64,000 bases of DNA, taken from assembly GCA_011620585.1 (NCBI GenBank), contig WOYV01000039.1:64141-128140 (forward strand), in the 5' to 3' direction. The stretch comes from Draconibacterium sp. (GTDB lineage Bacteria; Bacteroidota; Bacteroidia; Bacteroidales; Prolixibacteraceae). A program made the translations under genes and the position numbers. Position 1 is the stretch's first letter. Every line of letters begins with the position of its first letter. Shown here piece by piece: positions 1 through 64,000 of this stretch. The notes under the pieces are model-generated. The model made no database searches and had not been told where the DNA came from. It saw only the letters and a list, made by a program, of their open reading frames with translations.

Positions 1-315
1 CGCCTGGCTCAAATGGGGATCGAAGTTCTTACTCCCGAAAAAGCTGACCGCGGATTCATACAATCAGCCATTGTGAACGAACTGCTTAAAGAGGTTTTCC
101 TGCCTGAAACCAAAAACAAGTTTCTTCAAATTATGGACAAGCTTAAAGATAAGGGTGTACAGGGAATAATCCTGGGTTGTACCGAAATTCCCTTGCTGAT
201 AAAAGCCGGCGATTATGATCTTCCAATATTCAGCACGCTGGAAATACATGCGAAGGCCATCGTAAAATACGCATTGAAAAATGACAACAGCCTAACCTTT
301 CGTAACTTCGAATAA
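1..315 (+). CDS. Aspartate/glutamate racemase family protein, C-terminal part
   Basis: The frame is open from the first base of the window, so the start lies upstream; the last 104 codons are present. The motif GCTEIPLLI carries the second catalytic cysteine of the Asp/Glu racemase family (cofactor-independent two-cysteine racemases). The GCTEI form resembles aspartate-racemase (YgeA/RacD-like) members more than MurI, which matters because MurI would feed D-Glu to peptidoglycan. Family members are about 230 residues, so more than half is outside the window. The frame closes cleanly with TAA. Subtype is inferred from the C-terminal motif only. Confidence 0.8.
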   Translation, partial: RLAQMGIEVLTPEKADRGFIQSAIVNELLKEVFLPETKNKFLQIMDKLKDKGVQGIILGCTEIPLLIKAGDYDLPIFSTLEIHAKAIVKYALKNDNSLTFRNFE

Positions 316-346
316 ATCCATACATAAATCAAACGATCACCAAGCC

Positions 347-498
347 ATGAAAAAGTACTTTTTAATTGTAATTCTTTTTTTGTTAGCGGTTACAAAAACC
401 GAAGCACAGGTGGAATAACCTTTATAAAAAAAAGTAAGATTAACATCCGAAAAGAGGAGGACCTGAAATCGTTGGTGGAATACTACAATTCGCTGTAA
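347..498 (+). pseudogene. Remnant of a small secreted protein gene
   Basis: ATG at 347 opens a 23-codon frame (MKKYFLIVILFLLAVTKTEA then QVE and stop) that is a textbook signal peptide ending in an A-x-A-like site. Right after it, in a different frame, the DNA reads GITFIKKSKINIRKEEDLK and on to YYNSL, then TAA at 496-498. A signal peptide followed by an out-of-frame charged tail suggests one secreted-protein gene broken by a frameshift and probably internally deleted. I do not recognise the family. It could also be two unrelated chance frames, but the signal peptide is too regular to ignore. Confidence 0.45.
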
Positions 499-534
499 AA
501 GACTTATTTTAGTTCAGAAAATAAATTTTACCGA

Positions 535-1215
535 ATGCAGATTTCGTTTATACTGGTCGAACCCGCTGTTCCGGAAAATGTTGGCGCAGCTGCCCGCGCT
601 CTCAAAACCATGGGGTTTTCTGAACTTATTCTGATAAAACCCTGTGATCATTTGAGTGATCCGGCACGCTGGCTGGCGCATGCATCAAACGACATTCTCG
701 AAAATGCGATGGTTTTCGAAAGTTTGAAGGATGCATTGACAGCTTTTGATTTCGTGGTGGGAACCACGGCCAAAAAACGATCAGTAAAAAACGATTACTT
801 TTTACTTCCCGATTTACCCCGTTTGCTAAAAGCAAAAGGAAACACACTTGAAAAAGTGGCTATTATATTTGGCCGCGAAGAATCGGGATTAACCAACAAC
901 GAACTCAAACTTTGCGATCTCGTCACCACAGTTCCTTTACAAACTTCCTACCCTTCTTTAAATTTGGCCCAGGCGGTGATGTTGTATGCCTACGAGCTTT
1001 CGAAAACCGACTACCACGATTCCACTATTGTTGAAATAAACCAGGAAAGTTTTGCCGCACTCAAAGAAAAAGTAGCACACATTCTGCTAAAAACAGGATT
1101 CACCGAAAACACAAATATCTACCCGCGTTTCTTCGAAAGGCTCAACTTCCTGGCCGAAGACGATATCCATTTGCTGCACTCCTTCTGCAACAAAATACTC
1201 GAAAACAAAAAATAA
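535..1215 (+). CDS. SpoU-family tRNA/rRNA 2'-O-methyltransferase (LasT/YjtD-like)
   Basis: 226 residues, a SPOUT (trefoil-knot) methyltransferase that would transfer a methyl group from SAM to ribose 2'-OH of tRNA or rRNA. All three SpoU motifs are visible: PENVGAAARALKTMGF near residue 12 (motif 1), IIFGREESGLTNNEL near residue 110 (motif 2) and PSLNLAQAV near residue 140 (motif 3, cofactor knot). The N-terminal pattern (ILVEPAVPENVGAAARA, then WLAHASNDIL) matches E. coli LasT/YjtD more closely than TrmH or RlmB; TrmJ is the next best candidate. No N-terminal L30e-like substrate domain is present. It stands alone, 37 bases after a pseudogene remnant. The exact target nucleotide cannot be read from the sequence. 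Confidence 0.85.
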   Translation: MQISFILVEPAVPENVGAAARALKTMGFSELILIKPCDHLSDPARWLAHASNDILENAMVFESLKDALTAFDFVVGTTAKKRSVKNDYFLLPDLPRLLKAKGNTLEKVAIIFGREESGLTNNELKLCDLVTTVPLQTSYPSLNLAQAVMLYAYELSKTDYHDSTIVEINQESFAALKEKVAHILLKTGFTENTNIYPRFFERLNFLAEDDIHLLHSFCNKILENKK

Positions 1216-1275
1216 TTTTATTTCGTATGCAACATCCGAATTTTGACATCGTCATTCATTCAGAAAATTAAAAGT

Positions 1276-1830
1276 GTGAACACGCTTTACAAGAACATAC
1301 ACCAGGAAATAATCGACCAGTGCCGGGCAGGCGATCAAAAGGCACAGTTTAGTTTGTACAGGCTCTATTACAAACCAATGTACAATGTGAGTTTGCGAAT
1401 TGTGAACGATGCCATGGAAGCCGAAGATGTGATGCAGGAAGCTTTTCTGAGTGCGTTCAAAAAAATAGACAGTTACCGTGGAGAAGTAAGTTTTGGAGCA
1501 TGGCTAAAAAGAATTGTTGTAAACCGTTCATTGGATGTTGTGAAAAAGAGAAAGTTGAAATTCGAGGAAATTAGCGAACGAACCAAAGAGGCAGAAGATT
1601 ACCATATGCCGGTAAAAGAGCTGGATATAAAACTGTTGCAAGAGGCAATTCAGCAACTGCCTGACGGATACCGGATCGTTCTCAGCCTCTACCTGATCGA
1701 AGGTTACAACCACGAAGAGATCAGCCAGATACTGGAAATTACCAACTCGGCTTCGCGCACACAACTGCTGAGGGCGAAAAACAAACTCAGGGATCTGTTA
1801 AAAGGAAAAGAAGTGTTCTCATACAATTAA
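1276..1830 (+). CDS. RNA polymerase ECF-type sigma factor
   Basis: 184 residues from GTG 1276; a TTG at 1243 would add 11 residues (MTSSFIQKIKS). I prefer GTG because the segment after it (NTLYKNIHQEIIDQCRAGD) is where sigma region 2 homologues normally begin. Region 2 includes AEDVMQEAFLSAFKKIDSY (residues about 50-70) with the core-binding and -10 recognition helices; region 4 includes LPDGYRIVLSLYLIEGYNHEEISQILEI with the helix-turn-helix. It heads an operon with a membrane-anchored putative anti-sigma factor and a DUF4097-like secreted protein, the usual layout for an envelope-responsive ECF switch. A likely short-leader promoter lies just upstream (TTTTATTTCG near 1216-1225), but it is not a clean consensus match. 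Confidence 0.88.
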   Translation: MNTLYKNIHQEIIDQCRAGDQKAQFSLYRLYYKPMYNVSLRIVNDAMEAEDVMQEAFLSAFKKIDSYRGEVSFGAWLKRIVVNRSLDVVKKRKLKFEEISERTKEAEDYHMPVKELDIKLLQEAIQQLPDGYRIVLSLYLIEGYNHEEISQILEITNSASRTQLLRAKNKLRDLLKGKEVFSYN

Positions 1831-1833
1831 ATG

Positions 1834-1839
1834 AGGAGG
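1834..1839 (+). promoter_or_regulatory. Strong Shine-Dalgarno for the putative anti-sigma gene
   Basis: AGGAGG lies 8 bases before ATG 1848 and only 3 bases after the sigma stop codon. Most genes here lack any Shine-Dalgarno, as is usual in Bacteroidota, so a perfect one fixes this start and suggests efficient independent initiation of the anti-sigma factor. Confidence 0.6.
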
Positions 1840-1847
1840 AAATTGAG

Positions 1848-2441
1848 ATGAAAGAAAAAGATTACATAGAAGAAATGATTCAGAACAACCTGGAGTTGTT
1901 GAACGACAGCGAACCGGAAGAAGGTCATTTCGAACGCTTTGAGGCCAAGTTAAAGGCCCGTGATAAAATCAGGCGTTTTCCCTGGAAAACTACTTTGAAA
2001 ATCGCGGCAGTTGTAATATTTGTGCTGCTGGTTACCAACCAGGTAAGTATTTATATGTCGCCCGAAACAAAAGGTCTGGCCGGTTTGGTATTGAAATCAG
2101 AAAAGACCGCCGATATTAGCCTCGCCTCACTTTCTCCTGAATACAAAGAAGTAGAATTCTACTATACCACTTCGATTAACACCGGGTTAAGCCAGTGGAA
2201 CGAACTAAACAAAGCCGGGTTCATTTCGGAAGACGAACAAGCCATGATGGATGATGAACTGAAAGAATTTGAGAGCATATATAAAAACCTGCAAACCGAT
2301 TTGGCAGCCAACCCTTACGATGAACGGGTGATCAACGCGATGCTCGAATTCTACCAGGTTAAACTTAGTGTGATTACCATGATAGTAACCAAATTAGAAG
2401 AAGTCAAACAACAAAAAAACAACCAATATGAAAACAGTTAA
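1848..2441 (+). CDS. Putative membrane-anchored anti-sigma factor
   Basis: 197 residues. An acidic N-terminus of about 45 residues (EEMIQNNLELLNDSEPEEGHFERFEAKL would be cytosolic) is followed by one hydrophobic segment, TLKIAAVVIFVLLVTNQVSIY (about 48-68), and a largely helical, charged C-terminal half predicted to be periplasmic. That topology and the position directly after an ECF sigma gene are the basis for the call; no named anti-sigma domain is recognised. The N-terminal GHFERFEAKL motif is common in Bacteroidota proteins in this position. Its 3' end overlaps the next gene by 14 bases, implying translational coupling. Confidence 0.65.
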   Translation: MKEKDYIEEMIQNNLELLNDSEPEEGHFERFEAKLKARDKIRRFPWKTTLKIAAVVIFVLLVTNQVSIYMSPETKGLAGLVLKSEKTADISLASLSPEYKEVEFYYTTSINTGLSQWNELNKAGFISEDEQAMMDDELKEFESIYKNLQTDLAANPYDERVINAMLEFYQVKLSVITMIVTKLEEVKQQKNNQYENS

Positions 2442-3468
2442 ATTATTTGCAACACTCTTAGTATTGAGTTTCCTGTCGGCAGGAATAGTTAGCGCCGAAG
2501 AAAAAACCAAAGAATTTCACGAATCGTGGCCCGTTTCGGAGGTGGGCACTTTACAGATTTTGAACAAATTTGGCGAAATTAAAATCAATAACGACGGCGG
2601 AAGCGAAGTAACCATCGATGTAAAAGTTACAGTTGAAGGAGCAAACGAAAAAAAGGCCAATGAACTGCTCGAACTGATCGAAGTAAATTTCAGCAAAAGC
2701 GGAAGTACTGTTAAGGCAGAAACCGAAATCGAATCGGATTTCAAAAGCCAGAAACATTTTAGTATCGATTATGTGGTAAACATCCCTTCGGATAAAAACC
2801 TGGTTATCGAGAATAAATACGGAAATACGATTGTAAACAAGCTCACCGGAAACGGCAATTTCGAAATCAAGTACGGCAATCTAACCGCCAGCGAACTGAT
2901 GACACCCGCCGGTGGCAGTCTTTCGGTTGAACTGGCATACGGGAACGCAACCATTGGAAAAGCTACCGACATTAACGTGGACGTTAGTTATTCGCCCATG
3001 ACTATCGATGAACTTAACAGCCTGAAACTTGAATCGAGATACTCGTCGCTGGAAGTTGAAGAAGCCGGGAAAATGGTAATAGAATCGAAATACGATAAAT
3101 TCAATTTCGGGAAAGTGAAATCGGTGGATGCCAATTTTAAATACAGCAACCTGAAAATCGGTAAACTTTCGAAAAGTCTGAAAATTGAATCGGGTTATGG
3201 CGGGGTAAAAGTGGACGAAATTGCTTCCAACTTCGAATTCATCAATGTTACCAATAGTTATGGTCAAATTGCTCTCGGGCTCGGCAATGCTTCTTATTCG
3301 ATCGATGCCAGCTGCAATTACTGTGGTATCGATTATCCCGAAGATGACTTTTCTGGCGATCGTATCAAAGAGAACAATTCAAACACCGTAAAAGGCAAAG
3401 TAGGTTCAGGAGAAGGCGGTAAAGTTTATGTTCGCAGCCGCTATGGCGAAATCAAATTGAAATATTAA
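2428..3468 (+). CDS. Secreted DUF4097-like repeat protein of the sigma operon
   Basis: 346 residues with a signal peptide (MKTVKLFATLLVLSFLSAGIVSA). After an N-terminal beta domain with a WPVSEVGTLQILNKFGEI segment, the protein carries about nine short repeats each with an aromatic-glycine corner: ENKYGN, EIKYGN, ELAYGN, SYSP, SRYSS, SKYDK, KYSN, SGYGG, SYGQ and finally SRYGEI. This spacing of about 20 residues fits a stacked beta-strand (DUF4097/putative adhesin type) fold at the cell surface or periplasm. The start overlaps the preceding gene. Function is unknown; position suggests an output or sensor of the ECF switch. Confidence 0.7.
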   Translation: MKTVKLFATLLVLSFLSAGIVSAEEKTKEFHESWPVSEVGTLQILNKFGEIKINNDGGSEVTIDVKVTVEGANEKKANELLELIEVNFSKSGSTVKAETEIESDFKSQKHFSIDYVVNIPSDKNLVIENKYGNTIVNKLTGNGNFEIKYGNLTASELMTPAGGSLSVELAYGNATIGKATDINVDVSYSPMTIDELNSLKLESRYSSLEVEEAGKMVIESKYDKFNFGKVKSVDANFKYSNLKIGKLSKSLKIESGYGGVKVDEIASNFEFINVTNSYGQIALGLGNASYSIDASCNYCGIDYPEDDFSGDRIKENNSNTVKGKVGSGEGGKVYVRSRYGEIKLKY

Positions 3469-3490
3469 TACAATTGAATACATAAAAACA

Positions 3491-3520
3491 GGCCGTGAAC
3501 ATTTCCGCTCACGGTTTTTT
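3491..3520 (+). terminator. Intrinsic terminator of the sigma operon
   Basis: CCGTGA (3493-3498) pairs with TCACGG (3509-3514), followed by six T. It ends the plus-strand operon. The stop codon of the convergent glycosyltransferase gene (3509-3511) lies inside the right arm, so the two genes share this DNA. Confidence 0.75.
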
Positions 3521-4411
3521 AATGGTAGAAAAATAGGAAAGTTTATAAACATCAAACCAAAATAAGGACGGGCATTTCCCTTTTAAATTACTTTCAATTA
3601 CAGGACTAAAAGCATTGAAAAAGAAGCGGAGAAATACGGGAAGTAAGAACCGGGATATATTTCGATAGCGATCCAAAAAACGGACCTGTTTACGAAATTC
3701 TTCATTTTCATCAAACATATTCTCCGAAATCAAATACAGATTCTTCAGAGCCGATCTCGATTTTTCCAAAAAAATGGCAGCCTCTTCCAAACCAGTATGT
3801 TCCACCGGATTATCGATATGACGGATTTCTACACCCTTTGTAAATAAATCAAATCCCAACAAGGTATCTTCGTGGCCATAGTCCCGAATCTCTTTGCGAA
3901 AAGGAATTTCTTCGAAAACTCTTTTCTCAAGCATAAAATTATTCGAGGTAATGATAAAACCTTTCTGGCTGTTCCTTATTTCGGCAGAAATGGCTTCCCG
4001 CTTCACCCCATATTTCCAACGCAGCAATTTATTATCCGACCGCGGTTTCTCTTCCGAATACGACGTTCCCCCACATAAAACGCAATTATTCTTCCAGTTC
4101 TTCAAGTAGGTTTCAAGATAGTTTTCATTGATTACTTTAGAATCAGCATCAATAAAAAGAAGCAATGCAAAGTTCGAATCGGAGCCCAGTTTATTGCGAA
4201 TAGCGGCACGTCCTAAATTTTCTTTTAATTCGAGGTAAATCACGTTCTTCAACCCCGATAATTCCCTGTTTTGCCGTTTGACGTCTTCAGTTGACCCATC
4301 ATCGTACACACGGATTTCGAACCGGATATTAAGTTTTTCGGCTTGAACGCGCAGTTGTAAAACTAAATCGTCAACCACTATGTTATATACTGGAATATTT
4401 ATAGATAGCAT
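3509..4411 (-). CDS. Glycosyltransferase family 2
   Basis: 300 residues, GT-A fold. The N-terminus MLSINIPVYN is the typical nucleotide-binding strand; VYDDGSTED (about 37-45) supplies the first acidic motif, FIDADSKV (about 91) is the metal-binding DxD-like motif, and GHEDTLLGFDL (about 180) is the ED catalytic region of GT2 inverting enzymes. No transmembrane segment is clear, though FLLPVFLRFFFNAF near the C-terminus could associate with the membrane. The gene stands alone, divergent from the next gene, with no polysaccharide cluster around it, so the acceptor is unknown. Confidence 0.85.
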   Translation of the reverse strand: MLSINIPVYNIVVDDLVLQLRVQAEKLNIRFEIRVYDDGSTEDVKRQNRELSGLKNVIYLELKENLGRAAIRNKLGSDSNFALLLFIDADSKVINENYLETYLKNWKNNCVLCGGTSYSEEKPRSDNKLLRWKYGVKREAISAEIRNSQKGFIITSNNFMLEKRVFEEIPFRKEIRDYGHEDTLLGFDLFTKGVEIRHIDNPVEHTGLEEAAIFLEKSRSALKNLYLISENMFDENEEFRKQVRFLDRYRNISRFLLPVFLRFFFNAFSPVIESNLKGKCPSLFWFDVYKLSYFSTIKKP

Positions 4412-4472
4412 TACCCGGTATCAATTTAGAATTAAAACTGTTAAATAATTCCGGCAGAAATATGTTGAATTC

Positions 4473-4480
4473 TATTTTTG
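4473..4480 (+). promoter_or_regulatory. Candidate Bacteroidota -7 element for the thioredoxin-like gene
   Basis: TATTTTTG fits the Bacteroidota -7 consensus TAnnTTTG exactly and sits 54 bases before the start codon at 4534, in the divergent gap between the glycosyltransferase and this gene. I see no convincing TTTG element at the expected -33 spacing, so this is a pattern match only. Confidence 0.35.
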
Positions 4481-4533
4481 TGAGAACTTTTATTTCTTGA
4501 AAATATTTTACTTTTAAACAGTAATTTTTTACA

Positions 4534-5928
4534 ATGTCTAAATACTTTTTATTCTTTCTGGTAAATTTACCAATATTTTTGTTCGCGCAGGGTTATCGCA
4601 TCGAAGTAGAATTGCCCGGACAGGAAAATAAGGATGTTACGCTTGCCTATTATTTTCTCGACAAAATTTATGCTGCCGACACCGTTTCTTTGGATGATAA
4701 AGGAATGGGGGTATTTGAAGGCGATACCCTACTTTCACAAGGCTTGTATAAAATACTGATCGACAAGGATCATCATTTCGATTTTATATTGGGAGCCGAC
4801 CAACAGTTCAAACTCTTTAATGCAACTTCGGATGCCAAAGAGATGAAAATTGAAGGAAGTACCGAAACCAAAGCTTTTGTCGATTACATTGTTTTTCTCG
4901 ATGGTATTAAAAAGCAAGGACAACAACTTGCCGAAGAAATGAAATCGGCCAACGATGAGCAAAAAAAAGAGATGCAGTTGGAAATCGACCGGCTTACTGC
5001 CGAAATGAAAGCTTACTGGGAGAAAGTTGGAGAAGAACTACCAGGGTCGTTTCTGTACCGTTTCCTGGTAGCGAACGAAGTGCCCCAACTCAACATCGGC
5101 ACTTTACCCGAAGAGATACAAAAGAACGACACGCTGCTGCTGAATGCCCGCTTCCAATATCAAAAAAAACATTATTGGGATAATTTCGATTATACCGACG
5201 AACGCTTTTTATACACGCCTCTTTACAAACCCAAACTCGAAACATGGTTCAAAAATGTATTATTCCCTGCGTACGATTCGGTTAAACCTTATGTGTACGA
5301 ATTTCTGGACAATGTGGAAGACAACCCTCGTATTTTCCAGTTTGCCACATCTTTTTTTCTGAATAGCAGTTTACAAAGCAATATAATGGGCATGGATGCC
5401 CTGTTTGTTGATTTAGCCAACGACTACTACCGAACCGGGAAAGCATTCTGGGTGAATCAGGAAACTATGAAAAAGATCCAGGAGAATGTGATCTTCATCA
5501 AGGATAACCTGATTGGGAATACTGCACCCGACCTTCTGCTTGAGACCATTGACGGCGAATTTGTCGATCTTCACCAGGTTGATGCTGAACTTACCGTAAT
5601 ACTGATTTACGAGCCCAACTGCGGACATTGCAAAACTTTTGTGCCACCTTTTTATAAAGATGTTTACGAGCAATACAAAAATAAAGGCCTGGAGGTTTTT
5701 GCTATTTATTCGATGGATAAAAAAGACGAATGGGAAGAATTTTTGAATGAGCACAATTTACACGACTGGATCAACGTATGGGACCCGAATAACGAAAGCA
5801 GATTCAAAATTTTATACGACGCCCGGACCACCCCTGCAGTATATGTTTTAGATCACGACAAAAAGATTATTGCAAAAAAACTGGATCTCGAACAAATGAA
5901 GAAACTGATCGCCGAGAGATTGTATTAA
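4534..5928 (+). CDS. Periplasmic TlpA/ResA-type thioredoxin-like protein with DUF4369-like N-terminus
   Basis: 464 residues. Signal peptide MSKYFLFFLVNLPIFLFAQ; then a beta-rich domain typical of DUF4369 (residues about 20-115, GYRIEVELPG through IEGSTETKAF), a charged helical linker (about 120-175, possible coiled coil) and a middle DUF5106-like region. The C-terminal thioredoxin fold starts near 330 (LIGNTAPDLLL) and carries the redox motif CGHC (C363, C366) and a cis-proline segment TTPAVY. Such proteins reduce or isomerise disulfides in the periplasm of Bacteroidota, often for cytochrome maturation or nutrient systems. It is monocistronic here, so the partner is unknown. Confidence 0.85.
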   Translation: MSKYFLFFLVNLPIFLFAQGYRIEVELPGQENKDVTLAYYFLDKIYAADTVSLDDKGMGVFEGDTLLSQGLYKILIDKDHHFDFILGADQQFKLFNATSDAKEMKIEGSTETKAFVDYIVFLDGIKKQGQQLAEEMKSANDEQKKEMQLEIDRLTAEMKAYWEKVGEELPGSFLYRFLVANEVPQLNIGTLPEEIQKNDTLLLNARFQYQKKHYWDNFDYTDERFLYTPLYKPKLETWFKNVLFPAYDSVKPYVYEFLDNVEDNPRIFQFATSFFLNSSLQSNIMGMDALFVDLANDYYRTGKAFWVNQETMKKIQENVIFIKDNLIGNTAPDLLLETIDGEFVDLHQVDAELTVILIYEPNCGHCKTFVPPFYKDVYEQYKNKGLEVFAIYSMDKKDEWEEFLNEHNLHDWINVWDPNNESRFKILYDARTTPAVYVLDHDKKIIAKKLDLEQMKKLIAERLY

Positions 5929-6010
5929 TCAGCACTCATCGAACAAGTAAGGCTTTAAGATGTTCTTAAATGTTGAAAAACAAACTTAAAATAAGAATTT
6001 GTAAAGTTAA

Positions 6011-6475
6011 ATGATGATTACAGAAGAAGAAGTAATAAAAGCGCATCGGATTTGGGGAGACACCCTTGTTGAAATCGGAAAATTGTATCTTGAAAAAAAA
6101 GACTATCGGACAGCCGCCGAGAAAATGGTTGCCGAATTGTATGGCTACGACGAACGAACCGTCCTTTTTAAACCAACCAAAGCAAGTGAACTTCCGTTTC
6201 GCACAACAAAAGAAGGAGCTATTTCATACTTTGTAGGCGGTAATGATGATTACCCCGAAGATATTGGTTTTGCTTTGCAACCTATTACCGAAGTCAATTT
6301 TAAAGATGCCGCAATTGCTATTTCAGAAAATGAAGCGGTTTCAATGGGCCACTACTTTTTCACCAATCTGGCCGGCGAACATTTAAAAGTTGAATTTACC
6401 ATGGTTTTCTACCGCGCCATTAACGGAAATTTGAAACTCTGGCTGCATCACTCATCATTCCCTTTTGTCCCTTAG
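6011..6475 (+). CDS. NTF2-like (SnoaL / CaMKII-association type) protein
   Basis: 154 residues without signal peptide. The order of an N-terminal helix pair (HRIWGDTLVEIGKLYLEKKDYRTAAEKMV), a central strand with YGYDERTVLFKPTKA and FRTTKEGAISYFVGG, and terminal strands KVEFTMVFYRAINGNLKLWLHHSSFPF fits the NTF2/SnoaL cone fold. Homologues in databases are often mislabelled phosphoribosyl-AMP cyclohydrolase; none of the HisI zinc-binding cysteines is present, so that name should not be used. The LHHSS ending is characteristic of the CaMKII-association subgroup. Role unknown. Confidence 0.7.
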   Translation: MMITEEEVIKAHRIWGDTLVEIGKLYLEKKDYRTAAEKMVAELYGYDERTVLFKPTKASELPFRTTKEGAISYFVGGNDDYPEDIGFALQPITEVNFKDAAIAISENEAVSMGHYFFTNLAGEHLKVEFTMVFYRAINGNLKLWLHHSSFPFVP

Positions 6476-6535
6476 CAGAATAATGCACCTATGTAGCTAA
6501 AGGTTTACACATTTCTTGTGTTTCTGCTTCTATGT

Positions 6536-6625
6536 AGGGTCTGCTGATTTTATATGCGACACACGAGTTGGATATTGGATTGATCAAAAGGTTCTTGTGA
6601 AATAATTCTAATCTCAGCAGACCCT
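6536..6625. repeat. 90-bp element bounded by 12-bp inverted repeats
   Basis: AGGGTCTGCTGA (6536-6547) is repeated in perfect inverse orientation as TCAGCAGACCCT (6614-6625). The interior is AT-rich and holds no gene. Ends starting with GGGTC and a 90-bp body look like a MITE or a relic with both IS ends but no transposase. I see no clear target-site duplication. It lies in the gap between the NTF2-like gene and an orphan ORF whose open frame runs back into the right repeat. Confidence 0.5.
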
Positions 6626-6631
6626 GATTCG

Positions 6632-7039
6632 ATGGAGTGGCTGCCGTTTATGAATGTCGGTCAGTTCGAGGGTTTGTTTCTGGCTTTTTCGAAAATTACC
6701 TGGAGCCGGTTCGATCTGCAACTCCCTTTTATTCAGAAAAATAAAGAAAAGATTTTTGTTGAGCTCCCGCGTTTTATTAGCGAAGGTAGTATTGGTTTTT
6801 ACCGTTTACTGGTAGAGAAGATGGTCGGGAACGGACTTACTTCTGTGGTCCCGGCAGTTCCGGTTTCCATTTCACAATCGAAAAACAAGTTGCTAAGCCA
6901 GGGATTTTACCGCTTCCTGATCGACCTAAGTTACGAAGCAGTTTCCAAAAACCGGATCAAAACGATTAAGAGCCGTGTAGTCAAATCCGAACAAATTCAA
7001 CCTTCCACAACTTTTAACTTTAACAAAGGACTTCCGTAA
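6632..7039 (+). CDS. Hypothetical protein, unrecognised
   Basis: 135 residues from ATG 6632; the frame is open back to 6584, across the right end of the inverted-repeat element. I do not recognise a family. Visible features: a hydrophobic aromatic N-terminus (WLPFMNVGQFEGLFLAFSKITWSRF), a repeated short motif (GFYRLLVEKM near 50, GFYRFLIDLS near 91) and a basic tail. No signal peptide or catalytic motif is seen. It may be the 3' fragment of a longer gene interrupted by the element, or a chance frame. No minus-strand gene occupies the DNA. Confidence 0.4.
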   Translation: MEWLPFMNVGQFEGLFLAFSKITWSRFDLQLPFIQKNKEKIFVELPRFISEGSIGFYRLLVEKMVGNGLTSVVPAVPVSISQSKNKLLSQGFYRFLIDLSYEAVSKNRIKTIKSRVVKSEQIQPSTTFNFNKGLP

Positions 7040-7041
7040 AA

Positions 7042-7071
7042 CAAAAAAGCAAGCCTAAACAGACTTGCTTT
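7042..7071 (-). terminator. Intrinsic terminator of rho
   Basis: AAAGCAAG (7046-7053) pairs with CTTGCTTT (7064-7071). Read on the minus strand, the stem is followed by six T, a G and four more T. It lies 24 bases after the rho stop codon. Confidence 0.65.
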
Positions 7072-7094
7072 CACTATGAGGTTTTCGAATGTTC

Positions 7095-8939
7095 TTATTC
7101 GTCATTCATCGATGCAAGGAATTCAGCAATGTTGGCGGCCCGCATCAAACGTGTTTTCATAAATTCCATGGCTTCCAGCGAATTCATATCTCCAAGGTAG
7201 TTGCGCAGGATCCAGAGTTTGCTCAGGACATCTTTGCTCAGCAGTAAATCTTCGCGGCGTGTGCTCGAACTTGGAATATCCACCGATGGGAAAATTCGTT
7301 TGTTCGAAAGTTTCCGGTCAAGTTGTAATTCCATGTTACCGGTACCTTTAAATTCTTCGAAGATCACTTCATCCATTTTCGAACCGGTTTCAGTCAGGGC
7401 AGTTGAAATAATCGTCAGCGAACCACCTTCTTCAATATTTCGTGCAGCTCCAAAGAAACGTTTTGGTTTGTGCAGGGCGTTGGCGTCCACCCCACCCGAA
7501 AGTACTTTCCCCGAAGCAGGCTGAACCGTGTTGTAGGCACGTGCCAAACGAGTAATTGAGTCGAGCAGAATTACTACGTCGTGGCCGCATTCGACCAAAC
7601 GTTTTGCCTTTTCTAATACGATGTTGGCTACCCTCACGTGCTTGTCGGCAGGTTCATCAAAAGTTGATGAAATTACTTCGGCGTTTACGCTGCGCGCCAT
7701 ATCGGTTACTTCTTCCGGACGTTCGTCGATCAGCAATACGATCATATAAACTTCGGGATGGTTGGCTGCAATCGCGTTGGCAATTTCTTTCAGTAAAACC
7801 GTTTTACCTGTTTTTGGCTGGGCCACGATCAAACCACGCTGGCCCTTACCAATCGGTGCAAACATATCAACAATACGGGTCGAAATGTTGTCGTGTCCGT
7901 TCCCGGTGAGGTTGAATTTCTCATCGGGGAAAAGCGGAGTTAAGTGATCAAAAGGAACGCGGTCGCGAACAAAATCGGGACTCCGTCCGTTGATTTCCAG
8001 AACTTTGATCAGTGGGAAATATTTTTCACCTTCTTTTGGCGGACGAACGGTTCCTTTAACAGTATCACCGGTTTTCAACCCAAATAATTTGATTTGCGAT
8101 TGAGAAACATAAATATCGTCGGGCGAATTCAGGTAATTGTAATCTGATGAACGCAGGAACCCGTATCCATCCTGCAAAATTTCCAGAACTCCAATGTTGG
8201 TAATAATTCCGTCGAATTCAAATTGCTTGTTTTTCTGACGGTTATTATTATACGGATTCTGGTTTTGATTTTGATTATCGTTGCGCTGTTGCTTATGTTT
8301 GTGTTCGTTCTTTTGAGCGCTTGGCTGTGCCTGTTGTTGTTGCTGTTGTGGAGTTTCTGGGGCAGCTTGTTTTGCCTCTTCCTGAACAGGGGCCTGTTTT
8401 TGCACCTGTATGTTTTGCTGGGCAGCCCTGTTTTCCTGGCTTCGAATCTGATCTTTTCTTTCTTTTTCAAAAAATGCTTTGGTTTCGCCACTTTTTTGGG
8501 TTGCTTCCTGCATCTTTTCGCGATTAAAACCTTTAATGATCGCTTTGATCTGATCCTGGCGCGATTGGTTGTCAGACATTTCTGATTTTTGTTGCTCAGG
8601 TTTGTTCTGTTGTTCGTGCTTTTTCTTTGGTCCGGCGCCTACTTTTTCGCGCTTTACCATTTCAATGCGTTGACGAGGCCGCTTTTCACGACGCGGATCA
8701 TCATCGGCTTCAGGGCTTGGTTCAGGTGCTTTTTTCCGAAGTCCCAAAAAGCCACTTTTTTGTTCTTTTTGCACCGGTTTGTGCTCTTTCTTTTCGGCTT
8801 CTTTAATGGCCTGAGTATCCAATATCTTATAAATGAGATCTTGTTTTTTGAAGGAATCAACACGTTTGATATTCAATTCCTTAGCTATATCCTTCAATTC
8901 AGGAAGGAGCTTTTTATTCAATTCTAAAATGTCGTACAT
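7095..8939 (-). CDS. rho: Transcription termination factor Rho with long disordered insertion
   Basis: 614 residues against 419 in E. coli. Order: Rho_N helical domain (1-45, [21 protein letters not shown]); a charged and then Gln/Asn-rich low-complexity insertion (about 50-238, with a Q6 run at 198-203 and a [11 protein letters not shown] segment); the cold-shock-like RNA-binding domain (about 240-310, with DGYGFLR); then the RecA-type hexameric ATPase with Walker A AQPKTGKT (373-380), Walker B VVILLDS, Q-loop SGGVDANAL and R-loop [11 protein letters not shown]. All catalytic elements are intact, so it should be a working RNA-dependent ATPase/translocase. The insertion is a known Bacteroidota trait, linked in Bacteroides thetaiotaomicron to phase separation. 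Monocistronic, with its own terminator. Confidence 0.97.
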
Positions 8940-9059
8940 ATAATAAGGTTAATTCTTTTTCCCGATTACTAATTGTTTTGAAAATCGATTGGAACAATTT
9001 AAGAGGGGAGTGATTTCAGTGAAATCGTGTGCAAGTATAAATAAATACTAAATACAAAA

Positions 9060-9067
9060 CAAAATTA
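9060..9067 (-). promoter_or_regulatory. Candidate -7 element upstream of rho
   Basis: In the 323-base AT-rich gap between rho and the methyltransferase gene (8940-9262), the minus strand reads TAATTTTG here, an exact match to TAnnTTTG. That would give rho a leader of about 110 bases. No matching -33 element is evident and I see no other structure or small gene in this gap. Confidence 0.3.
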
Positions 9068-9262
9068 TAGTCCTCTTTTTTGCTTTTTGTTCCCGAATAT
9101 AAAAATTATTAAGTCCTGTTGTATTGTATCTTTTGGTAGCTGAATTCGTCAAGGTGTGTTGTTGAACCTTAGCTTATTACAACAAATATACGTTTAAAAC
9201 GCGAAAAGGTTCATTTTATGATTTTGAAGAGTGAATACCTTCTGTAAAAATTCACTCATGGA

Positions 9263-9856
9263 TTATTTGGTGGCCAGCACACGTATAACCGAGGCTGTTC
9301 CAATATGAAAATCCCCTTCACGTAACTCGGTTTCAGTTTTTTCGATGTGCAGTTCGCCAAAATCCGAAAAATCATTTTTCATATCTTCAGCCGAATACAG
9401 CATGTCAGTATTTTTTGGGCCGCCCGAGTCTCTGAATACCTGCTCTTTAGAAAAACTTTCCATGATGAGTTTTCCTCCCGGTTTTAGATACGATACCAGT
9501 TTTTTGTGATATTCGCTTCGTTTCCCCGAATGGATATGTGCAAAAATCAGGACTATACAATCAAAAGTTTCCGGTTGAAATTCAATGTCTTCGTATCCTT
9601 TAATTAGGTAGTTGATATATGTATTATGTTTCACAGAGAGTTGTATAGCTTTTTTTCTTCCTTCGGTACTTAAATCGAAGGCAGTTACCTGCCAGCCCAG
9701 TGTTGCCGCGTAAACTGCATTGCGTCCTTCTCCCTCTGCCGCGAAAAGTATCTTGCCGGGTTTTAGCTTAACTATTTGCTGACGAAAAAAACGGTTGGGT
9801 TTTTCTCCGTATGCATATTCTTCAGCGCTGAACCGTTCGTTCCAGAATTCGTTCAT
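9263..9856 (-). CDS. Class I SAM-dependent methyltransferase
   Basis: 197 residues with a Rossmann methyltransferase core. Motif I is ILFAAEGEGRNAVYAA (about 36-51), the acidic residue that holds the SAM ribose is in AFDLSTEGRKKA (about 59), motif IV is DCIVLIFAHI, and the YLKPGGKLIMES strand is typical. The N-terminus WNERFSAEEYAYGEKPNRFF resembles TehB/thiopurine-methyltransferase-like small-molecule enzymes. No partner genes indicate a substrate. A weak start context and an AT-rich leader of about 80 bases separate it from the next gene. Confidence 0.85.
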   Translation of the reverse strand: MNEFWNERFSAEEYAYGEKPNRFFRQQIVKLKPGKILFAAEGEGRNAVYAATLGWQVTAFDLSTEGRKKAIQLSVKHNTYINYLIKGYEDIEFQPETFDCIVLIFAHIHSGKRSEYHKKLVSYLKPGGKLIMESFSKEQVFRDSGGPKNTDMLYSAEDMKNDFSDFGELHIEKTETELREGDFHIGTASVIRVLATK

Positions 9857-9935
9857 TAATAATCTTTTGCCCGAAACAGATGATTAAATAAATTGTTCAG
9901 AAGAACATATTTATACGATTTTTCCTTCATATAAC

Positions 9936-12851
9936 TCAAATCAGGGCTTCGTACAGTATTTCTACCGGATGTTTTGCTTTTTTATCTGTTCCATCTTTTA
10001 TCTGATGACGGCATGAAGTGCCTGGCGCTGAGATAATCGTTTCTTCCTCTGCTTTTCTGACAGTCGGGAATAAAACCATTTCCCCAATCTTCATTGATAA
10101 ATCGTAGTGTTCTTTTTCATATCCAAAGGACCCGGCCATCCCGCAACAACCTGACGGTATTTCAGAAACGGTATAATTCACTGGCAATAACAACATGCGC
10201 TTGGTTGGTTCGGTGGATGCCACTGCTTTTTGCTGACAGTGGCCGTGTAACAGAATATGCTTTTGTTCGCGGGTAAATTGATCGGCTGAAATATTTCCCT
10301 TTTCAATTTCGGCTGCTACAAATTCTTCGAATAAAAGGGCATTTTTTGCCAGTTGGCCCGCGCTGGCCTGCAAATTGGTATCGACCAGTTCGGGATATTC
10401 ATCGCGGAAAGCCAGTATCGCAGACGGTTCGATCCCAATTAATGGAGTTTCCTCTGAAATTAGATCTTTTAATGCCAGCACGTTTTCTGTGGCCACTTTT
10501 TTAGCATTTCTAATCATGCCTTTCGAAAGAAAAGTACGTCCGGATTCTTTGGTTACCGGAATTTTAACTTCATATCCGAGTTTGGTTAACAGGAGAATGG
10601 CTTTAATTCCAATGTCACTCTCGTTGTAATTGGTAAACTCATCGTTAAAAAGATAAACTTTACCTTTTGAGGTTGTTTCTAATGTTGGAACTCCGTTTTG
10701 AATCCAGCGGTTCAGCGTGATTTTACTTAGTTTAGGAACAGATCGCCGGGTGGAAAAACCGATGGCTTTTTTTAATATCGAGGTGTTCATCGCAAAATTT
10801 GAAATAGGACGAAAAACCATTGCCACTTTATTCAGCCGGGGCAACCATCCAACCAGTTTTGAACGAAGCGGAACTCCATGGATGTCATAAAAATGCTGTA
10901 GAAATTCGGCTTTCAATTTCGACATATCGACATTCGAAGGGCACTCGCTTTTGCAGGCTTTGCACGAAATACACAGGTCGAGAATGTCATAAATTTCCTG
11001 GTGATCGAAAGGTTGTTCCTTTTGGTTGTTGTATAGAAATTCACGCAGGATATTCGCACGTCCACGAGTACTTTTGTCTTCGTCGCGTGTGGCCATAAAA
11101 GTGGGGCACATGGTTCCGCCAATCGCTTCACTTTTTCGGCAGTCGCCCGAACCGTTACACTTTTCGATGCTACGGAAATAGCCTTTGTATCTTGTAAAAC
11201 TAAAAGTTGTATCGTATTCAGGAATCGCTTTGCCGGGAATTACACGTAAACTTTCGGTTATTGGCGGTGTATCAACAATTTTCCCGGGATTGAAAATATT
11301 ATCCGGGTCCCAGGCTTTTTTCACCGCTTTTACGAGTTCGTAATTTTTTTCGCCGAGCATAAAAGGAATGAATTTGCCACGAACACGACCGTCGCCATGT
11401 TCGCCACTCATCGAACCACGGTATTTTTTTACCAAAGTAGCAACCTCGTTCATCAAAGTGTCGAACAATTCAACATCTTTTGGATCCTTAAAATTAATGA
11501 GCGGGCGGAAATGGATTTCGCCGGTAGCAATGTGTGCATAGAAAACACTATCGAGGCCAAGCTTTTTTAGTGCTTTTTTGAAATCGGCAATGTAATCGGG
11601 TAAATATTCGGGATGCACGGCGGTGTCTTCAATACCAGGAACCCCTTTGCGGTCGCCCGGAATATTCGACAACAAACCGAGTCCGGCAGTTCGCAGCGCC
11701 CAAACACGCTTAATTTTATCGGCGCCGGTAATCAGTGGATAATGATACCCCAAATTTGCTGCACGTAATTCTTTTTCCAGAGCCTCTGCTGTCGATGTCA
11801 ATTCTTCCTCTCTTTCAAACGAAAATTCAATCATGAGCATCGCACCCGGGTCGCCTTTTACAAACCAGCGGTTTTTGTTTTGTTCGATGTTTTGTTTGGC
11901 CGCCTGCATTACAGGGTCGTCCATCAACTCGATGGCGGTGGGCTTGTATTTCAAGGCAATCAGGTTACCGTACAACGACTCTTCGAGTGTTTCGAAATGG
12001 GCGCAAACCAAACCTTTGTGTTTGGGAGGCAGCGGGATCAAATTCAGTTTCAGGCGGGTGGAAAAAGCCAGTGTACCTTCTGACCCTGCTAATAATTTGC
12101 AAAAATTAAAGGCTTCTCCGCCTTTGGTAAATATTTCAGAATCCATCAAAACATCGATGGCGTAACCCATGTTTCGGCGGGTAACACGGGGATCAGGGAA
12201 ATGATCCCTTATTTCCTTCTGATTTTCTTTGTCAGAAAGAATATCGTAAATGTTCTGGTAAATGGCTTTCTCAAGCGGGTTCTGATTTTCGTTTATTTTT
12301 GCTTTAAACTGTTCAGGAGTAAGCGCTTTAAAAGTGGTTTCACTGCCATCCGACAGGATTGCACCTACTTCGAGGATGTGTTCGCGAACACTCCCGTAAA
12401 CCAGCGAGTGCAAGCCACAGGAGTTATTGCCGAGCATTCCGCCAATCACACAACGGTTGGCAGTGGAAGTTTCGGGCCCAAACTGTAAATTGTATTTAGC
12501 CAGAAATAAATTCAGTTCAGCCAGCACCACTCCGGGTTCGATTACCACATACCGTTCTTTTTCGTTGAACTCGATAATGCGGTTCATGTATTTCGAAATA
12601 TCCATCACGATACCGGGCCCCACTACCTGGCCGGCAAGCGAGGTGCCTGCTCCACGCGGGATCACCGAAGTGTTGTTCTCTCGTGCAAAAGCAATAATCT
12701 TTTTGATATCGTCGACAGATTTCGGACGCGTGACCGCCAATGGTTTCTCCTTGTATTGCGAGGCATCGGTGGAATACAGAACACGTTGTACATTGTCGAT
12801 GAAAAGATCGCCATCGAGTTGAGATTTTAGTTGTTCAAAATTGGCTGGCAT
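9936..12851 (-). CDS. FAD-binding and Fe-S-binding dehydrogenase (YdiJ-like D-2-hydroxyacid dehydrogenase)
   Basis: 971 residues, a fusion of a GlcD-like flavin half and a GlcF-like iron-sulfur half. The N-terminal PCMH FAD domain (about 15-250) shows VIPRGAGTSLAGQ and GGMLGNNSCGLHS; the FAD-oxidase C domain (about 260-540) carries GEIHFRP and SGEHGDGRVRG. The second half holds a ferredoxin-like cluster motif CISCKACKSECPSNVD and CCG-domain signatures GHCQQKA and SGCCGMAGSFGYE. The architecture matches E. coli YdiJ, which oxidises D-2-hydroxyglutarate; D-lactate or another D-2-hydroxyacid is possible. Electrons probably pass to the quinone pool. Monocistronic; full length and intact. Confidence 0.9.
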   Translation of the reverse strand: MPANFEQLKSQLDGDLFIDNVQRVLYSTDASQYKEKPLAVTRPKSVDDIKKIIAFARENNTSVIPRGAGTSLAGQVVGPGIVMDISKYMNRIIEFNEKERYVVIEPGVVLAELNLFLAKYNLQFGPETSTANRCVIGGMLGNNSCGLHSLVYGSVREHILEVGAILSDGSETTFKALTPEQFKAKINENQNPLEKAIYQNIYDILSDKENQKEIRDHFPDPRVTRRNMGYAIDVLMDSEIFTKGGEAFNFCKLLAGSEGTLAFSTRLKLNLIPLPPKHKGLVCAHFETLEESLYGNLIALKYKPTAIELMDDPVMQAAKQNIEQNKNRWFVKGDPGAMLMIEFSFEREEELTSTAEALEKELRAANLGYHYPLITGADKIKRVWALRTAGLGLLSNIPGDRKGVPGIEDTAVHPEYLPDYIADFKKALKKLGLDSVFYAHIATGEIHFRPLINFKDPKDVELFDTLMNEVATLVKKYRGSMSGEHGDGRVRGKFIPFMLGEKNYELVKAVKKAWDPDNIFNPGKIVDTPPITESLRVIPGKAIPEYDTTFSFTRYKGYFRSIEKCNGSGDCRKSEAIGGTMCPTFMATRDEDKSTRGRANILREFLYNNQKEQPFDHQEIYDILDLCISCKACKSECPSNVDMSKLKAEFLQHFYDIHGVPLRSKLVGWLPRLNKVAMVFRPISNFAMNTSILKKAIGFSTRRSVPKLSKITLNRWIQNGVPTLETTSKGKVYLFNDEFTNYNESDIGIKAILLLTKLGYEVKIPVTKESGRTFLSKGMIRNAKKVATENVLALKDLISEETPLIGIEPSAILAFRDEYPELVDTNLQASAGQLAKNALLFEEFVAAEIEKGNISADQFTREQKHILLHGHCQQKAVASTEPTKRMLLLPVNYTVSEIPSGCCGMAGSFGYEKEHYDLSMKIGEMVLFPTVRKAEEETIISAPGTSCRHQIKDGTDKKAKHPVEILYEALI

Positions 12852-12913
12852 AAGGTATGTTTAATAGTATTGTAAAAATAGAAGATTAGCGGAGGCACTG
12901 CAACAAATGGTAA

Positions 12914-12954
12914 GAAAAAAAACTGCCCCAACCCACAAAAGGAAGGAGCAGTTA
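12914..12954 (-). terminator. Intrinsic terminator of the RND efflux operon
   Basis: On the minus strand AACTGCTCC pairs imperfectly with GGGGCAGTT across an 11-14 base loop and is followed by a run of eight T. It lies 26 bases after the stop of the PII-like gene and closes the five-gene operon. Confidence 0.7.
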
Positions 12955-12979
12955 AATAATTTAGGATGATTAAAATATT

Positions 12980-13273
12980 TTAAACCGTTTGAAGTATGTC
13001 CCACACAAAAGCGCGGACACCTACTTCGTGGTTCACCTGGTCAAGTTTTTTTATTTTCTCGAGTAGGATAGCCACCTTATCATCTTCGATCATCGTCATC
13101 ACTGCTGAATTGATCTCGGGCCAGGTATGCGTTCCCATTCGTGGTTCGCCGTCGACTGAGCCGCGGCCCATTACATTTTCCCACCACGTAAAACCGCGGA
13201 TTTCAAGCCTGTCGAGCATGTATTCCACACGCTCGGTATTAGCCTGGTTAAAAACGATAAATACTGCTTTCAT
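12980..13273 (-). CDS. PII-like (ferredoxin-fold) protein at the end of the efflux operon
   Basis: 97 residues. Sequence pattern beta-alpha-beta-beta-alpha-beta (MKAVFIVFNQ, ERVEYMLDRLEIRGFTWWENVMG, SAVMTMIEDDKVAILLEKIKKLD, VGVRAFVWDI) is that of small PII-like signalling proteins. The usual GlnB T-loop tyrosine and ATP-binding signature are not seen; instead the loop reads GRGSVDGEPRMGTHTWPE. Family members are often encoded beside metal or drug efflux genes. It follows the RND pump gene by 108 bases on the same strand and precedes the operon terminator, so a regulatory or ligand-sensing role for the pump is likely but unproven. Confidence 0.7.
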   Translation of the reverse strand: MKAVFIVFNQANTERVEYMLDRLEIRGFTWWENVMGRGSVDGEPRMGTHTWPEINSAVMTMIEDDKVAILLEKIKKLDQVNHEVGVRAFVWDILQTV

Positions 13274-13381
13274 ATTTCTTTTTTTTGACTGAAGACCGAA
13301 GAGAGAAGTTTGAAGTTAAAAAGAAGAGAACCAGTTGTCCCTTAAATTCCAACTTCTGTCTACCAACCTCCTGTCACTTCA

Positions 13382-16300
13382 TTACTTGTCCATAAATAAA
13401 AATTGTTTTCTCACCTTATCTTTTTTCTTCCTTTCGTCGCGGCTGGCCAGTGAGGCGTACATTACCGGAACAATGATCATGGTTACAAGTGTTGATACGA
13501 TCAAACCTCCAATTACCGTGATACCCATCGGTCTCCAGATTTCGGCGCCTTCGCCGGTACTCATGGCCAGTGGAAGCATCCCCAGGACTGTTGTGGCAGC
13601 GGTCATCAAAACCGGACGTAAACGTGATTTTCCTGACAGTGCAATGGCGTCGTACAATTCGATGCCACGGTCGCGCATCAGGTTGATAAAGTCGACCAGC
13701 ACGATCCCGTTTTTCACTACGATACCAACCAGAAGCACGGCCCCCAGGGCGGCAACCACACTTAAACTGGTGCCTGTAATTACCAGCGCCAGGATTACCC
13801 CGGTGAAGGCAAAAGGAATCGAGAACATGATGATGAAAGGCATTCGCAACGATTCGAACTGTGAAGCCATTACAAGATAAACCAGAATTAAACTGAGCGC
13901 GAGTAGCGTGGCCAGGTCAATAAACGAATCCATCTGTTCCTCGTAGGCTCCCCCGATGGCAATCATAATTTGAGATGGTACTTCAATTGTGGCTGTTTCT
14001 GATTTAATTCGTGTTGCCAGGGTCCCCAGCGAAACTCCGTCAGGAGCAGCAGAGATGGTTACAATTCGTTCGCGGCGTTTGCGCTGAATACTCGGTGGCG
14101 ACCAATATTCATCGATACGCCCGAGTTCACTCAATTTAATTTTAACACCTGCTGGTGTCACTATCGTCAGATCAAGAATATCGTTCATCGAGTTACGGTA
14201 TTTCTCCTCTAAACGGATTTTGATATCGTATTCTTCACCTTCCTCCTTGAATAACGAAGGTACCAATCCGTTGATCCGGTTTCGCACAAAAGTGGAAACC
14301 TGTGCGGTTGACAAACCGTGCTCAGCAAGTTTATTACGATCGAAAACAATCTGCAACTCAGGTTTGTCATTTTTCCGGCTGATGGTTACGTTTTCGGCTC
14401 CATCAATATTTTTAATCTTCTCGAAAATCTTCTCGGCATACCGATTGGTTACGTCGAAATCGAAGCCATAAATTTCGTAATCAACGCTGTTCGAGCCTCC
14501 CAGGGCAGTACTACCGGTCGAAGTGGTCATACTCACCACTTCGGGTAACTGAGAAACCCGTTCCCGAAAATCGTCGGCAATATCCCAAACCGAACGCTGG
14601 CGGTTTTCGAGATCGGTTAAACGCATGGTAAGGTTGATAATATTCGATCCGGTTGAACTGAACATTGAAATAAAACTACCCTCGTCATCCGAGCCCGAAG
14701 AAGAAGAAATAATCTCGATTTCGGGATAATTTTCTGCAATTATTTTCTCCAGTTTTCGGGTCACTTTTGTGGTTTCTTCCACACGCAAACCGGTCTGTAA
14801 TTCAATCATGGAAGTTAACCGTCCCTGGTCTGATTCGGGCATGAAATCGGTTTCCACATTTTTCATCATAAAAATTGAACCTACGAAAATGGCAAAAGTT
14901 ACTGCGATAACTAAAGTTTTGTGTTTCAGTACATACCGTAAGGTTTTTTCGTAAAACGAATCCAGTCTGTTTAGTAATTTTTCGATGGTGTTTTCGTAGC
15001 CAAATTTTCTGGGTTTCACTTGTTTCCGGAGCCTGAGTAATCTGGAAGCCAACATTGGGGTGAGCGAAATGGCTGCCAGTGTCGATGTCACCACGGTAAT
15101 AGTAACAATCCAACCTAACTGGTTAAAAAGTACTCCCGTCATTCCTGAAACTAAAGTCAGAGGGAAGAATACTGCAACCACCACCAGCGTGGTTACAATT
15201 ACCGATAACCACACTTCGTTGGTGGCATAAATCGCCGCCTCGCGCGGACTCGATCCTCTTTCTACATGTCGTGTTATGTTCTCGAGAACTACGATCGCAT
15301 CATCCACCACCATCCCGATCGCAATCGAAAGCGAGGTGAGCGAAATCACGTTCATCGAGTTTCCGGTTAGGAAAAGATAGAGGAAGGCAACGATCAGCGA
15401 AATAGGAATGGTAAGTACAATAATAAAAGTTGCGCGCCATCGTCCAAGGAAAAACAAAACGACAAGCACCACGAATACCATAGCGTAAAGCAGGGAGGAG
15501 GAGAGGTTGTTGATCGACCCTTTTATAAATTTGGATGAGTCGATAATCACATCGATTTTGATATCGGGAGGAAGTGTTGGTTTCAGCTCTTCCATGCGTT
15601 TCTGAATGTCGCGGGCTACTTTCACGGTGTTGGCTCCCGATTGTTTCATGGCAAACAAACGAAGACCGGTTTGACCGTTGATCTTTTCTTCGAGGGTAAC
15701 ATCTTTTAAGGTATCGCGAACCGTGGCTACATCGCGTAAATACACTTGTTTGCCAAGGTAATCGGCTACAACCAGGTTGTTCAAACGATCGCTTTCCGAG
15801 AATTCTCCCTGTACACGGATCTGGTAATCCAACTTACCCATCTTTACGTTACCCAGTGGAAGGTTACGGTTTTCGCTCTCAATTACCGAACCGATCTGTT
15901 CCAGTGTCAGGTTGTAAGCGTCCAGACGTTTTGGATCCACATCCACATAAACCATTCGTTTAGGAGTACCGATCATCGATACAGAACCAACGCCATCGAC
16001 ACGGTTAAGTGGGTTAATAATTTTTTCTTCGATGATTTTTTCCAGTCCCGGATAACTTTCGTCGGCAGTGATCGCATAAAACAGGATCGGGAACATGCTG
16101 GTGTCGAACTTAAAAATCGTTGGGCGATCTACTCCATCAGGCAGATTGTCCATTATTCGGTCGATCACGTCGCGAATATCGTTGGTGGCCTCGTCGAGGT
16201 TGGTGTCCCATTCGAATTCAAGCGAAACTACTGAAAGGTTGTCTGAACTGGTTGAAGTGATTTCTTTCAACATGTCAACCGAGTTTAGGGCATCTTCCAG

Positions 16301-16498
16301 AATTTTGGTTACGTTGGTCTCAATATCCGATGCGTTGGCGCCGGAGTAACTTGTCATTACGGTAATGAAGGGCGGGTCCATCTCGGGGTACAGATCCACC
16401 GGGATATTTATCAGGGAGTAAACCCCCATGACCACCACTGCAATGAAAATCATCAGCGTGGTGATCGGTTTTTCTACTGCACTCTTATATATACTCAT
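13382..16498 (-). CDS. RND efflux transporter permease (AcrB/HAE1-like)
   Basis: 1038 residues, the usual RND length. Layout: TM1 after a short cytosolic start (TTLMIFIAVVVMGVYSL), a large periplasmic loop, a bundle TM2-6 beginning near residue 340, a second periplasmic loop and TM8-12. TM4 shows the proton-relay aspartates in GMVVDDAIVVLENI, and the central RWRATFIIVLTIPISLI and SLTPMLASRLL motifs are typical. It is the inner-membrane, proton-driven pump of a tripartite system with the adaptor and TolC-like proteins encoded upstream. The IPVDLYPEMDPPFI opening is typical of HAE-1 drug pumps rather than CusA-type metal pumps; the substrate is not readable. Confidence 0.95.
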   Translation of the reverse strand: MSIYKSAVEKPITTLMIFIAVVVMGVYSLINIPVDLYPEMDPPFITVMTSYSGANASDIETNVTKILEDALNSVDMLKEITSTSSDNLSVVSLEFEWDTNLDEATNDIRDVIDRIMDNLPDGVDRPTIFKFDTSMFPILFYAITADESYPGLEKIIEEKIINPLNRVDGVGSVSMIGTPKRMVYVDVDPKRLDAYNLTLEQIGSVIESENRNLPLGNVKMGKLDYQIRVQGEFSESDRLNNLVVADYLGKQVYLRDVATVRDTLKDVTLEEKINGQTGLRLFAMKQSGANTVKVARDIQKRMEELKPTLPPDIKIDVIIDSSKFIKGSINNLSSSLLYAMVFVVLVVLFFLGRWRATFIIVLTIPISLIVAFLYLFLTGNSMNVISLTSLSIAIGMVVDDAIVVLENITRHVERGSSPREAAIYATNEVWLSVIVTTLVVVAVFFPLTLVSGMTGVLFNQLGWIVTITVVTSTLAAISLTPMLASRLLRLRKQVKPRKFGYENTIEKLLNRLDSFYEKTLRYVLKHKTLVIAVTFAIFVGSIFMMKNVETDFMPESDQGRLTSMIELQTGLRVEETTKVTRKLEKIIAENYPEIEIISSSSGSDDEGSFISMFSSTGSNIINLTMRLTDLENRQRSVWDIADDFRERVSQLPEVVSMTTSTGSTALGGSNSVDYEIYGFDFDVTNRYAEKIFEKIKNIDGAENVTISRKNDKPELQIVFDRNKLAEHGLSTAQVSTFVRNRINGLVPSLFKEEGEEYDIKIRLEEKYRNSMNDILDLTIVTPAGVKIKLSELGRIDEYWSPPSIQRKRRERIVTISAAPDGVSLGTLATRIKSETATIEVPSQIMIAIGGAYEEQMDSFIDLATLLALSLILVYLVMASQFESLRMPFIIMFSIPFAFTGVILALVITGTSLSVVAALGAVLLVGIVVKNGIVLVDFINLMRDRGIELYDAIALSGKSRLRPVLMTAATTVLGMLPLAMSTGEGAEIWRPMGITVIGGLIVSTLVTMIIVPVMYASLASRDERKKKDKVRKQFLFMDK

Positions 16499-16533
16499 AC
16501 TTCTGTTCTAATAAAATTTTGGAAATGTGTTTC

Positions 16534-17595
16534 TTATTTGACCACTTCCACTTTGTTGCCGTCGAGCAAACGTGCCTGGCCTTCCACAACAATATGGTCG
16601 CCAATCTTTAATTTGTCCGAAATCACTTCCAGTTTGTCGTCGAAACGCTGTCCAAGTTCTACTTCAATACGTTTGGCAATGCCATTTTCTTCGACAAAAA
16701 GATAGCGAATGTCTGATCCCTGCATTTTTAAGATCGACTCGGCAGGAAGCACCAGTGCTTCGGTTTTTTCCAAAGGAATGGTAACACGTCCAAACATACC
16801 CGGGCGTATCTTCTCTCCTGGATTATTTACTCCAATCTCGATCTCGAACGAGCGGCTTTGTGCGCTGATAGTTGGAGAAATACGAATGATTTTACCATTG
16901 AATTCATCATTCGGATAAACATCGAAACTAAGTGAAACTTCCATTCCGTTCTTGATTTTTGGCAAATAGTTTTCCGAAATACTAACGATTGCCTTTAGCT
17001 TTTCAACCTGTATAATTGAGATGATCGCAGCTTTCCCAACAGTTGCTATCTGTGCTCCTGAATACATTTCTCCGGGTTCGAAATATTTGCCCGAAATGAG
17101 TCCGTTAAAAGGTGCAACCAAAATGGTATTCTTCCGAAGGAAAGCCACATTTTCCTGTGCTACATCATATTGTGCCTTCAACTGATCGTATTGTTGCGGG
17201 GCTACACTGCCTAATTTGTTCAATGTGTCGAGGCGATTATATTCAATTTCCAGATTCTTAAGCTGGATTTCGGCTTGCTTTAGTTGAACATCGTTCATTC
17301 TAACCAATTCCTGGCCTTCCTTTACACGGTCGCCCACTTCTACATTAATGGCTTCGATACGGCCGGGTGAGGTAGGAGCCATGTGGACTACATTAAATGG
17401 TTCCATGCTGGCGGTGTATTCTACCGACCGGGCGATTTCCTGATCTTGAAGAACGAGAATACGAATGTGTTCAGGTTTTACTGCCTGGACAGTGCTTTCG
17501 CTGTTATCTGTTTGCTGGCCAGTGCACGACATTAAGCCGATCACTCCAAGTGCCAGAATAGATAAAATGTTGTTAATTTTTTTCATATGATTCAA
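16534..17595 (-). CDS. RND periplasmic adaptor (membrane fusion) lipoprotein
   Basis: 353 residues. Lipoprotein signal with lipobox GLMSC (cysteine near 24). Then the adaptor order: a first beta/lipoyl segment (GRIEAINVEVGDRVKEGQELVRM, about 78-100), a helical hairpin (about 105-145, AEIQLKNLEIEYNRLDTL and on), the returning lipoyl half (TILVAPFNGLISGKYFEPGEM), the beta-barrel and a membrane-proximal domain ending in VVEGQARLLDGNKVEVVK. It links the RND pump to the outer-membrane channel. It begins 19 bases after the TolC-like stop and ends 35 bases before the pump start. Confidence 0.95.
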   Translation of the reverse strand: MNHMKKINNILSILALGVIGLMSCTGQQTDNSESTVQAVKPEHIRILVLQDQEIARSVEYTASMEPFNVVHMAPTSPGRIEAINVEVGDRVKEGQELVRMNDVQLKQAEIQLKNLEIEYNRLDTLNKLGSVAPQQYDQLKAQYDVAQENVAFLRKNTILVAPFNGLISGKYFEPGEMYSGAQIATVGKAAIISIIQVEKLKAIVSISENYLPKIKNGMEVSLSFDVYPNDEFNGKIIRISPTISAQSRSFEIEIGVNNPGEKIRPGMFGRVTIPLEKTEALVLPAESILKMQGSDIRYLFVEENGIAKRIEVELGQRFDDKLEVISDKLKIGDHIVVEGQARLLDGNKVEVVK

Positions 17596-17614
17596 TTGTT
17601 ATTTTTTCTTTTTT

Positions 17615-18928
17615 CTACTGTTGTTGACTAGTTGAAATTAATTCACCTTTAATTTTGTCTAATTCGTTTTGTGCCTGCAGTACCTGCATTGTGGCTTGTA
17701 AATAATCCGATTCGGCTTTGAGGTAGTTGTTGTCGGCAGTGGTCAGTTCGAGGCTCGACATTATTCCCTGGTCAAATTTCTGACGATATTGCCTGATGAC
17801 TTCTCTGGAAACTTCGACGTTTTTGCTTTGGTTTTCATAGTTTTCCTGTGCGTTTTTTAGATTAAAGACCAACTGATTATATTGAAGTTGCAACTGGTCT
17901 TGAAGTAGCTTTTTCTCGTTGTTGTATGTTTCAATATCAATATTGGCCTGTCTTACTTTCGATCGCCGTTCTCCACTTGAAAAAATGGGGACGCTCATTT
18001 GAAGTCCCATCATGTTTTTCGGGCTCATATCGAAATTTGGCTTCAATATTTTATAGGTGTAAGAATAATATCCTGAAATAGTTGGCAGGTAATTGGCTTT
18101 TTGCATGTACACTTGTTTTTTCTGTATCTCACCTTCGGCTTGTTTTAACTGGAAATCAATATTCTCACTGATATCAAAGAAATCGCTTTGTGCATTTTGA
18201 GAAACCTGTTCCATTATTTTATCCAGCGAGTCGGTGAGTTCCAGTTCGGTTTCGGACGAAACTCCCAATTGGTAGCGTAACATATTTTTTGAAAACTCAA
18301 GTTGTCGTTCTGCCGATTTTAAGGTATTGAGTAAAGTATTTACCTGAACCGAAAGCTGATCGAGTTCGATTTTTTCCATCACGCCAAATTCTACCAAGGG
18401 TTTCGTTTTTTCGTATATCTCCTGCAGATTATCCACGTTGTTGTATAAAATTTTCAGACTTTCGTCTGCAATCAAAACGGTGTAGTAGCTGCTAACCACC
18501 TGGCTCACAATTTCCTGTTCGGTTTTTAACTGCGAAGTTTGCATCAATTGCTCATACAATTTCGAAGTTTGCACACCAACAATATAGTTGGCGCTAAAAA
18601 TCAATTGAGTGGCCCGCAGATTGAAAGTACTGGTGGGGTTGATCGGAATTTTGGCAGGTGGACCGTTAGGATCCAACTGGAAGGTGATTTCGGCACCCAG
18701 GGCATTGTTATAATCGGCTGTGGCATTCATCTGTGGCAAACCTGCTGCAATGGTTTCGCGAAGTTGTTCCTGCGATTTCTGAACGGCAAGACTCGAGTTC
18801 AGGATGTTTTTATTAAACTGGACGGCATACGCTTTGGCATCTTCCAGGCCAAGCGATACTTTTTCCTGCGCCCGGATAAACGGACTGATCAGGAGAGCAA
18901 TTAATAGAATAATTTGTTTTCTTCTCAT
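17615..18928 (-). CDS. TolC-family outer-membrane efflux protein
   Basis: 437 residues with signal peptide MRRKQIILLIALLISPFIRAQ. Two OEP repeats of long alpha-helices (about 25-215 and 230-430) separated by a central ELTDSLD linker; the first shows LGLEDAKAYAVQFNKNILNS, the usual start of TolC-type proteins, and the second ends with the SSLELTTADNNYLKAESDYL helix. It would trimerise into the exit duct of the pump. First gene after tetR in the operon order; no lipobox is present, unlike OprM-type proteins. Confidence 0.93.
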   Translation of the reverse strand: MRRKQIILLIALLISPFIRAQEKVSLGLEDAKAYAVQFNKNILNSSLAVQKSQEQLRETIAAGLPQMNATADYNNALGAEITFQLDPNGPPAKIPINPTSTFNLRATQLIFSANYIVGVQTSKLYEQLMQTSQLKTEQEIVSQVVSSYYTVLIADESLKILYNNVDNLQEIYEKTKPLVEFGVMEKIELDQLSVQVNTLLNTLKSAERQLEFSKNMLRYQLGVSSETELELTDSLDKIMEQVSQNAQSDFFDISENIDFQLKQAEGEIQKKQVYMQKANYLPTISGYYSYTYKILKPNFDMSPKNMMGLQMSVPIFSSGERRSKVRQANIDIETYNNEKKLLQDQLQLQYNQLVFNLKNAQENYENQSKNVEVSREVIRQYRQKFDQGIMSSLELTTADNNYLKAESDYLQATMQVLQAQNELDKIKGELISTSQQQ

Positions 18929-19007
18929 CGTATTGTTATTTATTGTTTCTCGATATTAAACTTTAAAAACTTTGATAAATTTTTGAGTTTTTTATGTTGC
19001 AAAAATA

Positions 19008-19613
19008 TTAATCCAGATTTTGTTCGATTACATCAATTCCCTTTCGGGTTGAAATGCCGCGTATAAAATTGATCATCAGGTTTTTAAACAAGTCTGCGTA
19101 GTTGTAATCTTCTTTAGGGAATATGGTGTCATCGCCAATCAGGTTCATCTGTTCATAAAAAAGTTTAGATACCAGTTCAATATCAAAGTCCTTTCGGAAA
19201 AGTCCTTCGTTAATACCTTTTCTTAGCTGAGTATGAATGTGGTTCAAACTCTTTTCTCTTTGCTCGAGATGTTTTTGATTCCACACCATTGGGTAATATC
19301 TTTTCAGGTCGTAAAAGAATACAGGGTTGATCGAATTAAATGCTTTGATTCCTTCCTGCATGGTAGAAATCATTAGCTCGATTACATTCTGTGTGCTGTC
19401 GAGTAGTTCATTTTGACGGGCTTCCTGTTGCCATGACAGGTGCTGCATGCAAGTGGTGATCAGTTCGTTCTTGTCCTTAAACACTTCGTAAACGGTACGT
19501 TTTGATATTGCCAGGTTATTGGCCAAATCATCCATCGTCACATGCCGGACACCAAACTTCATGAATTGCCGGATTGCTTCTTCAATTATTCTGTCTTTTA
19601 CTTCCATAAACAA
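19008..19613 (-). CDS. TetR/AcrR-family transcriptional regulator
   Basis: 201 residues. The N-terminal helix-turn-helix (about 8-55) reads IIEEAIRQFMKFGVRHVTMDDLA followed by the recognition helix ISKRTVYEVFKDKNELI. The larger C-terminal helical domain is the ligand-binding part and is not diagnostic. It lies first on the same strand as the tolC/adaptor/RND/PII genes, 79 bases upstream, so it is probably the local repressor of the efflux operon. It may share the promoter or be transcribed separately; I find no clean palindromic operator. Confidence 0.9.
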   Translation of the reverse strand: MFMEVKDRIIEEAIRQFMKFGVRHVTMDDLANNLAISKRTVYEVFKDKNELITTCMQHLSWQQEARQNELLDSTQNVIELMISTMQEGIKAFNSINPVFFYDLKRYYPMVWNQKHLEQREKSLNHIHTQLRKGINEGLFRKDFDIELVSKLFYEQMNLIGDDTIFPKEDYNYADLFKNLMINFIRGISTRKGIDVIEQNLD

Positions 19614-19741
19614 GTTTTCAGCGTGCTAAATTATAGAAAACATTAAAAACCCATAAAGTTTTCCGAGTTATTTTAAAATATTTGGAAAAGATTAACACTT
19701 GGCTGATAATGGTGGGGGAGAAAATACCAAAGAAAGATTTT

Positions 19742-20512
19742 TTACAAATAGAGTTGTTTCCCAAGCTCAGTCATGATTTCAGCGGCATCACCACGTAAAA
19801 AGATGTCTGTAATTTCGCGGGTGAAATGTGTTTCTTCGATATTTATTTCAATAATTTTAGCACCGTTCTGTTTTGCAATCACCGGTATTTGTGCAGCCGG
19901 AAGCACTTCGGCGTTGGTTCCAATAATGATAAATACATCGGCTTTGGCGGCTTCTTCAAACGAACGTCGCTTGGCAAAAGCCGGAATGGGTTCGTTAAAA
20001 AACACGATGTCGGGTTTTAAAATTCCTTTACATACAAAACAAGTGGGAGGCAGGTAATTCAAATCGGCAAAACTCATATCGTATTCCGAGCTGCATTCGG
20101 TACAAATCAAATGTTTATAGGTTCCATGAATTTCGTAGACATATTTGCTTCCGGCTTTTTGATGCAGGTGGTCGATGTTTTGAGTGATGATGGTTTCAAG
20201 AAAACTACGTTCTTCCATTTTGGCCAGCACTTCGTGAGCAGGGTTTGGTAGTGCATCGCCAAGTTTGTCGTAAAATATCTCCTTGATCTTTAACCACGAC
20301 TGCAACGGTTTTTTCCGAAAGAATTCGATTTCCAGAAAAATCGGATCGGTCGTGTTCCAAAGTCCGTTTTCACCTCTGAAAGGTGGAATTCCGCTCGGGA
20401 CAGAAATACCTGCACCAGTAAAAGCCACCGTATATTTAGCTTTTCGGATGAGTTCTGCTGCCTGCCCGATTGATTCATTCAGGCGGGCCTTTTCGGTTTT
20501 AATTTGGTCCAT
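19742..20512 (-). CDS. Sirtuin, NAD-dependent protein deacylase
   Basis: 256 residues. NAD-binding motif GAGISVPSGIPPFRGENGLW (about 31-50), catalytic region TQNIDHLHQKAG with the catalytic histidine in EIHGTYKH, and a zinc module with two cysteine pairs, CTEC and CFVC. The later NAD motif is IIIGTNAEVLPAAQIP. It would remove acetyl or other acyl groups from lysines using NAD. Directly upstream lies a Pat-like acetyltransferase gene and, beyond it, acs, so acetyl-CoA synthetase is the likeliest substrate (as CobB in Salmonella). The start is only 11 bases after a strong hairpin. Confidence 0.92.
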   Translation of the reverse strand: MDQIKTEKARLNESIGQAAELIRKAKYTVAFTGAGISVPSGIPPFRGENGLWNTTDPIFLEIEFFRKKPLQSWLKIKEIFYDKLGDALPNPAHEVLAKMEERSFLETIITQNIDHLHQKAGSKYVYEIHGTYKHLICTECSSEYDMSFADLNYLPPTCFVCKGILKPDIVFFNEPIPAFAKRRSFEEAAKADVFIIIGTNAEVLPAAQIPVIAKQNGAKIIEINIEETHFTREITDIFLRGDAAEIMTELGKQLYL

Positions 20513-20522
20513 ATATTTGAAA

Positions 20523-20552
20523 CTCCCGGCAGAAAAGGTTTCCTGCCGGGAG
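20523..20552. repeat. Strong hairpin between the Pat-like and sirtuin genes
   Basis: CTCCCGGCAG (20523-20532) and CTGCCGGGAG (20543-20552) form a perfect 10-bp GC-rich stem with a 10-base loop. On the minus strand only GTTTCAAATAT follows, a poor U-tract, and the sirtuin ATG comes 11 bases later. It may be a weak terminator, a processing site or a structure that limits sirtuin translation. Confidence 0.6.
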
Positions 20553-20574
20553 AACTATTATCGCAATAATTCAT

Positions 20575-23271
20575 TTAATCTCCGGCTTCCAGATCTTTGC
20601 TCACCGAAACCGTGGTATCTTCATTAAACCTGATTTTAAAATTCAGTTTGCGGAAAACCGAGATCATCGGTTTATTATCGCGGGTTGTTTCTGCAGCCAA
20701 ACGCTTGATATTGCGTCCTTTGGCAATATCGAGACAGTAATTGGTTATCATGAACCCTAATTCCTTTTTCTGCCAGGCATCAGTAATCAGGATCGCATAT
20801 TCCATCATTTCCACATCAGGATCCGCAATCAACCGACCAACTCCAATGAGTTCTTTTTGTCCGTCTTCTTTCTCATGTTCAGCCACAATAGCAATTTCAC
20901 GGTCGTAGTCAATAAAACAGAATTGAGAAGCCACTTCGTGCGAATCGAAGTAGAAATCGTAACGGAAACGGTGATAAATGGATTCTTTTGAACAACTGCT
21001 AAGTAACTCCAACCACATCGGTTCGTCTTCGGGACGAATAGGGCGCAGTGTTATCCTGGTTTCATCTTTCAACTGGGTTTCTTTAATCAAACTCTCGGGG
21101 TACGGACGAAGTATCAAATGAGAATATTCTTTTACCGGTTTTTGCAGAAGGTCGTGGTCAACAACTATTCGTGCATCAAGCGCGATCACATCGTTGGGTG
21201 TTACAATCAGTGGGTTAATGTCGAGCTCTTCAATTTCAGGATAATCGGCGGCAAGGTACGACAACCTGATCATTACTTCGATTAGTTTATCGATATTTTT
21301 GGGAACATCGCCGCGCCAGCCTTGCAAGAGGGGATAGATTTTGAGCGAGCGTAGCATTTGCATCGCCAGGTGTTCGTTCAAAGGTGGAAATTCCAAACGT
21401 TTATCTTTAAACAGTTCGGCAGTGGTTCCGCCCATTCCCACCAACATTACTGTTCCAAATATCGGGTCTTTCTTAGTCCCCAGGATAAGTTCGATCCCGT
21501 CTTTCGAGTCCACCATGCGTTGGACCGTAACTCCGTCGATTCGGGCATCGGGTCTTTTTTCCGAGGCTGTTTTTATCATGTTTCGGAAGTTGGCACGCAC
21601 CATGTCCTCGTTTTTGATGTTCAGCGCCACACCACCCACATCAGATTTATGCGTGATATCCGGAGAATATATTTTCAGCACAACCGGGTAACCCTTCTTC
21701 TTTGCAATTTTTACCGCTTCGTCTTCCGTAGCAGCAGGTGTTGGGTGAGTGGTATCGATGCCATAATCGTTAACCAGCATTTTCGAGTCGTCTTCGTTTA
21801 AAATCTTTGCTTTCGGGAAAATATCTTTCAGGTACTTGGCACGAAGTTCGTGGCGATCGTATTGGAATGAAACCGGGACTTCCCGGGGTGTTTCGTATAA
21901 CATTTGCTGATTTTCCGAGTAATCAGAAAGGGTCATAAATGCCCCGATAGCCTGTTCGGGTGCACTATAATTTGATATCCCGTGTTTATTGAAAATCTGG
22001 ATTCCGTCGCGCATGGCAGTCCCTCCCAACCAAGCCGCCATCACAGTTTTTGTGGTTCGGACCGACATCTCAACAATGGCTTGAGCTGTTGCAGTTGGGT
22101 CGGTCATGGCTTGTGGTGTGAGCAGTACTAGTACCGCATCGACATTTGTATCTTCAAGCACTATCTCCGTTGCGCGCGCAAAACGTTCGGGCGTGGCATC
22201 ACCAAGAACATCCACCGGGTTGCCGTGAGACCAGAATGGCGGCAGGTAATCATTTAGTTTTTGCATGGTTTCGTCGGAGAGATTTACCAATTTTCCGCCT
22301 AACGAAATCAGCGAGTCGGTTGCCATTACACCTGGGCCACCGGCATTAGTCACAATCACTAATCGATTTCCTTTCGGAATACGTTTTCTTCCAACCAGGT
22401 CGGTAAAGTCGAAAATGTTGCCAAAGTCGAATACCCGAACCAAGCCGGCACGACGGAAAACGGCGTCGTAAATTGAGTCTTCGGAAGCCATGGCCCCGGT
22501 GTGAGATGCGGCAGCAGCAGCCGATTCGGGGAAACGGCCCGATTTATAAACAATAATAGGTTTTTCGCGCGAAAATGCCCTTGCAGCCGACATAAATGTG
22601 CGGGCATCAGCAATCGATTCAACATATAGGACGATGGATTTTGTATTCGGATCCTGGCCAAAATAATCGATTAGGTCGCCAAAACTTACGTCCATGGTAT
22701 TTCCGATAGAAACAAAGTTTGAAAAACCAATATTGGCTTCGTAAGCCCAATCGAGTACCGAGGTACATAACGCGCCCGATTGCGAAATAAAGGCAACATG
22801 TCCTTTTTTAGGCATTCCTGCCGCAAAGCTCACGTTCATATTTAAGCCAGGCACAAGTATTCCCAAGCAGTTGGGGCCGATAATTCTCATGTCCGGGAAT
22901 TTGGCTTTTTCTGCTTTCACCTGTGCTTCGAGTTTTTTCCCTTCTTCCCCTGATTCTTTAAACCCGGCCGACATGATAATTACCCCATGTATTCCGGCTT
23001 CGCCACATTCTTTTACAATTTGGGGTACTAATTTGGCAGCGGTCATTATCACTGCCATATCTGGTGTTTTAGGCAGACTTTTTACATCGGGATAACAGGG
23101 GATTCCAAAAACGGCTTCGCGCTTTGGGTTTACGGGATAAACAACCCCGTTAAAACCTCCTCCCACTAAATTTTTGAGGGTGATCCCGCCAACACTGTCA
23201 GGATTATTGGAAACACCAATAAGCGCAATACGTTTTGGTTTGAAAATACTGTCTAACTTTTTGATAGCCAT
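20575..23271 (-). CDS. Pat-like fusion: NDP-forming acyl-CoA synthetase domains + GNAT acetyltransferase
   Basis: 898 residues. Order: CoA-binding domain (1-140, IALIGVSNNPDSVGG), succinyl-CoA-ligase-like domains (about 150-460), ATP-grasp (about 490-710, KKGYPVVLKIYSPDITHKSDVGGV), then GNAT (about 730-890, ITLRPIRPEDEPMWLELLS). This is the domain order of Salmonella Pat, which acetylates and silences acetyl-CoA synthetase. The GNAT catalytic glutamate equivalent is E824 in MEYAILI. Two points: the SHTGA motif keeps the histidine (H257) phosphorylated in true ADP-forming synthetases, and the acetyl-CoA loop reads QKKELG, with E837 where the first glycine is normal. It may therefore be an acyl-CoA synthetase, an acetyltransferase, or both. 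Confidence 0.88.
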   Translation of the reverse strand: MAIKKLDSIFKPKRIALIGVSNNPDSVGGITLKNLVGGGFNGVVYPVNPKREAVFGIPCYPDVKSLPKTPDMAVIMTAAKLVPQIVKECGEAGIHGVIIMSAGFKESGEEGKKLEAQVKAEKAKFPDMRIIGPNCLGILVPGLNMNVSFAAGMPKKGHVAFISQSGALCTSVLDWAYEANIGFSNFVSIGNTMDVSFGDLIDYFGQDPNTKSIVLYVESIADARTFMSAARAFSREKPIIVYKSGRFPESAAAAASHTGAMASEDSIYDAVFRRAGLVRVFDFGNIFDFTDLVGRKRIPKGNRLVIVTNAGGPGVMATDSLISLGGKLVNLSDETMQKLNDYLPPFWSHGNPVDVLGDATPERFARATEIVLEDTNVDAVLVLLTPQAMTDPTATAQAIVEMSVRTTKTVMAAWLGGTAMRDGIQIFNKHGISNYSAPEQAIGAFMTLSDYSENQQMLYETPREVPVSFQYDRHELRAKYLKDIFPKAKILNEDDSKMLVNDYGIDTTHPTPAATEDEAVKIAKKKGYPVVLKIYSPDITHKSDVGGVALNIKNEDMVRANFRNMIKTASEKRPDARIDGVTVQRMVDSKDGIELILGTKKDPIFGTVMLVGMGGTTAELFKDKRLEFPPLNEHLAMQMLRSLKIYPLLQGWRGDVPKNIDKLIEVMIRLSYLAADYPEIEELDINPLIVTPNDVIALDARIVVDHDLLQKPVKEYSHLILRPYPESLIKETQLKDETRITLRPIRPEDEPMWLELLSSCSKESIYHRFRYDFYFDSHEVASQFCFIDYDREIAIVAEHEKEDGQKELIGVGRLIADPDVEMMEYAILITDAWQKKELGFMITNYCLDIAKGRNIKRLAAETTRDNKPMISVFRKLNFKIRFNEDTTVSVSKDLEAGD

Positions 23272-23561
23272 AGCTAATTTTTTTTTGGTTTATAGAAAAT
23301 CGTTAAATTATCGCAGGTTGAATATTTTGGTTATTTGGCGTTCTAAATTTCATCAAAAAAAGTCAGCTTAAAAAATCACACTGATTTATAATAAACATTT
23401 CGATATTAGAATTAATATTCAGGGAATGAATGAATTATGCTGTTAAATTGGCTTTGTCGCTTATCAAAATCATGTTGCAGAACAACCTTGTATTTCACTG
23501 TTTTAGAACATGTGTGAATTTTATGCGAAAATATTTCCGGGTTGGGGAAGATAAAGATGAA
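23272..23561. other. AT-rich gap upstream of the Pat-like gene
   Basis: About 290 bases without a credible gene, between the Pat-like start (minus strand) and the acs-satP terminator. It must hold the promoter of the Pat-like/sirtuin pair, since the terminator to its right isolates them from acs-satP. I cannot single out a -7/-33 pair. Confidence 0.5.
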
Positions 23562-23601
23562 TATTACAAATAAAGAACGCCTTGATTTTTCAAGGCGTTC
23601 T
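23562..23601 (-). terminator. Intrinsic terminator of acs-satP
   Basis: AGAACGCCTTGA (23574-23585) and TCAAGGCGTTCT (23590-23601) form a perfect 12-bp stem with a four-base loop; the minus strand continues TTATTTGTAATATT. It lies 40 bases after the satP stop and separates the acs-satP transcript from the Pat-like/sirtuin transcript. Confidence 0.85.
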
Positions 23602-23641
23602 CTGTGTTTGATAAGAATGACGATGTCATCCGTTTGTTAAA

Positions 23642-24202
23642 TTATCTGGAGCCGATGAGTAAAACTACCTTGCCTTGTGTTTCGTTAATTACCTCGGCCA
23701 TTGCCAGGTATATAGCAGATAAACCACAGATTATTCCTTCGAATCCGGCAATCTTACCTACCAGGGCCGATCCTGACCAATCTCTGATGGCGAGTAAGAG
23801 AAACAGAATCCATAAAGAAAGAAAAATGAATTGCAATGCACGGTTGTTTCCAAAAGTGCCGATCCACATCATAAAAGTAAATACTCCCCACATAAACAGG
23901 TACCATCCCATAAATCCGGCTGGCGGACCTTCCAGCCAACCTATTTTCGGAAATACGATCAGGAATACAAGAGTAAGCCAGAACAATCCGTATGAAGTAA
24001 AGGCGGTTGTCCCAAAAGTATTACCTTTTCTGAATTCCAGAATCCCGGCAATAATTTGTCCAATACCTCCATAGAATATACCCATTGCAAGTATCATAGA
24101 ACCAAGCGGAAAGAAACCTGCATTATGGATGTTTAAGAGTACAGTAGTCATTCCGAATCCCATTAATCCTAATGGGGCCGGATTGGATAGTTTGTTTTCC
24201 AT
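23642..24202 (-). CDS. satP: Acetate uptake transporter (GPR1/FUN34/SatP family)
   Basis: 186 residues with six predicted transmembrane helices. The family signature NPAPLGLMGFGMTTVLLNIHNAG is at residues 7-29, and GIFYGGIGQIIAGILEFRKGNTFGTTAFTSYGLFWL is the central conserved region. SatP-type channels move acetate (and succinate) with protons across the inner membrane. It starts 49 bases after the acs stop on the same strand, so imported acetate would be activated at once by Acs. Confidence 0.92.
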   Translation of the reverse strand: MENKLSNPAPLGLMGFGMTTVLLNIHNAGFFPLGSMILAMGIFYGGIGQIIAGILEFRKGNTFGTTAFTSYGLFWLTLVFLIVFPKIGWLEGPPAGFMGWYLFMWGVFTFMMWIGTFGNNRALQFIFLSLWILFLLLAIRDWSGSALVGKIAGFEGIICGLSAIYLAMAEVINETQGKVVLLIGSR

Positions 24203-24250
24203 TTCGATAAAATTTTAGGTTGTTGAAATTAGTGATGGTTACTTTTTATG

Positions 24251-26173
24251 TTATCGTTTTACAGACACTTTTGCGCCTTCAATGATCTCATCCACAACAC
24301 CCGGGTCGAGCAGGGTTGATGTATCGCCAAGGTTGCTGGCATCGCCTTCACCGATTTTCCGGAGGATGCGGCGCATGATTTTTCCGGAGCGGGTTTTTGG
24401 TAGTCCGCTTACAATCTGTATTTTATCGGGTTTTGCAATTGGGCCGATAACCTTGGTTACAGTTGCGCGAATTTCATTTTCGATTGTAGCCAGTTCTGCA
24501 TCCGTAAGATCTTCGCAAATCACATACGCGTATATTCCGGAGCCTTTGATTTCGTGTGGATAGCCGACAACTGCCGATTCCACTACTTTTGGATGCTGGT
24601 TGATGGCATCTTCCACTTCTGCTGTTCCAATACGGTGACCAGATACATTGATTACATCGTCAATACGACCGATTATTCGGTAATATCCTTCTTCATCGCG
24701 TTTGGCACCGTCGCCGGTGAGGTAGTACCCCGGGAACGACGAGAAGTAGGTTTGATAACAGCGCTGATGATCGCCCCAGGTGGTACGCAACATTCCGGGC
24801 CACGGGTGTTTAATACAAAGAATTCCTTCGACACTGTTGCCTTTTAATTCTTTTCCTTCATGATCGAGCAAAACAGGCTGGATGCCGGGCAATGGCAGAG
24901 TTGCAAGTGATGGTTTGGTAGGCGTAATTCCTGCCAGCGGTGTGATCATGATACCACCAGTTTCGGTTTGCCACCAGGTATCCACAATCGGACATTTAGC
25001 TTTTCCAATCAGGTCATGGTACCAGCGCCATGCTTCTTCGTTGATTGGTTCACCCACGGTTCCGAGTACTTTTAGCGAACTCAGATCGTGTTTTGTAACC
25101 CACGAATCGCCTTGTGCAACCAAAGCTCGAATAGCCGTTGGAGAGGTATAAAAGTGAGTTACCTTGTATTTGTCGACCACATCCCAGAAACGGCCTGCAT
25201 CGGGGAAAGTGGGCACTCCTTCGAACATGATGGAGGTGGCACCGGTTAATAGCGGGCCATAAACAATGTAAGAGTGACCCGTTACCCAGCCAATATCAGC
25301 GGTGCACCAGTAAATATCTCCGTCGCTGTATTGAAACACGTTTTTAAAAGTATATTCGGCATAAACCATATAACCAGCGGTGCTGTGCACAACTCCTTTG
25401 GGTTTGCCGGTTGACCCCGATGTGTAAAGTATGAACAGCACATCTTCGGCATCCATGGTTTCAGCTTTATTTTCAAACGAAACGCCTTCTATCAGATCGT
25501 GCCACCAAATGTCGCGGCCTTTCGTCCAGTCCACATCTTCACCGGTGCGTTTCAATACAACTGTTGTTTTTACCGAAGGACATTTTTCCAATGCTTCGTC
25601 AACAATATTTTTAAGCGGTATCGATTTGGTGCCTCGAAATCCACCGTCGGAAGTGATTACCACTTTTGCTTCGGCGTCTATTACGCGATCGGCTAAAGCA
25701 GTTGCTGAAAACCCGGCGAAAACAATAGAATGGATTGCCCCGATTCGGGCACAGGCCAACATAGCAATGGCCAGTTCAGGAACCATTGGCAGGTAGAGCG
25801 CTACGCGGTCTCCTTTTTCAACCCCCAGTTTCTTAAGAGCGTTTGCAAACTGTTTTACCTTGTCGAAGAGTTCGCCATAAGTAAGTTTAATTTCGGCTTC
25901 TATTGGATCATTCGGTTCCCAGATTATGGCTACCTGGTCTTTGCGCATAAACATATTGCGCTCAAAAATATTTTCTGTAATATTTAGTTTACCGTTCGCA
26001 AACCAATTTACGTCGGGTGCACCTTCGCCCTGAAATTTGTAATCCAGTACGTGATCCCACTTTTTTTGCCAGTAATGGCCTTCGGCGATACTTCCCCAAA
26101 AACCTTCGGGATCCGCCACACTTTCTTTATACTTCGCAAAGTATTCAGCTAGACTAGTAATTTTGTTCACCAT
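24251..26173 (-). CDS. acs: Acetate--CoA ligase, AMP-forming
   Basis: 640 residues from ATG 26173 ([19 protein letters not shown]). The open frame runs 22 codons further upstream to 26239, but that extension ([21 protein letters not shown]) does not look like Acs. It converts acetate, ATP and CoA to acetyl-CoA, AMP and PPi. Visible ANL motifs: A3 [17 protein letters not shown]5 WWQTETGG, A7/A8 [20 protein letters not shown] with [16 protein letters not shown], and A10 [11 protein letters not shown], whose lysine (K598 here) is the residue silenced by acetylation in Salmonella Acs (K609). First gene of an operon with satP. Confidence 0.96.
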
Positions 26174-26811
26174 ATCAATAATTTTAAGTTTATAGAAAAT
26201 TTGAAAGAATGAGATGTTGCGACTGTCGGTGCCTGACAAAAGCCTGATTAAATTCCGTTCGAACGATTTTTGCTGGTCGAATATCGGTTGTAATTGTTCG
26301 CTCTTATAATAGCTTCGTCAGGTATTCCGAAGAAAAGAAAACTATAATCGTATGGTAGTTGAAGTATCAAGTTGATAACCTTTTGATGACTACTCAAAAA
26401 ATACAGGTGTTGAAATTAGCATAAAAATCATTCTTCCGGAAAGTTTACAATATATTATAAAACACCTTGTTTCAGTCTTTAAAACATTTTTTTCGGTTTT
26501 CGGGCCAAACTATTTTTTTTATTTTGACAAATTGAATATTTGCGTCATTTTCCATGCAGGTTTAATTAAGTTTCTTTCGTTTTTACAAAAATATAAAAAT
26601 ACCGATAAATCTGTTTTTATAAGTGCATATTCAAAAATGGTTGCAAAATAATATCTGAATCCCGTATTTTCTGACAATGCATTTGTAACTGTGCATCAAT
26701 AGTTTTTAATTAACAGGATAAAATTTTGATTCATGGTTTACAACATAAAATTTACTGAGAAAAGTTATTCCTTTGAATCGTTGATTAAGTGTAATTTCGG
26801 GTAAAAATTTG
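26174..26811. other. Divergent promoter region between acs and ptb-buk
   Basis: About 640 bases, strongly AT-rich with long T and A runs (26500-26650), no credible gene. It must carry both promoters. On the plus strand TAATTTCG (about 26792) resembles the -7 consensus with one mismatch, and a CTTTGAAT lies about 20 bases upstream. On the minus strand TATTTTTG (26586-26593) is an exact -7 match, but far from acs. The length suggests room for a regulator-binding site; no clear palindrome was found. Confidence 0.45.
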
Positions 26812-27720
26812 ATGATCATGACAATCCATAATTTTGAAGAACTGATTGCAGCAGCCCAGAAACAAGAAGCTAAACGGGTAGTGGCGATAAATGGCGTGGA
26901 TGAATATACATTGGAAGCGCTTGAGGATGCGGTGTCCTTAGGTTTTGTGAAACCAATCGTAACCGGTGACCGTGAAAAGATTGAAAGCACTTGCTCGCGT
27001 TTGGGAATTGATTTAAGCAATTACGAAATTATACACACAACGTCGATGTCGGAAGCTACACAAAAAGCAGTGGAGCTGATTAATGGGAACAAGGCCGATA
27101 TCCTGATGAAGGGGATGATTTCGACCGATAAATTTATGCTGGCCTTGTTAAAAAAGGAGTTCAATTTGGTACCTGCAAAAGGGACACTGACACATATTTC
27201 GGTTATGAAAAATCCGAATTATCATAAGATGTTGGTATTTACCGATGCCGCTGTTATTCCTTATCCTGATTTAAAACAGAAACTATTGATGACCAATTAT
27301 CTGATCTGCACTGCAAAGTCAATGGGAATAGATGAACCCAAAGTGGCGGTGATCGCACCCACTGAGCAGATTATTATTTCAATACAATCGTGTATGGATG
27401 GAGCTACCCTTGCAAAAATGTCGGAGCACGGTCAGATTGAAGGAGGCATGGTTGACGGTCCGATGGCCCTTGATGTGGCGATCAACAGTGATGCTGCAAG
27501 ATTAAAAGGATTTACCTCGCCGGTGGCTGGTGACGCTGATTGTCTTTTATTTCCGAATATTGATGCAGCCAATGTTTTTTACAAAACCAATTCAAAGCTG
27601 GCCAAAGCCGAGATGTCGGGTATTATTGCAGGTGCTAAAGTCCCGGTGGTTGTATCTTCGCGTGGCGACAGCCGTAAAACTAAACTGAACTCGATGGCCC
27701 TTGCGTCGTTAATAAGTTAG
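26812..27720 (+). CDS. ptb: Phosphate butyryltransferase
   Basis: 302 residues from ATG 26812; ATG 26818 (MTIHNFEELI) is an equally good start, and a TTG at 26809 is less likely. It exchanges the CoA of butyryl-CoA (or a related acyl-CoA) for phosphate. Family features: AQKQEAKRVVAINGVDEYTLEAL at the start, the phosphate-binding-like segment KADILMKGMISTDKFMLALL (about 100), and the C-terminal EMSGIIAGAKVPVVVSSRGDS typical of the Pta/Ptb fold. It ends one base before the butyrate kinase start. Together they make butyrate and ATP, or run in reverse to activate it. Confidence 0.92.
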   Translation: MIMTIHNFEELIAAAQKQEAKRVVAINGVDEYTLEALEDAVSLGFVKPIVTGDREKIESTCSRLGIDLSNYEIIHTTSMSEATQKAVELINGNKADILMKGMISTDKFMLALLKKEFNLVPAKGTLTHISVMKNPNYHKMLVFTDAAVIPYPDLKQKLLMTNYLICTAKSMGIDEPKVAVIAPTEQIIISIQSCMDGATLAKMSEHGQIEGGMVDGPMALDVAINSDAARLKGFTSPVAGDADCLLFPNIDAANVFYKTNSKLAKAEMSGIIAGAKVPVVVSSRGDSRKTKLNSMALASLIS

Positions 27721-27721
27721 T

Positions 27722-28801
27722 ATGACTCGAATTCTTGCTATAAACCCAGGATCAACTTCAACGAAACTTGCCGTTTATTTCGAAGCCGAATGTGTGCTAA
27801 GGAAAACCATCCGTCATCAGCTCGAAGAATTGATGCGTTACAAAACTATTATTGATCAGTTCGATCTTCGAAAAGGATTAATAATCGATGCACTGGTAGA
27901 GGAAGGAATTGAAGTGGATTCGATCAAATACATTATTGGCAGGGGTGGTTTAACTTATCCTCTTGAGTCGGGTGTGTATTGTGTGAATAACCTGATGATT
28001 GAACATCTGCGACTGGGGGTGTTAGGGCAGCATGCAAGCAACCTGGGACCGATCCTGGCTGATTATATTGCCTTGCAGATTCCAGGGGCCAAGGCATTTA
28101 TGGCCGATCCGGTGGTTACTGACGAAATGGAAGAAGTGGCAAGGTTTGCCGGTCATCCAAAATTCAAAAGGCTATCGATTTTTCATGCGCTCAACCAAAA
28201 AGCAACTGCACGCTTACATGCTCAAAAAGTAGACAAATCGTATAATGAGCTTCGACTGATTGTTGCTCATCTTGGTGGCGGAATTTCGGTGGGCGCCCAC
28301 AAAAACGGACGTGTTGTAGATGTTAACAATGCGCTTGACGGGGAAGGTAGTTTTAGCCCCGAAAGATCGGGCACACTCCCGGCCGGGCAACTCATCGACC
28401 TGTGTTTTAGCGGCAAATATTCAAAAGAGCAAATCAGGGCGATGCTTGTTGGCGAGGGTGGTTTTGTGGCTTACCTTGGGACAAACGATGCTCAGCAAGT
28501 CGAAAATCGGGCCAAAACCGGCGATCAAAACGCGATTGCAGTTCAGGAAGCGCTCTTTTACCAGGTGGCTAAAATGATCGGAGAAATGGCCGTGGTACTT
28601 GAAGGAAGGGTTGACGGAATACTGCTAACCGGAGGATTAGCCTACAATCGCGAACTGGAAAACTATATTCGACACAGAACTGCTTTTATTTCTGAAGTTT
28701 TTGTTTATCCGGGCGAAGACGAACTGGAAGCATTGGCTATGAACGCACTTCGGGTGGCAAAGGGTGAGATTCAGGCCAAAGAATATAACTTTCATCAATA
28801 G
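27722..28801 (+). CDS. buk: Butyrate kinase
   Basis: 359 residues of the acetokinase/ASKHA family. The first nucleotide-binding strand is ILAINPGSTSTKLAVY (4-19); the second subdomain shows RLIVAHLGGGISVGAHKNGRVVDVNNALDG (about 178-207), and the adenosine site is LTGGLAYNRELENYI (about 302). It interconverts butyryl phosphate + ADP and butyrate + ATP. The start follows the ptb stop by one base, so the two are surely co-transcribed. Branched short-chain acids are a possible alternative substrate in this organism. Confidence 0.94.
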   Translation: MTRILAINPGSTSTKLAVYFEAECVLRKTIRHQLEELMRYKTIIDQFDLRKGLIIDALVEEGIEVDSIKYIIGRGGLTYPLESGVYCVNNLMIEHLRLGVLGQHASNLGPILADYIALQIPGAKAFMADPVVTDEMEEVARFAGHPKFKRLSIFHALNQKATARLHAQKVDKSYNELRLIVAHLGGGISVGAHKNGRVVDVNNALDGEGSFSPERSGTLPAGQLIDLCFSGKYSKEQIRAMLVGEGGFVAYLGTNDAQQVENRAKTGDQNAIAVQEALFYQVAKMIGEMAVVLEGRVDGILLTGGLAYNRELENYIRHRTAFISEVFVYPGEDELEALAMNALRVAKGEIQAKEYNFHQ

Positions 28802-28974
28802 TTTTTACCTTCTTTATTCAACCGAATTCTTTTCGGATTTGTATTTCTGATCCTACTTCACTAAATTGTATAACAGATAATTACCCAGGGCACATTTAGT
28901 CTTTCTAACAAACCAACCATTTAATAATGACCCTGTTTAATACTGACGCGACACCTCAAAAAAGAAACCTGGTA

Positions 28975-29005
28975 TACAGCCTTAAAATTGATTGGCTGTA
29001 ATTTT
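28975..29005 (+). terminator. Possible terminator after buk
   Basis: TACAGCC (28975-28981) pairs with GGCTGTA (28994-29000) over a 12-base loop, followed by ATTTTT. It is 174 bases after buk but only about 40 before the amidase start, so it could instead lie in the amidase leader. Confidence 0.35.
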
Positions 29006-29038
29006 TAATGTAAGTAGATAAACCATTAAATCCGAAAT

Positions 29039-29878
29039 ATGATAGCAATTGAAGACCACAAATTAGTTGATCCTGAAGGAAAGATCAAGATCTCATTTGA
29101 AGAAACACCAAATATTTCCGGTCCGTTTCCCAACGGTTTGCCCGACACAGTTGTGATCCATTATACAGCCGGAAGTTCGGCAAAATCGTCAGCCGGCTGG
29201 CTACGAAATCCACAAGCCAATGCATCAGCGCATTTGGTGGTTGGAAAAGCAGGCGAGGTTATTCAACTTGCACCCTTCAATATTAAAACCTGGCATGCTG
29301 GCCGAAGTTCGTGGAAAGGACGTGTTGGTTTGAATCAATACAGCATTGGAATCGAGATCGACAATGCAGGCGTACTGGTTCAATCGCCCGATGGATATTA
29401 CACCCATTTCAGCAAGAAGGTGGAACCACAAAATGTAGTGATTGCCAAACACAAACTCGACTCGACGGAAAAGGGTTGGGAAGCGTATACTCAGCAGCAG
29501 ATAGAAGTGGTCGAACAAATTTGTCTGGCGCTCAAGCAAGCGTATCCTATCGCAGAAATTGTGGGTCATGACGACATTGCACCTTCTCGTAAACGCGATC
29601 CGGGACCGGCATTCCCGATGCTGTCGTTACAAAATAGAGTGATGATTGGCAGAAATGAAGACCTGCCGGATGAAGAAGAACCAAATTTGCTTGGCGATGC
29701 CGTGGTAGTAGCCGAAAACCTGAATATTCGTTCCAATCCCGGAACCGAAGCTTCTAAAGTTTCGGGTCCTCTGACAAAAGGAACTAAGGTAAAGGTCGAG
29801 AAAACCGTAGGAGAATGGTCGTATGTTAAAATTGATATTGAAGGCTGGGTAAGTAATCAGTGGTTACGAAACGTATAA
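29039..29878 (+). CDS. N-acetylmuramoyl-L-alanine amidase with C-terminal SH3 domain
   Basis: 279 residues. The Amidase_2 domain (about 28-190) has zinc-site residues in VIHYTAGSS, TWHAGRSSW and VGHDDIAPSRKRDPG; the final aspartate-containing motif is as in AmpD. The bacterial SH3 domain (about 220-279) reads VVVAENLNIRSNPGTEASKV through GWVSNQWL and should bind peptidoglycan. No signal peptide or lipobox is visible, so export would need another route; a cytosolic muropeptide-recycling role is also possible. Monocistronic, followed by a terminator. Confidence 0.88.
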   Translation: MIAIEDHKLVDPEGKIKISFEETPNISGPFPNGLPDTVVIHYTAGSSAKSSAGWLRNPQANASAHLVVGKAGEVIQLAPFNIKTWHAGRSSWKGRVGLNQYSIGIEIDNAGVLVQSPDGYYTHFSKKVEPQNVVIAKHKLDSTEKGWEAYTQQQIEVVEQICLALKQAYPIAEIVGHDDIAPSRKRDPGPAFPMLSLQNRVMIGRNEDLPDEEEPNLLGDAVVVAENLNIRSNPGTEASKVSGPLTKGTKVKVEKTVGEWSYVKIDIEGWVSNQWLRNV

Positions 29879-29906
29879 ATCCAGCCATCAAATAGTTAAA
29901 CTGCTA

Positions 29907-29939
29907 AAGCATCCGTCTGATAACCGGGTGCTTTTTTTT
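29907..29939 (+). terminator. Intrinsic terminator after the amidase gene
   Basis: AAGCATCCG (29907-29915) pairs with CGGGTGCTT (one G-T wobble), followed by a run of eight T ending near 29939. Confidence 0.85.
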
Positions 29940-30070
29940 GATCTGTTAATAATTTTAGTGGCTTCTTTCAGAACTAAAAAGCGTTGCGCTGACTCTTATA
30001 AATAATTACCTTTACCGTCGACAGAAAAATTTGATATCTTTTTTATACCGCACCGATTTTTGATTATCCA

Positions 30071-31111
30071 ATGAAAAAGAATACACTCGGAAAAGCAGGA
30101 ATTGAAGTTCCCAAAATAATTTTTGGAACAAGTTACCTGGGCAATCTATATCGTGAATTGAGCATGGATGAAAAACTCGCCCTGATGCGTGAATGGTTTA
30201 AGGTAAGCGATGGAAAAGTAATGATCGACAGCGCTGGAAAGTACGGCGCAGGCTTAGCGCTTGAAGTTATCGGACAGGGACTGGAGGAGCTTGGAATTAA
30301 ACCTGATCAAATCTGTATCAGTAACAAACTGGGCTGGTACAGGGTACCGCTTAGCACTGCTGAACCGACTTTTGAACCGGGAGCCTGGTCAAACCTGAAA
30401 TACGATGCGGTGCAAAAAATCAGTTTTTCCGGGATTCTCGAATGCTGGGAGCAAGGTTGTGAACTTTTGGGAGGGAAATACAAACCCGAAGTAGTTTCAG
30501 TTCACGATCCGGATGAATACCTCGCTGTAGCTGTTGATATGAATGACCGGGCAAAAAGGCTGAAAGATATCCTGGAGGCTTACAATGCCTTGTTTGAATT
30601 AAAGGAACGAGGCGAAGTAAAAGCGGTGGGTATTGGTTCGAAGGATTGGTACGTAATTCGTGAATTATACGGGAAGGTAAAATTTGATTGGGTGATGTTT
30701 GCCAATAAATTTACCATTTATCATCATCCGATAGAGATTGTATCTTTTATTCAACAACTCGAAAAAGATGGTGTTGGAATTATAAATTCAGCCATTTTTA
30801 ACGCCGGATTTTTAACCGGGGGGCAATATTTTGATTACCGGATTTTGGATGAAAACAACCCCGACGATCAAGCCCTTTTCCAGTGGCGGAAGCAGTTTTT
30901 TGAAATATGTGATAAACATGAAATTGAGCCGGGCGATGCCTGTTTAAAATTTGCAGTTTCGGCTCCGCAAATAGCTGCCGTAGCTCTTAATCCCAGCAAA
31001 GCCTGGCGGATGCAGCACAGCAAACAGACCCTGGAAAAGGAATTCCCAAAGGCATTTTGGACTGAACTAAAAGAGAAAAATATTATTGAACAGAACTATC
31101 CATATTTGTAA
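30071..31111 (+). CDS. Aldo/keto reductase, probable L-fucose (D-threo-aldose) 1-dehydrogenase
   Basis: 346 residues. The AKR tetrad is visible: aspartate and tyrosine in MIDSAGKYGAGLAL (about 52-60), lysine in ISNKLGWY (about 89) and histidine in VVSVHDPDEY (about 145). The members of this subfamily next to fuconolactonases oxidise the C1 of L-fucose to the lactone with NAD(P). It heads a six-gene co-directional run with lactonase, dehydrogenase, guanylyltransferase, FucP and mutarotase, which is why I read it as the first oxidation step. The next start is 3 bases after its stop. Confidence 0.8.
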   Translation: MKKNTLGKAGIEVPKIIFGTSYLGNLYRELSMDEKLALMREWFKVSDGKVMIDSAGKYGAGLALEVIGQGLEELGIKPDQICISNKLGWYRVPLSTAEPTFEPGAWSNLKYDAVQKISFSGILECWEQGCELLGGKYKPEVVSVHDPDEYLAVAVDMNDRAKRLKDILEAYNALFELKERGEVKAVGIGSKDWYVIRELYGKVKFDWVMFANKFTIYHHPIEIVSFIQQLEKDGVGIINSAIFNAGFLTGGQYFDYRILDENNPDDQALFQWRKQFFEICDKHEIEPGDACLKFAVSAPQIAAVALNPSKAWRMQHSKQTLEKEFPKAFWTELKEKNIIEQNYPYL

Positions 31112-31114
31112 CGA

Positions 31115-31945
31115 ATGAAGATCATTGATACTCACCACCATTTTTGGAATTATAATCCGGTAGAATTCGATTGGATTGATGATGAAATGGCTGTTATCCG
31201 AACCAGTTTTTTGCCCGACGATTTACGTAAAACCCTTGCCGGCACCAAGGTTAACGGGGTGGTTACAGTGCAGGCCCGTCAATGCATCGAAGAAACCGAC
31301 TGGCTACTTTCGATGGCAGAAGACAATGCTTTTATGAAAGGCATTGTAGGCTGGTTGCCACTATCTTCTCCTGAAATTCAGTCGACGCTTGAAAAATATC
31401 AAAACAATTCGTGGCTCAAGGGAGTGCGTCATGTGGTTCAGGGCGAACCTGATCCTGAATTTATTTTGGGAAAACAATTCAATGAGGGGATTAGTTGTCT
31501 AAAGGATTTTAACCTGGTTTACGACATTCTTGTTTTTGAGTACCAGTTGGCCAACACTATAAAATTTGTCGACCTTCATCCCAATCAGCAGTTTATACTC
31601 GACCATATTGCAAAACCACGCATCAGTAAAAATATCTTTCAGCCATGGAAAGATTTGATAACCGAGTTGGCAAAACGGCCCAATGTGTGTTGTAAAGTAA
31701 GCGGCATGGTTACCGAAGCGGATTATAATTTATGGACAGAAGAGCAACTCGAACCTTATTTCGATGTGATATTCGAAGCTTTTGGTCCCGAACGTTTGAT
31801 GTTCGGTTCTGATTGGCCGGTTTGTTTGGTGGCCAGTAATTATAAAAATTGGATTGACCTAGTTGATCGTGTTATGGAAGGGTTTAGCGAAAATGAAAAA
31901 GAGTTATTCTGGTTCAAAAATGCCGAACAGGTTTATCAACTTTAA
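31115..31945 (+). CDS. Amidohydrolase-family lactonase, probable L-fuconolactonase
   Basis: 276 residues of the COG3618 amidohydrolase group. Metal-site motifs: IIDTHHHFWNY at the N-terminus, DHIAKPRI (about 168) and FGSDWPVCLV (about 230). These enzymes open sugar-acid lactones; with a fucose dehydrogenase directly upstream, L-fucono-1,4- or 1,5-lactone is the likely substrate, giving L-fuconate. It resembles the amidohydrolase in the Campylobacter fucose locus. Tightly packed between its neighbours. Confidence 0.83.
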   Translation: MKIIDTHHHFWNYNPVEFDWIDDEMAVIRTSFLPDDLRKTLAGTKVNGVVTVQARQCIEETDWLLSMAEDNAFMKGIVGWLPLSSPEIQSTLEKYQNNSWLKGVRHVVQGEPDPEFILGKQFNEGISCLKDFNLVYDILVFEYQLANTIKFVDLHPNQQFILDHIAKPRISKNIFQPWKDLITELAKRPNVCCKVSGMVTEADYNLWTEEQLEPYFDVIFEAFGPERLMFGSDWPVCLVASNYKNWIDLVDRVMEGFSENEKELFWFKNAEQVYQL

Positions 31946-31963
31946 CCATTTAATTAGTTTCAA

Positions 31964-32980
31964 ATGAAAGCAATTGAAATACTTCAGGCCGGATCGATGC
32001 AACTTATAGAAATCCCAAAACCGACCGTAAAATCGGGTGAACTCTTACTCAAGATAAAATATGTTGGCTTTTGCGGGTCTGATTTAAGTACTTACCTGGG
32101 CAAAAACCCGCTTGTGCAGTATCCGCGCATTCCTGGCCACGAAATTTCAGCGGTGATTGAAGAAAAAGGCGAAGGAGTACCTGAAAATTTCGTGGTTGGA
32201 AAACCTGTAACAGTTGTGCCTTATACAAACTGTGGCCAGTGTACATCTTGCAAACAAAAACGTTTTAATGCCTGTCGTTATAATCAAACACTGGGGGTAC
32301 AACGTCACGGTGCAATGGCCGAGTACATGGTAATTCCATGGCAAAAAGTTTTGGCAGACGAAGCGCTTAGCGATTTGCAATTGGCCCTGGTAGAGCCGTT
32401 AACGGTTGGCTTTCATGCTGTCGGGAATGGAAAGGTTACCGATTCTGACACTGTCATGGTTTTTGGATGCGGAATGATCGGTTCCGGAGCAATCATTCGT
32501 GCACACCTGCGTGGAGCAACTGTAATTGCGGTGGATATTGATGATGAAAAATTGGCGATCGCTCAAAAACTGGGCGCTGATTATGTGATTAATTCGAACA
32601 CCCAAAATCTGCATGAAGAATTGATGAAAATTACCAGTGATAACGGCCCGACAGTTGTGGTTGAAGCGGTAGGCACCCCAATTACTTATAAACAAGCGAT
32701 TGAGGAAGTTGCTTTTTCCGGTCGGGTGGTATGCATTGGTTATGCCGGTATCGAAGTTTCGTTTTCTACCAAATTGTGGGTACAAAAAGAATTGAAAATT
32801 ATGGGGTCACGTAATGCCAATCCTTCTGATTTTGATGCTGTTATGAAATTCCTGAAAACAGGTAAGCTCGATGAAAACATGTTGATTAGCCGGATTGTGG
32901 TGCCTGAAGAAGCCCCTTTCGCAATGAAAAGCTGGGCCGAAGAGCCCGGTAAGATTATGAAAATTCTGGTTCGGTTTTAA
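31964..32980 (+). CDS. Zinc-dependent medium-chain dehydrogenase, sugar-acid type
   Basis: 338 residues. Catalytic zinc ligands in GFCGSDLS (C38) and PGHEISAVI; structural zinc cysteines CGQCTSCKQKRFNAC (about 88-102); Rossmann motif VFGCGMIGSGA (about 165). The closest subgroup by pattern is the L-gulonate/L-galactonate 5-dehydrogenase (YjjN-like) class. In this operon it may oxidise L-fuconate or a downstream keto-deoxy acid. No fuconate dehydratase is encoded in the window, so the exact step is open. Confidence 0.8.
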   Translation: MKAIEILQAGSMQLIEIPKPTVKSGELLLKIKYVGFCGSDLSTYLGKNPLVQYPRIPGHEISAVIEEKGEGVPENFVVGKPVTVVPYTNCGQCTSCKQKRFNACRYNQTLGVQRHGAMAEYMVIPWQKVLADEALSDLQLALVEPLTVGFHAVGNGKVTDSDTVMVFGCGMIGSGAIIRAHLRGATVIAVDIDDEKLAIAQKLGADYVINSNTQNLHEELMKITSDNGPTVVVEAVGTPITYKQAIEEVAFSGRVVCIGYAGIEVSFSTKLWVQKELKIMGSRNANPSDFDAVMKFLKTGKLDENMLISRIVVPEEAPFAMKSWAEEPGKIMKILVRF

Positions 32981-33043
32981 CAATTCAATTTTCGGTTGGC
33001 ATTAAAAATTTCTATTTTCAACGTGTTAAAAGAATATTGAATA

Positions 33044-34144
33044 ATGGAAGATAATAAAGAAACCATGCAAAATTTATATACCTTGATTATGGCGGGTGGC
33101 TCGGGAACGCGTTTCTGGCCTCGAAGTAAGACAAAAAAGCCAAAACAGTATCTGAATATTTTTGGAGATAGTTCGCTGTTGCAGGATACCATTGATCGCT
33201 TTGCCACCTTTACCAGTCACCATAAAATATACGTTGTATCGAGCGCTGCACAAGCCGAGGTACTTGAAGCACAGACACCGATGCTTCCCAAAGAAAACCT
33301 GATTTACGAACCGGTTGGTAAAAACACTTTGCCTTGTATCGGGCTCGCGGCAATGTATGCCGAACTCGAAGATCCGGATGGAATTATGGTCGTTTCCCCA
33401 TCCGATCATTTAATTACAAATAACGAACTTTTTAAAGATACCGTATTAGCGGCCGCAAAAATTGCACACGAACGAAATGGGATCGTTACAATTGGGATTA
33501 CACCTACTTATCCGGCCACTGGTTATGGCTATGTGAAAACCGCCGAAGATATTACCGGAACCGAAAAAATCAGGCAGTTTAAGGTGGAGCGTTTTGTGGA
33601 AAAACCAAACGAACAAACAGCGTCAGAATATCTGGAATCGGGTGGATTTTATTGGAACAGCGGGCTTTTTATATTTAAAATTTCAGTATTTCTTGAAGCG
33701 GTTCAACAGTTTGCCCCCGAATTGTATGTTGATTTACGCAAGATTCAGGCAGACCTTGGAAAACCTGGTTATCCACAAACTCTTGATACTATTTACCGGG
33801 CTGTTCAGAGTATTTCTGTTGATTACGGAATTATGGAACATGCCGATAATATTTACCTTGTTGAAGGCAACTTCGATTGGAACGACCTGGGAAGCTGGGA
33901 GTCGGTTTACCTGACAGATAAAAAGGATGAAAACGGGAATGCCGGTTCGGGAGAAACTTTGTTGATTGATACAAAAAATTCGTATGTTCATGCCGGGAAC
34001 AGTCTGGTTGCTGTTGTTGGCCTCGACGATGTGATTGTAGTGCAGGACGGCGATACAATCCTGGTCTGTAAACGAGATAAAGCCGAGGACGTAAAAAAGA
34101 TAGTCGATCAGCTTAAAGCCGGGAAAAAAGATCAATATTTATAA
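33044..34144 (+). CDS. manC: Mannose-1-phosphate guanylyltransferase
   Basis: 366 residues. Nucleotidyltransferase signature LIMAGGSGTRFWPRSKTKKPKQYL (about 14-37), with the sugar-phosphate motifs FVEKP (about 182), SVDYGIMEHADN and FDWNDLGSWESVY. It makes GDP-mannose, the precursor of GDP-fucose, from GTP and mannose-1-P. No C-terminal phosphomannose isomerase domain is fused, so it is the short type. Its place between catabolic fucose genes is odd; L-fucose-1-P as substrate cannot be excluded from sequence alone. A second possible start is ATG 33065 (MQNLYTLIMAGG). Confidence 0.9.
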   Translation: MEDNKETMQNLYTLIMAGGSGTRFWPRSKTKKPKQYLNIFGDSSLLQDTIDRFATFTSHHKIYVVSSAAQAEVLEAQTPMLPKENLIYEPVGKNTLPCIGLAAMYAELEDPDGIMVVSPSDHLITNNELFKDTVLAAAKIAHERNGIVTIGITPTYPATGYGYVKTAEDITGTEKIRQFKVERFVEKPNEQTASEYLESGGFYWNSGLFIFKISVFLEAVQQFAPELYVDLRKIQADLGKPGYPQTLDTIYRAVQSISVDYGIMEHADNIYLVEGNFDWNDLGSWESVYLTDKKDENGNAGSGETLLIDTKNSYVHAGNSLVAVVGLDDVIVVQDGDTILVCKRDKAEDVKKIVDQLKAGKKDQYL

Positions 34145-34202
34145 AATGTTTTCTGACTAAGAAAAAGCCTGAAATTTCAAGCCGGTAAAAACTAATAAAC
34201 TT

Positions 34203-35531
34203 ATGAAAGATCCAAAAAAAGTTGTGGTCGACAGGAAGATACTTGTTCCTTTTATTTTAATCACCAGTTTGTTTGCGATGTGGGGTTTTGCCAACGACAT
34301 TACCAATCCAATGGTTGCCGCTTTTAAAACGGTTATGGAAATCTCGAATGCTAAAGCGGCAATGGTACAGTTTGCATTTTACGGTGGTTACGCAACTATG
34401 GCCATTCCCGCGGCACTCATCATCAAACGTTATTCATATAAACTTGGAATTATTATTGGACTGGCTTTGTATGCCATCGGGGCACTTTTGTTTTACCCGG
34501 CAGCAAAGTTCGAAATTTTTGGCTTCTTCCTGGTTTCGCTATATATCCTCACTTTTGGTTTAGCGTTTTTAGAAACCACTGCAAACCCATACATTTTGTC
34601 GATGGGAGCACCCGAAACGGCAACCCGGCGATTAAACCTGGCGCAGTCTTTTAACCCAGTGGGATCATTGCTCGGAATGACGGTTGCTTCGCAGGTGGTA
34701 CTTCCGGCATTGATTTCGGATGAGCGCGATGCCGGCGGCAATCTAATTTTTGGGAGCCTGAGTGCAGCCGAAAAGGCTGGCATCAGAACACATGACCTGG
34801 CGACGATACGCGATCCTTATGTAATACTGGGTTTTGTAGTGATCGCGATGTTATTTGTAATTGCTTTTTCGAAAATGCCAAAACGCGAAAGTGCCGACCA
34901 TGATATTCATACCAGAGATTCCTTCAAACGCTTGTATAACAACAAGGTTTACCGAACCGGCGTGATTGCACAGGTATTTTATGTGGGGGCACAAATTATG
35001 TGCTGGACTTTTATCATACAATATGCCGAAAACCTGGGATTATCGAAGGCTGTAGCGCAACGTTACAACATTGTGGCCATGGTTATTTTCCTCAGCAGCC
35101 GTTTTATCAGCACTGCGCTGATGAAATACCTGAATGCACGTTTTATGCTGATGCTTTTTGCAGTTGGAGGAATGTTAACTATAACCGGTGTAATTCTGAT
35201 CCAGGGAATGCCGGGGCTTTATTTACTGGTAGCAACTTCAGCATTTATGTCGTTGATGTTCCCTACTATTTACGGAATTGCGCTCGAAGATGTTGGCGAC
35301 GATGCCACTTTAGGCGCAGCGGGTTTGGTAATGGCAATTGTAGGAGGTGCTTTGTTGCCAATGCTCCAGGCAAAAATTATCGATATCGGGGGAAGCGGAT
35401 TCAGCGACATTCATGTTCTGGGATTTATCTCGGAAGTAAATTTCTCGTTTATTCTTCCGTTAATTTGTTTTGTAGTCATTGCTGCTTACGGAAGGAATAC
35501 TTACAAAGCATTCAAAAGTAAAACCGCCTGA
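34203..35531 (+). CDS. fucP: L-fucose:H+ symporter permease
   Basis: 442 residues, 12 transmembrane helices, major facilitator superfamily, FHS group. TM1 carries MWGFANDITNPMV with the aspartate corresponding to the proton/substrate residue of E. coli FucP (D46), and FGLAFLETTANPYILSMG holds the second acidic residue (E135 equivalent). Glucose/galactose GluP relatives share the fold, but the neighbouring mutarotase and fucose dehydrogenase favour L-fucose. It begins 58 bases after manC and is followed after one base by the mutarotase ATG. Confidence 0.9.
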   Translation: MKDPKKVVVDRKILVPFILITSLFAMWGFANDITNPMVAAFKTVMEISNAKAAMVQFAFYGGYATMAIPAALIIKRYSYKLGIIIGLALYAIGALLFYPAAKFEIFGFFLVSLYILTFGLAFLETTANPYILSMGAPETATRRLNLAQSFNPVGSLLGMTVASQVVLPALISDERDAGGNLIFGSLSAAEKAGIRTHDLATIRDPYVILGFVVIAMLFVIAFSKMPKRESADHDIHTRDSFKRLYNNKVYRTGVIAQVFYVGAQIMCWTFIIQYAENLGLSKAVAQRYNIVAMVIFLSSRFISTALMKYLNARFMLMLFAVGGMLTITGVILIQGMPGLYLLVATSAFMSLMFPTIYGIALEDVGDDATLGAAGLVMAIVGGALLPMLQAKIIDIGGSGFSDIHVLGFISEVNFSFILPLICFVVIAAYGRNTYKAFKSKTA

Positions 35532-35532
35532 A

Positions 35533-35880
35533 ATGGAAACTAAAAGATATTGTAAAACACTGAAACTGCATGATGATCCTGATTTAATTGAGGCTTATAA
35601 AAAAGTACATGCACCTGGCGCTGCCTGGCCCGAAATTGCACAAGGAATGCGCGAAGTTGGAATTGTGGATATGGAAATCTATATTCAGGGAACACAGCTG
35701 TTTATGATTATGGAAACAGTGGCAGATTTCGACCACGGCGAGGCGATGAAAGTTTTGGCTTTAAAGCCCCGGCAATCAGAATGGGAAGCCTATGTTTCAA
35801 AATTTCAGAAAACTTCGGGAAATGCCACTGCCGACGAAAAATGGCAATTAATGGAACGAATCTACAAAATGGACAAATAA
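35533..35880 (+). CDS. L-rhamnose/L-fucose mutarotase family protein
   Basis: 115 residues from ATG 35533. An upstream in-frame extension into fucP (to 35479) exists but is improbable, since this ATG follows the fucP stop by one base. RhaM-type dimeric ferredoxin-like fold: RYCKTLKLHDDPDLIEAYKKVHAPG with the catalytic histidine in VHAP, YIQGTQLFMIMET and a C-terminal WEAYVSKFQ. It speeds alpha/beta anomer exchange of the imported 6-deoxysugar. Last gene of the fucose run, before a bidirectional terminator. Confidence 0.88.
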   Translation: METKRYCKTLKLHDDPDLIEAYKKVHAPGAAWPEIAQGMREVGIVDMEIYIQGTQLFMIMETVADFDHGEAMKVLALKPRQSEWEAYVSKFQKTSGNATADEKWQLMERIYKMDK

Positions 35881-35881
35881 A

Positions 35882-35906
35882 AAGGCACAACTCAATGTCG
35901 TGCCTT
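35882..35906. terminator. Bidirectional terminator between the fucose operon and fadL-like gene
   Basis: AAGGCAC (35882-35888) and GTGCCTT (35900-35906) pair perfectly around an 11-base loop. The minus strand continues TTTATTTG, the plus strand CTCTTTC, so it serves the convergent FadL-like gene better than the fucose operon. Confidence 0.65.
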
Positions 35907-35933
35907 CTCTTTCATCACTTAATTATTGTATTC

Positions 35934-37442
35934 TTAAAATCTGAACCCGAGGGTCAGAAGTATGTTTTGGTTGTTGTTTTCGCGAGGAAGCTGGTAGTAA
36001 TTAGGTTGCTCATTTCCTTCCGAAATTTTACTTGCCGAATTGGTATAGGCAACATTAACCGACAAGGCATTAAATGTATATCCGAAACCGGCTGAAAACA
36101 CCGATACATTATCGCTAAGTGTGCTTTGCTGATCAAGTACTGTTTTAAAAGGATTTCCATAATTTTCGTATCCTCCGCGGATGGCAAACTGTTCGGTGAG
36201 TTTCACTTCGGCACCTAAACGAAGGTTAAAAACACTTTTAAAATAATTGCCCATTACTGAATTCAGATCGTTAAAATTGTCCGAACCGGTTCCTCCTCTG
36301 CGGTAACGCATACTTGCATAATCCATATATTCGGCATCAACGCTTACCAACGCTTTTTTTGCAAAAACTACTGCCCCGCTCATTACCACTTTCAAAGGAG
36401 TATTAAAATCATAGTTATATCGATTAACTCCGTAGCTCGAATAATTTTGTGACAGATACGAATCCATACTTAACGTAGAATTTTCGTCAATTTGATAGTA
36501 GGTAGGAGTGTGGAAGGCCAAACCTAGCCTTACTGTTGAAACAGGGCGGTAAATGGCTCCAATCTTCAAATTGAAACCATGACCTTCCATGTAGTAATCA
36601 TCGTAATAATTGAAAGAGTTGTTATCAAGTAACAATTCTTCGTATGCAGTGTTTTTGTGGTAGCTCATGTCGTGGATACCTAAGGTAGCACCCAGGTAGA
36701 ATTTATGATTAAAATTCAAACTCATGTTGAAAAGGTATTCGTCGAGCCGTCCGCCCTGCGAAAAGGTTTTACGTTGATCTACTTTTTCCCCGTCGTATAA
36801 AATATTGCGATAGCTACCGTCAATAACATTTCCCTGGTTATCGGTATCAGGATCGATCAGGTAGGTATCCCATGCCAGTTTTGTTGGCCAGTCGCGGTAT
36901 TGAATGTCTCCAATGGGTTGATTCAGATAGTTATTTGATATACCGGTGGCATAGTCGGCAATGTCATCAAGATATGACAGCGAAGACTGATTAAAGTTGG
37001 CAAAAGCGCTGCTACTGTAATCGGCCAGTCGGTTGTAACCAACGCCGTAATTTATGCTGATGATTCCCGCTTCAGAGCGATTGGTCCTGAAAGCGCCAAT
37101 TGCTCCAACGTTGTTCAACGCAAATCCCTGGTCGTTGTCGCTAAATTTTGTTGTTCCGGCAGCAATTTCTGTTTTATTGATGTAATAGCTGGGTGTAATT
37201 ACAAACTCACCCGATTGATAAACCGCGCTACCGGCTGGGTTAATCGAAAGCGAAGTAAAATCGCCACCGAGGGCGCCAAATGCATTTCCCATACCCGCCG
37301 AGCGGGCCGTTCCCTGAATTTGGTTGTACGACATTCGGAAAGCATCTGCAAAGTTTTGCGCCAGTAATAATTGAGGCAGCAAAATCATTATAACGATCAA
37401 TGCGTAGTTTCGTTTCATGGCATTCATGTTTAAATGTTTCAA
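35934..37442 (-). CDS. OmpP1/FadL/TodX-type outer-membrane transport protein
   Basis: 502 residues. Start 37442 gives MKHLNMNAMKRNYALIV; the ATG 24 bases in (37418) gives the more regular signal peptide MKRNYALIVIMILLPQLLLAQ. The mature N-terminus contains GTARSAGMGNAFGALGGDFTSLSINPAG, the classic FadL-family hatch signature, followed by alternating beta-strands rich in Tyr, Asn and Gly and a terminal aromatic residue (LTLGFRF) for BAM insertion. It would form a 14-strand barrel for hydrophobic molecules such as fatty acids. It may be co-transcribed with the lipoprotein gene 20 bases upstream. Confidence 0.88.
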   Translation of the reverse strand: MKHLNMNAMKRNYALIVIMILLPQLLLAQNFADAFRMSYNQIQGTARSAGMGNAFGALGGDFTSLSINPAGSAVYQSGEFVITPSYYINKTEIAAGTTKFSDNDQGFALNNVGAIGAFRTNRSEAGIISINYGVGYNRLADYSSSAFANFNQSSLSYLDDIADYATGISNNYLNQPIGDIQYRDWPTKLAWDTYLIDPDTDNQGNVIDGSYRNILYDGEKVDQRKTFSQGGRLDEYLFNMSLNFNHKFYLGATLGIHDMSYHKNTAYEELLLDNNSFNYYDDYYMEGHGFNLKIGAIYRPVSTVRLGLAFHTPTYYQIDENSTLSMDSYLSQNYSSYGVNRYNYDFNTPLKVVMSGAVVFAKKALVSVDAEYMDYASMRYRRGGTGSDNFNDLNSVMGNYFKSVFNLRLGAEVKLTEQFAIRGGYENYGNPFKTVLDQQSTLSDNVSVFSAGFGYTFNALSVNVAYTNSASKISEGNEQPNYYQLPRENNNQNILLTLGFRF

Positions 37443-37462
37443 AATTGTATTTCCGGGAGTAT

Positions 37463-38881
37463 TTATCTGCGGCCTCCGCCACTTCTGGATGAACCCCCGC
37501 CGCCGCCACCTGAACTTCTGGATCCTCCACCAGAAGAAACCGCGCTTCCTGAACTTCTTGAACCTCCTGATGAATAGGATCCTGAGCTTCTGCTGGAAGA
37601 AGAACTACTTCTGACAGCGCTTCCACTGCTTCTCGAAGGAGAGTAAGTAGAAGATGACTTCACAGAAGAGGGAGCACTATACGTCCGGGAAGATACCCCT
37701 TGACTGGAACTCCTGTTATAGGTAGAGCCCGCCCTGTATGCCCTGTTATAAGTGGTTGTTGAACGAGGTGATGCAGTGGTTGCCCCCGACTGGTTAACGT
37801 TACCCGAAACTACTCGTGGACGAGTATAACTGTTTTGAGTTGTGTTTGTAGCCGGACGCGTATAATTTCTGTTTTGTGTGGCTGTCCCCGGACGCGTATA
37901 ACTTTGAGTTCGGGATGTTACCGCATTATTTGTTTCTCTTGAACTTTTATTAGTTGTCTGCCTGGTTAAACTACTGTTATCGGTAGTCCTTCTTTTTTCA
38001 GTAAGAACGCGGGAATCAGTGGTGGCCGATTTGTCTGCAACACGGGCGCTGTTTGTTCCGGTTGCTCTTCTGGCAGAAGTTTCACCACTTTTTAACACGC
38101 TTCTTCCGCTGGCCGAGATCGAAGATTCACTTCCCCTTCCTTCAACGGTCCTTCCAACTCCGCCACCGCCACCGGTGGTAGTTCTTCTACCATAACGGTA
38201 ATTATCATGATCGATCGGATATGATCCGTAACCGGGATAATTGTATCCACCGTACCAGCTATAATATCCACCGTATCCCAGATATCCCCAGCCGTAGCGC
38301 GGGTATCCCCAACCGTAACCGTAACCAGGATATCCCCATCCATAATATGGGTAACCCCAACCCCAGCCAAATGGCATCGACCACGATGAACCGTAATACC
38401 ATGGATCGTAGTAGAAAGGATCGTAATACATCCAGGTATCCCAGTAAAAAGGATCGTAATAATATGGGTTGTGGAAACGGCGGATGCGATAGGCATAATC
38501 GAGTTCATCGCCTTCGTAATAATTATTGATGACATACTTTACTTCGTCATCGTTGTAATAAACGGTGGTGTCACTGTTTTCAACTTCCATTTGATCCATG
38601 TTATAACGCAACACGTCGGCATCCTCTTCGGTGCCGTCAAATATATAGTTGTTCATGGTGTTGGAACCGTCGTCTTTTTTTTCGATATTGCTGATAATCA
38701 TCGTATTTGCCGATTTCTCAGTGGCTTTGGCAGCCGTTTGGTTATCTATGCTAACAGGAGGGGGAACATCGCCCGGTGTAAAGTAGATGTCGTCGGTGTA
38801 AGTTCCGGTAATATAGCCTCCGGTAGAGCACGCTCCCAGGAAGATTCCCAAAACAGCCAATAATGTTAATCTTGATTTCAT
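37463..38881 (-). CDS. Low-complexity lipoprotein with Trp/Tyr/Gly-rich core and Ser/Arg/Thr tail
   Basis: 472 residues, no recognised family. Signal peptide II with lipobox LGACS (cysteine at about 18). Then an acidic segment (30-125), an aromatic stretch (about 130-235) with WDTWMYYDPFYYDPWYYG and several GWGYP/YGWGY repeats, a GGGGG hinge, and a basic, Ser/Thr/Arg-rich tail holding YTRP repeats (three copies) and ending in Gly/Ser/Arg runs. The composition suggests a disordered, sticky cell-surface polymer. It is preceded by an unusually strong Shine-Dalgarno and lies 20 bases upstream of the FadL-like gene. Function unknown. Confidence 0.75.
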   Translation of the reverse strand: MKSRLTLLAVLGIFLGACSTGGYITGTYTDDIYFTPGDVPPPVSIDNQTAAKATEKSANTMIISNIEKKDDGSNTMNNYIFDGTEEDADVLRYNMDQMEVENSDTTVYYNDDEVKYVINNYYEGDELDYAYRIRRFHNPYYYDPFYWDTWMYYDPFYYDPWYYGSSWSMPFGWGWGYPYYGWGYPGYGYGWGYPRYGWGYLGYGGYYSWYGGYNYPGYGSYPIDHDNYRYGRRTTTGGGGGVGRTVEGRGSESSISASGRSVLKSGETSARRATGTNSARVADKSATTDSRVLTEKRRTTDNSSLTRQTTNKSSRETNNAVTSRTQSYTRPGTATQNRNYTRPATNTTQNSYTRPRVVSGNVNQSGATTASPRSTTTYNRAYRAGSTYNRSSSQGVSSRTYSAPSSVKSSSTYSPSRSSGSAVRSSSSSSRSSGSYSSGGSRSSGSAVSSGGGSRSSGGGGGGSSRSGGGRR

Positions 38882-38888
38882 AACCTTT

Positions 38889-38894
38889 CCTCCC
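38889..38894 (-). promoter_or_regulatory. Strong Shine-Dalgarno for the low-complexity lipoprotein
   Basis: The minus strand reads GGGAGG seven bases before ATG 38881 (within AGGGAGGAAAGG). Such a sequence is rare in Bacteroidota and suggests high expression of the lipoprotein. Confidence 0.55.
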
Positions 38895-38980
38895 TTTATT
38901 TAATGTCAATAATAATTACTTTCTTTGTAAGCTCAAAATCTATATAGTTAAAAAACAAAATCTGTACCAAAGATTCGATT

Positions 38981-40453
38981 ATGGCGAAAGAATTGACTCC
39001 AAGGAGTGAGAACTATTCACAGTGGTACCAGGATCTGGTAATTAAAGCGGACCTTGCAGAGAACTCTGCAGTTAGAGGTTGCATGGTTATAAAACCCTAT
39101 GGCTATGCTATTTGGGAGAAAATACAGGCTCAGCTCGATAAGATGTTCAAGGACACCGGGCACGTAAATGCATATTTTCCATTATTTATTCCAAAATCAT
39201 TTTTTAGTAAAGAGGCCGATCACGTGGAAGGCTTTGCCAAGGAGTGTGCTGTTGTTACGCACTACCGATTAAAAAACGATGAAAACGGGAGAGTGGTGGT
39301 CGATCCGGATGCCAAACTTGAGGAAGAGCTGATTGTTCGGCCAACGTCGGAAACAATTATATGGAATACTTATAAAAACTGGATACAATCGTACCGTGAT
39401 CTACCGATTCTGATTAATCAGTGGGCCAATGTGGTACGTTGGGAAATGCGTACCCGTTTGTTCCTTCGTACTTCTGAGTTTTTGTGGCAGGAAGGTCATA
39501 CTGCGCATGCTACTCAAAAGGAGGCGATTGAAGAGACCGAAAAAATCATCAATATTTACGCCGAATTTGTTGAAAAATATATGGCAGTTCCGGTTATCAA
39601 AGGCTTGAAATCGGCTAACGAACGTTTTGCAGGCGCTATCGAAACCTATTCGATTGAGGCATTAATGCAGGACGGAAAGGCATTGCAATCGGGAACATCA
39701 CATTTTCTGGGTCAGAACTTTGCCAAAGCTTTTGAAGTGACTTTTGCGAATAAAGAAGGAAAAGAAGAATTCGTGTGGGCCACATCATGGGGGGTTTCAA
39801 CCCGATTGGTAGGAGCGCTGATTATGGCACACTCCGATGACAATGGATTGGTATTGCCTCCAAAACTGGCTCCGTACCAGGTAGTGATCGTTCCTATTTA
39901 TCGCCAGTTGGAGCAGTTGGCTACCATCAGCGAAAAAGTGGATGAAATAATTGACAAACTGAAAGCCAAAGGTATTTCGGTAAAATACGATAACAGCGAC
40001 AACCACAAACCGGGCTGGAAATTTGCAGAATACGAATTAAAAGGTGTCCCGGTTCGTTTGGCTATTGGTCCGCGCGATTTGGAAAACGGTACGGTTGAAG
40101 TAGCACGTCGCGACACGCTCGAAAAAAATACCGCCCAACTTGAAGGTATTGAAGACTATGTTGAACAGTTGCTGGAAGATATTCAAAACAATATTTTCCA
40201 AAAAGCTTTCGATTTTAGGGCTGCTAATACCACCAAAGTTGACTCTTGGGAAGAATTCAAGGATGTTTTAAAAAACAAAGGTGGATTTATTTCAGCACAC
40301 TGGGATGGCACAGCTGAAACCGAAGAGAAAATTAAAGACGAAACCAAGGCTACTATACGTTGTATGCCCTTGGAATTTGAAGAAGAAGAAGGAAAATGCG
40401 TTTATTCTGGCAAACCTTCAAATCGTCGTGTGCTTTTTGCATTGGCTTATTAA
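38981..40453 (+). CDS. proS: Prolyl-tRNA synthetase, archaeal/eukaryote-like type
   Basis: 490 residues. Class II core motifs: motif 1 region [20 protein letters not shown], motif 2 [27 protein letters not shown], and motif 3 in [19 protein letters not shown], with the proline-pocket stretch [15 protein letters not shown]. There is no YbaK-like editing insertion; the anticodon-binding domain (about 285-390) and a C-terminal zinc-like domain ending in ALAY mark the archaeal/eukaryote-like ProS found throughout Bacteroidota. It charges tRNA-Pro. Divergent from the lipoprotein gene with about 100 bases between. Confidence 0.96.
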
Positions 40454-40512
40454 TCTCTTATGCGGCTGAATCCTTCAACACAAGGTTAGCATAAAGAAGC
40501 AATTAAAATATT

Positions 40513-40543
40513 AAGCAGCTCTGTTGGGCTGCTTTCTTTTTTT
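40513..40543 (+). terminator. Intrinsic terminator of proS
   Basis: AAGCAGC (40513-40519) and GCTGCTT (40528-40534) form the stem, followed by a TCTTTTTTT tract. It lies 60 bases after the proS stop. Confidence 0.8.
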
Positions 40544-40582
40544 ACGCGGATTTGTTTACTTTTAAGCTTCAAACATAAAGTT

Positions 40583-41269
40583 ATGGAAGACAAGGAAATT
40601 CGGGCTTCATTCCTGGAAGCTCTTGTGATAAAAACCGTTGTTAAACAGAAAGTTTACAACAACACGTTACAATCATTTAAAATCATCAAGAAGGTGTTGG
40701 CCCAACTCGAAAAGGATTACAGGAAAATTATTCAGGGTAATCTGAAAGAGGAGTCGATGCCACGTTACCGCGAACGCGGGCCATTTGAAGTGGAATTTAA
40801 AGTTGGGGGCGATCTGTTGTTATTCAGTATGCATTCCAATGTTTTCCAGTTCGACGATAAACATCCGGTATGGAACACCTCCTATATAAAAGACGATCCG
40901 ATGAATTCGTATTGTGGAATGATCAATATTTATAATTTCCTGGCCGATTCGTTTAAATACAACCGTATGAACGACATCGGCTACCTGGTGGCGCGTATTT
41001 TTGTGAACAAGGACAACCACTTTTTTGTAGAGGGGAAGAACCAAACCGATGAGGTGGTGAAAGATTTTGCGATCGATACAATTTCTCCTGGAATTGTACG
41101 GCAAATTATCGAAACGGCTATCCAGTTTAGTATCGAATTTGATCTACTGACACCGCCGTACGACCAGGTGAAATTGGCAACTGTCGATCAAATGCACCAG
41201 AAAATCAGTCACTCGAAAGTGGTCACCGGGAAACGGCTGGGATTTACTTTTAGTTCGGAGGATGTGTAA
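40583..41269 (+). CDS. Conserved hypothetical protein
   Basis: 228 residues, soluble, no signal peptide. N-terminal helices (FLEALVIKTVVKQKVYNNTLQSFKIIKKVLAQLEKDY) lead into a beta-rich part (GPFEVEFKVGGDLLLFSMHSNVFQFDDKHPVW, YCGMINIYNFLADSFKYNR, VGYLVARIFVNKDNHFFVEGK). The pattern is widely conserved in Bacteroidota as an uncharacterised protein, as far as I recall. It is monocistronic between proS and pepT. No catalytic motif is evident; function unknown. Confidence 0.7.
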   Translation: MEDKEIRASFLEALVIKTVVKQKVYNNTLQSFKIIKKVLAQLEKDYRKIIQGNLKEESMPRYRERGPFEVEFKVGGDLLLFSMHSNVFQFDDKHPVWNTSYIKDDPMNSYCGMINIYNFLADSFKYNRMNDIGYLVARIFVNKDNHFFVEGKNQTDEVVKDFAIDTISPGIVRQIIETAIQFSIEFDLLTPPYDQVKLATVDQMHQKISHSKVVTGKRLGFTFSSEDV

Positions 41270-41392
41270 AAGTATTGAGTTTAATGTTCAGAGTTGTCCG
41301 AGTTTATATTCCTGCCAAAATTGCATGGAAAACTTGGGGACTTGTTGTACAAACAATTAATATAAAACAGAATTTAAAAAAACAATTTGATA

Positions 41393-42613
41393 ATGGAGAA
41401 AGTAGCAGAACGATTTATCGCGTACGCCAAACAACATACCACTTCCGACCCGGAGGGTAAAACTTATCCCAGTACCGGCCGCCAGCTCGATTTTATGAGA
41501 AAGTTAGTTAAGGAGTTAAAAGAGATTGGGCTCAGCAATGTAGAAATGGATAAATATGGTTACGTCACCGCAACTATTCCGGCTAACGGTGTGGTGAATT
41601 GTCCGGTTGTTGGGTTTATTTCTCATGTGGATACCAGCCCCGATTTTTCGGGAGAGAATGTACAACCACAAATTCTGAAAGACTACAACGGCTCACCTGT
41701 TCATCTAAAAAATGGAGTAGTGATTGATCCCAAAGAATTTCCTGAAATATTGAATTACAAAGGACAGGATATTATTACCGCCGACGGGACCACTTTGCTG
41801 GGTGCCGACGACAAAGCCGGCGTGGCAGAAATTGTAACTGCTGCCGAGCTGATCCTGGAAGCAAAAAGTTTAAAACACGGTAAAATACGCATTGCTTTTA
41901 CCCCTGATGAAGAGATCGGAAAAGGAACCGATCATTTTGACGTAAAGAAATTCGGAGCTGATTTTGCATACACACTTGATGGCGGTGAGATCGGCGAACT
42001 CGAGTTTGAGAATTTCAACGCAGCGGGTGCCAAAATTCATATTAAAGGAAGAAGCGTACACCCGGGGGCGGCTAAAAATAAAATGGTGAATGCGCTAAAT
42101 GTTGCCCAACAACTGATCGCAATGCTGCCGGCCACGCAACGTCCGGAACATACTGAAAAATATGAAGGCTTTTTTCATTTGTTATCGCTGAACGGAAATG
42201 TCGAAAGCGCCGACCTGCAATACCTGGTCCGGGACCACAGTTTCGAAAAATTTGAGCAAAAGAAAAAGCTGCTGCAGGAAGCTGTAAATTTCGTAAATAC
42301 TGATTTGGGTCGCGAACTGGTGGAATTAAAATTAGAAGACCAGTACTACAATATGCTGCAAAAAATTGAACCTGTAATGCACATTATAGATATTGCCAAA
42401 CAGGCTATGATACAAGCCGGGATCGAACCAAAAATCAAGGCGATTCGGGGAGGGACCGACGGAGCGCGGCTCTCGTATGATGGTTTGCCATGCCCTAATA
42501 TTTTTGCCGGTGGACACAACTTTCACGGGCCGTTCGAGTTTGTACCCATTCCTTCGATGTCAAAAGCGGTTGAAGTAATTCTGAATATCGCAACATTGGT
42601 AGCCAAACGTTAA
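41393..42613 (+). CDS. pepT: Tripeptide aminopeptidase (peptidase T)
   Basis: 406 residues from ATG 41393 (MEKVAERFIAYAK); a TTG two codons earlier is unlikely. M20 family di-zinc peptidase: zinc ligands in GFISHVDTSPD and LLGADDKAG, catalytic glutamate and ligand in FTPDEEIGKGTDHFD, further ligands in YTLDGGEIGE and the C-terminal FAGGHNFHGPFE. The insertion or lid domain (about 205-310) mediates dimerisation. It removes the N-terminal residue of tripeptides in the cytosol. Standard length; intact. Confidence 0.94.
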   Translation: MEKVAERFIAYAKQHTTSDPEGKTYPSTGRQLDFMRKLVKELKEIGLSNVEMDKYGYVTATIPANGVVNCPVVGFISHVDTSPDFSGENVQPQILKDYNGSPVHLKNGVVIDPKEFPEILNYKGQDIITADGTTLLGADDKAGVAEIVTAAELILEAKSLKHGKIRIAFTPDEEIGKGTDHFDVKKFGADFAYTLDGGEIGELEFENFNAAGAKIHIKGRSVHPGAAKNKMVNALNVAQQLIAMLPATQRPEHTEKYEGFFHLLSLNGNVESADLQYLVRDHSFEKFEQKKKLLQEAVNFVNTDLGRELVELKLEDQYYNMLQKIEPVMHIIDIAKQAMIQAGIEPKIKAIRGGTDGARLSYDGLPCPNIFAGGHNFHGPFEFVPIPSMSKAVEVILNIATLVAKR

Positions 42614-42648
42614 TTCAAAAGCGCTTCAGAAATTCAAATCGATTACAG

Positions 42649-43968
42649 ATGCTGCAACACTTTATTCAAAATATCGCGAATCAAAAACTGATTGAAGCAG
42701 GGCAGCGTGTGTTGCTGGCAGTTAGCGGCGGAATCGACAGCATGGCGCTTCTGCATCTTTTCGAACGCTCGGGCTTTGAATACGGCGTGGTACACTGTAA
42801 CTTTCATTTGCGTGGCAAAGAATCGGATGGCGACGAGGACTTTGTACGCGAACAGGTGGAACAACATGGTATTCCGTCGTTTTTTAAAGACTTTGAAACC
42901 GAAGAGTTTGCCCGTCTGCGAGGAATCTCAATAGAAATGGCTGCCCGCGAGCTTCGTTACGAATATTTTGAAAAGATCAGGCAGGAACAAGGTTTCGACC
43001 TTATTGCCACAGCTCACCATCAAGACGACCTGATCGAAACTTTTTTCCTGAATCTTTCGCGCAAAACAGGTATCCACGGATTAACCGGAATCAAAGACAA
43101 AGCCGGACACTTGATCAGGCCGTTATTATTTGCCGACAGGGAAGAAATAGAAAAATACGCCAAAGGACATTTTATCGAATTTCGCGAAGATTCAAGCAAT
43201 AACGAAGTGGTTTTCCAGCGGAATTTTCTAAGACATAAAATTCTTCCGCTTTTTTCTGAAATGAATCCTGCGTTTAAAAAGAATGTTCTGGCAGGTATTT
43301 CCAATTTGAAAGAAGCCGAATTGGTGTATGATTATTTTATCCACGGCGAATTGAATAAACTGGTGATGAAGGAGAAGAACGAAGTTCGGATCGATATCCA
43401 ACAACTCCGCAGTACACAATTTCCTCAATTAATCTTGTTCGAGGCCCTGGCTGAATATCATTTCAATTCAATAGTCGTTGATGAGATTTACAAAAGCCTG
43501 GATGCCGAATCGGGCCGCCAGTTTTATTCATCGACTCACCGGATGGTAAAAGACCGCGAATATCTTTTTGTATCTGAACTCAGCAAAGGGGAGGAGAAAA
43601 TGTACTATATCGAGGAGAACGACATGGAACTTTTCGAACCCTTTGATATTAGTATCGAAAAACTTGATATAACCGATTTTAAGATGATCAAAGACCGGCG
43701 TGTAGCCTGTATTGATGCCGATGAAATCGCGTTTCCGCTTTTGATCAGAAAATGGCAGGCCGGCGATTATTTTCAACCGCTGGGTATGCAGGGGATGAAA
43801 AAGGTAAGTGATTTTTTTATCGATCAGAAAATTCCTCTTCACGAAAAAGAAAATACCTGGCTTTTGTGCAGCGGCAAAAAAATAGTGTGGATAATGGGGC
43901 AACGGCTCGACGAGCGCTCTAAAATTACCCCTCAAACTCAGCACGTGTTAAAGATTGAAATTTGCTGA
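42649..43968 (+). CDS. tilS: tRNA(Ile)-lysidine synthase
   Basis: 439 residues. The PP-loop ATP pyrophosphatase motif LLAVSGGIDSMALLHL is at 22-37; the TilS signature AARELRYEYFE (about 103) and ATAHHQDDLIETFFLNLSR (about 123-141) follow, and the C-terminal TilS_C domain has KWQAGDYFQPLGMQGMKKVSDFFIDQKIP. It converts C34 of the CAU-anticodon tRNA-Ile to lysidine, which makes it an AUA-specific tRNA; the gene is essential in most bacteria. It starts 35 bases after pepT and may be co-transcribed with it. Confidence 0.95.
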   Translation: MLQHFIQNIANQKLIEAGQRVLLAVSGGIDSMALLHLFERSGFEYGVVHCNFHLRGKESDGDEDFVREQVEQHGIPSFFKDFETEEFARLRGISIEMAARELRYEYFEKIRQEQGFDLIATAHHQDDLIETFFLNLSRKTGIHGLTGIKDKAGHLIRPLLFADREEIEKYAKGHFIEFREDSSNNEVVFQRNFLRHKILPLFSEMNPAFKKNVLAGISNLKEAELVYDYFIHGELNKLVMKEKNEVRIDIQQLRSTQFPQLILFEALAEYHFNSIVVDEIYKSLDAESGRQFYSSTHRMVKDREYLFVSELSKGEEKMYYIEENDMELFEPFDISIEKLDITDFKMIKDRRVACIDADEIAFPLLIRKWQAGDYFQPLGMQGMKKVSDFFIDQKIPLHEKENTWLLCSGKKIVWIMGQRLDERSKITPQTQHVLKIEIC

Positions 43969-43970
43969 TG

Positions 43971-44261
43971 TTATTGTCTATAATGCAATGCAATCCGATT
44001 TCCTTCCGAATCGATAAACAAAGCCATAAATCCGGGTTCGGGAGAAATCTGTGTTTTGGGCTGCAACACCTTTCCTCCGGCATCTTCCACACGTGAGAGT
44101 TCAATAGACAAGTCGCCCGAATGCGCGGTGAAATATACTAATGTTCCTTCGGTTGAAGGTTTGTAAAATCGGGGTGGTAGTCAAGTGAGCCCGGAGAACC
44201 CAGTCCGTCTTCCTGAAACGGGAACCAACCCATTATCAGCGTTCCAAGTACGTTTTCTGAA
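43971..44261 (-). pseudogene. VOC/glyoxalase-superfamily protein, truncated and frameshifted
   Basis: Minus-strand translation gives ENVLGTLIMGWFPFQEDG with GSPGSL in one frame, then FYKPSTEGTLVYF in another, on through SIELSRVEDAGGKVLQPKTQ to GFMALFIDSEGNRIALHYRQ and TAA at 43971-43973. This is the C-terminal two thirds of a VOC-fold protein (bleomycin-resistance/glyoxalase type, with the usual FIDSEGNRIALH ending). A single frameshift near 44170 separates the halves, and the frame hits a stop at about 44262, so the N-terminal third is gone. Clearly broken; not listed by simple ORF calling. Former function unknown. Confidence 0.8.
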
Positions 44262-44788
44262 TTTTAACAGAATATCGTTATCCAATCAATTTGGCAGGTT
44301 CATAAAAAAAGACACAATCTATTAGATCATGTCCTTCTTTTTTAAAATCGATTTTTGCATCATTTTTTCATTATCATTACTGACTAACATTTATTGGAAG
44401 AGAAGCCGGAAAAGTACCGGTTGTTATCTCATTTCCTGTTGTCAAAATAAATAGCTTCCCGGCTTTTATTCAATTCCGTGATTGGGGTAATTTATATCAA
44501 TTTGATTTCAAACTGGGCCTTATTTTATTATCATGCGGGTATATCGTTCTTTTTTCTATTAGATTTGGCTTTTTCATTTTAGCTGAGGATTTCAATATTG
44601 ATATAAACATAAATGTAATTTTTTTTTGAACTGTTATCTACCCATTTTTCAGAACTCTGTCATACTTTATTGGTTATCTCCCCGGTTTTCTTAAACTAAT
44701 TAAATTTTCATTGGTTAAATGTTGTTTAAGTTTGTCAAGTGGAAAACAATCCTACATTTTCAGAATTTATATAAGAAAGAATTGTGAC
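44262..44788. other. Gene-free strip with an orphan hairpin
   Basis: About 530 bases without a credible gene, in the decayed stretch between tilS and the LLM gene. On the minus strand GACA...ATCT..AGAT...TGTC followed by seven T (44304-44350) looks like a terminator that no longer has an upstream gene. The rest is AT-rich and probably includes the promoter of the LLM gene. Confidence 0.5.
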
Positions 44789-45817
44789 ATGATAGAAATA
44801 GGAATTGACAGTTTTGCTGCTGCGCCTGAAAGCAATGACAACGACCGGACACTGGATAACTCGATTGCGATAGCCGAATTGATCGAACGAATGGAACTTG
44901 CCGATCAGGCAGGGCTTCATGTTTTTGGTTTGGGTGAACATTACCGTCGGGAATACCTCGATTCTGCTTCGCCAATGATTTTGGCTGCTGCGGCTTCTCG
45001 TACAAAAAACATCAAACTCACCAGTGCCGTTACTGTTTTGAGCGCTGCCGACCCGGTCAGGGTATTTCAGAATTTTGCAACGCTTGATCTTATAAGCAAA
45101 GGCCGCGCCGAAATGGTGGTAGGGCGGGGTTCGTTTATCGAATCATTTCCACTCTTTGGGTTGGAGCTAAACGACTATGACGCATTGTTTTCGGAGAAGC
45201 TCGATCTTCTGTTGCAGATTCGCGAACAGGAAGTAATCAGCTGGTCGGGTAGATTTCGTCCGGCACTGGAAGAACAATCCATTTATCCGCGGCCATTGCA
45301 AAAATCGATTCCAATTTGGCTGGGAGTGGGGGGAACGCCCGCATCGTTTGTACGTGCCGGTCGGCTCGGGCTTCCGTTAATGGTGGCTGTAATTGGCGGC
45401 GAGACACACCGTTTTCGTCCATTAATCGATATGTACCGGCGGGCAGGACAAGAGAATGGTCACGCTCCCGAAAAACTAAAAGTTGGCCTTCACTCGCTTG
45501 GATATGTTGCAACAGATAACACTCAAGCTAAGGATGCTTATTATCGGGGTTATGCCAAAACATTTACAGAAATTGGTAAAGAACGAGGTTGGGGACCGGT
45601 AACCAAGAGTCATTTCGATGCACAAACCGGGCTTTTGGGTGCATTGGTGATCGGTGATCCGGAGAGGGTGGCCGAGAAAATACTTCGGCACAGCAAAGCT
45701 TTGGGAGGTATTTCGCGTTTTACTTTTCAAATGGATGCGGGCGGAATAACACATACACAAATGATGAAAGCCATCGAACTGATTGGAGAAAAAGTTATTC
45801 CCCTCGTGAATGGATAA
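44789..45817 (+). CDS. LLM-class flavin-dependent oxidoreductase
   Basis: 342 residues from ATG 44789 (MIEIGIDSFAAAPES); the open frame runs 26 codons upstream, but that extension is AT-rich and unlike the family. Luciferase-like TIM-barrel: IAELIERMELADQAGLHVFGLGEHYRREYLDS, SRTKNIKLTSAVTVLSAADPVRVFQNFATLDLISKGRAEMVVGRG and the substrate-side loop ending EIGKERGWGPVTKS. It would use FMNH2 or F420-like flavin and oxygen to oxidise an unknown organic substrate. The only intact gene in a decayed strip, with pseudogenes on both sides. Confidence 0.88.
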   Translation: MIEIGIDSFAAAPESNDNDRTLDNSIAIAELIERMELADQAGLHVFGLGEHYRREYLDSASPMILAAAASRTKNIKLTSAVTVLSAADPVRVFQNFATLDLISKGRAEMVVGRGSFIESFPLFGLELNDYDALFSEKLDLLLQIREQEVISWSGRFRPALEEQSIYPRPLQKSIPIWLGVGGTPASFVRAGRLGLPLMVAVIGGETHRFRPLIDMYRRAGQENGHAPEKLKVGLHSLGYVATDNTQAKDAYYRGYAKTFTEIGKERGWGPVTKSHFDAQTGLLGALVIGDPERVAEKILRHSKALGGISRFTFQMDAGGITHTQMMKAIELIGEKVIPLVNG

Positions 45818-46042
45818 AGCCTGTTTCTTATCTATGATGATAGGTTTTTTTTGCAAAAAGTTAGTAGGTTTGGTGCATGGATTAATCGATTCTTAATCAG
45901 GAAATTACCTTGCCAAACGATTACATTTATGAAGTTGGCGGGTTTGCCTCATGGTAACTGCGATGCCCAGGCTGTGCATTACGATATGCTTATTATCAGT
46001 ACATTATAGCTTCTAAATAATCTGCCTTTCATGTAAAATAGT

Positions 46043-47862
46043 TTATTCTTCGTTTGTCATCGAGTACGGGTAACTTTCAGGCCCTGTCCCACGGTTCTTA
46101 TTTGGTGTAGAAGCCATGGTAAAACTAAGCTTTCCTCCATTTTCAAGGGTTGCATGTTTCAGATAGTTTTTATCGTAGTTTTCGCCGTTCAGACTGGCGC
46201 TATTCACATAAATATTTTCTTTTGAGTTGTTCGCCGCATCAATCACAAAAGTGTTGCCGTTCTCAAGTTGCAAAGTGATCTTGTTAAACAGTGGCGATCC
46301 GATCACATATTCGTCGCTTCCCGGGCAAACGGGATAAAATCCCATTGAACTGAAAACATACCAGGCCGATGTTTGGCCATTGTCTTCGTCGCCACAATAT
46401 CCGTCAGACTGGGAATTGTACAGTTTATCCATTACTTCGCGGACATGGTATTGAGTTTTCCAGGGCTGATCGGAATAATTATATAGATAGGTCATATGCT
46501 GGATTGGCTGGTTGCCGTGTGCATAATTTTCCATCCCTGCAACCTGCATTTCACGTATCTCGTGAATGGTGCCACCGTAATACGAATCATCAAAAATGGG
46601 AGGCGCCACAAACACCGAGTCAAGCATCGCTACAAAATCATTATTTCCTCCCATTAGTAGTTTCAGCCCTTCAATATCCTGGAAAACACTCCAGGTATAA
46701 TGCCAGCTGTTTCCTTCGGTAAAAGCATCCCCCCATTTGTACGGGCTGAATGGCGACTGGAAAGTTCCGTCTTCATTTCTGCCACGCATCAGTTTGGTTT
46801 CCGGATCAAAAACATTGCGATAGTTACGCGCCCTGGTTTTGAACAGATCAATTTCTTCCTGAGGACGTCCAAGTTCCTGTGCCAGTTTCCAGATGCAATA
46901 ATCGGCGTAGGCATATTCGAGTGTTCGGGCAGTATTTTCATTAATTCCAACATCATACGGAATATAACCCAACTCGTTGTAATAATCGGCACCATAGCGG
47001 CCCACCGACGTGATTTTTTCCATCCAGTTCTCGGTATTCTTGATCATAGCTTCATACAGGGTTTCCATATCGTAACCTCTGATTCCTTTCAGGTATGCAT
47101 CGGCGATTAGCGATGAAGAATTAGATCCGATCATGCACCCGCGGTGCCCCGGACTGGCCCATTCCGGTAGCCAGCCGCTTTCTTTATAAGTATTCACAAG
47201 CCCTTCCATAATTTGTGCATCCAGTTGCGGATACATTAGCGTGAAAAACGGAAAAACCGCCATGATTGTTCTGACAGTACCCTATAATTTTTCTTTCACC
47301 GGGAATAACTTTCACCATTGAGCCTCCGTTAAAAGCATCCAGAACGATGTAAGAAGATTCATTTTCAGGAAAAGTAAAACGGAAAGAAACCGCACGGTCG
47401 GTAGTCGTGAATTCGGTTGTTACATCGTAGTCGGCCAGGTAAACCTTGTAATAGTAGGGGTTTGGCAACTTCTGTTTTATGCGAGAACCACGAAGCGCGG
47501 CCGTCTTCCTTCCATTTGAGTTCTCCGGTAACCGGCATCAGCGAAAAAGCTGCATAATCGTTGATCCACGGGCTGGGCTGATGTGTTTGTTTGAACCCGC
47601 GAATTTTGTAGGCATCGTAAGTATAGCCCCAGCCGTCACCCATTTTCCCCGTTTGTGGTGTCCAGAAATTCATTCCCCACGGACGTGCAATCGCCGGGTA
47701 AGTATTTCCATTCGACAATTTATACTCCGAATCGCTTCCCATCAGGGGATTGACAAGATCAACCAGTTTTTGTGAGTCATAAGACTGAGATTGATTCCCT
47801 GATTTAGGTTGAGTACAGCCAACAAAAAGGGCCAGAAAAAGAAGGATGACAGCATGTTTCAT
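46043..47862 (-). pseudogene. GH92 alpha-mannosidase, frameshifted with internal deletion
   Basis: Three frames together give one GH92 glycan exo-mannosidase. The lipoprotein start (MKHAVILLFLALFVGC at 47862; the frame opens at 47895) runs to SWFSHKTEVAKP. A one-base insertion in a run of four G (47457-47460) shifts it to PYYYKVYLADYDVTTEFTTT through KIIGYCQNNHGG. At 47256-47261 the sequence jumps into AVFPFFTLMYPQLDAQIMEG in yet another frame, then runs intact for about 400 residues to TAA. The family is about 750 residues; these parts sum to about 600, so roughly 150 residues are deleted at the jump. No stable enzyme can be made. Confidence 0.88.
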
Positions 47863-47941
47863 TTGTTGATGTTTTGTCGATTTAAGTTTGTTCACAAAAG
47901 TAAACTTTCCGTCTCAAAAAACGTTCAACAAACTACATTTC

Positions 47942-50371
47942 TTATAAATCGGAATACCTGTCGGGTTCCACTTCCTGCATCATCTCATAAACCTCTCTGA
48001 AGAGCCTTTCCACATTGGGTTTCGAGAAATATTCCCCATCAATGCCGTAAGCAGGGCGGTGTTCCATGGCCGGCAGGGTTCGTGGCGCTGTGTCGAGGTA
48101 ATTAAAAGCTTTTTGTTCTTCCAGAACTTTTTGCATCATATAGGCTGTTCCGCCGCCCGGAACGTCTTCGTCCATAAAAATTACCTTGTTGGTTTTCTTT
48201 ACGGATTCGAGGATGAGGTGGTTCACATCAAAAGGCATTAAAGTCTGCACATCGATTACTTCGATCGAAATGCCTTTGTATTTCAGCAAAAGTTCGGCTG
48301 TTTTTATTGCATGGTGTACATTCCATGCGTAAGTGACCACGGTTGCATCGGTACCTTCGCGCATAATTTCGGGAACACCCAACGGCACTTTGTATTCGCC
48401 GTGGTTAACAGGTAGTTTTTCTTTTACGTTATAGCCTTTCAAGGGCTCGATCACCAGTGCCGGGTCATTGCCTTCGAGTAGAGTATTGTAAAATCCTGCG
48501 GCCTGGGTAAGGTTACGTGGTACGCAGAGGTAAACTCCCCGCATCGACCCCAACAACATTTGCATGGGCGAGCCGGCATGCCAGATTCCCTGTAACTGGT
48601 GTCCGCGGGTTCTGACAATCAGCGGGGCAGCCTGTTTTCCACGGGTACGATACTGCATGGTGGCCAGGTCGTCGCTCAGTTGCGATTGTGCATAATTGAG
48701 GTAATCGAGGTATTGGATTTCGGCCATTGGTCGGAACCCGCATAAAGCGAGCCCGATTCCCTGTCCGATAATTGTGGCTTCACGGATTCCGGTGTCTGAC
48801 ACACGATATTCGCCGTATTTCTTCTGCATGTCTTTCATCCCCTGGTTTACGTCGCCCATTTTCCCGGTGTCTTCTCCAAAAGTCACCAGGTTAGGGTATT
48901 TGGCAAACAGTGCGTCGAAGTTTTTATTTACCACTTCCGATCCGTTTACTTCCACAGAATCCTCGTTATATTTTGCAGGAACCGCTTTCACATTTAATGT
49001 GGAATCAACTCCGGTGCGGTGTAATTCGCTACTGAAAAACGCACGGCTGCGCTTTTCAAATCGGGCGATCCATTCTTTGAGTTCCGTTAATTCGGGTTCC
49101 AGGATCGGTTTATCGTGCATTTCCAGTTTCAGACGTTTAGCAAAACTCAGGTGCGAACGTCGTGTCGGAAATATTTTCTCGGTTACTTTTTCAAAACGTC
49201 GCAAACTTTGCAGATCGCTTTTGCTATCAATGGTTCGCAATATTTTTTTAATATCGTCGCGTTCGGTTTTGAAGCCGTTTGTATAATTATCCCAGGCTTT
49301 TTTTCGTGCTTCCCTGGCTTTGTTTTTTGCTGTTTTTTCCAGTTCAAGCAGCATTTCTTCATCCGCAGTCCCCGAATCCAATAGCCAGTGCCGCATTTGA
49401 TTGATCCCGTCGTATTCCTGTTCCCAGTCGAGACGCTCTTTGCTTTTGTAACGTTCGTGAGACCCCGAAGTGGAGTGTCCCAGGGGTTGGGTAAGCTCGT
49501 TAATATGAAAAAGCACCGGAGTGTGTGTGTTGCGGCAAATTTCGATACCAGTCTTAAAGGTTTGTACCAGGGAGGGGTAATCCCAGCCTTTGCATTTCAG
49601 AATTTTTATTCCATTGCTACCGGCTTCCTGCTCAAAACCTTTTAGTGCTTCCGAAATGCTTGATTTGGTGGTTTGAAGTTCAACTGGGACACTGATTCCA
49701 AAACCATCGTCGTAAACGGCTACTGCCAGTGGTACCTGCATCACTCCGGCGGCATTAATTGTTTCGAAAAATATTCCTTCTGAAGTACTTGCATCGCCAA
49801 TACTTCCAAAAACCACTTCGTTTCCTGTGAGGTTATTTTTTAGATGACGGAGCATTTCGGGGTGCTGCCGGGCAATTTTAGCTCCCTGTGCCAATCCGAG
49901 CATACGTGGCATTTGTCCGGCGGTGGAAGATATATCAGAGGCCGAATTGTATTGTTCAGCCAAATCTTTAATTTCGCCTTCGGGTGTGACATTAGGAGTG
50001 CAAAAGTGATTGTTGAAATTTCGCCCGCCTGTTGAAGGATTGATCTCCTCGTCGGTGTCGCCATAAATCATTGAGAAGAATTCTTCAGGGTTTAACAGCC
50101 CCAAAGCCAGCATAAAAGTCTGATCGCGGTAGTAACCCGACCGCCAGTCGCCTTTTCTAAAGTTTTTGACATAGGCAATTTGAGCCACTTCCTTTCCATC
50201 ACCAAAAATACCAAAGTGTGCCCGCCCGTTATGGACTTCCCGGCGACCGAGGATACTCAATTGACGGCTAAAATAGGCCAGATAATAATCTTCGAGCGCT
50301 TCTTTGGATGTTATTTGGGTTGTGTTTTTTGCTTTTATTTTTTCTGAATACATACTTTTCTTCTCTTTCAT
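47942..50371 (-). CDS. Branched-chain 2-oxo-acid dehydrogenase E1, alpha and beta fused
   Basis: 809 residues. N-terminal half is the E1 alpha: the TPP/Mg motif GSIGDASTSEGIFFETINAA (about 190-209) and the GHSTSGSHERY phosphorylation-loop-like segment (about 297). C-terminal half is the E1 beta: FGEDTGKMGDVNQGMKD, EIQYLDYLNYAQSQL, and transketolase-C VIDVQTLMPFD. The fused form is typical of Bacteroidota. It decarboxylates the oxo-acids of Val, Leu and Ile (or pyruvate) for transfer to an E2 that is not encoded here. Start 50371 (MKEKKSMYSEKIKAKN); an internal ATG at 50353 is equally plausible. Monocistronic. Confidence 0.88.
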   Translation of the reverse strand: MKEKKSMYSEKIKAKNTTQITSKEALEDYYLAYFSRQLSILGRREVHNGRAHFGIFGDGKEVAQIAYVKNFRKGDWRSGYYRDQTFMLALGLLNPEEFFSMIYGDTDEEINPSTGGRNFNNHFCTPNVTPEGEIKDLAEQYNSASDISSTAGQMPRMLGLAQGAKIARQHPEMLRHLKNNLTGNEVVFGSIGDASTSEGIFFETINAAGVMQVPLAVAVYDDGFGISVPVELQTTKSSISEALKGFEQEAGSNGIKILKCKGWDYPSLVQTFKTGIEICRNTHTPVLFHINELTQPLGHSTSGSHERYKSKERLDWEQEYDGINQMRHWLLDSGTADEEMLLELEKTAKNKAREARKKAWDNYTNGFKTERDDIKKILRTIDSKSDLQSLRRFEKVTEKIFPTRRSHLSFAKRLKLEMHDKPILEPELTELKEWIARFEKRSRAFFSSELHRTGVDSTLNVKAVPAKYNEDSVEVNGSEVVNKNFDALFAKYPNLVTFGEDTGKMGDVNQGMKDMQKKYGEYRVSDTGIREATIIGQGIGLALCGFRPMAEIQYLDYLNYAQSQLSDDLATMQYRTRGKQAAPLIVRTRGHQLQGIWHAGSPMQMLLGSMRGVYLCVPRNLTQAAGFYNTLLEGNDPALVIEPLKGYNVKEKLPVNHGEYKVPLGVPEIMREGTDATVVTYAWNVHHAIKTAELLLKYKGISIEVIDVQTLMPFDVNHLILESVKKTNKVIFMDEDVPGGGTAYMMQKVLEEQKAFNYLDTAPRTLPAMEHRPAYGIDGEYFSKPNVERLFREVYEMMQEVEPDRYSDL

Positions 50372-50602
50372 CCTTACTTCTTTAGCTGTTTTTCTTCTCC
50401 GTCGTTTTTCTTTTAATTAAGTATGATCAACTTTTTGAACCTAATTTACCGTTAGTATACTGAAAATGAGTTGCTTGTGTTGTCTGGAGAATTGGCAAAT
50501 TCCTGGATTTTAACTAAAAATGAATTCATCAATAATGACTTTTTTGCGTGTAACTGCTAAAATAACAGTTGGTGGGTGGTTTTGTTCGGTTGTTATAGAT
50601 AC

Positions 50603-50640
50603 AAAAAAAACCCGTTCTCTTTTAAAAGAACGGTTTTTCC
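50603..50640 (-). terminator. Intrinsic terminator of the leucine operon
   Basis: In the 321-base gap 50372-50692, CCGTTCT (50612-50618) pairs with AGAACGG (50627-50633). The minus strand ends with a run of eight T, the plus strand with five. It lies 60 bases after the leuB stop. The rest of the gap upstream of the E1 gene shows no gene. Confidence 0.85.
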
Positions 50641-50692
50641 GGTACAAACGAATTTGAATCGCTTGGTATTTAGGCGGTTAAAAACCTTAAGT

Positions 50693-51757
50693 TTAATTCT
50701 TTTCAATCCAGTGTGCAATCCAGTCGCCAACAGCAGAGGTCGTTTGTGCCGGGCCTTCGGCAATGTCTTCGGTAACAAAACCTTCTGCCATTGAAGCGGA
50801 AACGGCATCGCGTATTATTTTTCCTTCTTCCATTAAATTGAAAGCATATTCAAACATCATCGCAGCCGAAAGAATCGTAGCAATTGGGTTGGCAATGTTT
50901 TTACCTGCAGCCTGAGGGTAAGATCCGTGGATGGGTTCGAAAACCGACGTGTGGATCCCTACTGATGCCGATGGCAACAACCCAAGCGATCCGGTAATTA
51001 CGCTGGCTTCGTCGGTGAGGATGTCGCCAAACATATTTTCGGTTACCATCACATCAAAGTTTTTCGGCCACTGAATAATCTGCATCGCAGCATTATCCAC
51101 AAACATGTACTCAGTGCGGATGTCGGGGTAATTCGGGGCCATTTCCTGGGCTACTTCACGCCATAAACGCGAACTTTCGAGTACGTTGGCTTTGTCTACT
51201 ACAGTTAGTTTCTTTCTCCTTTTCCCGGCAAATTCGTAGGCCAGTTTCAGAATACGTTCGATTTCTTCGCGGGTGTAAGTGTTTGTATCGAATGCAGTAT
51301 TTCCGTTATCTTTTCTGCCTTTTTCGCCAAAGTAAATGCCTCCGGTTAATTCGCGCAAGCACACAAAATCGGCTCCTTCCACCAGTTCACGGCGAAGTGG
51401 TGATTTGTGCAACAACGATTCGAATGTTTCCACCGGACGAATATTCGCATATAAACCCAATTTTTTACGCATAGCCAGTAAGCCTTGTTCAGGACGAACG
51501 GGAGCTTTTGGATTGTTGTCGAATTTTGGATCGCCAATGGCACCGAAAAGCACTGCATCCGATTTCATGCATAACTCGTGGGTTTCGGGCGGGTAGGGGT
51601 CGCCTACCTGATCGATGGCAGCTGCACCGGTAATTCCATATTCATATTCGAGTTCGTGGTTAAATTTTTTTGCAACGGCTTTCACCGCTTTCATGGCCTG
51701 TTCTACAATCTCAGGCCCGATCCCGTCGCCGGGAAGTACAGCAATGTTGAGTTTCAT
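50693..51757 (-). CDS. leuB: 3-Isopropylmalate dehydrogenase
   Basis: 354 residues. [21 protein letters not shown] at the N-terminus, the substrate-binding [13 protein letters not shown] (about 135), [14 protein letters not shown] and the metal-binding [32 protein letters not shown] (about 225-256). It oxidises and decarboxylates (2R,3S)-3-isopropylmalate with NAD to give 2-oxoisocaproate. The last gene of the leucine operon, 10 bases after the LeuA/CimA-like gene; a LeuB can also process methylmalate if citramalate synthase is present upstream. Confidence 0.95.
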
Positions 51758-51767
51758 TATGGTTTTT

Positions 51768-53351
51768 TTATGATATACTATTTATGATTTTATCGAGAAG
51801 GCCTGGTTTGAACTCATTCTCGATGATGTTTAACATGCGGATGGTTGCTTTGATGGCTGCCGAATTTTGGTCGGGATCGAGCCCCTTGGTTTTGAACTCA
51901 CGATCTGCCTGCCAGGTAATCACCGTTTCTACAAGAGCATCTGTTTTCCCTCCCGGAGGAATGCTCACAACATAATCGACCAGTTTTGGAAAAGATTTAC
52001 CCAGACGTTTGTAAATCTTGCGCAAAGCGCTAACAAAAGCATCGTATTGTCCGTCGCCATCACTGTATTGTTCGTATTCCTTGCCGTCAATTTCAATCGC
52101 GAGGTTAGCCATTGGTCTCAGTCCCATCGTGTAACTAACCGAGAAGTTCACCATGCGAACTTTTTGTTCCATAAAATCATTATCGAGAACATCGGCAACA
52201 ATGTACGGTAGTTCTTCACTGGTGATCGTTTCTTTTTCATCGGCCAGTTCGATGATCCGGTTAGTCACTTTTTTCAAGGATTCTGCGTCGAGATCAATCC
52301 CTAAATCTTCGAGGTTCTTTCTGATGTTGGCTTTACCCGACGTTTTTCCCAGCGCATACTGACGGATACGGCCAAAACGTTCAGGCAACAGTTCGTTAAA
52401 ATAAAGATTGTTTTTGCTGTCGCCATCGGCATGGATGCCGCTGCACTGTGTAAAAACAAATTCACCAATCAGCGGTTTATTGGTCGGGATGCGTATTCCG
52501 GAGAATGATTCAACCAACTTTGAAACCTTGTTCAACTGTTGTTCATTCACATTGGTTTGCATCTTCAGGTGGTCTTTGATTGTGGCGATCACACTTGAAA
52601 GAGGTGCGTTGCCTGCCCGTTCACCAAGTCCGTTTACGGTGGTGTGAATGCAACGAATACCTGCTTTAATCGCATGAAAAACATTGGCGATGGCCAGGTC
52701 GTAATCATTGTGCGCATGAAAATCGAAAATTACATCGGGATAGGTGTTCACCATTTCGCGGCAATATTCGTAGGTTTCGTCAGGGTCCAGAATTCCGAGC
52801 GTGTCGGGAAGCATTATCCTGTCAACCTTTTCATCTTTAAGATTCGAAATCATGAAATGTACATAATCTTTCGAACTACGCATCCCGTTCGACCAGTCTT
52901 CAAGATAGACATTTACCCGGATGCCCATGTTTTCGGCATTGGCAATCACTTTTCGGATATCATCGATATGTTGTTCCGGAGTTTTTCGCAACTGTTCGGT
53001 TACGTGTTTGTACGATCCCTTACACAACAGGTTGATCACTTTTCCGCCTGCATCGGCAATCCATTGCAACGAAATCATCCCATCGACAAAACCTAATACT
53101 TCAATTCTGTCGAGATGACCTTTTTCGGCAGCCCATTTCATTACTTTTTGTGTGCCCCTGAATTCCCCATCGGAAACGCGTGCTGAAGCAATCTCGACCC
53201 GATCAACTTTTACATCTTCGAGCAATACTTTGGCTACACTCAGTTTTTCGCCTTCGCTAAACGAAACCCCGGTGGTTTGTTCACCATCGCGGAGGGTTGT
53301 GTCCATAATCGTCAAGCGTTTTCCTTCCACTTCAACTGTTTTGCCTGTCAT
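51768..53351 (-). CDS. LeuA-family synthase paralogue, candidate citramalate synthase
   Basis: 527 residues. HMGL-like TIM barrel with [38 protein letters not shown] metal ligands, [12 protein letters not shown], and the C-terminal LeuA dimer/allosteric domain (about 390-515). It differs clearly from the canonical LeuA of the same operon (506 residues), so the operon encodes two members of the family. A (R)-citramalate synthase, giving isoleucine from pyruvate and acetyl-CoA through LeuCD and LeuB, is the likely role; a second isopropylmalate synthase is the alternative. Located between leuD and leuB. Confidence 0.75.
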
Positions 53352-53434
53352 TTTATAATCTGTTTTTGGTCATTTCAAAAATCCTTCAGATGAAGGAGAC
53401 AAGAAATTATTTCATAATAAATTTCTTTCCTTCA

Positions 53435-54046
53435 TTAGCAAGCTTCGAAACGACAGCTCTTATTTTTTTCAAATTCGACAATCTGGCTTTTCATTTCCAC
53501 CAGGTAATCAATATCGTCGAGGCCGTTTTGTAAACAATGTTTTTTGTACGGATTGATTTCGAATTGTTCGCTTTCGTCACCTGCCAGAATGGTGAAAGTC
53601 TGATTTTCTAAATCCACCTCAAATTCGGTATTCGGATCTTTTTCAATCGCATCAAATATCTTTTGAAGAAACCCGGGAGATACAACCACCGGCAACAAAC
53701 CATTATTCAATGCATTGCCTTTAAAGATATCTGCGAAGAAACTTGAAACCACTACCCTGAACCCATAATCATAAATAGCCCAGGCTGCGTGTTCGCGGCT
53801 CGATCCACTTCCAAAGTTCTTTCCTCCAACCAAAATTTTTCCTGAATATTTTGGGTTATTTAAGGGGAAGTCAGTTTTTGGACTTCCGTCTTTTTGGTAA
53901 CGCCAGTCGCGGAACAGGTTGTCGCCAAATCCTTTGCGCTCCACCGCTTTCAGGAAGCGAGCCGGAATAATCTGGTCGGTATCTACATTCTCGATCGGCA
54001 GCGGAACTGCCGGCGTTTTTATTGTTGAAAATTTATCGTATGCCAT
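53435..54046 (-). CDS. leuD: 3-Isopropylmalate dehydratase small subunit
   Basis: 203 residues. Swivel domain of the isopropylmalate isomerase: [32 protein letters not shown] and the substrate-binding [22 protein letters not shown], with the C-terminal helical [21 protein letters not shown]. It pairs with LeuC to interconvert 2- and 3-isopropylmalate. The upstream gap to leuC contains an inserted four-helix-bundle cassette. Confidence 0.96.
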
Positions 54047-54080
54047 GAAAATGATATTTAATATTGTCTATTTATTATTG

Positions 54081-54470
54081 ATTGATTATTGATTATTTGT
54101 TATTTCGATTTAGAATTGTTTTTCTGGAAGCTATAAATATTGCATTTAATTCCTTGGCTTCTTTTAATATAGGAACGGCGGCTTATTTCGTCGTAATATT
54201 TTCATCCACTGCAAATTCTATCCAGAAATCACATTCATCCGCTTCTTCGATAACTATTGATAATTTTGATGCAAAAGCCAGCTTTGAATGAGCCAATTCT
54301 ACTGCCCTGTAATTAACAGCAACTGAAGTTGCGCTTCTGATTAATTGGCCAGTGATATGATTTTCTAATTTATTGTGAGGCAGTGATGAGGTAAATTTAA
54401 CACAATCATGTGCAAATTTTTTTGTCCTCTTTTTTAAATCGTAGCTGTCCATTTTTAATCAATAATCAAT
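54081..54470. mobile_element. Inverted-repeat-flanked four-helix-bundle cassette in the leu operon
   Basis: Perfect 15-bp inverted repeats ATTGATTATTGATTA (54081-54095) and TAATCAATAATCAAT (54456-54470) bound the four-helix-bundle gene. The right repeat ends 4 bases before the leuC stop and the left repeat starts 35 bases before leuD, so the cassette fills the leuC-leuD gap and nothing more. Intervening sequences in 23S rRNA have the same layout, with complementary ends around an S23-type gene. No transposase is encoded. Confidence 0.6.
54093..54452 (-). pseudogene. Four-helix-bundle (S23/23S-IVS type) protein with in-frame stop
   Basis: From ATG 54452 the frame codes for 89 residues, MDSYDLKKRTKKFAHDCVKF onward with the family signature QLIRSATSVAVNYRAVELAHSK and EEADECDFWIEF. 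It hits TAA at 54185-54183. The same frame continues AAVPILKEAKELNAIFIASRK and closes at 54093, which is exactly the family's missing fourth helix and gives the normal length of about 118 residues. A single nonsense change (perhaps GAA to TAA) therefore truncates it. A stable three-helix product is possible but a pseudogene is likelier. Confidence 0.75.
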
Positions 54471-54474
54471 TGAA

Positions 54475-55875
54475 TTACATCAACTCTCTCGGATCGCTGA
54501 TTACACCGGTAACTGCGGTTGCTGCGGCAGTGAGCGGACTAGCCAGCAAAGTGCGGGCACCCGGTCCCTGGCGGCCTTCAAAATTCCGGTTAGAAGTGGA
54601 TACCGAATATTTACCTTCCGGGATTTTGTCATCGTTCATGGCCAGACAGGCAGAACATCCGGGTTGGCGCAGCTCGAAACCAGCTTCCACCAGAATTTTA
54701 TCTATTCCTTCTGCCTTGATCTGGTTTTCCACAGCTTTTGAACCCGGTACCAGCCACGCTGTAACAGAGCCGGCTTTCTTTTTCCCTTTTACAAAGGCGG
54801 CAAAAGCGCGGAAGTCTTCAATCCGTCCGTTGGTACAGCTGCCCAGAAAAACATAATCTACCGGTTTGCCTTTCATGGTATCGCCTTCGTGATAACCCAT
54901 GTATTGCAACGATTTCAGGTAGGTGGTTTTATCGCTTCCTTCCATGCCTTCGGTGGTTGGGATCGGGCGGGTAACGCCAATTCCCATTCCCGGGTTGGTT
55001 CCGTAGGTAATCATTGGTTCGATATCGGCTGCATCAAAAGTATATTCGGTATCGAATACTGCATCTTTATCCGATTTCAGTTCTTTCCAATTGGCAAGCG
55101 TGGTTTCCCATTCTTCGTCTTTTGGTGCAAACTGACGTCCTTTAACATATTCAAAAGTTGTTTCGTCTGGGGCAATCATCCCACCTCGTGCCCCACTTTC
55201 GATACTTAGGTTACATAAAGTCATCCTTCCTTCCATACTCAGGTTTGTAATTGCAGAACCTGCATATTCGATAAAGTGACCGGTTCCACCGCTGGTTGAT
55301 ATTTTAGAAATGATATACAGGGCGATGTCTTTGGCGGTAACCCCTTTTCCGAGTTCTCCATTGATTGTAACCCGCATTTTTTTTGGTTTTGGCTGCATGA
55401 TGCACTGGCTGGCGAGTACCATCTCCACCTCACTTGTTCCGATGCCGAATGCAATAGCACCAAATGCTCCGTGGGTTGAAGTGTGGCTGTCGCCACAAAC
55501 AATGGTCATTCCCGGTTGGGTTAAACCCATTTCGGGGCCGATGATATGTACCACTCCGTGACCTTCGGTTCCAAGCCCGTGATGAACGATACCGTGCTCA
55601 TGGCAATTCTTTTTAAGCATTTCCACCTGGTGGCGCGAAAGCTCGTCTGTAATCGACAAGTGCTGGTTAATAGTTGGCACGTTGTGGTCGGGTGTGGCTG
55701 TTGTTTTTTCAGGACGGAAAACTTTCAGTCCCCTGGTTTTTAATCCTAAAAAAGCTACCGGGCTGGTTACTTCGTGAATGTAGTGGCGGTCGATGTACAA
55801 TACATTGGGGCCACCTTCCACTTTTTTCACTACATGTGCATCCCAGATTTTATCAAATAATGTTTTTGCTTCCAT
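54475..55875 (-). CDS. leuC: 3-Isopropylmalate dehydratase large subunit
   Basis: 466 residues of the aconitase superfamily. [19 protein letters not shown] at the N-terminus; [25 protein letters not shown] (about 131-155); the three [4Fe-4S] cysteines lie in [14 protein letters not shown] (about 347) and [13 protein letters not shown] (about 407, 410). It forms the isopropylmalate isomerase with LeuD. Second gene of the leucine operon, 119 bases after leuA with a palindromic repeat between them. Confidence 0.97.
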
Positions 55876-55925
55876 AATTTCCTTCCATTTATAAATGGAT
55901 TCAACTTATATTTTTTGAAACTAAC

Positions 55926-55980
55926 CCATCCCCTGCTCCTTGGTCGGATTCCCCCTTCAAAGGGGGATTTAGGGGGATGG
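55926..55980. repeat. REP-like palindrome between leuA and leuC
   Basis: CCATCCCC (55926-55933) pairs with GGGGATGG (55973-55980), enclosing a second hairpin TCCCCCTT-CA-AAGGGGGA (55950-55967). AGGGGGAT also occurs twice as a direct repeat. This G/C-tract type is a common dispersed intergenic repeat in Bacteroidota, to my knowledge. In the leu mRNA it would form a two-tier hairpin between leuA and leuC. Confidence 0.6.
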
Positions 55981-55994
55981 ACTGTCCGTTTTTT

Positions 55995-57515
55995 TTATGC
56001 TTTGGTTAAATAGTTCGATACCGGCAATTTGTTGATCGCATCGAGGAAAGCTTCCACCGAAGCAGTGATTATATCGGTGTGGGCACCAAAACCATGATAA
56101 ATCGAATCTTCGTATTCTACCTGTATGTGAACTTTCCCAATATCGTCGCTGCCACGGGTAATGGCCTGAACCAGAAATTCTTCGATGATTACCTGGCGAT
56201 GAATAATCCGTTTTACTGCTTTAATTGCTGCATCAACCGGACCGTTCCCTGCGGATGTTGCATCGAATTTTTCACCTGCGATATCAAGACAAACGGTTGC
56301 CATTGGTTTCAGGCTTTTGCCAGAAACTACCTGTAGGTAATCCAGTTTTATACGACGTTCTTTTTGAGTTGCATCACCTACCAACAAGGCGATATCATCG
56401 TCGCGAATGTCTTTTTTCTTGTCGGCCAGCTTCAGGAATTCTTCGTACACTTCGTCGAGTTGTTGTTTTTCAAGTTTGAACCCCAACAACTCAAGACGGT
56501 GTTTCAATGCGGCACGTCCACTGCGCGCGGTAAGTAAAATAGCCGATTCGTTGATCCCCACATCGTTTGGATCCATGATCTCATAGTTTTCACGGTTCTT
56601 CAATACGCCGTCCTGGTGGATACCCGATGAGTGGGCGAATGCATTGCGGCCAACCACTGCCTTGTTGGGTTGTACCGGCATGTTCATCAGTGTACTAACC
56701 AACCGGCTGGTACCGAAAATCTTTTGTGTATTTACCCCTGTTTCAATTCCAAGAGCTTTGTAATGCGTTTTCAAGGTCATCACTACTTCTTCAAGCGAAG
56801 TATTCCCTGCGCGCTCGCCGATACCGTTCATGGTAACTTCGGCCTGGCGTGCACCGTTCAGTATCCCGGAAATGGTATTGGCCGTGGCCATTCCCAAATC
56901 GTTGTGGCAGTGGGTTGAAATTACTGCCTTGTGGATATTTGGCACATTGTCGATCAAATATTTGATTTTTGCGCCAAATACATGGGGGAGGGTGTAACCC
57001 GTTGTATCCGGAATGTTCACCACTGTAGCGCCTGCTTTGATAACGGCTTCGATTACGCGAGCGAGGTATTCGTTCTCGGTACGGCCGGCGTCTTCGGCAT
57101 AGAATTCAATGTCTTCCACATATTTTTTAGCGTATTTCACTGCCTCGATCGAGCGCTCGACGATCGCTTCGGGATTTGAGTTTAATTTGTGGTAAATGTG
57201 AAAATCGGATGTTCCGATTCCGGTATGGATACGTCCTTTCTTGGCGTATTTTAGCGATTCGGCAGCCACATCGATGTCTTTTTGAACTGCGCGGGTCAGG
57301 GCACAAATGGTTGGCCATGTCACCGCTTTCGAAATCTCAACTACCGATTCAAAATCGCCGGGGCTCGAAATGGGGAATCCTGCTTCGATCACATCTACCC
57401 CCAATTCCTGTAGCGCCTTGGCAACTTCGATCTTTTCAACTGTGTTCAACTGACAACCGGGGACCTGTTCTCCGTCCCTCAAAGTTGTGTCGAAAATGTA
57501 AAGTCTGTCGCTCAT
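55995..57515 (-). CDS. leuA: 2-Isopropylmalate synthase
   Basis: 506 residues. Barrel motifs [21 protein letters not shown] (9-29), [15 protein letters not shown] (about 200) with metal-binding histidines, and [20 protein letters not shown]; the C-terminal LeuA regulatory domain (about 370-500) holds the leucine feedback site. It condenses 2-oxoisovalerate with acetyl-CoA, the first committed step to leucine. First structural gene of leuA-C-D-(cimA-like)-B, about 70 bases after a leader-peptide attenuator. The start at 57515 ([15 protein letters not shown]) is the only sensible one. Confidence 0.97.
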
Positions 57516-57550
57516 TTTAAATTTATTTTCTGTAATTATTTTTTAGCCAT

Positions 57551-57578
57551 GAGCCCCGAGCTTTGAGCTCTGAGCTTT
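57551..57578. repeat. Four tandem heptamers between attenuator and leuA
   Basis: GAGCCCC, GAGCTTT, GAGCTCT and GAGCTTT follow one another without spacers. They lie between the attenuator U-tract and the leuA start. Likely a small replication-slippage array; no role is evident. Confidence 0.55.
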
Positions 57579-57586
57579 GTTTCATG

Positions 57587-57615
57587 AAAAAAGCCACCCT
57601 CTTTTTGAGAATGGC
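57587..57615 (-). terminator. Attenuator terminator hairpin
   Basis: GCCATTCTC and GAGGGTGGC around a five-base A loop on the minus strand, then TTTTTT. It is the 3:4 structure of the leu attenuator, 72 bases before the leuA start. Confidence 0.75.
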
Positions 57616-57653
57616 TTCCAATATTTCCAATATCCTTTAACAACATACCATTC

Positions 57654-57716
57654 TCAGCCCTGCTTCAGAAGAATGAGAATACCAAGAAGAATAGATATGT
57701 TGATATGTAACTTCAC
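57654..57716 (-). CDS. Leucine-operon leader peptide
   Basis: 20 codons from GTG 57716 to TGA 57656-57654. It reads (M)KLHINIS, then ILLGILILL, then KQG. Eleven of 20 residues are Leu (6) or Ile (5), coded TTA, CTT, CTT, CTC, CTT, CTG and ATC, ATA, ATT, ATT, ATT. A stop codon (TAA) lies directly before the GTG, so GTG is the only usable start in frame. Its role would be to measure supply of charged tRNA-Leu/Ile, not to make a working protein. No homologue is claimed. Confidence 0.72.
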   Translation of the reverse strand: MKLHINISILLGILILLKQG

Positions 57717-57914
57717 TTATTGTTTTACTTACGATTTCCTGCAAATATGAAAATAAATTTCAAAAATGAAAATAAAACAAGCGTTTTTATGAAAAAAATT
57801 AAGATTAATACTACAAACTCCGATTCTGCCGGAATAAAAAGTAAACTTATTCAAATTTACATCGCAGATTCTTCTACTTCGAAATTGCCGGGAACAGTAG
57901 AAAATGTAATGGTT

Positions 57915-59498
57915 TTATTCTTGCCCGCTTGTTTGTGGTGCTTCTGTTGCTACAACCCCGGGAACACGAAAAATATCATCCTTGTTCTTTGGACGCTGAT
58001 CGCCCTGCCACTTGAAGTTTGAGAGGTACCTGTCAGTTTCACTTACATTCAGCAATGGTTTCAGTTCTCCATCGGGTTGTTTCAGGAAAATAATTTTATA
58101 GAATTTCCCGTCTTTAAAACGGATCGAAATATTACTGCTTTCGGCCCGGTTGATCCCGATCACTTCATTTTCTTCGCGTGCGTAATACAGCGTTTGCCCA
58201 TTACCGTCCACATCAATATAATCGAGTTCGCCATTTACCACATAACCGATCATGTTTTTTCCCTTGATTTGGTCGTAGCTCCCCGAGTCTACTTCGGATA
58301 CTATAAAACTGTTCTGGTACATCTTCATTTCGTCGGGGGAGTTGGCATGCTGGTATAATTCGATCCTGTCGGCGCTCAGTTGCTGAAAATCGGACCAAAG
58401 AACGGGTTGATCAAATAATTGAACCAACGAATCTTTGGTGAAATAAGTCAGTGAGTCGCAAATGCCCTGTACATCGGCCCTGAAAAACCGGACACCATAA
58501 TACGCTTTGATAATTTTTTCATCCTGAACCGTATCGGGAAGTGTCCACAATGTGTCGGCGTGCAGGTACAAACTGTCGGTTTCGTTGTATGAAATAAACA
58601 TGGCCGAATCGCTAACCGTGGCTAATTTGGTTTTATCGTTGTAGATAACCTTGTTCCCTTTTACTATGGTTCGGTTCTCGTAATCTTCAATATGCACCTC
58701 GCCCGTGGCTTCGCCATCGCCGTTCTCTTTGTTATATAGTATTTTGCGGGCTTTGATAAACTGAGTGTCGTTGTAAATCGAAGGTGCTTTTTGCAGATCG
58801 GCGGCGCCCGTTTGAGTGTTGTACCAACCGTCCTCGGCATAAAGTGTATTTGCCGAATCCCGGATCGTGGTCGGCCCTTTAAAGTAAATGATCTCGCTGG
58901 TGGTGTTGTATTGTAAATTTTCGCTTTCCAGAGTGTACTTGTCACTATAGCCCACCACATTTTCGGTAAAGTGTGCCAGGTCTTCGTCCATGTAGTATTT
59001 ACCGATCTGGCTGGTGAGGGTGTTGGTGCTGTCAACTATCTTTCCGCCGCATTCGTAATACCCGATATTTTGTTCCATATCGTAATCGAGAGTATCGGTG
59101 TAAACCGTTACTTGCTTGTTCTGAAGTTTTACATCGTGGATTGCCTGGGCGAAACTGCGGTCGCCATCGTAAAAAACCTTGGCGGCATACAAATGCAGTG
59201 TGTCGGCCTGGTTAATGTGTACATGACCGAAAGCATCTACACGGTTGCTCCCTTCGTAGGTGTAGGCGCTGTCGCAATACATCAAAATATTCTCGTGCTG
59301 AATAATTACGTCGCCTATTAAACGTTGTGCATTTGCAATATTTTGAGTCTGGATCAAGTCGTTGGCCTGAAGTATCTCAACTCTTTTCTTTTCCTGTGAT
59401 AAGCCTGAAAAAGTAGAGAACACCAGCATTGTGATCATGACAAGTGCCGGGAATGTGTTGTGGTATATAGCTTTATTGAAACGAAATCCGCGCATCAA
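57915..59498 (-). CDS. OstA-like (LptA/LptD N-terminal fold) periplasmic protein
   Basis: 527 residues. After a basic N-terminus the signal segment FPALVMITMLVFSTFSGLSQ is visible. The mature part is a chain of OstA/LptA beta-jellyroll repeats (RLIGDVIIQHENILMYCDSAYTY, VDAFGHVHINQADTLHLYA, AFGHVHI-like returns every 35-45 residues) up to about residue 440. These proteins usually bridge lipid A/LPS through the periplasm; longer Bacteroidota versions like this have no LptD barrel and are of unknown partner. It overlaps the MoxR gene end by 4 bases, so they are coupled. Confidence 0.82.
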   Translation of the reverse strand: MMRGFRFNKAIYHNTFPALVMITMLVFSTFSGLSQEKKRVEILQANDLIQTQNIANAQRLIGDVIIQHENILMYCDSAYTYEGSNRVDAFGHVHINQADTLHLYAAKVFYDGDRSFAQAIHDVKLQNKQVTVYTDTLDYDMEQNIGYYECGGKIVDSTNTLTSQIGKYYMDEDLAHFTENVVGYSDKYTLESENLQYNTTSEIIYFKGPTTIRDSANTLYAEDGWYNTQTGAADLQKAPSIYNDTQFIKARKILYNKENGDGEATGEVHIEDYENRTIVKGNKVIYNDKTKLATVSDSAMFISYNETDSLYLHADTLWTLPDTVQDEKIIKAYYGVRFFRADVQGICDSLTYFTKDSLVQLFDQPVLWSDFQQLSADRIELYQHANSPDEMKMYQNSFIVSEVDSGSYDQIKGKNMIGYVVNGELDYIDVDGNGQTLYYAREENEVIGINRAESSNISIRFKDGKFYKIIFLKQPDGELKPLLNVSETDRYLSNFKWQGDQRPKNKDDIFRVPGVVATEAPQTSGQE

Positions 59499-60457
59499 AG
59501 CAGTTTTTCGATAATGTCGTCGATGGATTTGTTTTCGGCTTCAGCCTTATAATTTTTAATGATACGGTGCCGTAAAATAGATGGCGCTATCGCTTTTACA
59601 TCTTCAATATCAGGCGAATATTTTCCGTTAAGGGCTGCGTGGGTTTTGGCGCCCAGCACAAGGTACTGCGAAGCACGCGGCCCGGCTCCCCACTTCAGGT
59701 ACTGATTGGCAACTTCGGCAGCGTTCTCGCCACCGGGGCGGGTTTTGGCGGCTAAACTTACTGCATATTGCAGCACATTGTCGTTTACCGGAACTTTGCG
59801 GATCATGTTCTGGAAGAAGGTAATTTCTTTACCCGTAATAATTGCTTTGGGTTCCACTTCGTACATCGAAGTCGTGTTTTTCACGATCGTTAATTCGTCT
59901 TCGTATTTTGGATAATCGAGCCATACCGAAAACATAAAACGGTCGAGTTGTGCTTCGGGCAGCGGATATGTCCCTTCCTGTTCGATTGGGTTTTGAGTGG
60001 CCAGTACAAAAAACGGACTTTCCAATTCAAAACGTTGTCCGGCAGCGGTTACAGCACGTTCCTGCATTGCTTCCAACAAAGCCGACTGTGTTTTTGGCGG
60101 AGTACGGTTGATCTCGTCGGCCAGTATAATGTTGGCAAATAAAGGCCCCTGAACAAATTTGAAGTTCCTTTCGTTATCGAGAATTTCGGTCCCGATTATA
60201 TCCGACGGCATCAGGTCGGGGGTAAACTGGATACGGTTGTATTTCAGCCCGAGAATCTTGGCAATGGTGGTCACCAGCAAGGTTTTTGCCAGGCCCGGAA
60301 CCCCGATAAGCAGTACGTGTCCACGGCTGAAAAGCGAAACCAATACCTGGTCAATTACTTCGTCTTGTCCGTAAATAACTTTTTTAATCTCGTTTTTGAG
60401 TTCCTTATGTTTTTCGCGCAGGGCATCCAGCGCAGCAACGTCGTTCTTAAATTCCAT
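59495..60457 (-). CDS. MoxR-family AAA+ ATPase
   Basis: 320 residues. Walker A GVPGLAKTLLV (about 57), Walker B IILADEINRTPPKTQSALLEAMQE (about 110) with the MoxR NRTPPK signature, sensor 1 VLATQNPIEQEGTYPLPEAQLDRF (about 152) and the C-terminal lid LRHRIIKNYKAEAE. MoxR ATPases act as chaperones for assembling periplasmic or membrane complexes, usually beside DUF58/VWA genes; none follows here. It lies between a SurA-like chaperone and the OstA-like gene, all within one minus-strand run. Confidence 0.93.
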   Translation of the reverse strand: MEFKNDVAALDALREKHKELKNEIKKVIYGQDEVIDQVLVSLFSRGHVLLIGVPGLAKTLLVTTIAKILGLKYNRIQFTPDLMPSDIIGTEILDNERNFKFVQGPLFANIILADEINRTPPKTQSALLEAMQERAVTAAGQRFELESPFFVLATQNPIEQEGTYPLPEAQLDRFMFSVWLDYPKYEDELTIVKNTTSMYEVEPKAIITGKEITFFQNMIRKVPVNDNVLQYAVSLAAKTRPGGENAAEVANQYLKWGAGPRASQYLVLGAKTHAALNGKYSPDIEDVKAIAPSILRHRIIKNYKAEAENKSIDDIIEKLL

Positions 60458-60472
60458 GGGCGTGAAGGTGTT

Positions 60473-61831
60473 CTATTTAATCCAGTTATCGAATTTGAAA
60501 TTACAGTTCGCATAGGTATTGTCGATGCGAATATAAGTCTGTGATTGTTTTTGCGAGATCCATTCCTGCAAAACATCTTCCTTTTTCTTGGCCAGGTAAA
60601 GATCAGCCAGTGTTTGGTAGTCGTTCTGCATATCGGCTTTGTGCGAATCTATTTTATTGATGAGCTTAACAACCTTATATATGGTTTGCTGGTTTTCGGG
60701 ATCGAGGGTTTCGAAAGGTTCCGAAATTTCATTCACGTTCATCGTGGTAATTATTTTACTGGTTTCACCATCAAAGTCTTCTACTGAAAATTTCGACGAC
60801 ATGTTGTTTGGATTGATGGCAATACCGCCGTTGTTCCGGGTGTTTTTGTCGTACGAGAACATGGCAGCTGCCTGCTCGAATTGCAGTTCGTTGCGGCGAA
60901 TCATATTTGCCATGCTGTCGAGACGGTTGTATGCTTCCTCTTTTGCTTCCACCGAAACTTTTGGTTTCATCAGGATGTGACGAGTACTTACTTTCCCGCC
61001 TTGTTTATCGACCAACTGGATAATGTGGTATCCAAACGAGCTTTTTACCACATTCGAAACCTGGTCGCCTTTTAGGTTGAACGCAGCTGCGGCATATTCA
61101 GGATCGAGCTGTCCACGGCCCGAGTAAGCGATTACACCACCGTCTTTCGCCGAAGGACCTTCGGAATAGATCACCGCCATGGCGGCAAAACTTGAACCGT
61201 TTTCGATTCGTTTTTTGATCTCGCGTAATTTGGCTTTCACACGGTTTTCCTCTTCGATGTCGACTTTGGGGTGCACTGTAATCTGTGCATATTCGTACTG
61301 GGTTGGTATGGTCGGTATCTGGTCTTTACTAAGGTTTCGGTAATAATATCGCACTTCGGAAGGTGTAACCGTTACATCGCCAACTATTTTCGAACGCATC
61401 TGCTGGCTGTACAACTGGTCGCCAATGGCTTCGCGCATTTCGGAACGGATGGTTGCCATCGGTTTTTTGAAATAGGCTTCAACAGCGCTTTCGGTGCCAA
61501 AATGTGACAGATACATTTGCATTTGATTGTCCATTTGTTGGTTTACCTGGCTCGGAGTTACAGTGATGGTTGAATCGAGCTCGGCTTCTGCCACCAGTAA
61601 TTTGTTGACCAGGAAATCTTCCAGGATTTCACATTTCATATCACCTTCCGTGGTTATTCCCTGTGCCTGCTGGTTGATGTTCATGTTTTCGATGTCCGAT
61701 TTCAGGATAATATTTCCACCCACAACAGCAACAATCTGGTCGATTACTTTGTCCTGGGCAAAACTGCTTCCTGCGACGACAATTACCATCATCATGCTTG
61801 CGAATATTCTTCTCATGTCTTTATTTCTCAT
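60473..61831 (-). CDS. SurA-like periplasmic peptidyl-prolyl isomerase
   Basis: 452 residues with signal peptide (MRRIFASMMMVIVVAGSSFAQ from the internal ATG 61816, or MRNKDMRRI from 61831; the latter overlaps the upstream gene by 11 bases). SurA_N domain (about 25-160), then two parvulin domains: YAQITVHPKVDIEEENRVKAKL through SSFGYHIIQLVDKQ, and STRHILMKPKVSVEAKEEAYNRL onward, the second being less conserved. It would chaperone outer-membrane beta-barrels to BAM. Third of three related chaperone genes. Confidence 0.88.
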   Translation of the reverse strand: MRNKDMRRIFASMMMVIVVAGSSFAQDKVIDQIVAVVGGNIILKSDIENMNINQQAQGITTEGDMKCEILEDFLVNKLLVAEAELDSTITVTPSQVNQQMDNQMQMYLSHFGTESAVEAYFKKPMATIRSEMREAIGDQLYSQQMRSKIVGDVTVTPSEVRYYYRNLSKDQIPTIPTQYEYAQITVHPKVDIEEENRVKAKLREIKKRIENGSSFAAMAVIYSEGPSAKDGGVIAYSGRGQLDPEYAAAAFNLKGDQVSNVVKSSFGYHIIQLVDKQGGKVSTRHILMKPKVSVEAKEEAYNRLDSMANMIRRNELQFEQAAAMFSYDKNTRNNGGIAINPNNMSSKFSVEDFDGETSKIITTMNVNEISEPFETLDPENQQTIYKVVKLINKIDSHKADMQNDYQTLADLYLAKKKEDVLQEWISQKQSQTYIRIDNTYANCNFKFDNWIK

Positions 61832-62687
61832 TGTTTTCGCTGTAAATTGTATATTTATTCTGTCTTTCTGCTTCTGTAAAAACGTTTTCTTCCAGCTCTT
61901 TCAGAAACCTGATTTTTCGCTGGTTCAAAATTAAGTTTTTTATATTGTTTTCCACAAATTCGATGGGTGCCAGGTCGTTAGCGAGCATATAATCGTGAAT
62001 GACGACAAGATAATAATAATTTGAATCATTCATCTCCTTCTCGTGATTCCTTCGCACAAAGGTTTCGGGATCGTCAATTGGCTCGGGCAGGTTACGGTTC
62101 AGTACCTGAAAATCGATCCAGTTGTCGACGGCAATCTGGTAACTTTTGGCATATTGAGTGCAGTAGTCGTGCAGTTCGGCCTGGCCTTCTTTTGAAACGT
62201 CATCGGCCAGTTGTTTCAGAAGTTCGGGGCTGGCCAAATCACCTGGTATTTTTACGAAAACCGCTTTTACTATGCAGCGATCGAGATTAAACGCATCCTT
62301 GTTGTTATCGTAGTAATCCTGAATTTGGGCGTGCGTGACCAGGGTATCCATTCTCTGCCTGATCAGCTCGTTTTTGTAGCGGTAAATAATCAGCGAATTC
62401 CGGTATTCCTCAAGTTCCTGGTTGACGTCTTTTTGTGCCAAGGTCAGGTTTTCGTTGGCTTTCTGGATCATCAGTTCCTGTTTGATCCATCGCGAAATGT
62501 AATCGTCGGATAATACGGCGCTGTCTTCCTTTGTAGCATTGGCCGGAATAATTTTAGCCAGATCCGATCGATAGAGATAACGATCGCCCACCCGGGCAAG
62601 CGGTTTTTCTACCTTTTCCCCGGAACACGCCCACAGGATTCCGATCAGCAAAAGCAAGCTTGTATATTTTCCGAACTTTCTAAACAC
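61821..62687 (-). CDS. SurA/PrsA-type chaperone lipoprotein lacking a clear isomerase domain
   Basis: 288 residues. Lipoprotein signal with lipobox LWACS (cysteine about 21). The N-terminal half has the SurA_N-like helices (LARVGDRYLYRSDLAKIIP, DDYISRWIKQELMIQKANENL, KNELIRQRMDTLV), but the region where a parvulin domain belongs is short and lacks its FG.HI motif. It overlaps the upstream PPIase gene by 8 bases and the downstream SurA-like gene by 11, so three chaperones are translated as a coupled unit. Likely an outer- or inner-membrane-anchored helper. Confidence 0.75.
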   Translation of the reverse strand: MFRKFGKYTSLLLLIGILWACSGEKVEKPLARVGDRYLYRSDLAKIIPANATKEDSAVLSDDYISRWIKQELMIQKANENLTLAQKDVNQELEEYRNSLIIYRYKNELIRQRMDTLVTHAQIQDYYDNNKDAFNLDRCIVKAVFVKIPGDLASPELLKQLADDVSKEGQAELHDYCTQYAKSYQIAVDNWIDFQVLNRNLPEPIDDPETFVRRNHEKEMNDSNYYYLVVIHDYMLANDLAPIEFVENNIKNLILNQRKIRFLKELEENVFTEAERQNKYTIYSENNEK

Positions 62688-64000
62688 CTTCGATTGTACT
62701 TAAAACTTTTTTATCCACTTTAACCTTGTATTTACTGCGCAACTCTTTTACCCACTTTTCTTCGAGGTATTTCTGGTAGTCGGCTATGTAAAGCCCGCGG
62801 GCTTCATCGAGCGTTTTGGCCTCTGGTTTAATTTTATCGCCACGAATAAAAGTTACTTCGCTGTCGAAATCTTCGGGAGTATCGCCATTCCACACATAAT
62901 AATCCACTACCGGGTTGGCGCCCTTTTCCCAGGCTCCGTTTTCGATGCTGATCATTTCTTCGGCCCGGTTCAAGTGATCCATCACTTCTTCAACTGTCAT
63001 TTCTTCGGCAAACAGGTTTTCAGCTTCTTCGCGAACCGAAACATTTTTACAGTTGATAATGCTTCCTTTAAAACGTTCGTTCCACAAGCGCTTTTGTTTT
63101 AGTTTCGAATAAAAAGCCTCCAGTCCGAGTGTGTCTTCACTGGCAAAATTCCAGATTTTTTCCTGCGAGATATTGAAAAGCAACATACCGTCGTGGAATT
63201 CCTGCATCAGGTATTTGAATTCGGGGAACTTATCCTCGAGTTTTGAATCTTCCAATGCAGTCACCTCGTTGTTTACCCACTGATCGAACAGCGAAAGATA
63301 ACTGCCACTTTTAATCTTATTTTTGCTTACCCATTTTTGCAAGTCAGCACTTTTGTATTCTTTTCCTTCGATGGTAAAAAGCAAAGCGTCGGGCAGGGGG
63401 GCAGCATCCTGAACCGCCAAACCTTCGAGCTTTTGTTTCCCGTCAACGTTTTCAGTATACCGATATTCTGTTTTTAAATTATCGATAAAAGCCTGCTGGC
63501 TCGAATTATTTCGTTCAGGATCGCGTTTGATCCGGTTTTCCAGTTCCATTTTTAGCGATTCGAACGAGCCGGTTGGTTTTTGGTCGAGCTTTTTTATAAT
63601 GTGATACCCAAAATCGGTTTCGATGGGTTCCGATACGTCGCCAATATTTTCCAACTCAAAAGCAGGGTTCGAGAAAGCAGGGATGATCCTACCTGCCGAG
63701 AACCAAGGCATCTGTCCACCTTCGGCAGCAGAACGCCGGTCGTCGGATTCTTTTTTCGCGAGTTCGGCAAAATCGGCGCCGTTTAGTACCAACTGATACA
63801 GCGAGTCGATGCTAGCTTTTAGTTGCGCTTTCTTCCCGGGGCTGGCTCCTTTCGGAATATTTTTCATGATGTGTGCCACCAGAATTTCACCCTGGTTTTT
63901 TCGCACATTGTTTACTTTCACCAAGTGGTAGCCAAACTTGCTTCGAACGGGTTTCGAGATTTCTCCGACCGGTGTTTCGTATGCAGCATTTTCGAAAGGA
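62680..64000 (-). CDS. Parvulin-type peptidyl-prolyl isomerase, N-terminus outside window
   Basis: The frame is open to the end of the window (64000), so the start is missing; 439 codons are visible. The visible part opens with the end of one parvulin domain (PFENAAYETPVGEISKPVRSKFGYHLVKVNN), then a full one: GEILVAHIMKNIPKGASPGKKAQ, GADFAELAKKESDDRRSAAEGGQMPWFSAGRIIPAF and ETDFGYHIIKKLD. A long helical C-terminal region (about 170 residues onward) ends in KYKVKVDKKVLSTIEGV. Probably a two-domain PpiD/SurA-like periplasmic chaperone, first of the three. Confidence 0.85.
   Translation of the reverse strand, partial: PFENAAYETPVGEISKPVRSKFGYHLVKVNNVRKNQGEILVAHIMKNIPKGASPGKKAQLKASIDSLYQLVLNGADFAELAKKESDDRRSAAEGGQMPWFSAGRIIPAFSNPAFELENIGDVSEPIETDFGYHIIKKLDQKPTGSFESLKMELENRIKRDPERNNSSQQAFIDNLKTEYRYTENVDGKQKLEGLAVQDAAPLPDALLFTIEGKEYKSADLQKWVSKNKIKSGSYLSLFDQWVNNEVTALEDSKLEDKFPEFKYLMQEFHDGMLLFNISQEKIWNFASEDTLGLEAFYSKLKQKRLWNERFKGSIINCKNVSVREEAENLFAEEMTVEEVMDHLNRAEEMISIENGAWEKGANPVVDYYVWNGDTPEDFDSEVTFIRGDKIKPEAKTLDEARGLYIADYQKYLEEKWVKELRSKYKVKVDKKVLSTIEGV

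Follow-up and report, generated by a model that had tools for sequence, protein, structure and literature searches.

In the leu leader of Escherichia coli (leuL) the regulatory codons are for leucine alone, and in the enterobacterial ilvGMEDA and ilvB leaders several branched-chain amino acids are read by one leader. Bacteroidota are generally without Shine-Dalgarno sequences and Bacteroidales make little use of them; Vitreschak 2004 reportedly mentions Bacteroidetes/Chlorobi. In the accessible portions of the following sources, leu is listed among the attenuated operons (PMC1183508), and a 2010 statement held that, to its authors' knowledge, attenuation was unshown outside Proteobacteria and Actinobacteria save for an atypical case (PMC2965389). 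A Leu-rich attenuator peptide for branched-chain synthesis appears in the accessible text on Staphylococcus aureus (PMC5794164); like the element described here it represents attenuation outside Proteobacteria, but it belongs to Bacillota and acts beside CodY. For F. psychrophilum, the part of PMC9723704 available to us gives strong indications that leader peptides attenuate amino-acid operons, and states a general absence of Shine-Dalgarno sequences; phylum and type of operon (amino-acid biosynthesis) are those of our locus, but the order is another, and neither the individual operons nor the codons are specified in that part. Partial texts also mention sORFs resembling leader peptides in Bacteroides thetaiotaomicron (PMC7366714) and Bacteroid-trp (Rfam RF01692), a cis-regulatory leader in Bacteroidota (PMC2864571, Table 1).

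Bacteroid-trp shares with our element its phylum and its nature as a cis-regulatory leader, and differs in the amino acid. Matches to it were present in 4 of 12 genomes (G416, G466, G348, G038), three over the cut-off, and all four hold a Trp-rich ORF, e.g. MRTILVNTYWWWHSVQLTRS; five tested genomes of the genus studied here gave no match. In the open-licence literature, searched mostly at title level, no paper that we found describes a leu leader with Leu/Ile codons for Bacteroidales or connects one with CimA. The original prediction, made from the DNA alone, knew of no leu leader of this kind described in the phylum, which overstated the novelty given the printed hints for F. psychrophilum and B. 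thetaiotaomicron and the Trp-rich ORFs of Bacteroid-trp. The attenuation mechanism itself is known; the novelty lies in the codon logic, and the interest in the order-wide spread and in the match between codons and pathway.

The locus lies in a 64,000-nt stretch of Draconibacterium sp. DNA, the whole of which we analysed and call the window; its genome (G000) comprises 3.9 Mb in 132 contigs. A 20-codon minus-strand ORF (57654..57716) runs from GTG at 57716-57714 to TGA at 57656-57654 (VKLHINISILLGILILLKQG), is conserved in relatives, and has an in-frame TAA immediately 5' of it. Direct reading gives the peptide M-K-L-H-I-N-I-S-I-L-L-G-I-L-I-L-L-K-Q-G. GTG is a variant start, used by 3 of 105 leaders detected in the survey described below, compared with ATG in 100 and TTG in 2. 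The identical peptide occurs at locus L239, in a record titled Draconibacterium orientale.

The genus provided 22 distinct leaders of 23 codons, the length to which our codon table was confined, and all 22 end in TGA. Changes in their I/L columns are mostly synonymous or Ile-Leu swaps: the residue is constant at codons 7, 8, 15, 18 and 19, with synonymous changes at 7, 8, 18 and 19, and codons 9, 12-14 and 17 alternate between Ile and Leu. One-off substitutions of another kind put F at codon 5, F at codon 10 and V at codon 16. The peptide is conserved as codons, through synonymous and Ile-Leu changes within the run. CTA makes up 22% of Leu codons in genus leaders and 30% in other leaders, compared with 4% in nine window genes; for CTT the shares are 51%, 23% and 14%, and ATT accounts for 75-78% of leader Ile codons.

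Four segments on the minus strand can form three competing pairings. Segment 1, the protector arm (57686..57702), lies under codons 5-11 (I-N-I-S-I-L-L), and segment 2 (57641..57656) has the leader stop as its first triplet. Their 1:2 pairing joins CAACATA (57702-57696) with TATGTTG (57647-57641) and CTATTCTTC (57694-57686) with GAGAATGG. Segment 3, the antiterminator 3' arm (57606..57615), overlaps the terminator 5' arm, and the 2:3 pairing sets TGAGAATGG(T) against (G)CCATTCTCA at 57615-57606, with nine Watson-Crick pairs and one G-U. Segment 4, the terminator 3' arm (57591..57601), completes the 3:4 hairpin, whose arms span 57617-57607 and 57601-57591 and lead into the U6 tract of an intrinsic terminator (57587..57592). 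Between terminator and leuA, the spacer at 57520-57585 contains imperfect short repeats, recognised by eye, which also occur at loci L025, L026, L028 and L008 and vary in sequence and length between close relatives.

These readings bear out most of the anatomy in the original prediction: the 20-codon Ile/Leu peptide before leuA, its GTG start, the three pairings with six T after the terminator, and a segment 2 that opens with the stop codon. The 2:3 helix, given there as 8 bp, exists but is slightly longer, and segment 1, placed under the Ile/Leu codons, does overlap the run but only its early part. Folding had been suggested as a check: folds with a masked ribosome do switch (below), and isolated 1:2 and 2:3 pieces are no better than shuffles. 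The 54-nt terminator piece had a folding z of -4.1 (equalled by 0 of 200 shuffles) and the whole leader -2.7 (1 of 200), whereas the isolated, truncated 1:2 and 2:3 pieces were not unusual in stability (z 0.63 and 0.12). Because these last values lie near 0, the two pairings are not provable by folding this single sequence; their isolated energies were not used as evidence, and the proof comes from conservation.

Compared with enterobacterial leuL, the element has the same peptide of regulatory codons, the same stop by segment 2, the same 1:2/2:3/3:4 logic with a terminator before leuA, and a similar shift towards rare Leu codons (CTA). It differs in carrying both Leu and Ile codons, in having no Rfam match, in the CimA-like gene of its operon, and in a host phylum generally without Shine-Dalgarno sequences.

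We searched for LeuA in 61 relatives (51 matches), 118 family genomes (115), 198 phylum genomes (81) and two sets of order genomes (77 matches in 198 and 160 in 392), and took upstream DNA from 207 chosen loci; one, L075, was dropped as it had no upstream DNA. Our detector required three features, namely a leader in which 6 of 10 codons are for I or L, an intrinsic terminator and a helix joining segments 2 and 3; it passed 33/34 loci of the genus, 24/39 from other genera of the family and 33/73 from other Bacteroidales families. Two further in-order batches gave 9/20 and 6/20, for an in-order total of 105 of 186 loci in 26 families; two of these 105 (L089, L219) are wrong ORF picks. Before leuA in other orders or classes, 0 of 20 loci passed. 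A set of named loci, partly overlapping the first, yielded 34 of 80, including Bacteroides gallinarum and Phocaeicola plebeius. No dinucleotide shuffle passed (0/3,320), reverse complements did so in 2 of 166 cases, and eleven other residue sets applied to the same DNA gave 0-2 passes per group.

Among 20 misses that we viewed, leuA stood just after a probable ilvC in ten, and at least four (L098, L103, L107, L117) had a leader-like ORF and hairpin below threshold. The gene before leuA in those ten, and in G417, G667, G704 and G350, we take to be ilvC from its C-terminus. In 13 of 14 order genomes with no detected leuA leader, ilvD lay 2.4-4.0 kb upstream on the same strand, and in the fourteenth (G114) on a separate contig; most of these ilvD genes bear a leader themselves. 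Within the genus, locus L027 (G024, 2.2 Mb) had no detectable leader, only a decayed-looking remnant. The comparison with relatives that the original prediction had proposed thus came out in its favour: leader, stop position and pairings recur, and both 2:3 and 1:2 are compensated across families.

Across families, 2:3 and 1:2 alter in sequence yet remain complementary. Because the 2:3 core is almost invariant within the window's own family (alignment of 47 of 55 distinct sequences), its co-variation derives from other families, and we used a test of own against other-family partners instead of a per-pair covariation count. An initial version was biased because it demanded a 2:3 helix for inclusion; there, in 10 of 26 families the family's own partner outscored every other one of the 26, so that arms from different families often fit one another. 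With that demand dropped (110 leaders, 29 families), 2:3 energies were about -14.1 kcal/mol for own and -11.0 for cross-family partners, an advantage that none of 5,000 permutations reached in any of 10 draws. For 1:2, among leaders chosen with 2:3 required, own energies were -14.4 to -15.3 compared with -11.8 to -12.4 for other families (0/5,000 in each of 6 draws), and the advantage also held within the own family (57 leaders, 0/5,000). Examples of 2:3 arms by family are TGAGAATGG/CCATTCTCA, GGAGTGAG/CTCACTCC, GAGAGGG/CCCTCTT and GGTAGTGAGA/TCTTGCTACC, in which some pairs are G-U. Relative to the stop codon, the helix starts at -3 to +3 nt in the 57 family leaders and at -30 to +8 nt in 46 of 48 non-family leaders, the exceptions (+41, +65) being wrong ORF picks.

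To simulate a ribosome we masked 29 nt around the A site, a guessed footprint, in equilibrium folds. In the window, the probability of 2:3 was 0.06 with no ribosome, rose to 0.51 and 0.88 with one at codons 1 and 2, stayed at 0.93-0.98 over codons 3-15, and fell to 0.23 at codon 16, 0.04 at codon 17 and 0.00 from codon 18 to the stop. When segment 4 was included, 3:4 stood at 0.93-0.97 throughout; because it dominates at all ribosome positions, the switch must be kinetic. Over the 105 leaders, mean 2:3 probabilities were 0.38 with no ribosome, 0.90 at the best I/L codon, 0.78 at the mean I/L codon and 0.04 at the stop, and the difference between stall and stop exceeded 0.5 in 93. Ribosome-free values above 0.5 in 42 of 105 leaders indicate that the 1:2 protector is weak in many relatives.

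Judged from these sequence comparisons, the element is very probably a ribosome-mediated transcription attenuator that senses Leu and Ile, as first proposed; its recurrence and its compensated 2:3 and 1:2 pairings support this reading. The transcript would begin about 20-25 nt 5' of the leader ORF. When charged Leu- or Ile-tRNA is scarce, a ribosome would stall in the I/L run and cover segment 1 or its loop, freeing segment 2 to pair with the emerging segment 3; the terminator would then be blocked, and RNA polymerase, presumably coupled to the ribosome, would proceed into leuA-leuC-leuD-cimA-leuB as a response to starvation. With Leu and Ile plentiful, the ribosome would reach UGA and cover segment 2, so that 3:4 terminates, and with no ribosome 1:2 would form and the terminator win. 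Leu would be sensed because LeuABCD synthesise it, and Ile because the CimA-like enzyme with LeuBCD would yield 2-oxobutyrate for isoleucine; Val would not be sensed because none of the enzymes of the leu/cimA operon is needed for it.

The genes downstream follow on the minus strand in the order leuA, leuC, a four-helix-bundle gene, leuD, a CimA-like gene and leuB. Family matches over cut-off identify leuA (2-isopropylmalate synthase, 55995..57515; NF002086, 744.2 bits), leuC (54475..55875; TIGR00170), leuD (53435..54046; TIGR00171) and leuB (50693..51757; TIGR00169), with the four-helix-bundle gene (TIGR02436) at 54183-54452 between leuC and leuD. CimA together with LeuBCD gives 2-oxobutyrate, an isoleucine precursor. 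The cimA-like gene (51768..53351) encodes a probable (R)-citramalate synthase of the Leptospira type: NF042433 is its best family at 673.6 bits, under the cut-off of 950, with the next family at 337.8, and it matches PDB 3ble with an E value of 8.5e-121. The protein is thus nearest to Leptospira citramalate synthase and probably has that activity. Residues that we take to line the pyruvate pocket of Leptospira-type CimA (L81, L104, Y144), roles for which our literature search returned no confirmation, align as L, L and Y between 3ble and the window protein, assuming an inferred 12-residue chain tag. Beyond leuB on the 3' side, 2-oxoacid dehydrogenase E1 alpha and beta families match separate halves of 47945-50371, a fusion.

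Leaders of the order differ in codon class by operon: Leu and Ile before leuA-leuC-leuD-cimA-leuB, with Val added before ilvD, and His before hisG. Leu leaders hold Leu and Ile with little Val, and Val codons join them in the leader of the ilv operon from the same genome. Across the order, 17 of the 18 ilv leaders detected contain at least two Val codons, compared with 8 of 103 leu leaders. In this the order's ilvD leaders, with Val, Ile and Leu, resemble the enterobacterial ilvGMEDA and ilvB leaders, whereas the window's leu leader mostly omits Val. Before ilvD, 18 of 21 order loci passed the detector; of the others, L182 was unreadable at a contig end, L187 had a clear leader that the detector missed, and L186 had none that we found. 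Outside the order 4 of 8 ilvD loci passed; G221 and G256 are clear cases, and we consider G279 and G327, at distances of 339 and 353 nt, doubtful. The clear two (L194, L195), from another order of the class, have Leu/Ile-rich leaders with a terminator. Before hisG, 12 of 16 loci passed with His leaders, three more had His-rich ORFs and one had none. The window genome has a second branched-chain attenuator before ilvD (L178; G000:C65, ilvD at 42721; leader MKVTNNILVLVVVILGNTEKG) and a His leader with terminator and 2:3 helix (L329; G000:C81, hisG at 4573; MINRLAHHGHHGINQPTGRL). With His, ilv and trp leaders found too, attenuation looks general in the order.

We searched for the cimA-like gene in 221 distinct genomes (sets of 65, 80 and 78, two genomes twice) at E cut-offs of 1e-30, 1e-60 and 1e-100, and 22 of them, drafts that may have gaps, were without an orthologue-like match. 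For the Ile count, leaders were chosen by Leu codons only. Among cimA-bearing genomes, each contributing one leader, 100 of 103 leaders had at least two Ile codons (means 4.9 Ile, 5.2 Leu, 0.4 Val); below that were L136 and two leaders judged wrong ORF picks (L211, L237). Among cimA-less genomes, 4 of 21 loci had a leader accompanied by both terminator and 2:3 helix, and these leaders (MAQVRSLSLRLLQDFSR, MNTTLLSLSLTSGLTLSK, MQAMNNLNMYLFLLLDLCKGREVGI, MNTKSTSISVSLYLLGLLLQRKYRGGDYL) contained 0, 0, 1 and 1 Ile, the single Ile lying outside the Leu cluster. The association gives a Fisher p of 7e-6 with kinship ignored, on four genomes in two clades, f65 (G343) and f9 (G044, G518, G581). The other 17 loci cannot vote because they had no detectable leader. 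Within f65, Ile codons are present in the leader of G588, which bears cimA, but that leader fails the terminator test, and in G527 and G686 a leader was not seen before leuA.

Four further cimA-less genomes, G405, G490 and G560 (family f127) and G046, carry Leu-containing ORFs before leuA that also include Ile, e.g. MLIALANILNRRFLLL in G405; they were excluded from the Ile count because no terminator stands between ORF and leuA. Long Leu runs (LLLALLLLLLSNLLLLLL) precede leuA at L221 and L145 (G560 and G490) with no recognised terminator, and may reflect a different type of control by a leader. G431 showed no leader. Threonine dehydratase (TIGR01127, E up to 1e-20) was found in 13 of 14 cimA-less and 7 of 14 cimA-bearing genomes, although only 5 of the 28 reached the family cut-off and the match in G649 was weak; the window's genus and f65 have both this enzyme and cimA. 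The cimA-less leader genomes thus very likely make isoleucine from threonine. The original suggestion that the Ile codons reflect the CimA-like gene is favoured by these counts, with at most one Ile in 4/4 cimA-less leaders against at least two in 100/103 others, the former from two clades. We consider it probable that the codons of Bacteroidales branched-chain leaders record the amino acids served by the downstream operon: Leu and Ile before leu operons of genomes that encode citramalate synthase, little besides Leu in two clades without the enzyme, and Leu, Ile and Val before ilv operons.

Other explanations of the hairpin were weighed against attenuation. It might serve merely as the 3' terminator for the LptA-like gene upstream (57915-59498), with the short ORF fortuitous, as this gene lies on the same strand and its end is some 300 nt from the hairpin; we hold this to be very improbable, since leader ORF, stop position and 2:3 pairing accompany the hairpin across 26 families while the upstream neighbour changes (a crude ORF-length test on the 105 cases gave 20 divergent and 32 codirectional neighbours, 36 cases with no long ORF, 14 unclear and 3 too short). 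A promoter-like box also sits between the LptA-like gene and the leader. This candidate promoter, a -7 box (CATATTTG, 57742..57749, minus strand), matches five of the six defined positions of TAnnTTTG, missing the first consensus base; that motif is the sigma-A consensus in the accessible part of PMC9723704, and a transcript from the box would begin a few nt downstream. A TTG at the usual -33 spacing from it was looked for and is absent. Boxes with five or six matches occur in the 60 nt before 101 of 105 leaders and 63 of 105 shuffled stretches, with the best box 25-34 nt 5' of the start codon in 64. Between terminator and leuA the sole five-match box is at 57525-57518, from which transcription would begin inside leuA. 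Translational coupling or re-initiation on leuA as the main function of the ORF, a mode proposed for leader genes near structural genes in the available part of PMC4833913, is equally improbable in our judgement, because 138 nt separate the leader stop from the leuA start in the window (75-356 nt across the 105 leaders), and the terminator lies in between. A T-box, riboswitch or RNA-binding protein reading the leader would account only for its being structured, and is scarcely credible: peptide conservation at the codon level argues against it, and no Rfam family reached its gathering score in the window or six related loci, including the leader families (Leu, Phe, His, Trp, others), with no T-box covariance match in the window. 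With E relaxed to 10, Phe_leader was the sole leader-type match (18.3 bits against a cut-off of 55), and a PyrR site scored 15.9 against 54.

If attenuation is accepted, it could still be that leucine alone is sensed and that Ile codons are present because ATT, pyrimidine-rich like CTT, lets segment 1 pair with segment 2. The overlap of segment 1 with the run and its co-variation with segment 2, the Ile-Leu interchange in the genus and the prevalence of ATT all fit this idea. We nevertheless regard it as unlikely, as Ile is almost gone in the two clades without the CimA-like gene even though terminator and 2:3 are retained there, and Val is added in leaders before ilvD.

The leaders described here display the classical attenuation logic in leucine, isoleucine, valine and histidine operons across a large order to which Bacteroides and Prevotella belong. 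The presence or absence of a codon class together with the gene making that amino acid would amount to a natural experiment, and, if the reading is true, leader codons could serve as a genomic readout of which pathways are used. Bacteroidales would then have to coordinate ribosome and polymerase closely on his, ilv, leu and trp leaders, which would offer a testable case for such coordination in Bacteroidota.
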